NCBI GenBank assembly: GCA_028709305.1
Contig: JAQVXE010000007.1
Span: 1-47,684 of the forward strand
Source: Bacillota bacterium
GTDB taxonomy: Bacteria; Bacillota; DTU025
Length of the DNA: 47,684 nt
Reading direction: 5' to 3'
Every line of letters begins with the position of its first letter. Position 1 is the stretch's first letter. A model generated the notes under the pieces. It searched no databases. It had not been told where the DNA came from and saw only the letters and a list, made by a program, of their open reading frames with translations. This document shows, in pieces, positions 1 to 47,684 of this stretch. Made by a program: the position numbers and the translations under genes.

Positions 1-83
1 TTTGCGCGGTACACAATGGCCATCCCGCCTTCGCCTATGGTGTCGAGTATGGAGTATCTTCCTCCCAGAATCTCACCGGTCAT
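1..83 (-). CDS. prkC: Serine/threonine protein kinase (PrkC/PknB-like), N-terminal fragment truncated by window edge
   Basis: Minus strand from 83 reads ATGACCGGTGAGATTCTGGGAGGAAGATACTCC..., i.e. MTGEILGGRYSILDTIGEGGMAIVYRA, the kinase glycine-rich loop (GxGxxAxVYRA); SD GGGAGGTGAG just upstream; starts 4 nt after the PBP stop. Too short for the ORF track. Confidence 0.85.
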   Translation of the reverse strand, partial: MTGEILGGRYSILDTIGEGGMAIVYRA

Positions 84-87
84 CTGC

Positions 88-1512
88 TCACCTCCCAGTT
101 CCGGTCTTAGAGTCAAGAGCTACTTTCAAGATGTCGCCACCTAGGGGTGCGGCTGCAGACCCGCCCGCTCCAGCATTCTCCAGTACTATCGCTACTGCAA
201 TCCTTTGGCTGCCATCTACACCAAACCCGGCAAACCATGCATGGGGGCTGCCGTGAGGGTTCTGCGCAGTTCCAGTCTTGCCTCCAATATCATAGCCCCA
301 TCTCGCTGCAGAGCGAGCGGTCCCGCGCTTCACCGCCTGAATCATCCCGTCGGCAACCACATCAGCCGATGAAGGTGTGATGGCGGCTGCAAGCGCCTTT
401 GCCCTGGTTGTCATGACGGGAGTCCCGTCAGCCGCAGAAACACTGGCTACAAGATGGGGTCGCATCATTACTCCCTTGTTTACAACAGCCGCCGCCATCA
501 TGGCTACATGCATCGGAGTGACAAGGAGATCCCCCTGGCCTATAGCCAACTGCCCGATTGCGTCACCACTGACGCCAGCATCTCGCACCTTAAGATTTCC
601 CGGCGGTGTCGGAACATCCAATGGAATGCTCCTATCAAAGAAGAAACGTCGCAGCTGGTCATGGAGTTTCGGCCCCAGCCTGATTCCAAGTTCCACAAAC
701 GCTGTATTGCACGATACCGACAGAGCATCCCGTAGATCTACCCTTCCATGGGCTCCGGCAGGATCGTGGATAACGGTGCCTCCGGCTCTTGCAAAGCCCT
801 CACACTCGTATATCTCATCTGGGCTCGTCACTCCACAATCGAGCGCTATCGCGGCCACAGCCATTTTTATGGTAGACCCTGGCGGATACATCCCGCACGT
901 AGCGCGACAAACCAGAGGCGAATCATCTCTCGACACTATGCTATCCCAAGCAAGCTCCAATCCTTTCATAGAGTACCACGGGCTGCTTGCAACAGCAAGG
1001 AGTTCTCCGGTTGCTGCATCGACTACGATTGCAGCGCCCCTGCGTCCCCTAAGCGCTGACTCACATGCCTTCTGGATGTCAACATCGATCGTCAACCGGA
1101 CTGTGCAACCGTAGTCAGGCTGGTCTATGAGAGTCGACAGCACGCCCGTCATGTCATACGGCCCGCGCCTGCCCGAAAGCCATACATCATACGCAGCCTC
1201 AAGCCCCGACTTGCCAAGAATGGGGCTGGCATAGCCCACAAGCGGAGCCAGGGAATCCGGCCCACGGTACACTCGCATTGAAAGCCCAGGTCCAACAGAA
1301 TCACATATTACATTCCCATTGCGATCCAGGATCGATCCGCGAACCACATCTCTCTCGAGATTGGCCATGCGAGGATTCTCCGGGCTGGTAGCGAGTTCAT
1401 CAGCCGTTATTGCCTGGTAGTATGTTGCTGCAACAACCAAAATGGCACACCCTGCAATCCATGCCTGCAAGAGCCTGAGTATCCTCTGGTTCAACTTGGA
1501 CCGCCCCCACAC
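88..1512 (-). CDS. pbpA: Penicillin-binding protein transpeptidase (PbpA/FtsI-like)
   Basis: 474 aa; N-terminal TM; motifs STIK (SxxK), SCN (SxN), KTGTAQ (KTG). Confidence 0.9.
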   Translation of the reverse strand: MWGRSKLNQRILRLLQAWIAGCAILVVAATYYQAITADELATSPENPRMANLERDVVRGSILDRNGNVICDSVGPGLSMRVYRGPDSLAPLVGYASPILGKSGLEAAYDVWLSGRRGPYDMTGVLSTLIDQPDYGCTVRLTIDVDIQKACESALRGRRGAAIVVDAATGELLAVASSPWYSMKGLELAWDSIVSRDDSPLVCRATCGMYPPGSTIKMAVAAIALDCGVTSPDEIYECEGFARAGGTVIHDPAGAHGRVDLRDALSVSCNTAFVELGIRLGPKLHDQLRRFFFDRSIPLDVPTPPGNLKVRDAGVSGDAIGQLAIGQGDLLVTPMHVAMMAAAVVNKGVMMRPHLVASVSAADGTPVMTTRAKALAAAITPSSADVVADGMIQAVKRGTARSAARWGYDIGGKTGTAQNPHGSPHAWFAGFGVDGSQRIAVAIVLENAGAGGSAAAPLGGDILKVALDSKTGTGR

Positions 1513-2810
1513 GCTGCAAGACGGCGCCGTGTTGAGCCCAGGAGTATCCCAACGATCGCAAGGCTCGTAACCATGGAGGTCCCTCCGTAGCTTGCCAGCG
1601 GAAGCGTGACGCCTGTAAGCGGCAGCACTCCCAGATTCCCTCCGATGATGACAAAGGCCTGTACAGCTACTATATTGGCAGCGCCCACGGCACCCAATGC
1701 CCAGTAACTTGAGCCTGCGCGCCTAGCACATGAATAGCCATGCCCTACCATCAAAAAGTAGATAGCTATCAAACCAAGGGCTCCAGCTAGCCCGATCTCC
1801 TCGCCAGACGCCGAAAACAGCATATCAGTTACTGCCGCAGGAATCAGCCAAGGAGATCCGCATCCATAGCCCCGCCCGAAAATCCCGCCGCTGGCCAGAG
1901 CGTAGAAAGACTGGGCCATTTGGTACCCTGAACCTGTTGCGTCGGCCCATGGATTGAGCCACGACACGAACCTGACTCCAATGTGGGGAAAGACCTGGCC
2001 TGCCACGATCACGGCACCTGCTCCGATCCCTGCCGACACCAGGACCATCACTCTGTTGCCAGTGGCCACGTAAGCCATTGCCACGCATGATATGTATATG
2101 ACCATTGCAGTTCCTACATCGCGCTGAGCTACAGTAAGGAGCACTACGGCCCCCCACATCAAGATGGCCCGCCGGGCTTCAGCACAACCCCATATTTCCC
2201 TTGCCGGTGCGCGGGTTTTCGTCGCAGGATCAGCCGTGGACAACCTGGAAAAGCCGTCTGCCCCTGCGAGTATACATGCGATCTTGGCCACCTCAGAAGG
2301 CTGGAAGCCCATGTCGCCCAAGAATAGCCATGATCGAGCCCCTCCCCGTTCCTCGCCTACGATCAAGGTGAGCACCAGAAGGGCAATGGATCCGACCAGG
2401 GCCAGGAACCCCAAGCCTTCCAACTTTCGTCGGCTCTGGCAAACAGCAAAAAGCACCATGATAGCAGTTCCAAGCCATATGAAACCCAGCTGGCGCAGGC
2501 CGAGGTCAGGCCTGAGCCTGTACACTGTGGGGTAACCCATCACTACCGCAGCCCCGACCAACGGCAGCAGCACTTCATCTCCCTCGAAATGCCCGGCGGC
2601 AAAGAGAAGATGCGCCAAAGCAAATGGTACAGACGAGGCAAAGCAGTAAGCTACTTCCAGCCCAACAAGCTTTCCATTTCCGCCTAGCGACAGCGAGAAC
2701 CCCGCCATGAGCGACATGAGCATGACTACTCCTATGAGCGACCGTTCAGTATCCCTGGCATGATGCAGAGCAACTGAGGCATTCGGCGCCTGACTGTGCT
2801 CTTCCATCAT
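1491..2810 (-). CDS. FtsW/RodA/SpoVE family SEDS peptidoglycan polymerase
   Basis: 439 aa polytopic protein; QRDVGTAMV, GIFGRGYGCGSP, LPLTGVTLPLASYGGTS motifs; overlaps pbpA. Confidence 0.9.
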   Translation of the reverse strand: MMEEHSQAPNASVALHHARDTERSLIGVVMLMSLMAGFSLSLGGNGKLVGLEVAYCFASSVPFALAHLLFAAGHFEGDEVLLPLVGAAVVMGYPTVYRLRPDLGLRQLGFIWLGTAIMVLFAVCQSRRKLEGLGFLALVGSIALLVLTLIVGEERGGARSWLFLGDMGFQPSEVAKIACILAGADGFSRLSTADPATKTRAPAREIWGCAEARRAILMWGAVVLLTVAQRDVGTAMVIYISCVAMAYVATGNRVMVLVSAGIGAGAVIVAGQVFPHIGVRFVSWLNPWADATGSGYQMAQSFYALASGGIFGRGYGCGSPWLIPAAVTDMLFSASGEEIGLAGALGLIAIYFLMVGHGYSCARRAGSSYWALGAVGAANIVAVQAFVIIGGNLGVLPLTGVTLPLASYGGTSMVTSLAIVGILLGSTRRRLAACGGGPS

Positions 2811-3619
2811 GGCCTGGGCCCCCCTGAATCCGAAGCTTGAGAGCCCTCTATAGCCTCCGACGCCGAGAGACTCGAGGAAGGAATATCAGATTCCTCAGTC
2901 CGGACAAGAACTACAGTAATGTTGTCATGTCCGCCACGCGCCCGGGCCAGCCTGACAAGTTCCGTACATGCCTCTCCAGGATCATTCGACATGCTCACCA
3001 TCTGAGCTATCTCATCATCTGCCACAGTATCGTGCAGGCCGTCTGTGCAGAGTAATACAGCATCCCCGGGCATAAGCTGGTGCTCGCCCGTGTCGATGTC
3101 AAGATTCTCAGAAAACCCAAGCGCCCTCGTAATTGCATGTCGCTGTGGATGACATTCCGCTTCTTCAGGGCTGAGCAATCCGGATCTTAGCAACTCGCCC
3201 ACTACCGAATGGTCATCGGTCAATTGAACGAAGGAATCTGCGCGGAGCAGATACGCCCGGGAGTCGCCGACATGGCCAACTCTTAGGACTCCGTTACAAA
3301 GCGTAACAACCGTCAGAGTAGTACCCATTCCCTCGAGCTCATCAAGGTTTCGCGATGCTTGGATCACCCTGCGGTTCGCCTTGTCAATGCAGCTGGCGAT
3401 GTCGAAATCGACTAGGCCTCTCTCCCCATACTCCAAGGCAACAACTTCTATTGCAATCTCGGATGCTACCTCACCGGCCTTGTGCCCACCCATACCATCA
3501 GCCACAGCGTAACATCCGGAAGCAGCAAAATATGCATCCTCGTTACGGTCGCGCACCAGACCCACATCGGTAGCAAACCCAACCAACAAGTCCCTCACCC
3601 CATCCAGGCTAGCATGCAC
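2807..3619 (-). CDS. prpC: PP2C-family protein phosphatase (PrpC/Stp/PstP)
   Basis: 270 aa; RDRNEDAYF, ADGMGGHKAGEVAS, CTDGLHDTV, GGHDNITVVLV motifs. Confidence 0.92.
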   Translation of the reverse strand: MHASLDGVRDLLVGFATDVGLVRDRNEDAYFAASGCYAVADGMGGHKAGEVASEIAIEVVALEYGERGLVDFDIASCIDKANRRVIQASRNLDELEGMGTTLTVVTLCNGVLRVGHVGDSRAYLLRADSFVQLTDDHSVVGELLRSGLLSPEEAECHPQRHAITRALGFSENLDIDTGEHQLMPGDAVLLCTDGLHDTVADDEIAQMVSMSNDPGEACTELVRLARARGGHDNITVVLVRTEESDIPSSSLSASEAIEGSQASDSGGPRP

Positions 3620-3623
3620 AATC

Positions 3624-3818
3624 TCACACTATGTCATCGACATCAACATCAGGCAAATCGGCCGCTGATGGATCCTTGAAAAGTTGCTGGACGCATGTAT
3701 AATGGGATCTCCCATCGATCGAGGCATCGAGAACGAGCGCCCGGCAGACGTAGTAAAGGAACATGTACAGCGCAGCTACGCAAGCAAGCCTGAAAGCTGC
3801 AAGCGCTACACGGACCAT
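3624..3818 (-). CDS. Small single-TM protein, possible FhaB N-terminal-like orphan without FHA domain
   Basis: 64 aa MVRVALAAFRLACVAALYMFLYYVCRALVLDA...DVDVDDIV between rlmN and prpC; G-rich SD-like region upstream (GGAAAGGGGTAAG). Confidence 0.6.
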   Translation of the reverse strand: MVRVALAAFRLACVAALYMFLYYVCRALVLDASIDGRSHYTCVQQLFKDPSAADLPDVDVDDIV

Positions 3819-3825
3819 GTCTTAC

Positions 3826-4914
3826 TTACCCCTTTCCTAGCCCCTTCACCGGATCGCGTTCACTCTCACGCCGGCCCCACCTGCGCCTCAGCTGGCCACA
3901 GGCTGCATCTATGTCGGCTCCCATTTCACGTCTGACGGTAGTCTCAATTCCTGCAGAACGAAGTATGCTGACAAACACATCGATCGCTTCCCGTGAGGGA
4001 CGAGCAAACCCAGTCTCCTCCACTGGATTGAGCGGTATGATGTTCACATGGCACAGTGTGCCCCTCACCAGCCTCGCCAGGGATTCGGCATGGGCTCTTG
4101 AGTCGTTGACTCCGCCAATCAGGCAGTACTCATATGTAACACGCCTTCCCGTGGAATCCGCATAGTCGGCAGACGCCTCAATCAGCTGGCCAACGGGATA
4201 GACCTCATTTATCTTCATAAGCGAAGACCTCGTGCGGTCATCGGGAGCATGAAGGGACACCGAAAGCGTTACCGGAAGCCCTTCTCGAGCAAGCCTGCGT
4301 ATGCCGGGCACGATTCCACACGTTGAAATGGTAATGCGCCTGTAGCCGATGGAATATCCCCGCTGCCAGTTTATGAGCTTCACGAATTTCAACACGTTGT
4401 CGTAATTGGCCAATGGCTCACCGCTTCCCATCATTACGACTGAGCCGACCCGCCTCTCCTGACTACGAGCGGCAGTATCTAAACCCACTGCCAATATCTG
4501 ATCTACCATTTCGCCACACGTCAGGTTTCTTACAAGGCCTCCAAGGCCTGACGCGCAAAAAGCACATCCCATGGCACAACCCACCTGGGATGAAACGCAC
4601 AGGCTCAGCCCGTAGTCGTGCTCCATCAGAACCGTTTCGACGGCATTGCCGTCGGCCAACCCTATGAGGTACTTGGTAGTGCCTTCAGCCGAAGACTGCA
4701 CCGCCAAAACCTCAGGAGCACGCAAAGGACTTGCCTCTGCGAGCACCCGACGTAGGGAGACAGGGAGATTCGTCATCTCGTCGTATGACGTGACTTGCCG
4801 ACCATGAAGCCACTCGAGAACCTGGTCGGCTCTGTAAGCCGGCTCCCCCAGCGAGGCAAAGAAACTTCTGCACTCTTCGTATGACATGCTCTTTATGTCC
4901 ACAGTCTTAATCAT
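3826..4914 (-). CDS. rlmN: 23S rRNA (adenine2503-C2)-methyltransferase RlmN (radical SAM)
   Basis: CAMGCAFCASGLGG radical SAM CxxxCxxC motif, MGSGEPLANYDNV, HVNIIPLNPVE; start set at MIKTVDIKSM rather than the ORF start 4956. Confidence 0.93.
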   Translation of the reverse strand: MIKTVDIKSMSYEECRSFFASLGEPAYRADQVLEWLHGRQVTSYDEMTNLPVSLRRVLAEASPLRAPEVLAVQSSAEGTTKYLIGLADGNAVETVLMEHDYGLSLCVSSQVGCAMGCAFCASGLGGLVRNLTCGEMVDQILAVGLDTAARSQERRVGSVVMMGSGEPLANYDNVLKFVKLINWQRGYSIGYRRITISTCGIVPGIRRLAREGLPVTLSVSLHAPDDRTRSSLMKINEVYPVGQLIEASADYADSTGRRVTYEYCLIGGVNDSRAHAESLARLVRGTLCHVNIIPLNPVEETGFARPSREAIDVFVSILRSAGIETTVRREMGADIDAACGQLRRRWGRRESERDPVKGLGKG

Positions 4915-4963
4915 TCCACCAAACCGCCAGAAATCCTCCGTATTTCGACATCGCACGCAGCAA

Positions 4964-4994
4964 AGGCGACCCTACCCCGCAGGGAGGATCGCCT
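4964..4994 (-). terminator. Hairpin upstream of rlmN, putative terminator/attenuator
   Basis: AGGCGA..TCGCCT outer stem plus CCCT..AGGG inner stem, followed on the minus strand by TTTGC. Confidence 0.4.
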
Positions 4995-5041
4995 CGCGCT
5001 CCATTTTCACAGCCGCAGGCTCATGTTGCAAGCAGAGGCAT

Positions 5042-5063
5042 CTTGCCCCACGTGGCGGGCAAG
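5042..5063 (-). terminator. Hairpin after the BMP transporter operon
   Basis: Perfect CTTGCCC/GGGCAAG stem downstream of the last permease stop; no clear U-tract. Confidence 0.35.
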
Positions 5064-5114
5064 CATTGCCGGCCGGCTGGGGTATGAGCGACATCCAATA
5101 GTGGGATGGAGCAA

Positions 5115-6053
5115 TCAGGCACCGTCACGTCTGACATAGGGCTTGCCACTTGCAGCCGGTGGAACCGACCGCCCGATTATTCCTGCCAACGCCGCCATAG
5201 TGACGATGTAGGGCGTCATGATCAGGAACTCGCGAGGGATTGCAGTAAATCCCCAGTTCTGCGCAGTCAGCTGAAGTCCATCCGCAAGACCGAATAGGAG
5301 TGAAGCCCACATAGCCCCAACCGGCGTCCACCTGCCAAAGATGACTGCCGCCAGAGCTATGAATCCCTTGCCTGCACTCATTCCCTCTCTGAAGAGAGAC
5401 AGCTGGCCAAGGGATAGGGTGACGCCTCCCATTCCTGCAAGAAATCCGCTCAACATTACACATAAATACCTAATGCCCGAGACGTTTACTCCTACTGTAT
5501 CGGCAGCCTCCGGGTGTTCGCCACAGGCTCTTATTCTCAAGCCCAGCGGTGTCTTGAAGATCACGATCTGTGCGACTATCACAACTATGAACGCAATGTA
5601 CACAGGAGGCATGTTCCTATAGAAGATATCACCAAGAAGCGGTACATCTTTCAAAAAAGGGATAGTCCATGACGCAAGGCCGGGAACTGGTTCAGTCTGT
5701 CCAGCCCTGTGGAAGATGGCCCTGAGCAAGTAACCTGTTAGGGCGGCTCCAAGTATGTTTATCGCCACGCCTGACACAGTCTGGTTAGCGCGGTGCCTTA
5801 TGCATACCCATCCATGCAAAGCAGCTACTACGGCTCCAGACAAGGCACCCATCCAAAAGCCAAACCATGCGTTGCCAGTTAGGTGGGAGAAGAGAACGCC
5901 CATGAATGAGCCGATCAGCATCATGCCTTCTAACCCTATGTTGACCACGCCCGACCTCTCCGAAAACACGCCGCCCATGGCTGTCAGTATCAGAGGCGCA
6001 GCCAAGGATACAGTCGTAGCCAGGGCATCAGCCATGAAATACAGGAACTCCAT
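5115..6053 (-). CDS. ABC transporter permease, BMP/nucleoside-type (YufQ/NupQ-like)
   Basis: Polytopic; [37 protein letters not shown] motifs; start set at [12 protein letters not shown] immediately after the upstream permease. Confidence 0.88.
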
Positions 6054-6054
6054 A

Positions 6055-7152
6055 CTAACGCGTCTCCTCCTTCCCAGCAACGTCCAGCTTCGCCATCCGG
6101 CGAATTGGGAGCCAGCCCTCGACAATCCCTTCGGCGGCCACCAAGAACACGACTGAGGCCTGGATGATGCCTGCAGTCTCCTTTGGAACCCTGGCCAACA
6201 GCTGCATCATCTGTGAACCTCTGTTCAGCACTCCGAAGAGTGAAGCTGCCGCCAAGATACCGTACGGATTTCCCTTTGCAAGCAACGCTACGGCTATGCC
6301 GTCGAATCCAAAGCCTTCAAAAGCGAACAGATCAAGAAACTTGTACTGAATTCCGCACACCTGTATAGCTCCTGCGAGCCCTGCCATTGAACCGGCAATC
6401 AGCATTGACCTTGCCATGGCGGTCGAAACGTCAATGCCGGCATATCGTGCAGCTTCCGGATTAAGACCCACCGCCCTTATCTCGTACCCCTTCGTCGTCT
6501 TGTAGAGCAGACGATAGATGAGAATGGCTGCAACAATCGCAATGATGATCCCCGAGTTTACCCTGAACTCAGATCCATGCCCGCCCACAAACCTCCATAG
6601 CTTGGCAGCGTCTGCGATTTCCGGACTGTACGGAGATGCCAAATTCGGATCCTTGATCGGACCATTGACTAGATAGTGGGAAAAATACAACGCAATGTAA
6701 TTCATCATGATGCTGTTAACTACTTCATGCACTCCGAATCTAGCCTTCAGGTAGCCTGGAACAGCAGCCCAAAGGCCGCCGGCAACCATTCCCGACAGGA
6801 TGGTAAGGGGTAGATGGATTATGCGAGGCAGCCCAGTGAGGGCATAACCGACGATGGCAGACGCCAGCATACCCACTATCATCTGGCCCTCTGCTCCAAT
6901 GTTGAACAACCCTGCCCGAAACGCCACTGCGATTGAAAGGCCCGTGCATATTAGAGGCGTAACATAGACAATCGTCTCCGAAAGATTCACTGGCGAGCCG
7001 AAGCAACCGCTTAGCAATGCTCTATAGGCATCAAGGGGATTTGCACCTGTAAACAGCATGAAAACCGCCCCTATTGCCAGCCCTACGAGTACTGCAACAA
7101 CAGGGACAAGCAGCTCACGCCACCATGCTTTGCTTTTGCTGTTCATGCTCAT
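6055..7152 (-). CDS. ABC transporter permease, BMP/nucleoside-type (YufP/NupP-like)
   Basis: 365 aa; [34 protein letters not shown] motifs. Confidence 0.9.
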
Positions 7153-8711
7153 CTGCTCTCGCCTCCTGCCGCCTTGGGCTGCGGGCCGCGCATTGCTCCT
7201 GCCATCATCAAGCCCAGCTCTTCTTCTGTTACAGTGTCGGGATCAACTATCCCAACTATCTCGCCTTCATAGATCACTGCAATCCTGTCTGCCAACGCCA
7301 TGATCTCATCTAGTTCAAGTGAAACAAGGAGAACAGCCTTTCCGTCATCTCTCGCTTCTATCAGCTTTCTGTGAACAAACTCGATGGCGCCGACGTCAAG
7401 CCCCCGTGTGGGCTGAGCGGCCACTATCAACTCAGGCTCCCGCGAAAGCTCTCTGGCAACTATGACTTTCTGCTGATTTCCGCCTGAAAGCGATCCAGCC
7501 GCAACCTTCTCGCTTGGAGTTCGCACATCGAACTGCTCAATCAGCCTGCGCGCCTCCGTATGGATGGTCTCCCAATCAAGCTCTCCACGCCTGCTGAACG
7601 GAGCTTTGTAGTAGGTTTGCAGTATCATGTTCTCTGCAACTGTAAAATCCAGGATAAGTCCGTGGCGCTGGCGGTCAGATGGTATGTGAACCACCCCGGA
7701 TTCGAAGACTTGTCGTGGGGGAACTCCAGTCACGTCACAGCCGTTTATCATGACGCGTCCAGATGCTGGCCGGCGCATACCCGTAATAGCCTCAACAAGC
7801 TCGCTCTGACCGTTTCCATCAACACCCGCAATCCCGAGGATCTCGCCTGCTCGCACTGAAAACGAAACTCCGCGCACTGCAGGAAGCTGCCTGTGATCGA
7901 GCACATGCAATGCATCGACGTCTAGAATGCTCTCGTCTGGGCTTGCAGGGCCCTTTTCAACGACGAGTTCTACGTCACGGCCTACCATCATCCTGGCAAG
8001 CTCCTGCTGGCTAGTCTCGGGCGTCGCAACAGTGCCGATTGACTTGCCCCGCCTGAGCACAGTTACATGATCTGATATGTCGAGCACCTCTTTGAGCTTA
8101 TGGCTAATGAATATGATGGACTTGCCTTGCTCGGTGAGGTTTCGCATGATCTCAAATAGCTCTACTACTTCCTGGGGAGTCAGCACTGCTGTAGGTTCAT
8201 CAAGCACTAGTATTTCAGCGCCACGAAGCAGCGCTTTGAGTATCTCGACTCTCTGCTGCATTCCTACTGAGATATCCATGACTTTGGCATGGGGGTCTAT
8301 GGCCAGGCCATACGCCTCTGATATTTCATTGGCCTTGGCAATGGCACTCTCCATGTCCATGAAAATCCCATGTTTCCTCGGCTCAGCTCCCAGCACAAGA
8401 TTCTCGGCAACAGTAAACGGAGGTATCAACATGAAGTGTTGATGCACCATGCCAATTCCAAGACTAATGGCATCATTGGGCTCCTGGATAGACACGTCTT
8501 TTCCATCGACAAGAACCGTTCCCTCGTCGGCCTGGTACAATCCATAAAGGATCTTCATGAGCGTCGTCTTTCCGGCACCATTCTCTCCGAGCAGCGCGTG
8601 GATTCCGCCCTTGTTAAGCCTGAAATCGACATGGTCGTTTGCAAGAACTCCAGGAAACTGCTTGGTTATGCCGCGCATTTCTAGCACTGGGACACTCTGG
8701 GGCTTACCCAT
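7149..8711 (-). CDS. ABC transporter ATP-binding protein, duplicated NBD, BMP/nucleoside-type (YufO/NupO-like)
   Basis: 520 aa; Walker A GENGAGKTT, ISVGMQQRVEILKAL signature, second NBD GVDGNGQSE and LSGGNQQKVIVAREL. Confidence 0.93.
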   Translation of the reverse strand: MGKPQSVPVLEMRGITKQFPGVLANDHVDFRLNKGGIHALLGENGAGKTTLMKILYGLYQADEGTVLVDGKDVSIQEPNDAISLGIGMVHQHFMLIPPFTVAENLVLGAEPRKHGIFMDMESAIAKANEISEAYGLAIDPHAKVMDISVGMQQRVEILKALLRGAEILVLDEPTAVLTPQEVVELFEIMRNLTEQGKSIIFISHKLKEVLDISDHVTVLRRGKSIGTVATPETSQQELARMMVGRDVELVVEKGPASPDESILDVDALHVLDHRQLPAVRGVSFSVRAGEILGIAGVDGNGQSELVEAITGMRRPASGRVMINGCDVTGVPPRQVFESGVVHIPSDRQRHGLILDFTVAENMILQTYYKAPFSRRGELDWETIHTEARRLIEQFDVRTPSEKVAAGSLSGGNQQKVIVARELSREPELIVAAQPTRGLDVGAIEFVHRKLIEARDDGKAVLLVSLELDEIMALADRIAVIYEGEIVGIVDPDTVTEEELGLMMAGAMRGPQPKAAGGESR

Positions 8712-8741
8712 AAAAGTCCCTCCAGTAAGATGGCATTATGA

Positions 8742-8775
8742 TTGGGCGCCAGACCCTGAGGCAGTCGGCGCCCAA
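8742..8775 (-). promoter_or_regulatory. Intergenic hairpin between the BMP substrate-binding gene and the ATPase gene
   Basis: Perfect 9-bp stem TTGGGCGCC/GGCGCCCAA in the 179-nt gap of the operon. Confidence 0.5.
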
Positions 8776-8890
8776 CCTCAGATTGCATTAGGTTCGCGCT
8801 GCTTCATAAGCAACAACCTGACTCACGGTTCTCCGCTTGTTCGAATCAGATTAGAGAACCACAGTCGAAAACCATTGCCACATTCCTTGC

Positions 8891-9913
8891 CTACTTCTTA
8901 TATAGCTTGTCTGCGTCGGCAGGGAACTCGGGAACCACGTACTCGCCCCTGGCGATAATTTTGGCCCACTCGAGAGCCTTGGCCGTGGCTGATGCGGATG
9001 CCCTGTTGGACTTCTCCGGAGCCAGTCCGACAGCGTTTTCACGCAGGCCCAGAACGACAGTCCGTCCCGTAAAGCCCGGCTTCAGCAACATCTTGGTGCC
9101 CTCAAAAACACCAACGTCTACCCTCTTGATCATGGAGTTCAACACGTTGTTAGGAGCCAGATGGTTCTGGTCGGAATCGACACCTATGGCCCACTTGCCG
9201 TGATCCTCAGCTGCGCGGATAACCCCGATTCCCGTGGAACCGGCAGCGTGGAACACTACGTCTGCCTTTCTGCCGCGGAACATCGAGTCAGCAACGCTCT
9301 TGCCCTTGCCAGGATCATCAAAGACGCCACTGTAGTTCACTATGACGTTCATCTTCGGGTTGGTCTTCCACACTCCCGCTTTATAGCCCGCCTCAAATCT
9401 GTGAATCACGGGAATATCCATGCCGCCTACAAAGCCTACAGTGTTCGTCTGCGTGGTAAGCGCAGCAAGTACGCCAACCAAGAAGGAGCCCTCATGCTCC
9501 TTGTACAGAATCCCGAGCACATTGGGGATAGCCCTGTATTCCTCTTCGGAATAGCCATGGTCAATGATTCCAAACTTGGTGTTCGGGAACTGCTTGGCCA
9601 CCTTCTGAACAGCGTCAGCCATCAGGAAGCCAATGCCCCAAACGACATCGTAGCCTTCTCTGGCAAGGCTGGCAAGGTTTGGCTCATAGTCAGACGGTGT
9701 ATTTGACTCAACATACCGTGTGCCATGGCCCAACTCGTTCGCAAGCCGCTGCAGGCCTACATAAGCCGAGTCATTAAAGGACTGGTCGCCCAGACCGCCA
9801 ATGTCAAACACAATTCCAACCTTAGGCGCCGGGGCAGCAAAGCCGCTGAATGCGCAACCCACAAGCATCCCCACAGCCAGGAGAATAACTAAGACACGAT
9901 TAAGAGACTTCAT
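8891..9913 (-). CDS. BMP-family substrate-binding lipoprotein (Med/BmpA/NupN-like)
   Basis: 340 aa; lipobox LVGC; KVGIVFDIGGLGDQSFNDSAY, GFVGGMDIP motifs. Confidence 0.92.
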   Translation of the reverse strand: MKSLNRVLVILLAVGMLVGCAFSGFAAPAPKVGIVFDIGGLGDQSFNDSAYVGLQRLANELGHGTRYVESNTPSDYEPNLASLAREGYDVVWGIGFLMADAVQKVAKQFPNTKFGIIDHGYSEEEYRAIPNVLGILYKEHEGSFLVGVLAALTTQTNTVGFVGGMDIPVIHRFEAGYKAGVWKTNPKMNVIVNYSGVFDDPGKGKSVADSMFRGRKADVVFHAAGSTGIGVIRAAEDHGKWAIGVDSDQNHLAPNNVLNSMIKRVDVGVFEGTKMLLKPGFTGRTVVLGLRENAVGLAPEKSNRASASATAKALEWAKIIARGEYVVPEFPADADKLYKK

Positions 9914-10265
9914 TCAACAATCCTCCCCTAATAAGGTGCTTTGAATCTAGGTCTAGACTTCGCTACATAACGGCCAACTCCTTCCTGAGGAGGGTTGAGT
10001 TTCGCTTCCATGTCGCCCCTAATGCTACTCGCACCTGTCACATGTCGCCAAAACGCTGCACGTCTCACGTCCCATTCAGATTCTTCTTGCAAGCATGCGG
10101 CTGGGGGCGGACCCTTGAGGTTAATACAGACCTTCCCCCCATACGTTCTGACGCTCTCTAATATGCAATGCTTAATAACTCCCCACTTTCTTCAGCAGGA
10201 GCATGAAGGAATATGGAGAATTATTAGATAGTGACTGCGAACATAGCATATATGGAGGTAATAAA

Positions 10266-11516
10266 ATGGCAGGTGGCCAATATGAGCAGGTACTAGCTCG
10301 GCTTCGCGAGGCTGCTCGGATCCTCAACCTTGAGCCAGGCATCTTCGAGATCCTCGCAGAACCAGAGCGCACGCTCGAGGTTGCGCTTCCCATCAAGATG
10401 GATGATGGGAGCATTAAGGTGTTTATTGGATACAGGTGCCAGCACTCCACCGTACGCGGCCCGGCGAAAGGTGGAGTTCGCTATGCAATGGATGTATGCA
10501 TGGACGAAGTGAAGGCGCTGTCTTCGTGGATGACCTGGAAATGCGCAGTCGCAGGAATTCCCTACGGAGGCGGCAAGGGCGGCATCCGCGTGGACCCTAC
10601 ACAGCTGTCAGAGGGCGAGTTGGAGAGGCTCACACGGCGTTATGTGTACGCAACATACCCAATCATAGGGCCTGAACAGGACATCCCTGCGCCTGACATG
10701 GGAACCAACGCCCAGATTATGGGCTGGTTCGTGGATACCTACTCGATTCTCAACGGAGTCTATAGCCCAGGCGTGGTCACTGGCAAACCAGTGCCCATCG
10801 GTGGCTCAATTGGACGCCGTGAAGCAACTGGCCGAGGTGTGATCTTCGCCGTGCGCGAACTCCTAATCCGGCTCGGCAAAGAGCCAACCGAGATTACATG
10901 CGCGGTCCAGGGCTACGGAAACGTAGGTTCAGTTGCCGCAACGTTGGCACATGAATTGGGCTGCAAGGTAGTTGCCGTCAGCGACATCACCGGCGGACGC
11001 TACAACCCGAGAGGACTCAACATACCCGAGATTACCAAGCATGTGGAGAACAACAGGGTCCTTGAAGGATACGAGGAACCGGGAGCCGACAACATATCAA
11101 ACACCGACCTCCTCACACTAGATGTCGATCTCCTCATCCCAGCCGCCCTACAGAATCAGATTACCGAAGAAAACGCAGCAGACATCAAAGCAAAGTTTAT
11201 CGTCGAAGCCGCAAATGGACCTACCACGGCAGATGCCGACAAGATCCTTGGCGAAAACGGGATTCTTGTCGTGCCGGATATCCTGGCAAATGCCGGCGGA
11301 GTCATCTGCTCCTACTTCGAGTGGGTCCAGAATCTGCAGAATTTCTACTGGAGCGAGGAAGAAGTCAACTCGAGGCTCGACAACATTATGACAAACAACT
11401 TCGCAGAGGTATGGGACTTCGCCCACGAGAAGGACCTGAGCCTCCGCACAGGCGCCTACATCCTAGGAGTAAAGCGCGTAGTGGATGCTATTAAACTACG
11501 TGGCATCTTCCCGTGA
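10266..11516 (+). CDS. gdhA: Glu/Leu/Phe/Val-family glutamate dehydrogenase
   Basis: GPAKGGVRYAMDVCMDEVKALSSWMTWKCAVAGIPYGGGKGGI; start at MAGGQYEQ with SD ATGGAGG upstream. Confidence 0.94.
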   Translation: MAGGQYEQVLARLREAARILNLEPGIFEILAEPERTLEVALPIKMDDGSIKVFIGYRCQHSTVRGPAKGGVRYAMDVCMDEVKALSSWMTWKCAVAGIPYGGGKGGIRVDPTQLSEGELERLTRRYVYATYPIIGPEQDIPAPDMGTNAQIMGWFVDTYSILNGVYSPGVVTGKPVPIGGSIGRREATGRGVIFAVRELLIRLGKEPTEITCAVQGYGNVGSVAATLAHELGCKVVAVSDITGGRYNPRGLNIPEITKHVENNRVLEGYEEPGADNISNTDLLTLDVDLLIPAALQNQITEENAADIKAKFIVEAANGPTTADADKILGENGILVVPDILANAGGVICSYFEWVQNLQNFYWSEEEVNSRLDNIMTNNFAEVWDFAHEKDLSLRTGAYILGVKRVVDAIKLRGIFP

Positions 11517-11560
11517 TGTAGACGGCCTGAAGGCGCAACCCGGGATTGCCCCGATGCTGT

Positions 11561-11588
11561 GGGACGCCGCTACTAGGCGTCCCTTCTT
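11561..11588 (+). terminator. Rho-independent terminator of glutamate dehydrogenase gene
   Basis: GGGACGCC-GCTACTA-GGCGTCCC followed by TTCTT. Confidence 0.75.
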
Positions 11589-11755
11589 CATCTCTGCGGA
11601 ACGGGATGACCCGCTGGTGGGTTTGGCTTTCATCCCCTAGCCCCCGTCCCAAATCCCCTCCGAACTCGCGCAGTCCCATTCATATGTGCATGATGCAGCT
11701 GGCATGCCTCATGTGCGGAATCTGGGTTTCCTTCTGAGGTTACCTGCCCACAAAG

Positions 11756-11796
11756 GCCGGCCCGCAAGCGGCTGCAAGTGCCGCTTACGGGCCGGC
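11756..11796 (-). terminator. Terminator of the ptb-buk-vor operon
   Basis: Long stem GCCGGCCCG-c-AAGCGGC / GCCGCTT-a-CGGGCCGGC, loop TGCAAGT; minus-strand tail CCTTTGT. Confidence 0.75.
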
Positions 11797-11873
11797 AATC
11801 GTCTCGAACGTCCCCTGATCGCCTCTTTCAGCCGCCTGGGCTCGAGGCCGTCGTCACAGTTGAACCTATTGCT

Positions 11874-12410
11874 CTACTTGGCCAGCTCGGCTCCTGCCTC
11901 CAGCGCCTTTACATTCAGAGGTATCAAGTTATGCCTTCTCGCAGGCAGTACCTCCTTGAGGCTCTCAGCTATCGAGTCCATCGATACCACACGCGTGGCA
12001 GCAAGATAGGCGCCGAGCGCGCACATGTTGGCCACTCGACCAGATCCCAGTTCGGCAGCCATGTCATTGGCTGGAACTGCAATTACCCTCACATCAGAGC
12101 GAGTAGGCATTCGGTCTATTAGCGAGCTGTTGTATACAAGCACGCCCCCTGGCCTGAGCGCAGGCTCGAACCTGTCCAGTGAAGGCCTGTTCATTACTAT
12201 GACTGACAAGGGCTCCGACACAATCGGCGAACCTATCGGATCAGTCGATATCACGACAGAGCAGTTCGCCGTTCCACCGCGCATCTCCGGCCCGTACGAA
12301 GGTATCCACGAAACGTTTTTCCCTTCAAACAGTCCGGCGTATGACAGGAGTTGGCCCATCACCATGACGCCCTGGCCGCCGAAGCCAGATATGATCAGTT
12401 CCTCAAGCAT
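11874..12410 (-). CDS. 2-oxoacid:ferredoxin oxidoreductase gamma subunit
   Basis: [18 protein letters not shown] motif; start set at [14 protein letters not shown]. Confidence 0.9.
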
Positions 12411-13158
12411 TGTTCGGCCCCCCTTCCGGAGTTCGGAACTCTCCAAGGGGATAGTATGGAATCATGTTCTCTTCCAGCCAGCTCATGGCCTCATACGGGC
12501 CCATTCCCCAGTTGGTCGGGCATGTAGACAGGCACTCGACAAGAGAGAACCCCTCGCCAGCCAGCTGTGTTTCGAACGCCTTCCTTATCGCGGTCTTCGC
12601 CTTCGCCACATTCCCCGGAGATGAGAGCGCAACTCTGGCTACATACGCTGCGCCGGGAATCGTTGCCAGCATCTCCGAAACCCGAAGCGGGCTGCCGCAA
12701 TGCTCTTTCTGCCTGCCAAAAGGCGCAGTAGTCGCCTTCTGGCCCACCAGCGTAGTCGGAGCCATCTGGCCTCCCGTCATTCCGTATATTGCATTGTTCA
12801 CGAATATCACCGTGATACGTTCGCCTCTCATTGCGGCATGCACTATTTCGGCAGCCCCAATCGAAGCCAGGTCGCCATCGCCCTGGTATGAAAAGACGAC
12901 TGAGTCAGGCACTGACCGCTTTATCCCTGTGGCAACAGCCGGGGCTCGCCCGTGTGCTGCCTGCTGGAAGTCGCAGTCGAAGTAGTCGTATGCAAAGACT
13001 GCGCAGCCTACCGGGGCAACCCCGATAGCGCGGTCTCTGATTCCCAGATCATCAATGGCTTCCGCAACCAACTTGTGTGCGATGCCGTGTGTGCAACCTG
13101 GGCAGTAATGCGTCGACCTTGGCTGCAGCGACTTTGGAACAGAATATACTTGCTTCAT
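12403..13158 (-). CDS. 2-oxoacid:ferredoxin oxidoreductase beta subunit (ThDP-binding; VorA/KorB-like)
   Basis: [25 protein letters not shown]...[18 protein letters not shown]. Confidence 0.92.
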
Positions 13159-14225
13159 TTCCGCACCTCCGCCCTGGCGATCTCCTCGACTCGCTCCAGA
13201 ATCTCGGCAGCTGTCGGGATAACACCGCCGGTAGTGCCATAGAAATGGACTGGAGCTGCTCCAGAGACCGCAACTTTCACATCCTCGACCATCTGCCCAA
13301 GACTCATTTCCACCGTCAAGAAGGCTTTGGCAGTGCGAGCAACCTCCCCAATCTCATCGTATGGGAACGGGGATACTGTGATGGGGCGGATGAGCCCAAC
13401 CTTGAGCCCTGCAGCGCGGGCCCTGTCCATCACTGACCGGCATATCCTTGCAGTGGTTCCATAGGCCACCAGTACAATGTCGGCATCATCAGTCTTCGCC
13501 TTCTCGCACATTACTTCGTTCTTCTTTGCCTGTTCGAACCTTTCGGCGATCTTCAGGTTGTGCTTGAAGAGCGCCTCAGGCTGAAGGTAGATGGAGTTAA
13601 TCAGACGGGGGGCGCGCCCATCCTTCGCGCCAGTAGTGGCCCAATCCTTAGCCGGAACTTCCCTCGGAGCCGGCTCACGGAACTCAACGGGTTCCATCAT
13701 CTGGCCTAGAACTCCGTCTCCCAGAATCATCACAGGCATTCGATATGTCTCAGCTACGTCAAACGCCTGCATCGTCAGATCAACCATTTCCTGAATGGAC
13801 GCCGGCGCATATACGATCGTGTAGTAATCGCCATGCCCTCCGCCTTTCACGGCCTGGAAATAGTCGCTTTGAGCAGGCTGAATTCCACCTAGTCCCGGTC
13901 CTCCACGAACCATGTTGACTATAAGGCACGGCAATTCAGCCCCAGCAATGTAGGATATTCCTTCCTGTTTGAGGCTTATGCCAGGGCTCGATGATGAAGT
14001 CATTACACGCGCTCCGGTTCCGGCGGCACCGTACACCATGTTGATGGCCGCCACTTCACTTTCAGCCTGCAAAAACAGGCCGCCGACTTCAGGTAGCCTT
14101 CGGGCCATGTACTCAGGGATTTCGTTCTGGGGAGTTATCGGATACCCGAAGAAGTACCTGCACCCAGCCCTGACGGCAGCCTCAGCAACGGCTTCATTTC
14201 CCTTAAATAACTTACGTTCTGCCAT
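13155..14225 (-). CDS. 2-oxoacid:ferredoxin oxidoreductase alpha subunit (VorB/KorA-like)
   Basis: [45 protein letters not shown]. Confidence 0.92.
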
Positions 14226-14239
14226 GCATACTGCCCTCC

Positions 14240-14446
14240 TCAGGGTTTGAATACTTCGATTACAGCGTCAGGACACATCCGTGCACAAATCCCGCAGGAG
14301 ATGCAGTTCTCCTCATCTGCGAGCACAGCAGGATGGTAGCCCTTAGCGTTTATGCGCTCTGCCATTACTATCACTTTCCTGGGACAGAACTGAACACACA
14401 GTTCACATCCCTTGCACTTCTCCTCATCAAACACTACTTTCGTCAT
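14240..14446 (-). CDS. 2x[4Fe-4S] ferredoxin (delta subunit)
   Basis: 68 aa with two CxxCxxCxxxC clusters (CKGCELCVQFCP, CISCGICARMCP). Confidence 0.93.
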   Translation of the reverse strand: MTKVVFDEEKCKGCELCVQFCPRKVIVMAERINAKGYHPAVLADEENCISCGICARMCPDAVIEVFKP

Positions 14447-15540
14447 CGGCCGCCTCCTCCCAACATCATTCGTTTGGGTTCTTCATGACCCCGGAGGACC
14501 CTGAGGCCTGCATCGGCCAACGCCTCCATCTCACATTCACCTGGATAGACCATCATATCGGCAATGAAGTCTACTCGCTCTCTAATCCAGGCAACAAGCA
14601 TTTCAGAGTTTGCAGCACCTCCGGTAAGGATGATTGCATCTACATCACCTGCGAGAGCACAGGCCACACGCCCTATCTCCTTTGATACCTGGTAGGCCAT
14701 GCCCTCATAGCACAGTCTGGCATAATCATCTCCTTCCTCAATCCGCTTCTCTACATCCAAGAGCGAATTCGTTCCAAGGTACGCCACCAGGCCACCTTGT
14801 CCGGTTACCTTCCGCCTCATCTCTGCCTCTGTGTATTTCCCTGAGAAGCAGAGCTTCACCAAAGACGTGTTGGGAAGGCTTCCGGATCGTTCTGACGAGT
14901 AAGGGCCCTCTCCGTCCAGTGCGTTGCTGACCTCAACAACGCGCCCACGCCTGTGCCCGCCTATGCTTATGCCACCGCCGAGATGCACTACTATGAAATT
15001 GCATTCCTCATAGGTCCGTCCCATCTTTCGCGCAGCCTTCCTAGCCACTGCCTTTTGGTTTAAGGCGTGGAAAACGCTTCTGCGCTCAATATCGGGAATG
15101 CCTGTCATGCGGGCTATGTCGTGAAGTTCATCGGTTGTTGTTGCGTCAGCAATATAGGAGGGAATTCCCAGATTGTCGGCTATCTCCTTGGCTATGATGC
15201 CGCCAAGGCTGGAGGCATGGTTCCATCCCCATTCGTAGAGGGCATCTATTAGCACGTCATCTACGATGTACACCCCGCCTTCCATAGGAGGCAATACGCC
15301 ACCGCGCCCAACTACGGCTGACAGAGTATCTGCAGGAATCGGCCCTCTTTCCATGAACTCGAGCACCGCTTCCTTTCTCATATCAAACTGGTCAAAGATG
15401 CGGGGGTAGGAAGCAATGAGAGCGGCATCGTGTCTCAGAGTTTCGGATGCCACAGACTGATCGCCGTCGAATACGGCTACTTTCGTTGAAGTGGACCCGG
15501 GGTTAATGACAAGAACCCTGTAGTCGCTCACCCCAACCAC
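14443..15540 (-). CDS. buk: Butyrate kinase (copy 1)
   Basis: VLVINPGSTSTKVAVF, VVHLGGGISIGGHRRGRVVEVSNALDGEGPYSSERSGSLP. Confidence 0.92.
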   Translation of the reverse strand: MVGVSDYRVLVINPGSTSTKVAVFDGDQSVASETLRHDAALIASYPRIFDQFDMRKEAVLEFMERGPIPADTLSAVVGRGGVLPPMEGGVYIVDDVLIDALYEWGWNHASSLGGIIAKEIADNLGIPSYIADATTTDELHDIARMTGIPDIERRSVFHALNQKAVARKAARKMGRTYEECNFIVVHLGGGISIGGHRRGRVVEVSNALDGEGPYSSERSGSLPNTSLVKLCFSGKYTEAEMRRKVTGQGGLVAYLGTNSLLDVEKRIEEGDDYARLCYEGMAYQVSKEIGRVACALAGDVDAIILTGGAANSEMLVAWIRERVDFIADMMVYPGECEMEALADAGLRVLRGHEEPKRMMLGGGGR

Positions 15541-15548
15541 CTCCGTTA

Positions 15549-16451
15549 CTATGACGTTGCGATAGCCAGCGCAAGCGAGTTTAGCCTGGCCTCGGGAGAA
15601 TCTGAGCGAGATGTGAGCACAATTGGCGCGCGAGCCCCGGTCACTACAGCCGCTGTCTCAACTTGGCCAAAGTAGACTAGAGTTTTGTATATGACGTTTC
15701 CTGCAACGATGTTTGGAGCAAGGAGTATGTCTGCTCGCCCAGCAACAGGACCTCCCACTCCCTTGTGCTCTGCGGATTCGCGAGAGACGGCGTTATCAAG
15801 GCCAAGGGGACCGTCTACTATGCATCCGCGTATCTGGCGCCTATCGCTCATCTTGGCAAGCGCCGCGGCTTCCACAGTCTCGGGCATGTCCGGATTCACG
15901 ACCTCCACAGCGGCTACACATGCGATCTTCGGCATTTCATTCCCTAGTTTATGGGCTACTTCGACAACATTCTTAATTATCTGTACCTTGTCCTGAAGAG
16001 TAGGCACAACTACCATGGCACCATCTGTCAAGTAGATCAGCCTGTCGTATCTGGGAGACTTGAAGACCGCAACGTGGCTCAAGAGCCTACCGGTGCGGAG
16101 ACCGACCTCCTTGTCCAGCACTGCTCTCAGAAAATCGGCCGTCGGAATAAGTCCCTTCATCAAGATACCCGCCTGCCCGGAACTGACCAGTTCAACTGCA
16201 CGCAAAGCAGCAATCCTCGGGTCAGGTTCATGCAAAACTTCTACATCTGAAAGCCTCAGCCCCGTCTGAGAGGCCATAGGGTTTATGACTTCCTCATCGC
16301 CTACAAGGACAAACTCTCCCATCCCAATCTCCTGGGCCATCTGAACAGCTTCGAGTACTTCACGATCTTGCGCGGCTGCAATTGCTACCTTGGCTGACGG
16401 GCGCTCCTTTGCACGCGCCACAACCTCATCGAAGGTTGCAAGCATTGTCAT
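15549..16451 (-). CDS. ptb: Phosphate butyryl/acetyl transferase (Ptb-like)
   Basis: 300 aa; LMKGLIPTADFLRAVLDKEVGLRTGRLLSHVAVF, VDGPLGLDNAVS. Confidence 0.9.
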   Translation of the reverse strand: MTMLATFDEVVARAKERPSAKVAIAAAQDREVLEAVQMAQEIGMGEFVLVGDEEVINPMASQTGLRLSDVEVLHEPDPRIAALRAVELVSSGQAGILMKGLIPTADFLRAVLDKEVGLRTGRLLSHVAVFKSPRYDRLIYLTDGAMVVVPTLQDKVQIIKNVVEVAHKLGNEMPKIACVAAVEVVNPDMPETVEAAALAKMSDRRQIRGCIVDGPLGLDNAVSRESAEHKGVGGPVAGRADILLAPNIVAGNVIYKTLVYFGQVETAAVVTGARAPIVLTSRSDSPEARLNSLALAIATS

Positions 16452-16493
16452 CTCCTCCCTCAGGCAATGTGTTCGGATCGGGTTTGTGCTGGG

Positions 16494-17591
16494 TCAAACG
16501 GACGCATATGATCTTGCCTCTTCCTCTCCGGCAAGCACTCGCATGGCGCTGCGCGCCAGAGCTTCCATTTCGTTCTCTCCTGGGAACGTGACAATTGGAG
16601 CTATGAAGCTGCACCTCTCTGTTATGTGTCCAACCAGACGTTCCCAAGACGCAAGCCCTCCGGTGAGAGCAATGGCATCAACGCGCCCGCAAAGAACTGT
16701 CGCCATGGCCCCTATCTCCTTAGATATCTGGTAGGCCATAACCTCCTCAACCTTCTCTGCATGTTCATCTCCTGCAAGGATCCTCTTCTCCACCTCACGG
16801 GCATCAGTCGTCCCGAGGTGTGCAAGAAGCCCACTACCATGCGTAATCAAATGCAGCAGTTCATCCTCGGTGTACTTCCCTGAATAGCACAGGGTTACCA
16901 GATCGCTCATGGGTAGAGAGCCTGAACGCTCCGGCGATAACGGCCCCTCATCGTCGGCACCATTTGCATCGATCATCTTCCCTGCCTTCACAGGACATAT
17001 CGATATTCCACTGCCCAGATGAGCGACTACGAGGTCCACATCCTCCACTGCCTTGCCTAGGCTCTCGGCAGCCTTGGCTGCAGTGCTCCTTATCGAGAGC
17101 GCATGCAGCTTCGACAGACGCGAGATATCCGGCAGACCCGATAGCCTGGCCAATGGTCCGTACTCATCGACCGTGATAGGATCGGCGAAATAGGCGCAAA
17201 CCCCAATCGAATCCGCAAGAGCACGGGCGATTGGAGCGGCCAAATTGGCAGCGTGTTCCGTAGAAGGGCGGTTGAGCAGATCATCCACTACAACATCATC
17301 TACTGAGTAGACCCCTCCGGGCACCGGCTTGAGGGCGCCGCCGCGGGAAATGACGGCATCAACTTCGTCAAGCATGACGCTGTTGGCCTCAAGACTGCCG
17401 AGCACCACATTCTTACGGTATTCCAGTTGGTCGGAGATTCTGGCGTACTGCGCCAGTTCATCGGGGGGATGTTGTATGTTGTCTGAATAGACTGGTTTGC
17501 AGCCGCTGTAGACCGCCACCTTGGTGGACGTGGAACCTGTGTTTACCACGAGAACTGAGAAAGTCCGATTAATACATCCCAACGGACCCAC
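16494..17591 (-). CDS. Butyrate kinase paralogue (copy 2)
   Basis: VLVVNTGSTSTKVAVY, VVAHLGSGISICPVKAGKMIDANGADDEGPLSPERSGSLP; GTG start in ORF track, true start uncertain. Confidence 0.88.
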   Translation of the reverse strand: MGPLGCINRTFSVLVVNTGSTSTKVAVYSGCKPVYSDNIQHPPDELAQYARISDQLEYRKNVVLGSLEANSVMLDEVDAVISRGGALKPVPGGVYSVDDVVVDDLLNRPSTEHAANLAAPIARALADSIGVCAYFADPITVDEYGPLARLSGLPDISRLSKLHALSIRSTAAKAAESLGKAVEDVDLVVAHLGSGISICPVKAGKMIDANGADDEGPLSPERSGSLPMSDLVTLCYSGKYTEDELLHLITHGSGLLAHLGTTDAREVEKRILAGDEHAEKVEEVMAYQISKEIGAMATVLCGRVDAIALTGGLASWERLVGHITERCSFIAPIVTFPGENEMEALARSAMRVLAGEEEARSYASV

Positions 17592-17594
17592 CGC

Positions 17595-17637
17595 CTTCCC
17601 AAGTCGTACACACTTATGTATATTCTACTTTGGGAAG
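17595..17637 (-). promoter_or_regulatory. Inverted repeat at the start of the buk2-ptb-buk1-vor operon (operator or SD-sequestering hairpin)
   Basis: CTTCCCAAGT (17595-17604) vs ACTTTGGGAAG (17627-17637); 10 bp with a one-base bulge; minus-strand 3' arm contains GGGAAG immediately before the start codon. Confidence 0.5.
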
Positions 17638-17650
17638 CAAGTCCCTTCAA

Positions 17651-17679
17651 AAACAAAAAAGCCGGAGCTATTCCGGCTA
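17651..17679 (-). terminator. Rho-independent terminator of pnp
   Basis: Minus strand AGCCGGA-ATAGC-TCCGGCT followed by TTTTTGTTTTTG; upstream of buk2. Confidence 0.92.
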
Positions 17680-17728
17680 TCTTGCTGCAAGGGATTGATC
17701 GGGCTATTTCCGTTGGCATTGCCCGCTC

Positions 17729-19930
17729 CTACCTACGATCTCTGTCACCGCTCCTTCTCCGCGGATCTCCGCCACCTCGGCCGCCACGGCTTCCGGACGG
17801 TGGTCTTCTGTCTCCACGAGGAGCTGGTTCATCCGGCATTCCTTCGGGCCTTGGCAGAAGCGCCTTGCGTGACAAGTTGATCCTGCCCTGGCTGTCAATT
17901 TCGGTGACTCTCACATTGACATCATCGCCCACTTGCACCACATCTTCAACCGTTGGTACTCTCTCGTGAGCAAGCTGCGAGATGTGTACCAAGCCTTCCT
18001 TGCCAGGAAGTATCTCAACAAAGGCTCCGAAAGGCATGATGCGAGTAACCTTGCCGGTGTATACTTCGCCCGGGACTGGATCGTGCACAAGCTCCAGAAT
18101 CATGTTGATCGCTTTTTGAGCCTGAGCCTCGTCCACTGCCGAAACGAATACCCTTCCATCGTCCTCGATGTCGATCTTGGTCCCTGTAAGCTCGATGATC
18201 TTTCGGATCACCTTTCCGCCGGGCCCTATGACGTCTCGAATCTTGTCAGGATCTATGTTGATTGTCAGCATCCGAGGAGCATAAGGCGATAGCTCTGCGC
18301 GAGGCTCCGGAATGGTCTCCAGCATCCTGTCCATGATGAAGAGCCTTCCGCGGCGCGCCTGCTCCAGCGCGGCCTGGAGTATCTCCCTGGAGATGCCCCT
18401 CGCCTTTATGTCCATCTGGACTGCTGTCACACCATCCCGCGTTCCGGCTACCTTGAAGTCCATGTCGCCAAGGGCGTCCTCAATGCCCTGTATGTCTGTG
18501 AGGATTGCAAAATCGTCCTCGTACTTGACAAGCCCCATGGCCACTCCGGCCACTGGCCTCTTGATGGGAACCCCGCCATCCATGAGCGCAAGAGTGCTTC
18601 CGCATACCGATGCCATGCTGGATGACCCATTCGATTCCACAACTTCCGACACTACCCTGACGGTGTAGGGGAATTCCTCTTCGTCCGGTATTACGGGCAC
18701 CAGGGCTCGCTCCGCAAGAGCGCCATGCCCGATCTCGCGTCTGCCTGGGCCACGCATCGGCCTTACCTCGCCTACACTGTAGGACGGGAAATTGTAATGG
18801 TGCATGTACCTCTTGGATTCCTCAAGTCCGAGGTCGTCCAGAATCTGTTCTTCACCGATTGCGCCAAGAGTGCACGCAGTGATGACCTGCGTCTGTCCCC
18901 TGCGGAACATTGCAGACCCGTGGACCCTGGGCAGCAACCCGATATCACACGTTATCTTACGAATCTCGTCAAGAGACCTTCCGTCAGGCCGCGTTCTCTC
19001 TTGCGTAATCATCCTGCGGACTATCTGCTTGAGCAATGCGTCCAGCACATTGTTGATGTCACGCACAGGTAGCTCTTCGCCCATGATTTCAGCGAAATGG
19101 TCCAGAACTTCCTCTCGTACGGCGTTTGTCAGCTCTTCCCGAGTGAGCTTATCAGGATTGCGCACTGCCTCATTGAGCTTGTCATATGCATAGTCCTTGA
19201 CCTTCTTCTCGATCTCAGGGTCAGGCTTGAATGCCTCAAATTCCTTCTTAGGAACTCCGACCTCGGCTACTATCTTCTTCTGGAATGCCACGATTTCTTT
19301 GATCGTCTCGTGGCCGTACATGATCGCTTCCAGCACCTGTTCCTCGGGAACTTCATTAGCTCCCGCCTCGACCATGAGAACTGCGTCCCCAGTCCCTGCA
19401 ACTGTCAATGAGAGTATCGACTGCCCTGACTCTTCGACCCCAGGGTTTACGACAAGCTTCCCGTCGACAAGGCCTACATTAACACCGGCAATCGGGCCGT
19501 CGAAGGGTATGTCCGAAATGGACAGAGCAATCGAAGCGCCGTTCATCGCCAGTAATGCAGGATCGACTCCAGGTTCCACCGAGAGAACTGTAGCAACAAC
19601 CTGAACGTCATTGCGGTATCCATCGGGGAACAACGGCCTGATAGGCCTATCGATCTGTCGCGCAGCCAGGATAGCTGCCTCCCCCGGCCTCCCCTCGCGC
19701 TTGATGAACCCTCCTGGAATCTTGCCCACTGCATAGAGTTTCTCCTCATAATCCACAAGAAGAGGGAAGAAATCTATGCCCTCCCTGGGCTCCTTCGATG
19801 CTGTTGCAGTAACGAGAACCACCGTGTCGCCGTACCGGCAAAGCACAGACCCACCGGCCTGCTGAGCTATGTAGCCAGTCTCTACTGCCAGCCTCTTTCC
19901 AGCTATGTCCGTCTGGAAAACTTGATGCAT
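17729..19930 (-). CDS. pnp: Polyribonucleotide nucleotidyltransferase
   Basis: 733 aa; two RNase PH domains, KH ([19 protein letters not shown]) and S1 domains; Arg/Gly-rich C-terminus. Confidence 0.96.
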
Positions 19931-19976
19931 TAAGTTGCCTACCTCCTACACATTGCCTTGTTGCGCTCATGAACAA

Positions 19977-20003
19977 GAGAGCGGGACACAAATACCCGCT
20001 CTC
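19977..20003 (-). terminator. Hairpin between rpsO and pnp
   Basis: Perfect 9-bp stem GAGAGCGGG/CCCGCTCTC; minus-strand tail TTGTTC. Confidence 0.6.
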
Positions 20004-20015
20004 ACTCATTCTGCG

Positions 20016-20285
20016 CTACTTGCGAAGTCCTAGTTCTTCTATGAGCGCCCTGTATCTTTCTATATCGCTATCTTTCAGATAGTCAAGGAGCGCCCTGCGT
20101 TTTCCTACCATCTTGAGAAGACCACGCCTTGAATGATTGTCTCGCTTGTGGGCTTTCAAGTGTTCAGTAAGGTAGTTTATCCTTTCCGTAAGGATCGCTA
20201 CCTGAACCTCCGGAGAACCCGTATCACCTTCATGGAGTTGGTACTTCTCGATAATGCTCCTCTTTTCGTCAGCCGTTAGGCTCAA
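20016..20285 (-). CDS. rpsO: 30S ribosomal protein S15
   Basis: 89 aa, [46 protein letters not shown]. Confidence 0.97.
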
Positions 20286-20400
20286 GGGCTGTGCACCTCC
20301 TGTTTTTCGTATGCCCCTGCCAAGAAGGCCGTCGGAGGGAAGATCGACAATCCTAGCTAAGGGTCAAGCAAGCTCCATCAGGTGTGGGCTTGCGGAATTC

Positions 20401-20429
20401 ATTCTAGCACAGATGGCATTGAGTGTAAA
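20401..20429 (-). promoter_or_regulatory. Sigma-A-type promoter for rpsO(-pnp)
   Basis: Minus strand TTTACA-17 nt-TAGAAT with TGn extended -10 (TGTGC); about 115 nt upstream of the rpsO start. Confidence 0.6.
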
Positions 20430-21372
20430 CTCCAGGACCAACCAGGGTTCTAGCAGCTTCAATATCGGAAGCGATCTGCTCCCTCAAATCAGCTGGGCCT
20501 GCAAAGCGCTTCTCGTTGCGGAGCCTAGCCATGAATTCTACAACTAGTATTTCCCCGTACAGGTCAGCACAAGCATCCACAAGGTGAACCTCGCACGTAA
20601 CGCCACGCGCTTCGTCGCCAAATGTCGGGCGAACGCCTATGTTGCACACGGCTGTTGCGTGCATACTATCGCCCCAATGCGCCCTGACCGCATAGACACC
20701 GCTGGACGGGATAGCATACCCCTGCGGCAGCCTGAGGTTCGCGGTAGGCACACCCAAAGCTCTTCCCACACCACGCCCCCGTTCTACAATGCCCCTCACA
20801 AAGTGCGGTCTCCCAAGGAGTCTGCTGACGAGGGCAACATCTCCGCGGGCGAGGGCTGCCCGTACTGCCGTGCTGCCTACTGTAGTGCCTGCCTCAGTCA
20901 CGGGAGGAACCACGGTCACGCCAATTCCATGCCTCGCACAGATGGTCACCAGTTCTCTGGCAGTCCCTACGCCATGGCGGCCGAAAGTGTAGTCGAAACC
21001 ACAAACAACGTGCTCAGCACTGAGAGCACTCACTAGCACACCTGCAACGAAGTCCTCCTGCGACATGCCTGCTAACGTCATGTCGAAAGATTGGACTACC
21101 GCAGTATCGATGCCAGCCTTCTCAATAAGCTTCAACCTGTCATCCAAGGATGTGAGCAGCTGCGGAGCCTGCGAAGGGTTGAGCACGGCAAGGGGATGGA
21201 CATTGAAGGTATATACGCCGCTTCTAGCCCCCCGATCGCGTGCGAGCCTTAGAGCCTCTCGCAACAGCTCCATGTGGCCAACGTGAACTCCATCAAACGT
21301 ACCCAGTGCATACACCTTGGCTGTGGCGGGAGGTTTCTCTGATGTTGAAATGAAGAAGCGCTCCATAGACAT
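20404..21372 (-). CDS. ribF: Bifunctional riboflavin kinase/FAD synthetase
   Basis: YALGTFDGVHVGHMELL, RGRGVGRALGVPTANLRLP. Confidence 0.94.
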   Translation of the reverse strand: MSMERFFISTSEKPPATAKVYALGTFDGVHVGHMELLREALRLARDRGARSGVYTFNVHPLAVLNPSQAPQLLTSLDDRLKLIEKAGIDTAVVQSFDMTLAGMSQEDFVAGVLVSALSAEHVVCGFDYTFGRHGVGTARELVTICARHGIGVTVVPPVTEAGTTVGSTAVRAALARGDVALVSRLLGRPHFVRGIVERGRGVGRALGVPTANLRLPQGYAIPSSGVYAVRAHWGDSMHATAVCNIGVRPTFGDEARGVTCEVHLVDACADLYGEILVVEFMARLRNEKRFAGPADLREQIASDIEAARTLVGPGVYTQCHLC

Positions 21373-21384
21373 ACACCTCAGAAA

Positions 21385-22308
21385 CTAGAAGACAACTCTT
21401 GGCTGAATCCATTTACATCCATCTACTAGACGAAGCTCTCCAACTGCAGCAAGTGATCCGTCGGCCCGCAAGAGCGCCACGTAGTCACCTGAGCCACTAG
21501 CATGCGCTATTTCGCCTTCATCGGCCCGAATTCGGGCTCCGTGGCCAACACGCGCTGCCTCATCTTCTGACACCGAGCGCTTGGGCATTCCTCTCACGCC
21601 TTCAACAAGCGGCCTGACACAAGTTGCCAGTTGGCCGGATTCCGCCGCCTGCGAGAGCTCCTCCAAGGTGTACGCCTCTTCTAGACGAAACCCGGACGAC
21701 ATCGTCCGCTCGAGCGTACCCATATGCCCATCCACCCCAAGGCTTTTGCAGATATCCTCGCAAAGCGTGCGGATATAGGTCCCCTTGGAGCATGTGACGC
21801 ACACCTGGCCCCTCGAGTCAAGTGTTACGCTCTCGGGCCAATCTGCCGACGATATTGGCTCAATCCGGTATATCGTAACGCGCCTGGGTTCGCGTTCAAC
21901 TGTGAGCCCTTCGCGAGCAAGCTCGTAAAGGTGCCTCCCCCGGTAGCGAACCGCAGAAACCATGGGCGGTACCTGGTCAATGTGGCCGACGAAACGCTGA
22001 AAAGCCGAAAACACAGCTTCCTTCGGAAGCTCAAAACTTTCGCTCTTGGCTACAACCCTGCCTGAAGCGTCGGCAGTATCAGTGGAGATGCCGAAGACAA
22101 TCTCGGCATCATATTCCTTGGGCATGTCCATCATGAACCTTGAAAGACGTGTAGCTCTGCCCATACAAACAACGAGGACCCCAGTTGCATCAGGGTCCAA
22201 GGTTCCTGTGTGCCCGGCCGAACGCTCACCCGTTATCCGCCTGACTTGGACAACAACATCGTGAGATGTCATGCCTTCGGGCTTGTTGACTACAATTACT
22301 CCATCCAA
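21385..22308 (-). CDS. truB: tRNA pseudouridine(55) synthase
   Basis: GVIVVNKPEGMTSHD, GHTGTLDPDATGVLVV; proposed TTG start at 22308 (SD GGAGG), overlapping nrnA by 13 nt; ORF start 22392 is implausible. Confidence 0.9.
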   Translation of the reverse strand: MDGVIVVNKPEGMTSHDVVVQVRRITGERSAGHTGTLDPDATGVLVVCMGRATRLSRFMMDMPKEYDAEIVFGISTDTADASGRVVAKSESFELPKEAVFSAFQRFVGHIDQVPPMVSAVRYRGRHLYELAREGLTVEREPRRVTIYRIEPISSADWPESVTLDSRGQVCVTCSKGTYIRTLCEDICKSLGVDGHMGTLERTMSSGFRLEEAYTLEELSQAAESGQLATCVRPLVEGVRGMPKRSVSEDEAARVGHGARIRADEGEIAHASGSGDYVALLRADGSLAAVGELRLVDGCKWIQPRVVF

Positions 22309-23282
22309 GTATACCCAGCCTCCGACAGAGCCCGCGCCAATCTGGGCAGCACCTTTGATTTCACCTCTTCGAGAGATCCCCGCATTGTGCACCCTGAAGC
22401 ATGCACGTGCCCACCGCCACCGAATTCTGCCGCAACCTTTGCTACATCTACTTTCTCCTTAGAACGGAATCCGACTCTTATGGTTCCATCACTCAGCTCG
22501 CGCAGAGCAACAGCGATTTCTACACCGTCAATGGATCGAGCGTATCCAATGAAGCCTTCTGTTTCTCCCTCTGTGATATCATGGCGCTCCATGAGTTTCG
22601 CAGAGATTGACATAGACGCAATGAGTCCTCCACAGGAGAACTCGATACCAAGGATTGCCTCGGCTAGAGCTGAAAGAGACCCGTAAGGCTTGGTGTCATA
22701 GATGCTCTGCGCAATCTCCCACGGCCTGGCCCCTGCGTCTACAAGGTCGGCCGCGACTCGAAATGTATCTGCAGAGGTATTCGAGTACCTGAATGAGCCC
22801 GTATCAGTGGAAAGCCCCGCGAAAAGGCAGGTGGCAATATCAGCGTCATACTCCACCCCAAGGCCGCGAATGATCGCGGCGACCATCTCGACTGTAGCAG
22901 CCGCCTCTGTGCACACCCAGTTGATGTCTGCAAAATGCGTGTTGGTGGCATGGTGATCCACATTGGCCACTGTCTTGCCGCTCCTAACTGCCTCATCACA
23001 TTGGCCAACGCGATCAGCCGAACCGCAATCGAGCACGAGGGCAAGATCGAACGGTCCCTCGACGCACCCTGCCGAGCATATTGAACATGAGCCCGGGAGG
23101 AACCTGAGAAAATCAGGTACGGGATCGGACAGGCCTATGCACACACTCTTGCCGATCTTCTCCAAGGCCAGCTTCATCGCCAACGCAGATCCAATGGCAT
23201 CGCCGTCTGGAACAACGTGAGTCGTAACGAGTATTGATCTTGCGCCCCAAATAGCATCTAGCAGCTCTTGCGAAACCTTCAC
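22296..23282 (-). CDS. nrnA: DHH/DHHA1-family bifunctional oligoribonuclease/PAP phosphatase (NrnA-like)
   Basis: HVVPDGDAIGSALAM, VDHHATNTHF, FGGGGHVHASGCTM motifs. Confidence 0.9.
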   Translation of the reverse strand: MKVSQELLDAIWGARSILVTTHVVPDGDAIGSALAMKLALEKIGKSVCIGLSDPVPDFLRFLPGSCSICSAGCVEGPFDLALVLDCGSADRVGQCDEAVRSGKTVANVDHHATNTHFADINWVCTEAAATVEMVAAIIRGLGVEYDADIATCLFAGLSTDTGSFRYSNTSADTFRVAADLVDAGARPWEIAQSIYDTKPYGSLSALAEAILGIEFSCGGLIASMSISAKLMERHDITEGETEGFIGYARSIDGVEIAVALRELSDGTIRVGFRSKEKVDVAKVAAEFGGGGHVHASGCTMRGSLEEVKSKVLPRLARALSEAGYTWME

Positions 23283-23656
23283 CTGCTGGTGCCACCACTT
23301 TCGTCATCAATTTGCCCGCTCTGTACATCCTCGATCAGCTTGAGTATGCGTGCTCCCCTCTCAATGGAATCATCATACTCAAAACTGATCTCAGGAGTTA
23401 AGCGCAGCGGCACCCGACGACCGATCTCCGACCTTATGTAGCCCGTGGCGCTCGCCAGGGCATCCATGGTCTCGGCGCGGGAATTCTCGTCACCCAGTAT
23501 GCTCACGAATATCTTCACATGTTGAAGGTCTCCGCTTACCTCAACTTCGGTCACAGTTGCAAACCCCAGCCTGGGATCTTTGATATCACGTTGTAGGATA
23601 CTTGAGACCTCTTGACGTATTGCGGCTTTAACACGATTAGCTCGATAGTTCGACAC
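23279..23656 (-). CDS. rbfA: 30S ribosome-binding factor A
   Basis: SNYRANRVKAAIRQEVSSILQRDIKDPRLGFATVTEVEVSGD; GTG start with SD GGAGGTG preferred over the ORF start 23680. Confidence 0.92.
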   Translation of the reverse strand: MSNYRANRVKAAIRQEVSSILQRDIKDPRLGFATVTEVEVSGDLQHVKIFVSILGDENSRAETMDALASATGYIRSEIGRRVPLRLTPEISFEYDDSIERGARILKLIEDVQSGQIDDESGGTSR

Positions 23657-23688
23657 CGCACAGCACCTCCAGGGAGTCATGCGAGAAC

Positions 23689-23970
23689 TCAGAGTATTTC
23701 AATTTCGTAAGAGCACAGGACGACACCTGGCGACAAGTCAAACATTCGCGCGACCGCCTCCAGGACGCTATGGGCGTGGCCCGAGTCGTTGCTCACGCAA
23801 ACAACGCCTATCTGCGCTTTATTCCAGATGTCGTGGTGATCGACTTCTGCGACAGCGACATTGAACCGATTTCTCGTTCGCGCCATCAAACCTCGGATTA
23901 CGCGTTTTTTCTCCTTGAGAGACCGGCTGCCTCCTATCAGAAGTTCGCAACACATGGCTCCTATGACCAT
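23689..23970 (-). CDS. ylxP: DUF503 family protein (YlxP)
   Basis: 93 aa; GSRSLKEKKRVIRGLMARTRNRFNVAVAEVDHHD...; infB-rbfA synteny. Confidence 0.9.
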   Translation of the reverse strand: MVIGAMCCELLIGGSRSLKEKKRVIRGLMARTRNRFNVAVAEVDHHDIWNKAQIGVVCVSNDSGHAHSVLEAVARMFDLSPGVVLCSYEIEIL

Positions 23971-23989
23971 GCCGCATTCACCCCGGCCT

Positions 23990-26491
23990 CTATAGTTCCC
24001 GCCTTATTTCTTCATTTCCATAAGCCTCAATGATGTCACCTTCGCGAACGTCGTTCCAGTCCTCAATGCCGATTCCGCACTCAAAACCCGCAACAACCTC
24101 TTTAACATCATCCTTGAAGCGCCTCAGAGATGCGATCTTCCCTTCGTGCTCAACGATTCCGTCTCTAACGACACGAACTGAGGCATTACGCGGCACCTTG
24201 CCTTCAGTGATGTAGCACCCGGCCACAACTCCGGCTCTCGGAACCTTGAAGGTGGCTCTGACTTCAGCTTGGCCATACACGACCTCACGGTATTCGGGGT
24301 CAAGCAACCCCTCAAGAGCTTTCTTGACATCATCAATTGCTTCATATATGACCCTGTAGAGCCTTACGTCAACCTTCTCGTCCTCCGCACACATCAAGGC
24401 AACCGCATCAGGTCTGACATTGAAGCCAATGACGACTGCGTTGGACGCCGACGCCAACATGATATCTGACTCACTGATAGCGCCAACGCCTCCGTGGATC
24501 ACATCGACGCAAACCTCATCAGTGGACAGCTGTTCGATTGCTTGCCGAACTGCCTCCACAGAGCCTTGCACATCCGCCTTGATGATGACCCTGAGCTCCT
24601 TCACTTCGCCCTCTTTGATCTGGCTGAACAGATCCTCAAGAGATACCTTCTTGGGAGCCTCCCCGATCTCTTCAATGCGTCTTCGTTCAGCGCGCCTAGC
24701 CGCAACCTGCCTGGCCTCGCGCTCATCAATGACTACCTGGAAAGCATCGCCCGCCAACGGAACATCACTCAGGCCCAGAACCTCCACTGGCATGGATGGT
24801 GTAGCCTCCTGCACAGTCCGGCCCTTGTAGTCTGCCATTGCTCTGACTCTGCCGTGCACTTCTCCAACGAGGAAGTAGTCGCCCACCCTTAGTGTTCCCT
24901 TCTGGATCAGAACAGTGGCAACGGGTCCGCGTCCCCTGTCAACCTTGGCTTCTATTACTACTCCCATGGCAGGCCTATCAGGATTGGCTTTCAGTTCGCC
25001 CATCTCCGCCATGAGCAGAACCATCTCCAGAAGATCCTCGATGCCCTGCCTCTTCAGCGCAGAAACAGGGACCATTACAGTGTCTCCTCCCCATTTCTCG
25101 GGCACAAGACCGCGTTCGGACAATTGAGTCTCCACACGCTCCGGATTGGCTTCCGGCTTGTCAATCTTGTTCACTGCAACTATTATCGGCACCTTGGCAT
25201 CTTTGGCGTGGTTGATCGCCTCAACTGTCTGCGGCATTACGCCATCATCAGCTGCCACAACCAACACGGCAATGTCAGTGGCGTGTGCACCACGAGCCCG
25301 CATAGCCGTAAAAGCCTCATGGCCAGGCGTATCAAGGAAGGTTATCTTCTTGCCGTCCATCTCAACCTGGTATGCACCGATATGCTGGGTAATCCCGCCC
25401 GCTTCTGTTGCAGTCACGTTTGCCTCGCGAATAGCATCGAGCAGAGAAGTCTTGCCGTGGTCGACGTGGCCCATGATGGTTACCACCGGAGGCCTGGCTT
25501 TCAGGCTTTCAGGTGTATCCTCTATTTCAGCAATGATAAGTTCGCGTTCCTCTCTCTCGGAGGTGAGCTCTGCCTCAAACCCGAGCTCAGATGCTAACAC
25601 CTGGGCTATTTCTCCTTCAACCTGGTCATTGATACGAACCATCACGCCCAGCTTAACGAGCCTTCGCACACATTCAGAAGCCGAAATTTCAAGCTTGGCA
25701 GCAAATTCGCGAACACTAATAGTAGAACCTACCTCAATCCGCTTTACCTTTGGCGCCTTCTCTCTCCTGCGACCTCTCCGCCTTGCGGAGACTTCGTCTA
25801 TGTCGTCAATATCACCTGTTCTGACCATACGCCCAAGCTCTTTGGCATCCCCAAGCGGCCTTGAAGTGGGCGGCTTCTTTCGGCCTCGCCGGTCAGCCTT
25901 GCGATCTGTTCGCCGCCGTTTCAGTTCATCATCGGAATAATCCTCGCGGCGCCGACGATCATCCGGCTGCTGCCTGCCCCTTACCGGCTTGGCCGGGCTA
26001 GCTTGCTGACTGCGTGGAGGCTGCTGAGCAGATCCGTGCCCAAGGCCTCCATCTCGCTGGCGTTCCCCAGTGCGAGCCCCATCCCCAGCAGGCCTGGGGA
26101 AATCACGACCCGGAGCACCCGCTCCACCAGCCGAACGTGGAGATGATGGCGGATAAACCTGACTCGACGGTCGACCACGACCGCCCTCTTGGTCAGCTCG
26201 TCTCCGGGCTTTCGGGGGAGACTGCTCCCGCTTTTTCGCTGGCGCAGCCTGTTGCGCCTGAGCAGGTTGAGCGGGCCCCTTAGCCTTCCTGTCTTCCTGC
26301 TCAACACCGGGTTTGGCTCCTTCAGCGTCAGGACCATACTTGCGCATCACATATCGTGCCGCATTCTCATCGATAGAACTCATGTGGTTCTTTGCCTTGA
26401 CGCCCAACTCGTTGAGGAGATTGACAAGGTCTTTGCTCTGCATGTTCAACTCTCTCGCCAGCTCAAACACTCTCACTTTTCCCATTGGCAC
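23990..26491 (-). CDS. infB: Translation initiation factor IF-2
   Basis: 833 aa; [33 protein letters not shown]2_N and Arg-rich linker. Confidence 0.97.
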
Positions 26492-26509
26492 TCACCCCCA
26501 TGACTCGCA

Positions 26510-26646
26510 TCAAGCCGGACTCTCGCCAGATATGCAACGACCCCTAAGCATACTAAGGGTCCATATCGTCTCCCCTTGCGAAGTTCCGGCCACCTGCGCG
26601 AGACCGCAGAACCCAACAATATTTGATGATTCTTGCCGCTTATCAT
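26510..26646 (-). pseudogene. Possible truncated, frameshifted remnant of ylxQ (L7Ae-family ribosomal protein)
   Basis: One frame opens ATG MISGKNHQILLG; the adjacent frame continues IVGFCGLAQVAGTSQGETIWTLSMLRGR, resembling the YlxQ N-terminus (LLGLAxRAxKxxSGExxVxxxIRxxxAKL) at the canonical rnpM-infB position. Confidence 0.45.
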
Positions 26647-26666
26647 TGATCAACCCCACAAGAAAT

Positions 26667-26933
26667 TCAATCAGGCAGTTCCTCCAGAAGGCAGGCAATG
26701 ACTTCGTTAGACGCTTCCGTTTCGAGGGCTCTGAAAAGCCTGCCTCCACGGGCTGCTTTGGACAGGCAGTCACGGTTCGGGCAGACATACGCGCCGCGCC
26801 CCGAGCGTTTGCCGGAAGGATCGACCAAAACCTCTCCTTCAGGCGTACGGACGACCCTGATAAGATCACGCTTATCCGCCACTTTGCCGCAGCCTACACA
26901 AGTTCGCTGAGGAACCTTTTTCACCTTGGCCAC
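26667..26933 (-). CDS. rnpM: RnpM/YlxR family RNase P modulator
   Basis: 88 aa; PQRTCVGCGKVADKRDLIRVVRTPEGEVLVDPSGKRSGRGAYVCPNRDCL. Confidence 0.95.
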   Translation of the reverse strand: MAKVKKVPQRTCVGCGKVADKRDLIRVVRTPEGEVLVDPSGKRSGRGAYVCPNRDCLSKAARGGRLFRALETEASNEVIACLLEELPD

Positions 26934-26945
26934 TGAATAGCACCC

Positions 26946-28025
26946 CTAGAAATCTATCTCAAATTTGGGCATGCTGACCAGACCAACCTGGGACTCGCTC
27001 TTTATGTCTATCTTCCATCCCGTAATCTTGGCAGCGAGGCGCGCATTCTGGCCTTCCCTGCCAATAGCTAGGGATAGCTGGTAATCGGGTACGATCACAG
27101 TTGCGACTTTCGACAAGAAATCAGGCCTGACCTCCAAAACCTTCGCCGGGCTGAGAGCATTGGCAATGAATACCGAATGATCCTCATCCCATGGTATCAC
27201 ATCTATCTTCTCCCCGGCGAGTTCTGAGACTATCGCCTGTATCCTTGCCCCCCGAGGTCCTACACAAGCCCCCACCGGGTCGACGTTGGGGTCTCCTGCA
27301 GCAACTGCCACTTTCGATCGCGCACCTGCCTCACGAGCTATGGCCTTTATCTCCACGACTCCCTCTGATATCTCGGGCACCTCGAGCTCAAGAAGGCGCC
27401 TCAAAAGGCCAGGATGGGTTCGTGACAACATCACAAGCGGACCCCGTCCCGTCTTACGCACCTCAACTACGTAGCACTTGACCCTCATTCCCGGCTCATA
27501 CGTCTCATTCCTGATTTGCTCGTGCGGTGGTAGACTCGCCTCAGTTTTTCCAAGATCTACTATGATGTTGCGCTGGTCGATACGGCCCACAGTCCCCGTG
27601 ACCACGTCTCCCTCGCGCTCGGAATACTCCTCATAGATGACGCCCCTCTCCGCCTCGCGTATGCGCTGAACCACAACTTGCTTGGCGGTCTGAGCGGCTA
27701 TTCTTCCAAACTCCTTGGGCGTAACCTCTCCCTCAATGATATCACCTAGCTGGTAGTTGGGATCGATTTGCCTCGCTTCTTCAAGCGAAATCTCCGTCTT
27801 TGGGTCCCCCGCTTCCTCAACTACGTTCTTTCGAGCAAGCACAAGAATGCGCCCTGTTTCAGGGTCGATATTCACTCTTACGTTCTGAGATGAGCCATAG
27901 TGCCTCTTGAATGCAGACACCAGGGCCGCTTCCAAGGCCTCCAAAAGGACTGCCTTAGGAACCCCGCGCTCCCTTTCCAGTTCATCGAGGGCCCTGACTA
28001 TCTCAAGACCTTCACGCTCAGTCAT
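26946..28025 (-). CDS. nusA: Transcription termination/antitermination protein NusA
   Basis: S1 and KH domains; VDPVGACVGPRGARIQAIVSEL; start set at MTEREGLEIVRALDELERERG rather than the ORF start 28112. Confidence 0.95.
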   Translation of the reverse strand: MTEREGLEIVRALDELERERGVPKAVLLEALEAALVSAFKRHYGSSQNVRVNIDPETGRILVLARKNVVEEAGDPKTEISLEEARQIDPNYQLGDIIEGEVTPKEFGRIAAQTAKQVVVQRIREAERGVIYEEYSEREGDVVTGTVGRIDQRNIIVDLGKTEASLPPHEQIRNETYEPGMRVKCYVVEVRKTGRGPLVMLSRTHPGLLRRLLELEVPEISEGVVEIKAIAREAGARSKVAVAAGDPNVDPVGACVGPRGARIQAIVSELAGEKIDVIPWDEDHSVFIANALSPAKVLEVRPDFLSKVATVIVPDYQLSLAIGREGQNARLAAKITGWKIDIKSESQVGLVSMPKFEIDF

Positions 28026-28497
28026 CGCCGAAAACCTCCTCGAGGTGGACAGCCAGCCTGGCGCTGTTGATACTTGAACGCGGCACTTGCACAACAACCT
28101 CGTCCACTTCAATCAACACACAATCGCCGCGGTTGCCCTGCAACACGCCTTCGAAACGCTTGCGCCCATCTATCTCGTTGTAAGTCGTGATGAGCGCCCA
28201 TCTTCCCTTGAGTCTATCGTATTCTTCATCGCTCCGGATCGGTTTTTCGCCAGAGGATGACACTTCCAGAATATAGCTTTGCGGTATGAAATCTTGACGG
28301 TCCAACTCCGATCCCACCGCCCGCGACAGGTCGGCGCAATCGTCTATCCCTACTCCCCCTGGCTTATCTATGTACACGCGTACATACCAGACACCTGAAT
28401 CCTTTACAAACTCGGTATCTACTACCTCAAGTCCGAAGGGTTCTGCGGCTGACTTAGCTATAGCACTCGCACGGGATTCGATCTGCCGACGATTCAT
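28018..28497 (-). CDS. rimP: Ribosome maturation factor RimP
   Basis: EVVDTEFVKDSGVWYVRVYIDKPGGVGIDDCADLSRAVG; upstream of nusA. Confidence 0.93.
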   Translation of the reverse strand: MNRRQIESRASAIAKSAAEPFGLEVVDTEFVKDSGVWYVRVYIDKPGGVGIDDCADLSRAVGSELDRQDFIPQSYILEVSSSGEKPIRSDEEYDRLKGRWALITTYNEIDGRKRFEGVLQGNRGDCVLIEVDEVVVQVPRSSINSARLAVHLEEVFGDD

Positions 28498-28527
28498 CGT
28501 TCGCCTTCCCTCCTAATGAGTAAAAGC

Positions 28528-28545
28528 GCAGGGCTTTTGCCCTGC
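28528..28545 (-). promoter_or_regulatory. rimP leader hairpin 2 (attenuator-like)
   Basis: GCAGGGC-AAAA-GCCCTGC then GCTTTTACTC on the minus strand, about 10 nt before the rimP SD. Confidence 0.5.
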
Positions 28546-28566
28546 AAGGGGACAGACATGATGAAA

Positions 28567-28585
28567 GAGTGGGACGGACCCACTC
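28567..28585 (-). promoter_or_regulatory. rimP leader hairpin 1 (attenuator-like)
   Basis: Perfect GAGTGGG-TCCGT-CCCACTC followed by TTTCATC on the minus strand. Confidence 0.5.
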
Positions 28586-28636
28586 TCCCTAGCCACACAT
28601 CACACACGCCTGCCGAGGACAATCCTCACACGTATT

Positions 28637-28665
28637 AATATATCATACGCCACAGGCTCACGCAA
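28637..28665 (-). promoter_or_regulatory. Sigma-A-type promoter for the rimP-nusA-infB operon
   Basis: Minus strand TTGCGT-17 nt-TATATT with extended -10 TGA. Confidence 0.65.
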
Positions 28666-28676
28666 GACCACCAGGC

Positions 28677-28693
28677 ATGCTGCGAAGCAGCAT
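28677..28693 (-). terminator. Hairpin just downstream of polC
   Basis: ATGCTG-CTTCG-CAGCAT with UUCG-type loop, about 30 nt after the polC stop; no U-tract. Confidence 0.35.
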
Positions 28694-28723
28694 CAAGAGG
28701 CGACGGCGGCAATAGCCCATTGA

Positions 28724-31700
28724 TCAAAAGAGAGACAGCTGATCAGTTTCGGGAAGGCCATTGCACGCCCCTATCTCATTGAGCGTGTCCACGTGCGTCC
28801 TAGTCAACTTCGTGCGCGACCACATGTCATGAACTGAAGTGAACGGCCGCTCTTCTCTAGCCTCAATCACGCTTGACGCAGCAGTTTCTCCAAGGCTTGG
28901 CACGGTTATCAGAGGCAGGCGCAGGCCCTCCTCTTCCAAGGTGAAGCGAGACGCATCAGAATGGCATACATGGACTGGAACGAAGTTTATTCCACGCATC
29001 ATTCCTTCCTGAACTACTTCAAGCACACCAGCCAAGTTTCTTTCTCTTGGAGTGGCATCCTCTTTCGCCTCAATCGCTGCTCTGGCCTGTACAACACCCT
29101 CAACGTCCATGGTCGCGATGTATGCATCAAAATCGGAAGCCTTTAGGCTGAAATGGGCCGCATAGAACTCCTTTGGATAATGAACCTTGAACCATGCTAT
29201 CCTGAATGCCATCATTACGTACGCTACCGCATGCGCTTTCGGGAACATATACTTTATTTTGTTGCACGAGTCGATGTACCATTCAGGCACAGAATGCTTG
29301 CGCATGAGTTCCGGGTCGCCTTCGGCGAGCATCCTGCCTTTCCTTACCCGCTCCATGATGCGAAAAGCATCTTTGGGCGGAATTTCATCGCTTATGAGTC
29401 TGTTCATTATGTCATCGCGGCATGCAATTACCTCTGAAAGCCGGGCCTGCCCAGACTCTATCAACTGCTGGGCATTATTGAGCCATACATCAGTCCCGTG
29501 CGACAACCCGCTTATCCTCACAAGCTCCCCAAAAGTAGTCGGCCTAGTCTCTTCCAACATCCCCCTGACGAATTTCGTTCCGAACTCGGGGATTCCCACT
29601 GAGCCAACGGTGAACCCGCTCTTCTCAGGATCGAGGCCCAATGACTCAACACCTGAGAAGATCTTCATTGTGTCGGGATCGTCCATAGGAATCGTTGACG
29701 CGTCAACCCCGGTTAGATCCTCCAGCATCTTGATCATTGTTGGATCATCATGACCAAGCAAATCCAGCTTCAACAGGCAGTCTTGTATAGTCTTGTAGTC
29801 GAAATGAGTAGTGACGACATCGGAATTCCTGTCATTGGCCGGACGTTGCACAGGCGTGAACTCGTGCACATCACGGCCTTTGGGTACTATCATTATCCCG
29901 CCTGGGTGTTGGCCAGTCGTGCGCCTCACGCCAGTGCAACCCAGAGCAAGCCTCTCCACTTCCACACTGCGCTTTACTACTTGATGCGACTCGCAGTACG
30001 CCTTCACAAATCCGTACGCCGTCTTCTCCGCAACAGTCGAGATCGTGCCTGCCCGGAACACGTGATCCGCTCCGAATATCTCTTCGGCATACTTGTGCAC
30101 GGTGGACTGGTACTCGCCAGAGAAATTGAGGTCGATGTCGGGTACCTTGTCTCCTTCAAACCCAAGGAACGTCTCGAAGGGGATGTTCTGACCTTCCTTC
30201 CTCATGGGAATGCCACAGCGTGGGCAGACACCAGCCGGCAAGTCGTACCCGGACTCCACATCATGCCCATGCTCGAAGTTGCTATGCTTGCATTTGGGGC
30301 AAACATAGTGGGGGGCAAGTGGATTTACCTCCGTTATGCCGCACATGGCCGCCACAAACGAGGACCCGACAGATCCTCTGGATCCGACCCGATACCCGTC
30401 TGACACCGATTTCTGGACCAATTTGGCCGCGATGTCGTAGTTGACAGCATACCCGTTGCCACAAATCGCATCCAGCTCGCGTTCGAGGCGCTTCTCAACA
30501 ACTTCAGGCAGCGGATCGCCATACAAATCTCGAGCATTGGCGCGCGCACGCATCCTGACCGCCTCATCGGCCCCATCTATCTCGGGAGTAGCCAGCTCAT
30601 CAGGGACCGGGCGAATATTCTCCACCTCTTCAGCTATGCGACGCGTATTCGCCACAACCACTTCATAGCTGGCATCCTGCCCCAGAAACAAAAACTCACT
30701 GAGCATCTCATCTGTTGTACGCAGATACAACGGAGCCTGATGGTCAGCGTCCTCATAGCCCTGGCCTGCCATGAGGATTCTCCGGTAGACTTCATCTGAC
30801 GGATCGAGGAAATGAACGTCGCCTGTGGCCACAACCGGTATCCCGAGCTCCTTGCCGAGCTCATAGATGCGAGTCGATATCTCCTTAACCTCGTCCATGT
30901 TGCCAAGGCGCCCCGACCTGACCAAATATGCGTCGTTCTCCGGTGGCATGATCTCGAGATAATCGTAGAAGGATGCGACCTTCTTCACCTCGTCATCGCT
31001 CGCTCCCGACAGGATGGCCCGAAACAGCTCCCCTGCCCCGCAGGCAGACCCCACCAGCAGGTTAGATCTTGCCCCGTCCAGCTCATCTCTGGGGATCCTG
31101 GGATGGCGATAGAAGTGCCTCAGATGGGAGAGCGAGACCAGCCGGTAAAGATCACGAAGGCCGTCGCGGTTCTTGACAAGTATTGTCATATGATAGACTG
31201 GCGCCGAATCTGCATCTGGATCGTTAACGAGATAGGCTTCAACCCCGTAGATCATCTTAATGCCATGCTTACGCGCCACACTATAAGCATCTGGGAATGC
31301 CTGAACGACTCCGTGGTCGGTTACCGCCACAGCCGGATGCCCCCAGGATGCCGCGAGGGCAACCGCATCTTCGACATCACACACAGAATCCATAGAACTC
31401 ATCTTGGTGTGTAAATGCAACTCAACGCGCTTTCCCGGCGCCGAGTCGACTCTAGCCTGGGCCTCATGGGGAACGATGTCATGCGCCATCAAAACTATCT
31501 CACGAGCGTAGTGATCGTACTGGACCTCTCCTCTGACTTTGACCCATTGGCCATTATGAAGTTCGAATCTGGGCTCATCTTCACGGAAGAAGCACTTGCA
31601 CATGATTGAGTCTGACTTGTCAGTAATGGCAAACGCGATTATGATCAGGCCATTCCGTGTATGCCTTTCCTCGAACTTGAAGACCTGCCCCGCAACGGTC

Positions 31701-32440
31701 GCCTTCTTCTGGGCTTCATTCAGCTCAGATATTGGCTGCGGCAAGTCGCAGATCACTTTCCCCATTATGGCTCCGTCTGCCGCCTTCGCCCTAAAGCGCC
31801 GCTGCCTCGACGATCTCGAACCGCCCGCTTTCTGCTCTGGCTGAGCAGAGCTCATGCTGCCAACTGGCACTGCCGGTTCATCAAGCTCAGCGGGAACATC
31901 AGGCTCTTCAAACTCGCCAACGTCAATTCGAACCTCCGGGCGACGACCACAAAGCTCCGAAAAGGCCTGGGCAATCTCGAGATTGCCTGCCCTCTCCGTT
32001 AGTTTCTCAGCTTGCACGATGCCCGGAACCTCAACGACCACCCCTTGCTTGTCCGCCCGACATCGCGCCTGCGCGAGCCAGACGCCGACGTTGGGAGCGT
32101 TCTTGTAGACTCTATCGACTACATCGGGCCAATGCTTCTCGATCGTCTCATCACTGGGAGTCCAATCATCCCCATTGTCTGACGAGAACTCCACAGAGAC
32201 AGTGGATGACCCCTTCAGAATTTTCTGAAAGACAGTGCATATTTGATCAAGGCACTCAGATCCAGGAAAGGAAGTGCCGGCTATGCGCACGGCCCAATGC
32301 TTTGACTCCGAATCTATGCTTATGCTTTCGATCCTGCAGGAGTCGCGCAGGGCAACCGGGACACTCATGCCGGCACACTCAAATATGTGTTTCAGTTCAG
32401 CCTTGTCGCTAGATGGACGAAGTACAAATACCGTAGACAA
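28724..32440 (-). CDS. polC: DNA polymerase III alpha subunit PolC, lacking the inserted 3'-5' exonuclease domain
   Basis: 1238 aa; OB fold, PHP (ELHLHTKMSSMDSVCDVEDAV), PolC Zn site (CPKC...CPRC), catalytic VPDIDLNFSGEYQ, TTGQHPGGI; no DxETTG exonuclease motif. Confidence 0.96.
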   Translation of the reverse strand: MSTVFVLRPSSDKAELKHIFECAGMSVPVALRDSCRIESISIDSESKHWAVRIAGTSFPGSECLDQICTVFQKILKGSSTVSVEFSSDNGDDWTPSDETIEKHWPDVVDRVYKNAPNVGVWLAQARCRADKQGVVVEVPGIVQAEKLTERAGNLEIAQAFSELCGRRPEVRIDVGEFEEPDVPAELDEPAVPVGSMSSAQPEQKAGGSRSSRQRRFRAKAADGAIMGKVICDLPQPISELNEAQKKATVAGQVFKFEERHTRNGLIIIAFAITDKSDSIMCKCFFREDEPRFELHNGQWVKVRGEVQYDHYAREIVLMAHDIVPHEAQARVDSAPGKRVELHLHTKMSSMDSVCDVEDAVALAASWGHPAVAVTDHGVVQAFPDAYSVARKHGIKMIYGVEAYLVNDPDADSAPVYHMTILVKNRDGLRDLYRLVSLSHLRHFYRHPRIPRDELDGARSNLLVGSACGAGELFRAILSGASDDEVKKVASFYDYLEIMPPENDAYLVRSGRLGNMDEVKEISTRIYELGKELGIPVVATGDVHFLDPSDEVYRRILMAGQGYEDADHQAPLYLRTTDEMLSEFLFLGQDASYEVVVANTRRIAEEVENIRPVPDELATPEIDGADEAVRMRARANARDLYGDPLPEVVEKRLERELDAICGNGYAVNYDIAAKLVQKSVSDGYRVGSRGSVGSSFVAAMCGITEVNPLAPHYVCPKCKHSNFEHGHDVESGYDLPAGVCPRCGIPMRKEGQNIPFETFLGFEGDKVPDIDLNFSGEYQSTVHKYAEEIFGADHVFRAGTISTVAEKTAYGFVKAYCESHQVVKRSVEVERLALGCTGVRRTTGQHPGGIMIVPKGRDVHEFTPVQRPANDRNSDVVTTHFDYKTIQDCLLKLDLLGHDDPTMIKMLEDLTGVDASTIPMDDPDTMKIFSGVESLGLDPEKSGFTVGSVGIPEFGTKFVRGMLEETRPTTFGELVRISGLSHGTDVWLNNAQQLIESGQARLSEVIACRDDIMNRLISDEIPPKDAFRIMERVRKGRMLAEGDPELMRKHSVPEWYIDSCNKIKYMFPKAHAVAYVMMAFRIAWFKVHYPKEFYAAHFSLKASDFDAYIATMDVEGVVQARAAIEAKEDATPRERNLAGVLEVVQEGMMRGINFVPVHVCHSDASRFTLEEEGLRLPLITVPSLGETAASSVIEAREERPFTSVHDMWSRTKLTRTHVDTLNEIGACNGLPETDQLSLF

Positions 32441-32468
32441 CGACTACCCTCCAACAACCCGATCGGCC

Positions 32469-33098
32469 TCAATCCCAGTCAACGACGGACTTGAGAACCT
32501 CCCAGTACATGCGGGCACGTGAGGCCATGCCTCGCATGGTGCCCATCTTCTCTTCTTTCATCACATGAGTTAGTCCAGGAAGTTTAACATCAACTACCTT
32601 GAGATCCAATTCTCTTGCATGTCGCGTAAGCACTGCCTCAACGCCAAACCTGGCAATATCGAGTTCCAGTCCTTCCAGCGCATCGCGTCTAATAGCCCTC
32701 TGCCCAGATAGCCACGGGGTCAAAGCCTGAGCAAGATCTGTGGCTGCTCGCCCGTTTCCGAAGATCCCGATGGTCATGTCGGCTTCCCCATGGCAAACAG
32801 GCTCAATCAAGGCGTTCACGTGTTCAACCGTCAATCCAATAAGGTCGGCATCGAGGAAGAGGATCACATCACCAAGCGTAGCCTCAAGTCCTTTGGCTAC
32901 AGCCCCTCCTTTCCCCGTGTTCTCTCCGAGCCTTATGACCTTCGCCCCATGGACCCTTGCAACTTCGGAAGTATCATCATCAGAACCATCGTCTACCACA
33001 ATGATCTCGTCCACTAGAGGGCTCGCACGCACAACATCAAGCACTGAAGCGATTCTGGGCTCCTCATTGTATGCAGGAACGATTGCAGCAACACGCAT
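32469..33098 (-). CDS. Glycosyltransferase family 2
   Basis: VAAIVPAYNEEPRIASVLDVV, IIVVDDGSDDDTSEVA, FLDADLIGL; start set at MRVAAIVPAYNEE. Confidence 0.88.
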   Translation of the reverse strand: MRVAAIVPAYNEEPRIASVLDVVRASPLVDEIIVVDDGSDDDTSEVARVHGAKVIRLGENTGKGGAVAKGLEATLGDVILFLDADLIGLTVEHVNALIEPVCHGEADMTIGIFGNGRAATDLAQALTPWLSGQRAIRRDALEGLELDIARFGVEAVLTRHARELDLKVVDVKLPGLTHVMKEEKMGTMRGMASRARMYWEVLKSVVDWD

Positions 33099-33111
33099 GC
33101 ATAGCCACCTC

Positions 33112-34851
33112 CTACTGCGGCATAAGCACTGAAAGCTCGCGGTCAACCATCTTAGTGACGTGCGCCGCAACGTCTTCAATTCCCACCAGTTCAACGCTTC
33201 GGTCGCGCCTCATGCTCACCTCAACCTTTCCATCTCCGAGGTGTTTGGGACCGACTACGACACGGATCGGGAAGCCAATCAGGTCAGCATCCTTGAATTT
33301 CACACCAGGACGTTCGTCACGGTCGTCGATCACAACCTCTACTCCATATCCGCACAGCTCTGAATATATCCGCTCCGCAACTTCCATCTGCACACTCTCT
33401 TGAGTGTTCAATGGCATTACAAGCACTTGATATGGAGCGACCGACATCGGCCATATTATCCCATCGTCATCATGATGCGCCTCGATGGCAGCAGCTGCTG
33501 TCCGCGTGATGCCTATCCCGTAGCATCCCATCACTACCAGATTGTCAACTCCGCCTTCATCAAGATAACTTACCCCTAATGCTGAAGTATATTTCGTTCC
33601 GAGCTTAAAGAGATGCCCAACCTCCACGCCACGGGCTCCTCTCAGTGCCGCACCGCATCTGGGACATGCATCGCCTGCTACTACGTTCCTGATATCAGCA
33701 ACTACATCAGCAGAGTAGTCGACCCCGTAATTGGCGCCTGCCAAGTGAGCATCAGCAGCGTTGGCACCCACTACAGCGTCTTCGACTACAACCGCCTCCC
33801 AGTCGGCAACGATCTTGACTCGCTCCCGAAGCCCGACAGGCCCCGTGAATCCCACAGGCGCGCCGCTCACGCGTTCAATGACCTCGGGAGACGCAAGTTC
33901 CAGCTCGCGAACGCCCAAAGCCCTCTTGAGCTTGGCCTCGTTAAGGTCGCGGTCACCACGTACTACCGCAGCCACAGGCTCCCCGTCAGCCATGTACAGC
34001 AGGGTTTTCAGCAACTTCGAAGGACCGACTTGCAGGTAGCTGGTGACTTCCTCGACTGTACGCATGCCCGGCGTCGATACCTTTCTTATTCCAGTGCGCA
34101 CCTTGACAGCATCATGCTCGCTCTCAGGCGGCCTCGCCGCCTCAGCGCGCTCCACATTGGCACCGTATCCACATGCCTCACAGAAGACCAGTGCATCCTC
34201 GCCTACTTCGGATACGACCATGAACTCATGGTTCTGGCTTCCTCCGATAGCCCCGGCATCTGCCTCAACGACCCTGTAATCAACCCCGCACCTGGAGAAG
34301 ACTCTGCAGTAGGCCTCATACATCTTGGAGTAGTTGCTGTCAAGGCCTTCGTTATCCCGGTCGAAGCTGTAGGCGTCCTTCATTATGAACTCGCGCGAAC
34401 GCATCACACCAAAACGCGGCCTGATCTCGTCGCGATACTTCGTCTGAATCTGATAAAGAATCTTGGGAAGCTGCCTGTACGACCTCATCTCATCTCTGAC
34501 AGTCACTGTCACTATCTCTTCATGCGTAGGCCCAAGGCACATTTCCCTTCCGTGTCGGTCCTTTAGGCGGAACATCTCGCTGCCATAATCATCCCATCTG
34601 CCCGTCTCACGCCATATGTCAGCAGACTGTATGGCCGGCATAAGAACTTCCTGAGCTCCTTGCCTATCCATCTCCTCGCGGACTATCTCCTCTATCTTAC
34701 GAACCACTCGGCACCCGAGATGGAGGTAAGAGTAAACCCCCGAGACGGTCTTCCTGATCATGCCGGCCCTCAGCATGAGCTGATGGCTGGGTATATCCGC
34801 CTCAGATGGCACTTCGCGCAATGTAGGTGCGAATATCTGCGACATCCTCAT
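33112..34851 (-). CDS. proS: Prolyl-tRNA synthetase (bacterial type with editing insertion)
   Basis: 579 aa; GMIRKTVSGVYSYLHLGCRVVRKIEEIVREEMDRQGAQEVLMP; INS-type domain before motif 3. Confidence 0.95.
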   Translation of the reverse strand: MRMSQIFAPTLREVPSEADIPSHQLMLRAGMIRKTVSGVYSYLHLGCRVVRKIEEIVREEMDRQGAQEVLMPAIQSADIWRETGRWDDYGSEMFRLKDRHGREMCLGPTHEEIVTVTVRDEMRSYRQLPKILYQIQTKYRDEIRPRFGVMRSREFIMKDAYSFDRDNEGLDSNYSKMYEAYCRVFSRCGVDYRVVEADAGAIGGSQNHEFMVVSEVGEDALVFCEACGYGANVERAEAARPPESEHDAVKVRTGIRKVSTPGMRTVEEVTSYLQVGPSKLLKTLLYMADGEPVAAVVRGDRDLNEAKLKRALGVRELELASPEVIERVSGAPVGFTGPVGLRERVKIVADWEAVVVEDAVVGANAADAHLAGANYGVDYSADVVADIRNVVAGDACPRCGAALRGARGVEVGHLFKLGTKYTSALGVSYLDEGGVDNLVVMGCYGIGITRTAAAAIEAHHDDDGIIWPMSVAPYQVLVMPLNTQESVQMEVAERIYSELCGYGVEVVIDDRDERPGVKFKDADLIGFPIRVVVGPKHLGDGKVEVSMRRDRSVELVGIEDVAAHVTKMVDRELSVLMPQ

Positions 34852-34873
34852 CTCAAACCAACTCCTCTAACCG

Positions 34874-35953
34874 TTAACCATCTGACTTCTCCTGTCGGCC
34901 CGCAGCCATCTCCTGTGCGGCGTTGACGAGCGCGCCCACCATATCCTCTTCACGGACTTTGCGAATGACTAGGCCGCCTGTGAATAGCAGGCCAACACCG
35001 TTTCCACAAGCAAGCCCGATATCTGCTTCGCTCGCCTCTCCGGGCCCATTCACCTCGCAACCCATTATAGCAATTACGAGAGGAACGTCCAGGCTGGAAA
35101 GTCGATCTTTCACTTCACTGACGATCCCTGCAAGATCAGTGCGGCATCTTCCGCACGTAGGACACGAGACAATCGTCGGCCCGAATCGCCTCAGGCCTAG
35201 GCTGGCCAGAATCTCACGGCCAGCCATTATTTCGTCTCTCGGATCCCCTGTAAGGCTCACTCTGATTGTGTCGCCCAATCCTTCAGAAAGAATGATACCA
35301 ATGCCGACGGCCGACTTCACCAAGCCTCCGGGAAGCGGCCCTGCCTCGGTGACACCTACATGAAGCGGATAGGACGACCTGCGCGCCATCAGACGATACG
35401 CTTCTACCGTTCTATTCACATCTGACGCCTTAAGAGACAGGACAATAGACTCAAATCCTTCGCTTTCGAGAAGACTCACGTGGCGAAGGGCGGCCTCCAC
35501 CATGGCATGGGGAGTCCTACCGTATCTCGACACCAAATCATCTGGAAGTGAGCCAGCGTTGACTCCTACACGGATGGGAATGCCTCTGGCAGCCGCCGCA
35601 TCGGCAACGGCCCGGACCCTGTCTGCACCCCCTATGTTGCCGGGGTTAATGCGCAGTTTGTCCACTCCCGCCCCTATGCTAGCCAAAGCCAGCCTGTAAT
35701 TAAAATGAATGTCTGCAACCAACGGTATGCTGGATGCCCTGCGTATTTTCTTCAAAGACTCAGCTGCCTCCATGTCTGGGACAGCAACCCTAACTATTTC
35801 GCATCCCGCTGAGGTCAGCTGCTGGATCTGTTCAATGGCGGCATCAGCATCTCGCGTATCAGCTGTAGTCATTGATTGAACAGAAATGGGAGAACCACCG
35901 CCAATGGGCACATTCCCCACCATCACCTGTCTGGTCCTCTCTCGACTAGTCAC
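34874..35953 (-). CDS. ispG: (E)-4-hydroxy-3-methylbut-2-enyl-diphosphate synthase
   Basis: VGNVPIGGGSPISVQSMTTADTRDADA; CPTCGRC and GCEVNGPGEA Fe-S motifs. Confidence 0.95.
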   Translation of the reverse strand: MTSRERTRQVMVGNVPIGGGSPISVQSMTTADTRDADAAIEQIQQLTSAGCEIVRVAVPDMEAAESLKKIRRASSIPLVADIHFNYRLALASIGAGVDKLRINPGNIGGADRVRAVADAAAARGIPIRVGVNAGSLPDDLVSRYGRTPHAMVEAALRHVSLLESEGFESIVLSLKASDVNRTVEAYRLMARRSSYPLHVGVTEAGPLPGGLVKSAVGIGIILSEGLGDTIRVSLTGDPRDEIMAGREILASLGLRRFGPTIVSCPTCGRCRTDLAGIVSEVKDRLSSLDVPLVIAIMGCEVNGPGEASEADIGLACGNGVGLLFTGGLVIRKVREEDMVGALVNAAQEMAAGRQEKSDG

Positions 35954-36006
35954 TTTGCAAACACCGCCCGGTTCTCAAGATGCGCAGAAACGACCAAGCG
36001 CCCTAC

Positions 36007-37047
36007 CTACATGCGTTGCAGCACTATCCTGGAAATGTCGCTCACGGTAGCGTACACCATCAGCAGTACGAGCAGCGCCAGCCCCACAAACTTAAGAAAC
36101 CCTTCCACCTGCGGCGACAGTGGCTTGCCCCTTACTGCTTCAATTGTCAACAGGAGAACCCATCCACCATCCAAAACAGGAATGGGCATAAGGTTGAGCA
36201 ATCCAAGGCTCGTGGAGATCAGTGCCACCAACATCATCAAGCTTGGGAACCCTTGGCGAGCCGCTTGTGCAGACATCCCAGCTATCCCCACAATTCCTGC
36301 GACTTCAGCCTTCACCCTTCCCGTCAATGCTGCTCCCATTGATGCCAGGGTAGTATCGACAATTCCCAAGGTGTACCTGAATGACCCCAGTATGGAGCCG
36401 CCTGCCCCGGCCTTGCTGGGCACTTCCATAAGCGACATGCCTACGCGGCCGATGTTAGACTCGCTGTCACGAACCGGAGTCACTTCCAGTATGACCTTCT
36501 GGCCGTCGCGGAGCACCTCTACCTTGAGTTCCTTGCCCCAGCTTGAAGCGACCGTGTTTATGAATCCTGCAACACTGGCCACTGGCTTTCCATCTATGCT
36601 CAGTATAGTGTCATCAGCCTCAAACCCGGCGGCGGCCGCGGGGCTATCCTTGAACACCTCAACAACCGTGGCCATGGGAACTCCGTAGGATGCGAATATC
36701 ACAGAGAGAATCACTATGGCAAGCAGGAAATTCATGAGCGGTCCTGCGACTACAATGAGTATCCTCTGCCACACCGGACGATTCAAGAAACTTCTGGGGT
36801 CATCCTCATGTATCTGTTCTTCGGCCATATCCGAATCATCCATGCCTGCAAACCTGCACATGCCCCCCAGTGGCAGAGTGCGTATAGCGTAAAGCGTATC
36901 CCCCCTAGTCCAGGAGAAGAGACGAGGCCCAAAACCAATTGCGAACTCATAGACCTTCACGCCGCACGCTTTTGCAGCCACCAAGTGCCCAAACTCGTGG
37001 ACGAGCACCACAATTCCAACTACCACCAAAAAGGCTAGCGCGTACAT
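36007..37047 (-). CDS. rseP: RIP metalloprotease RseP (site-2 protease family)
   Basis: VLVHEFGHLVAAK, PDZ domain, NLMPIPVLDGGWV; start set at MYALAFLVVVGI. Confidence 0.93.
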   Translation of the reverse strand: MYALAFLVVVGIVVLVHEFGHLVAAKACGVKVYEFAIGFGPRLFSWTRGDTLYAIRTLPLGGMCRFAGMDDSDMAEEQIHEDDPRSFLNRPVWQRILIVVAGPLMNFLLAIVILSVIFASYGVPMATVVEVFKDSPAAAAGFEADDTILSIDGKPVASVAGFINTVASSWGKELKVEVLRDGQKVILEVTPVRDSESNIGRVGMSLMEVPSKAGAGGSILGSFRYTLGIVDTTLASMGAALTGRVKAEVAGIVGIAGMSAQAARQGFPSLMMLVALISTSLGLLNLMPIPVLDGGWVLLLTIEAVRGKPLSPQVEGFLKFVGLALLVLLMVYATVSDISRIVLQRM

Positions 37048-38189
37048 GGGCGGCACCTTCCTCTTACATATTCCCTCGCCCATATGTCAGCTCTGACTAT
37101 GTCATCCAGAGAAGGCTCTCTCACCACAGAAGATGAATCCATAGCCTCAAAAACAAGGTCAGGTATGTCAAGGAAGCGAACCTTGCCTCGGAGAAAAAGA
37201 CTTACAGCCTCCTCATTTGCCGCCGACATCACAACAGGAGCTACGCCCCCCCGCTTCAAAGCTTCATGCCCCAAGCCTGCCCCGGGAAACCTCGACAGAT
37301 CCGGCTCCTCAAAAGTCAAAGTTGCCAAAGAGCTCAAGTCGAGCCTGGAGGCAAGGCCTTCCTCTCTGTCAGGATATGTGAGGGCATACTGTATCGGAGT
37401 GCGCATATCTGCCGTTCCGAGCTGAGCGATTACTGAGCCATCGCGGTATTCGACCATTGAGTGGATCACGCTCTGGCGATGTATGACAATATCTATCATC
37501 TCCGGACTCACATCAAAAAGCCAACGAGCCTCTACTACCTCCAACGCCTTGTTTATCATCGTCGCTGAATCTACAGAGATCTTCGGCCCCATGTCCCAGT
37601 TGGGATGGGCTATTGCCTCTTCTACAGCAACATCCGAAAGATCACGCCTGTCACGGAAGGGACCGCCAGACGCCGTTAGTATAATGCGGGAAATGGCGTC
37701 CCTATCCTGCCCCCGAATGCATTGGAATATGGCTGAATGCTCGCTATCAACCGGCCTTATGGAAACTCCGGCCCGCCGAGCGCGCTCCATTACTATGGAA
37801 CCTGCAGCCACAAGCGTTTCCTTGTTAGCAAGGGCCACATCGTGCCCGGCATCGATTGCAGCCAGGGTGGACCATACGCCTGCAAACCCGACAATGGCAT
37901 TGACAACTATGTCATGCTTCCTTGATGCAGCAAGCTGGACAAGGCCTTCAGGCCCCACAAGTAGCTCCGGCGCCGGACTCAGTTCAGAGAATGCAGCCTC
38001 AGCACGTGCCTGAGCCCGCACGTCGCCGATTGCCACCATAGTGGGGCTAAACTGGCGCGCCTGTTCCACTAGAAGCTCAACGTTGGAGTAGGCTGACAAA
38101 CCACTCACCTTGAGCCCCAAGGAACGCGCAACATCAAGGGATTGAACGCCCACCGAGCCGGTGGATCCAAGAACACAAATCGATCTCAT
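37035..38189 (-). CDS. dxr: 1-deoxy-D-xylulose-5-phosphate reductoisomerase
   Basis: VLGSTGSVGVQSLDV, LANKETLVAAG, LTASGGPFRD, HPNWDMGPKISVDSATMINKALE. Confidence 0.96.
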   Translation of the reverse strand: MRSICVLGSTGSVGVQSLDVARSLGLKVSGLSAYSNVELLVEQARQFSPTMVAIGDVRAQARAEAAFSELSPAPELLVGPEGLVQLAASRKHDIVVNAIVGFAGVWSTLAAIDAGHDVALANKETLVAAGSIVMERARRAGVSIRPVDSEHSAIFQCIRGQDRDAISRIILTASGGPFRDRRDLSDVAVEEAIAHPNWDMGPKISVDSATMINKALEVVEARWLFDVSPEMIDIVIHRQSVIHSMVEYRDGSVIAQLGTADMRTPIQYALTYPDREEGLASRLDLSSLATLTFEEPDLSRFPGAGLGHEALKRGGVAPVVMSAANEEAVSLFLRGKVRFLDIPDLVFEAMDSSSVVREPSLDDIVRADIWAREYVRGRCRPCTR

Positions 38190-38192
38190 AAT

Positions 38193-39236
38193 CTACTCCT
38201 CATCAAGTGGAAAGACTGGCAGGATCACTGAGTGAAAGACCGCCTTGATGAATATCACTGCCAGTGGACCTGCTATGAAGCCTTTTGTGCCGAAGAGGCG
38301 AATTCCCACGTATACAGATATCAACGCTACAAGCGGATGAAGGCCGAGGTTCTCACCCATCACTTTTCCCTCGGCCATCTGTCGAATAATGGAGTTGACT
38401 GCCAATATGACAAGCAAACCCAATCCAAAGCCGAAGTGGCCCACTATGAAATGATACCCGGCCCATGGCAGAATCAGAAGAGAAGGGCCAATAACGGGCA
38501 GCAGATCGAGGACGGCACAGACCAACCCCAAAAGCCAAGAATAGTTGATGCCCATTATGGAGAAGCCGATTACCGTCATCACGCCTGTTATGCACATCAG
38601 CACAAGCCTCGACCTCAGATAGCCTACGAATCCGGAAAGGAGCTCACCTCTTACCTTGCGCGCCTGCTTTCGCCATGATCTCGGCATTATCCTGAGGAGA
38701 GCCTCAGAAAGCTTCATGTGATCACGGGAAATGAAGAATGTGGATATGACACTCAACATGAATACCAGTGTGAACTGGGGGAGGCCACCTATGAATGAAG
38801 CAACACCAGAGACTCCCACCTGAACGAGCTGAAGAAGCCTGTCTTGGTTGGCCCTAATCGCCTCGACGAGCGGAATCGGCAATCCTGCAAAGAAGTCCTC
38901 AGCCTTTGCTATTAGGTTGTCCAGAGCCTCGCCAAACGATCGGCTGAGGCCGCCCAGGTTCCGAGAAAGCTGATCGACTTCTCTGGCAATCTCAGTGACT
39001 CCCAGGGTCACAATCAACCCAAGCACGAGCGCGAGCACTACAAGGACTACTCCGACAGCAACTCCCCTGGAGATCCTGGGGCTCTTCTGTACGAGCCTAA
39101 CCGCAGGCTCTATCATGATAGCCAGGAAAAGGGCAACAACAAAGGGCGTGAACAGGGGAAGCAAGTACATGATCACCAAGTATGACCCCACGACGAGCGC
39201 CGAAAGGGACATAGCCGCCTTTGCACTGTTGTTCAC
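38193..39236 (-). CDS. AI-2E family transporter/permease (PerM-like)
   Basis: Polytopic; GINYSWLLGLVCAVLDLLPVIGPSLLILPWA, LGLHPLVALISVYVGIRLFGTKGFIAGPLAVI; GTG start proposed after GGAGGTGG. Confidence 0.88.
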   Translation of the reverse strand: MNNSAKAAMSLSALVVGSYLVIMYLLPLFTPFVVALFLAIMIEPAVRLVQKSPRISRGVAVGVVLVVLALVLGLIVTLGVTEIAREVDQLSRNLGGLSRSFGEALDNLIAKAEDFFAGLPIPLVEAIRANQDRLLQLVQVGVSGVASFIGGLPQFTLVFMLSVISTFFISRDHMKLSEALLRIMPRSWRKQARKVRGELLSGFVGYLRSRLVLMCITGVMTVIGFSIMGINYSWLLGLVCAVLDLLPVIGPSLLILPWAGYHFIVGHFGFGLGLLVILAVNSIIRQMAEGKVMGENLGLHPLVALISVYVGIRLFGTKGFIAGPLAVIFIKAVFHSVILPVFPLDEE

Positions 39237-39268
39237 ACAACCACCTCCGCGCACGCGCGTCTGCGGTG

Positions 39269-40081
39269 TTACAGCATTAGCCTCAAGTAATAGTATGCGA
39301 TCGGGCTGACGAAGAAGAAGCTGTCGAACCTGTCCAGCACGCCTCCGTGCCCCGGAAACATTTTTCCTGCATCCTTCACGCCTGCATCGCGTTTCATGCC
39401 GGATTCCGCCAGATCACCGATCTGGCTGCATGCGGCAATGAGGACCGCAAAAACGATGGCTTGCGGCCATCTCAGAGTATACCACAGGCCGGTATGCTCT
39501 CCCAACACCTTGTACGCGGCAGACCCAGCCACAGCCCAGACGAAGCCGCCTATTGAACCTTCCACGGTTTTGTTCGGCGACATACTTGGGGAAAGCTTGT
39601 GCCGTCCAAACGCTCTGCCAATGAAGAACGCACCCATATCAGTAAGCCATACGAGCACCAGCACCAGCAGCGCAAGGCCCAATCCGGCCTCGCCAAAGGC
39701 CCCCCTTATCAGGCAGAAACGACTCAGAGTCCACCCGCAGTAAACAACTCCGAACACCTCAAGGGCCGGCACAGCCATGGAGCCTGCAGGCGTAGCCCTG
39801 AAAACCTGCCTGCCAAGGGAAAAGGCTAGAACCAAAGCGAGCAGTGGACCGCCATACGCTCCATTGTATAAAACAGCGTCAACCACAAGCAGTGCAGACC
39901 CGACGGATATCACGGGCTGACTAGGAGTCCACGCTTTCGTCTGGCACATCCTAGCATACTCCACGCCGCCAATGACGGCTATGACTGCCGACACCACGGC
40001 CAGCGGAGCTCCTCCCATCCAGAGAACGAAGATGCCGATGGGCGCACCTATTAGGCCAACCAACACCCTTGCCCTCATCAT
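39269..40081 (-). CDS. cdsA: Phosphatidate cytidylyltransferase
   Basis: CdsA signature SQIGDLAESGMKRDAGVKDAGKMFPGHGGVLDRFDS. Confidence 0.95.
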   Translation of the reverse strand: MMRARVLVGLIGAPIGIFVLWMGGAPLAVVSAVIAVIGGVEYARMCQTKAWTPSQPVISVGSALLVVDAVLYNGAYGGPLLALVLAFSLGRQVFRATPAGSMAVPALEVFGVVYCGWTLSRFCLIRGAFGEAGLGLALLVLVLVWLTDMGAFFIGRAFGRHKLSPSMSPNKTVEGSIGGFVWAVAGSAAYKVLGEHTGLWYTLRWPQAIVFAVLIAACSQIGDLAESGMKRDAGVKDAGKMFPGHGGVLDRFDSFFFVSPIAYYYLRLML

Positions 40082-40809
40082 CCTCTTTCACCTCGACCGT
40101 CGTGAGGGCCGGATTCTAGGCCCCCGTATCTCCTACTCCTTGACTGGAAGAATTCGATGGCTTCGTCGAGATCCTCGGCACGAAAATCAGGCCATAGAAT
40201 GTCCATGACATAGATCTCAGAGTATGCAGCCTGCCAAAGCATGAAGTTGCTGATTCTGCTCTCGCCGCCGGTCCGTATGATCAGATCCGGATTGGGCTGC
40301 CCGGAAGTGGCCAGTCTGGAGGAGACCAGATCCTCGCCAATGTCTGACATGTCTATTCGCCCTTGGGCGACATCCTCGGCTATTTGGCGAGTGGCCGAAA
40401 CCACGTCCCATCTGCCCCCATAGTTCAGGGCAACGTTCACGGTTATCCTTGAACCGCCCGCTGTGATCTTCTCAGCTCCGGATACCACAGAACGAACCGG
40501 CCATGGGAGCCGACTTCTGTCGCCTATGATATTCAGTTTTGCTCCCGACCTGGCAAGCTCAGAGGATTCATTCCGGAAGAACTCCTCCATCAGCAAGAAC
40601 AAACCCTGCACTTCAGCAACGGGTCGCTTCCAGTTCTCTGTAGAGAATGCGAACAACGTAAGGTATTCCACACCTCTATCCCGTGCAGCTAGAACAGTCT
40701 TCTTGGCCACCTCTGTTCCAGCTCGGTGGCCATACAGGCGCGGCTTTCCCTGCTTCTCGGCCCACCTGCCGTTACCGTCCATTATGATTCCTATATGCGC
40801 TGGAAGCAA
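40078..40809 (-). CDS. uppS: Undecaprenyl diphosphate synthase (isoprenyl transferase)
   Basis: IGIIMDGNGRWAEKQGKPRLYGHRAG; LIIRTGGESRISNFMLWQAAYSEIY; TTG start. Confidence 0.95.
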   Translation of the reverse strand: MLPAHIGIIMDGNGRWAEKQGKPRLYGHRAGTEVAKKTVLAARDRGVEYLTLFAFSTENWKRPVAEVQGLFLLMEEFFRNESSELARSGAKLNIIGDRSRLPWPVRSVVSGAEKITAGGSRITVNVALNYGGRWDVVSATRQIAEDVAQGRIDMSDIGEDLVSSRLATSGQPNPDLIIRTGGESRISNFMLWQAAYSEIYVMDILWPDFRAEDLDEAIEFFQSRSRRYGGLESGPHDGRGERG

Positions 40810-40884
40810 AGGGGTTCCTCCCTTCAGAGCGACAGAAGTGACATGGTCCAGCGCTCTGTTGCGCCAGACGACACTGAAATCATA

Positions 40885-40915
40885 CTATAAACCCCCTCAG
40901 ATTGAGGGGGTTATA
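40885..40915 (-). terminator. Hairpin between frr and uppS
   Basis: CTATAACCCCCTC / GAGGGGGTTTATAG, about 13-bp stem with small loop. Confidence 0.55.
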
Positions 40916-40936
40916 GGCCTAGAGAACATGCACAGC

Positions 40937-41494
40937 CTACACCTGCATGATTTCGACTTCCTTCTCGGCCAGCATGTCGTCGATTTCTGCAATGTACTTA
41001 TCAGTCACTTTCTGGATCTCATCTTGCGCACGGCGTAGCTCGTCTTCGGTTATTGTGCCTTCCTTTTCAAGGGAGCGAACCTCGTCCATGGCATCACGCC
41101 TTACTCCCCTGATGTTGATGCGCTTCTCTTCAGCCATCTTACGCACTAGCTTAACCAATTCCCGTCGGCGTTCCTCTGTAAGGTGCGGAATGGCCATGCG
41201 TATGACATTCCCGTCGTTTGCAGGGACCAAACCGATGTCTGACTTCTGAATCGCCCTTTCAATCTGCCCCAGAACTGACTTGTCCCACGGCGTTACCACA
41301 AGCAAACGCGGTTCAGGCGCTGAGACACTGGCTATCTGCGTCAGAGGTGTCGGAGTATCGTAGTAATCTACTACTATCCTGTCGAGGATGGCTGGATTGG
41401 CACGCCCGGTGCGGACTCCAGCGAAATCTCGGCTCGTAGACTCGATCACTTCTTTCATCCGTTCCTCTGCCAGCTCTAGCTCGTCCTTGTACAC
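40937..41494 (-). CDS. frr: Ribosome recycling factor
   Basis: ESTSRDFAGVRTGRANPAILDRIVVDYYDTPTPL; GTG start with SD GGGAGGG preferred. Confidence 0.95.
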   Translation of the reverse strand: MYKDELELAEERMKEVIESTSRDFAGVRTGRANPAILDRIVVDYYDTPTPLTQIASVSAPEPRLLVVTPWDKSVLGQIERAIQKSDIGLVPANDGNVIRMAIPHLTEERRRELVKLVRKMAEEKRINIRGVRRDAMDEVRSLEKEGTITEDELRRAQDEIQKVTDKYIAEIDDMLAEKEVEIMQV

Positions 41495-41496
41495 AC

Positions 41497-42225
41497 CTAA
41501 TCCCTCCCAATCCACGTCCCAACTGGCTCACCCACTAATGCTCTTCTTATGTTGCCTTCGCGGAGCAAGTTGAAAACTACAATCGGTATTCCGTTTTCCA
41601 TGCAAAGCGAAGCTGCAGTGGAATCCATCACGCCAAGCTCCCGGCTGATTACGTCAATAAATGATAACTTCTTGTAGAAGGTAGCTTCCGGGTTCTTCAA
41701 CGGGTCAGAGTCGTATACTCCTTCGACCCTCTTTGCCATCAGAATCACATCCGCCTCTATCTCGGCCGCACGCAGCGCTGCTGCTGTGTCAGTGGAGAAG
41801 AACGGATTTCCAGTACCTGCCCCGAAGATCACGATCCTGCCCTTCTCCAGATGGCGTAGGGCTCTGCGACGTATGTAAGGTTCAGCTACCTCGCGCATCT
41901 CAATGGCTGTAAGCACTCGTGTCGGTATTCCGGTATCTTCGAGAGCTTCCTGCAATACTACGGAGTTGATGACGGTAGCAAGCATGCCTGCGTAATCTGC
42001 GCTGCTTCGATCCATGCCCATCTGACTGGCCTCAGCGCCCCGCCATATGTTTCCTCCGCCCACAACTATGGCCAGCTGCGCTCCTAAGGCATAGCCTTCG
42101 GCGACTTGGCCTGCAATCCATCTGACGGTGTCAATATCGACACCGGTTCCCCGTTGTCCCGCAAGCGCCTCACCAGACAGCTTCAGGACCACTCGGCTGT
42201 ACTTAGGCCTTTCCAAGATCGTCAC
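41497..42225 (-). CDS. pyrH: UMP kinase
   Basis: [52 protein letters not shown]; start codon choice (GTG 42225 vs TTG 42216) uncertain. Confidence 0.95.
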
Positions 42226-42296
42226 TCCTCGTTGGATTCTATACGACCGTCCATTCTCCTCCTGTATTTGCTATTCAGACCATGATGGCTATGCAA

Positions 42297-42324
42297 AGGA
42301 GAGAACACGATTGTGTTCTCTCCT
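42297..42324 (-). terminator. Hairpin between tsf and pyrH
   Basis: Perfect 12-bp stem AGGAGAGAACAC-AATC-GTGTTCTCTCCT then TTTG on the minus strand. Confidence 0.7.
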
Positions 42325-42340
42325 CACTTGATTACCCTTA

Positions 42341-42940
42341 TCAGAGAGCCTCTCCGCGTTCAAATCGGGCAAATCTTCTCACTGTGATGTTCTCGCCCAA
42401 GAGCCCTATCGTCTCACGGATTAGGTCCTCCACTAATTTCTCCGGTTCACGGATAAATGGCTGATCCAAAAGGCAGATCTCCTGATAGAACTTGTCAAGC
42501 CTACCTTCTACGATCTTGTCCGCAATCTTCTCCGGCTTTCCCTCGTTAAGCGCCTGAGTTCGATATATCTGGCGCTCTTCTTCAATCACATCGCCGGGAA
42601 CTTCATCACGTGATACGTACAGAGGCCTAGACGCAGCCACCTGCATGGCGAGATCCCGCACCAAGGTGCGAAATTGGTCTGTCTTGGCAACAAAGTCCGT
42701 CTCGCAGTTTACCTCAATAAGCACGCCTATCCTACCACCCATGTGGATGTAGGAGTCGACCACACCCTCTGCGGTCTCTCTCCCGGCACGCTTTGATGCT
42801 GCAGCGAGGCCCTTTTCACGCAGGAATATGACGGCCTTGTCGAAATCGCCTCCGGTCTCAACAAGCGCCTTCTTGCAATCCATCATACCCGCGCCCGTAC
42901 GCTCACGAAGCTCCTTTACCATGGATGCAGTGATTTCCAT
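42341..42940 (-). CDS. tsf: Translation elongation factor Ts
   Basis: [38 protein letters not shown]. Confidence 0.96.
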
Positions 42941-42960
42941 TAGCAAATGTCCCCCCGCGT

Positions 42961-43761
42961 TTACTCAGCGTCCTCGTCAGTGTCGGCATCGCCAAACTCA
43001 TCAGACGCCTGGGATTCCCCGTTGTCATCATCTAGACTGCGCTCTTCATCGTACTCTTCTTCTGCCAGAGCCTGATCCAAGCCCTCGCGTCCTTCAATGG
43101 CTGCATCAGCCATCTTCGAAGTGAGAAGCCTCACAGCACGAATCGCGTCGTCGTTGCCTGGGATCACGTAGTCCACTTCATCAGGATCGCAGTTGGTGTC
43201 CACAATCGCAATGATCGGGATCTCAAGCCGCCTGGCTTCAGCGACTGCAATTCTCTCCTTGCGAGGATCTACAATGAACACTACGCTAGGAAGCTGCTTC
43301 ATGTCGCGTATCCCAGCCATGCGTTTCTGAAGTTTCGTCCTTTCGGCGACAAGCTTCTGCACTTCCTTCTTGGGAAGCGCGTCGAAGGTGCCGTCCTCTT
43401 CCATCTCCTCAAGCCTCTTCATCCACTCTACACGCTTACGCATAGTGGCGAAGTTGGTAAGCATCCCGCCTAGCCAGCGCTCGTTAACCCAGTACATCCC
43501 GCAACGCTGAGCTTCTTCAGAGATAGTATCACGAGCCTGCTTCTTTGTGCCCACGAAAAGCACTGAACCTCCGTCTTGCACAGTGTCAAGGACGAAGTTA
43601 TAGGCATCATCCAGTTTTCTTATCGTTTGCTGGAGGTCGATGATGTAGATGCCATTTCGCGAAGTGAAGATATACGGCTTCATTTTGGGATTCCAACGCC
43701 TCGTCTGGTGTCCAAAGTGCACACCAGCCTCAAGCAATTGTTTCATGGTTACTACTGCCAC
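42961..43761 (-). CDS. rpsB: 30S ribosomal protein S2 with acidic C-terminal tail
   Basis: [44 protein letters not shown] start (VAVVTMKQ) after GGAGGTGATTTGC; the ORF extension to 43830 is leader. Confidence 0.95.
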
Positions 43762-43781
43762 GCAAATCACCTCCTCCCGCA

Positions 43782-43847
43782 GCGGTTTCCCCTCCAACCT
43801 CATCATCTTGGAGTTCCACCAGATGCACAACTTGCATCCGGCACCGC
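43782..43847 (-). promoter_or_regulatory. Predicted structured 5' leader of rpsB-tsf (three-way junction)
   Basis: Outer GCGGT/ACCGC, hairpins GATGCA/TGCATC and CTCCAA/TTGGAG between promoter and SD. Confidence 0.45.
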
Positions 43848-43886
43848 AACCCCAATCCGAAGGTCGTGTGTAGTCGCACAGCGGTT

Positions 43887-43915
43887 AGTATATCACACGC
43901 TGGAGCGCCCGACAA
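43887..43915 (-). promoter_or_regulatory. Sigma-A-type promoter for rpsB-tsf
   Basis: Minus strand TTGTCG-17 nt-TATACT with TGn extended -10. Confidence 0.65.
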
Positions 43916-44011
43916 GCGCGCCTGCTGCCATGCTGCCTGCTGCGGGGCAAGACCGCTACTGGATCCACTGCAACGGTCAATACTACGCTTTGCCCAGAGC
44001 CGCAGGCGCAG

Positions 44012-44803
44012 CTAACGAGCGCGCAACCTATCTAGTTCCTCGAACAACCTGTCATTGAGAACCCGGATGTATGTTCCCTTCATGCCAAGCGAACGCGACT
44101 CTATAACGCCAGCGCTCTCAAACTTGCGCAGCGCATTGACAATCACTGATCTGGTTATGCCCACTCTGTCTGCAATCTTCGATGCAACAAGAAGCCCTTC
44201 GTCGCCATCGAGTTCATCGAAGATGTGTTCAACTGCTTCCTGTTCAGAGTAGGAGAGCGTTTCCAGTGCCATCTGCACAGCCGCTCGTTTCCTGGCCTCT
44301 TCCTCTGCCTTTTCATTTTTGGATCTGTAGATTTCCATTCCTATGAATGTTGCGCCGTATTCGGTGAGCATTATGGCGTTCTCACCAAGCTCGCCATCGA
44401 TCTTTGAAAGAAGCAGCGTTCCGACGCGCTCGCCTCCTCCAATAATCGGCGTGATAGTTAGGCTGCATGACTCCGACCTTCCCAGCGTCTCGTCGCAGAG
44501 CATTTTCAAACCATCATTGGGCCTACGATTGACATCGGTTTCGAATACCTTGAGCAGCTCCTCATTGGCGCGCGGAGGTATGTATCCATTGTAGAGAAGC
44601 CCCGAGTCTGTGCCCTCAAAATCGTAATCAGCCAGATGGGCCAGCGAATGGCCTAGTATCTTGCCATTCTTCGCTATAACAAGAACCTGACTCTCTAACA
44701 CCTCTGCAAGCGTCTGGGCGATTTCCTCAAAACGCCCTGGATAACCTGGCCAATTCTGAATGAGCTTGCTTATTCTGCGCGTGCTCTCCAGTAGTGAGCT
44801 CAC
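44012..44803 (-). CDS. codY: GTP-sensing transcriptional pleiotropic repressor CodY
   Basis: GAF-like N-terminus plus wHTH VASKIADRVGITRSVIVNALRKFESAGVIESRSLGMKGTYIRVLND; GTG start VSSLLESTRRI with SD GAGGAGG. Confidence 0.96.
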   Translation of the reverse strand: MSSLLESTRRISKLIQNWPGYPGRFEEIAQTLAEVLESQVLVIAKNGKILGHSLAHLADYDFEGTDSGLLYNGYIPPRANEELLKVFETDVNRRPNDGLKMLCDETLGRSESCSLTITPIIGGGERVGTLLLSKIDGELGENAIMLTEYGATFIGMEIYRSKNEKAEEEARKRAAVQMALETLSYSEQEAVEHIFDELDGDEGLLVASKIADRVGITRSVIVNALRKFESAGVIESRSLGMKGTYIRVLNDRLFEELDRLRAR

Positions 44804-44872
44804 TTTTAGACCTCCTCTCACCGGCCACGGATGCTTCTCCGTGCGCTCCCAATTAGGAGCAAGTTATGCTCT

Positions 44873-44901
44873 TTTATATTGTCCAAACATTTAACTTTCA
44901 A
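44873..44901 (-). promoter_or_regulatory. Sigma-A-type promoter for codY
   Basis: Minus strand TTGAAA-17 nt-TATAAA in the hslU-codY gap; a GCTCC/GGAGC hairpin follows in the leader. Confidence 0.6.
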
Positions 44902-44922
44902 CACAGGAGCCAACGGCCGGAG

Positions 44923-46317
44923 CTAGAGAATATAGTCAGAGAGGTCGCTCTCAGTTACTAGCTGTTCCAATCTGGATCGCACATAGTCTGCATCGACTGT
45001 GACCTTGTCCGCTTCCTCCGGTGCATTGAACGATACGTCCTCAAGCACCTTCTCGAGAATGGTATGAAGCCTTCTGGCGCCGATGTTCTCGGTGCTAGAA
45101 TTTACATCATCTGCAATCCTGGCTATCTCCCGCACTCCATCCTCAGCAAACACGAGGTCAACTCCATCTGTAGCCAGAAGAGCGGCGTACTGCTTGATCA
45201 AGGCATTCTTCGGTTCTGTCAAGATTCTCACGAAATCGTCCCTGGCAAGGCTCGAAAGCTCCACCCTTATCGGGAATCTCCCTTGAAGCTCGGGAATAAG
45301 GTCAGAGGGCTTAGACATATGAAAAGCCCCTGCTGCGATAAAGAGTATATGACCTGTTTTGAGCGGTCCGTACTTCGTTTGAACCGTCGACCCCTCAACT
45401 ATGGGAAGAATATCTCTCTGAACACCTTCACGAGAGACATCTGGCCCTGCACCCTGTCCTTTTACAGCAATCTTGTCGAGTTCGTCGAGGAAGACTATTC
45501 CCGTCTGCTCTGCACGATCAATAGCCTCTTCGGCGACTTCATCCATGTCAATGAGCCTTGCGGCCTCCTCGGCAACAAGGATCTTGCGAGCCTCACGAAC
45601 CGGCAGTTTCCTTCGCCGACGGCGGCGAGGCAACATCTCACCCACGAGGTCTTGGAGGTTTATCCCCATCTCCTCCACGCCCGCCCCGGAGAAGATCTCT
45701 ATCATTCCTGCCTGCGAGTCATCGACCTCAATCTCAATAATGGCGTCTTCAAGCTCGCCCCTTCTCAATCGTTCCCTCGTTTCCTCCCTGCGCGCCCGCG
45801 CGCCGGCGAGCTTCGACTCGAAGGTCCGATCATCCTGGGGCTGCTGAACAGGCATGCCCAAGATGGCGGCAAACGGATTTGCCGGAGCGCAGTCGCGAGT
45901 GGGCAATGGCGCTAGGGCATCGAGCAGGCGCTCCTCACCGAGGATCCTCGCTTTCTCCTGCACCCCTACCATCTTCTCAGCCTTCACCATTCTTACCGAG
46001 GTCTCAGCAAGCTCACGCACTATGCTGTCAACATCTCTTCCGACATAGCCTACTTCAGTGAACTTCGTAGCCTCAACCTTGACGAAGGGGGCGTTTACCA
46101 GACGAGCCAACCTTCTGGCGATCTCCGTCTTGCCTACCCCAGTAGGGCCTATCATTAGGATGTTCTTGGGTATGATATCATCCTGCATCTCCAGACCCAG
46201 CGCAAGCCTACGTTGGCGGTTTCGCAGGGCGATAGCCACGGCCTTCTTGGCGGAGGCCTGACCTACAATGTACTTGTCGAGCTCGCGCACAATCACACGA
46301 GGAGTTAGGTCTTGCAT
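44923..46317 (-). CDS. hslU: ATP-dependent protease ATPase subunit HslU (ClpY)
   Basis: [41 protein letters not shown]. Confidence 0.96.
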
Positions 46318-46332
46318 AGCTACACCTCCTGA

Positions 46333-46878
46333 CTACAATTCCTCTATGTTGATCTGTCCATTAGTGTATATGCAGATCTCTGACGCGATCTCAAGGGACT
46401 CGCGCACTATCTCAGCAGCTCCAAGCTGAGTGTTCCTAAGGAGAGCCCTTGCAGCAGCCAGAGCATAGGGACCCCCGGAACCGACTGCAGTAACTGCGTC
46501 ATCCGGCTCGAGGACCTCACCATTGCCTGAAAGCAGGAGGATCCTGCATCCGTCGGTCACTATCATCATTGCCTCCAGCCTTCTGAGGACCCTGTCTGTC
46601 CGCCATTCTCTTCCGAGATCGCTCGCTGCCCGAACAAGATTGCCTTTGTATTCAGATAGCTTGCCTTCAAAACGCTCAAGAAGCGCCATCGAGTCAGAAG
46701 CCGAGCCGGCAAAACCCGCCAGCACATTCCAATCCGACAGTTTCCGGATCTTGCGGGCCCCATGCTTTACAACAGTATTGCCCAGCGTCACCTGGCCATC
46801 AGAACCCATGGCGCACTTGCCGTCACGAATGACTGCCACAACAGTGGTGCCCGTCATGTCCATCGATGATTGACTCAT
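46333..46878 (-). CDS. hslV: ATP-dependent protease peptidase subunit HslV (ClpQ)
   Basis: [51 protein letters not shown]. Confidence 0.95.
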
Positions 46879-46912
46879 TCTATCTGAAGCCTCCTAATTG
46901 GTCGAAGGGAAT

Positions 46913-47684
46913 CTAGGCTCTTGGATGGGTCTTCTTGTATACCCTGTAAAGCCTCTCTCGAGACACACTGGTGTAGATCTGTGTAGTAGAAATATCGGCA
47001 TGGCCCAGCAGTTCTTGGACTGCACGCAAGTCTGCCCCCGAATCAGTAAGATGAGTCGCAAACGAGTGGCGCAGGGAATGTGGGGTTGCGGTGCGCGGAA
47101 GGCCCGCCTCCATCAGTCGCTTCTTCATCATCCTCTCCACCGAGCGGCCGGAGAGCCTACCCCCATTCCTATTCAAAAACAGAGCTACCTCTTGGGTATC
47201 TGACAAAAGCTCGGGACGGGCATCAAGAACGTAGTCATGAATAGCTTTCGCGGCCGGCCCTCCCACTGGAGCTATCCGTTCCTTGGCACCTTTGCCGAAA
47301 ACACGGACCGTTCCTGACGCTGAGCTATAATCCCCCAGATCCAGGCCCACCAGTTCCGACAACCTTATGCCTGAGGAATACAGCAATTCAAGAATTGCTC
47401 GGTCCCGCAAGGCAAGCGGAGAATCATTCCTGCAGACGGATATCAGGCGCTCAATCTCATCCTGCGCCAGGGTCCGAGGCAGCCGTCTGGGGCGCCGCAC
47501 CTGCGACATGGACACAGCCGGATTGCTGTCGATGACTCCCTCGCGCGCAAGAAACTTCAGATATGACCTTATGGCGCTCATCTTCCTTGCGACGCTACTG
47601 TGGCTCAGTCCTCGCGATTGCAGGGTCGCGAGGTACTTCCTGAGCGTAGTTAACCTATACGCATCAACCTCTGACGCCACAACC
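46913..47684 (-). CDS. xerC: Tyrosine recombinase XerC (5' end outside window)
   Basis: LYSSGIRLSELVGLDLGDY, HSLRHSFATHL, LLGHADISTTQIYTSVSRERL; upstream of hslVU-codY. Confidence 0.92.
   Translation of the reverse strand, partial: VVASEVDAYRLTTLRKYLATLQSRGLSHSSVARKMSAIRSYLKFLAREGVIDSNPAVSMSQVRRPRRLPRTLAQDEIERLISVCRNDSPLALRDRAILELLYSSGIRLSELVGLDLGDYSSASGTVRVFGKGAKERIAPVGGPAAKAIHDYVLDARPELLSDTQEVALFLNRNGGRLSGRSVERMMKKRLMEAGLPRTATPHSLRHSFATHLTDSGADLRAVQELLGHADISTTQIYTSVSRERLYRVYKKTHPRA

Follow-up and report, generated by a model that had tools for sequence, protein, structure and literature searches.

PolC-type DNA polymerase III can carry a DnaQ-type proofreading exonuclease inserted into its PHP domain. 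The polC gene considered here encodes a protein without this insertion, raising the question of whether errors are removed by the PHP domain itself, by a separate DnaQ protein or not at all. The gene lies in a 47,684-nucleotide stretch of DNA (hereafter the window), which is contig C38 of a metagenome-assembled draft genome (G000; 2.38 Mb, 192 contigs, 97% complete) from the lineage DTU025, a lineage linked to biogas digesters (PMC4736482), as is the genus UBA10085 (PMC9600251). The named relatives used for comparison are uncultured Bacillota MAGs, biogas digesters being the source of at least some. The missing exonuclease is real but ordinary; the more important finding is a stop codon within the dnaE1 gene of the same genome, which would represent a new variant of translational bypassing.

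Identity of the window PolC

The polC reading frame scored above both curated PolC equivalog cut-offs of NCBIfam, which names it PolC (NF001688, 1499 bits against a cut-off of 873; TIGR01405, 1398 bits against 1043), and begins with a TTG codon at 32440 preceded by GGAGG. Pfam recovered OB, PHP, DNA_pol3_alpha, finger and HhH domains, with the PHP domain in one unbroken stretch (residues 340-492), and the layout is of PolC type, with the OB fold N-terminal to PHP and the HhH and β-clamp motif towards the C-terminus (Table 1); QLSLF is presumably the residues that bind the clamp. The N-terminal domains of PolCs usually have no Pfam match. The gene is found in the neighbourhood rseP-ispG-proS-(glycosyltransferase)-polC-rimP-nusA-infB and is therefore the main polC rather than an extra copy; the glycosyltransferase-like gene between proS and polC occupies 32469-33194 on the minus strand. 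The encoded protein, which lacks the DnaQ domain, is a true ortholog of replicative PolC from an uncultured, anaerobic lineage of Bacillota.

Table 1 Features of the exonuclease-less polC gene, in window coordinates.
Feature	Position	Strand	Basis
polC, exonuclease-less PolC-type DNA polymerase III, 1238 aa	28724..32440	-	Pfam and NCBIfam profiles
N-terminal domain region, residues 1-235	31736..32440	-	no Pfam match; exact limits are those we infer
OB fold before PHP, about residues 240-325, PolC-type position	31466..31723	-	PF01336 at 248-322; 3F2B aligned from 240
PHP first part, ligands H342, H344, D375, H376, E401	31238..31429	-	Pfam and ligand alignment
15-residue junction AYLVNDPDADSAPVY	31193..31237	-	ligand alignment; exo-bearing PolCs have ~198-217 residues here, including the DnaQ domain
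PHP second part, ligands H417, C467, D541, H543	30635..31192	-	Pfam and ligand alignment
Polymerase core, zinc site (CPKCKH..CPRCG)	29006..30634	-	Pfam DNA_pol3_alpha and finger; 3F2B alignment
Catalytic PDIDLNF motif in polymerase core	30122-30142	-	sequence
Helix-hairpin-helix (HHH_6)	28751..28993	-	Pfam
QLSLF at the C-terminus	28727..28741	-	sequence

Absence of the inserted exonuclease

As the initial annotation had claimed, no exonuclease is present in the 1238 residues (no RNase_T match to the whole protein at E ≤ 1 in Pfam), and the absence is clean, with PHP and polymerase motifs intact in the ligand alignment and the Pfam domains. A short loop is found in place of the DnaQ insertion, while the other domains are kept. 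Since insertion of a DnaQ-type exonuclease is not universal within the PolC family (PMC3919608), the protein is an exo-less variant that still falls inside PolC. The junction had been placed correctly at 31169-31249, although its length, given as 8 residues, was counted slightly differently: 15 residues separate E401, the last metal ligand before the gap, from H417, the first after it.

As the source genome is a metagenome-assembled draft, a sequence collapsed during assembly might be suspected at this point, but it is excluded by the short form common to every PolC of the order that could be read across this junction, nine in all (L046, the window protein, to L049, L004, L008, L009, L148 and L021). 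Independent genomes of three families carry the short junction in frame, and an assembly or binning artefact was rejected as vanishingly improbable.

The structure of the Geobacillus kaustophilus construct Gka-PolC-deltaN-deltaExo (3F2B) aligns with residues 240-1238 (1149 bits), diverging only briefly at the junction, and engineered delta-Exo PolCs are active polymerases, the S. aureus enzyme having a kpol of 330 per s (PMC3656037); nothing structural therefore forbids the absence of the domain. The window PolC shares its domain set, apart from the N-terminal domain, with the Gka construct and with Sau-PolC-deltaN-deltaExo. However, both of those are engineered, and the PHP domain of the G. 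kaustophilus protein differs at one ligand and is inactive as an exonuclease (PMC5636811).

The rarity that the initial annotation had implied was mistaken. PolCs without Exo were reported in 2013 in Clostridia and Negativicutes (Timinskas et al., PMC3919608), where they made up 6% of PolCs and 16% of those in genomes with both PolC and DnaE1. In an even sample of the present phylum (160 genomes, 122 with PolC, 116 with a readable PHP region), 71 of 116 PolCs were exo-less, or 75 of 120 with four relatives added. The variant is known and common, and is the majority form among the sampled PolCs of the phylum. The window protein resembles those described by Timinskas et al. in its NTD, OB, PHP, Pol3 and HhH regions without Exo, its DnaE1 partner and its conserved PHP site, but belongs to another lineage, in a phylum where the exo-less form is the sampled majority and intermediates of decay are visible.

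In a phylogeny built from the polymerase core, at least six changes between exo-bearing and exo-less states were required, with about fourteen separate exo-less clades (hand count) if the domain was gained once. In the genus g95, one PolC has a degenerate exonuclease (a 198-aa insert with VVLALATTG for VVDIETTG, the catalytic DxE gone) and another retains only a 39-aa remnant, while the PolC of G077 has an 84-aa low-complexity stretch at the insertion place. Such intermediates elsewhere in the phylum support the loss of a once-inserted domain as the route to its absence; within the window's own order, parsimony alone is compatible with either loss or absence from the outset. The degenerate 198-aa insert, the 39-aa remnant and the 84-aa stretch belong to L126 (G140), L073 (G110) and L054 (G077), respectively.

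Candidates for proofreading

The PHP metal site, which the initial annotation had judged to be intact, has all nine ligands (HHDHEHCDH) in the window PolC, in agreement with the HHDHEH[C/H]DH set of PHP-type proofreading exonucleases; among them is the Asp replaced by Asn in G. kaustophilus PolC (GDVH versus GNVH in the 3F2B alignment). The same set occurs in 74 of 75 exo-less PolCs (D3E in one, D8N in none) and in 40 of 45 insert-bearing PolCs, the other five having D8N and all belonging to one clade, which makes the association between ligands and exonuclease statistically weak. The five D8N proteins are L160, L173, L187, L188 and L189. In Mycobacterium tuberculosis DnaE1, a nine-ligand PHP site acts as an intrinsic proofreader with proven activity (PMC5636811). 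By analogy, the trinuclear-metal PHP site of the window PolC, and of its DnaE1 partner, would carry out 3'-5' proofreading, although the mycobacterial protein is a DnaE of proven exonuclease function, whereas the window protein is a PolC whose activity is predicted.

Searching the genome for RNase_T identified no stand-alone DnaQ in this 192-contig draft, in addition to which a DnaE1 gene was found, with the in-frame stop described below. The domain occurs only in a UvrD/PcrA-type helicase with a DnaQ insert and an intact DxETTG motif, which is split by a contig break between L001 (C86) and L002 (C83), two contigs overlapping by ~127 nt. The same fusion may be encoded by long open frames of 863-878 aa in G004 and G006. 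Because the ligands are complete, RNase_T is confined to this fusion and the related genomes G008 and G009 have none, an exo-less PolC with PHP-based proofreading, as predicted from ligands and genome content, is the best explanation and a likely one; among the three options first put forward it is the best supported, and the others are kept as weaker rivals. The case against it is that the PHP domain of the crystallised PolC is inactive and that the helicase fusion could act in trans.

Proofreading in trans, by the UvrD-DnaQ fusion or by a small DnaQ missed in the draft, is unlikely. The fusion does have its DxETTG motif, in four relatives (G003, G004, G006 and G007) RNase_T stands alone in frames of about 204-247 aa, and the exonuclease of B. 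subtilis PolC serves DnaE3 in trans (PMC12926913). However, no RNase_T was found anywhere in G008 (97% complete) or G009 (98%), both of the same order and both with an exo-less PolC, so such a protein is dispensable in the order, and the helicase fusion is more probably a repair enzyme. Slightly more doubtful again is that polymerase-associated proofreading is lacking altogether, with fidelity maintained by base selection and mismatch repair. The exonuclease activity of the window PolC is a prediction from sequence, and DnaE3 and most DnaE2 proteins have no intact PHP site (PMC3919608), but the nine ligands persist in every one of the 41 DnaE1s examined and in all but one of the 75 exo-less PolCs, and an idle PHP site would be expected to decay, as in E. 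coli.

With PHP-based proofreading preferred, exo-less PolCs represent natural test cases for PHP-only proofreading in replisomes of the Gram-positive type, for which the phylum provides numerous independent losses, intermediate stages of decay and nearly complete genomes without any DnaQ-family domain. The source genome also encodes a third C-family polymerase (L029; G000:C155, plus strand) of ~1125 aa, which is DnaE2/DnaEX-like and has NNVH for NDVH at the eighth ligand.

An in-frame stop codon in dnaE1

The dnaE1 gene of the source genome lies outside the window (G000:C42:1989-5189, minus strand; L028). Its start encodes (M)REFVHLHLHTQYSLL, followed by TGA (C42:5139-5141, minus strand), 16 codons after the start, and then by CTG GAC GGT. 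The gene thus reads YSLL-stop-L-DGA where DnaE proteins normally read YSLLDGA, with the stop and one further codon falling inside the PHP HxH metal motif. The same site is interrupted by a stop plus one codon in 13 genomes from four families and two classes: G000, G001-G008 (f1 and f2), and G012, G171, G169 and G170 (f4 and f85, of another class). Eight named MAG records carry it; nine of the 13 genomes use TGA as the stop and the remaining four TAG. The plain YSLLDGA motif was found in the readable dnaE1 of f3 (G009, same order) and in 13 genomes of f50, the sister of f4/f85. These six families form one DnaE1 clade, on whose tree the stop site needs two state changes, reflecting a single ancient origin followed by two exact losses, or else two origins.

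A pattern search for any two-codon insertion at the YSLL/DGA point across 399 genomes of the phylum identified 13 genomes, in all of which the first inserted codon was a stop; no insertion of two sense codons was found in the 399, and a reversed-pattern control on the same genomes returned zero matches. The codons before the stop are TAC (13 of 13), TCC (12), CTC (10) or CTT (3), and CTG (9) or CTT (4). In the stop-bearing genes, the YSLL segment ranked first for synonymous conservation among 51 fully conserved four-residue segments (1.76, the next scoring 0.83), compared with 40th of 110 in the stop-free genes of f50.

DnaE1 retains all nine PHP ligands, of which two precede the stop. A pseudogene was rejected, as in the 13 genomes the reading frame is preserved and the ligands are complete both before and after the stop. 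In addition, no PolC or other C-family gene was found at E ≤ 1e-5 in G012, G169, G170 or G171; the interrupted dnaE1 is the only C-family replicase found there and must therefore be expressed. Reassignment of the codon to selenocysteine, Trp or another residue was also rejected, since TAG and TGA alternate at one site; a tRNA-Sec is present, yet unable to explain TAG. Genes of the window read normally, with PolC using ten TGG codons and TGA only as its own stop.

Decoding of the dnaE1 stop

Comparison of the 13 genes suggests a candidate mechanism, in which dnaE1 is probably, though by no means securely, decoded by a conserved in-frame ribosomal 'stop hop' of 6 nt. The peptidyl-tRNA-Leu would leave the CTG or CTT codon directly before the stop, the ribosome would skip six nucleotides (the stop and one codon), the peptidyl-tRNA would re-pair at the landing codon (NTG, CCG, CTT or CTA), and decoding would resume at GAC or GAT, giving the canonical YSLL-DGA PHP motif. 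The arrangement is that of bypassing, with the stop adjoining the take-off codon and a landing codon at which the same tRNA could pair again. CTG is coupled to CTG, ATG, GTG, TTG or CCG, and CTT to CTT or CTA, so that take-off and landing codons match at two or more of three bases in 13 of 13 genomes. The last base of the landing codon varies with the take-off codon, being G in the nine genomes with CTG and T or A in the four with CTT, in what are only two lineages and hence non-independent cases. Among the mechanisms weighed, the hop alone gives a protein of canonical length.

Readthrough of the stop is unlikely. All four letters (A, C, G and T) occur at the first base of the landing codon, the +4 position of the stop, a pattern that differs from that of a coding position and from that of readthrough driven by context, and the two-residue insertion was never seen with sense codons in the 399 genomes. 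Restart of translation, or a split protein, is somewhat less likely still: restart at the next codon fits the NTG of eight genomes, but not the CCG, CTT or CTA of the other five. Some other mechanism is improbable.

The stop hop would have parallels in T4 gene 60, an example of translational bypassing, and in the synthetic 'stop-hop' constructs of Weiss et al. 1987 (both PMC5009743), in which the stop likewise lies directly 3' of the take-off codon, the landing codon is matched or nearly so and decoding restarts downstream. In contrast, the dnaE1 gap is 6 nt, leaves the frame unchanged and occurs in a chromosomal replicase gene in two classes. A 2016 review described in-frame bypassing as shown with synthetic constructs, a natural in-frame stop hop being unknown at that time (PMC5009743), and no later report of one was found in the open-access literature. 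If true, dnaE1 would provide the first natural case of an in-frame stop hop, located in an essential replicase gene that is the sole C-family replicase in four genomes, and an obligatory ribosomal hop over a stop would have been kept in an indispensable gene across class-level divergence, where it is possibly used to set polymerase dosage. Automatic annotation will label such a dnaE1 a pseudogene or place its start too late.

When the window and ~385 kb of DNA from relatives were scanned for other bypass sites, antisense shadows overwhelmed the output, and on the coding strand of the window gene ends alone were returned; the filter missed the dnaE1 site as well, so that the scan is of little weight. 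Folding of the mRNA lends a stimulatory structure weak support: most single folds pair ACUCCCU with G-rich upstream sequence in hairpins, but a consensus RNA fold contained almost no compensatory change. An extended Shine-Dalgarno sequence, GGGGGTGRT or GGAGGTGRT, was observed near the dnaE1 start of the stop-bearing genes (L028, L030-L037 and L192-L195) and may base-pair with the near-invariant ACTCCCT that precedes the stop, whereas the stop-free f50 genes compared have an ordinary Shine-Dalgarno sequence without the extended form.
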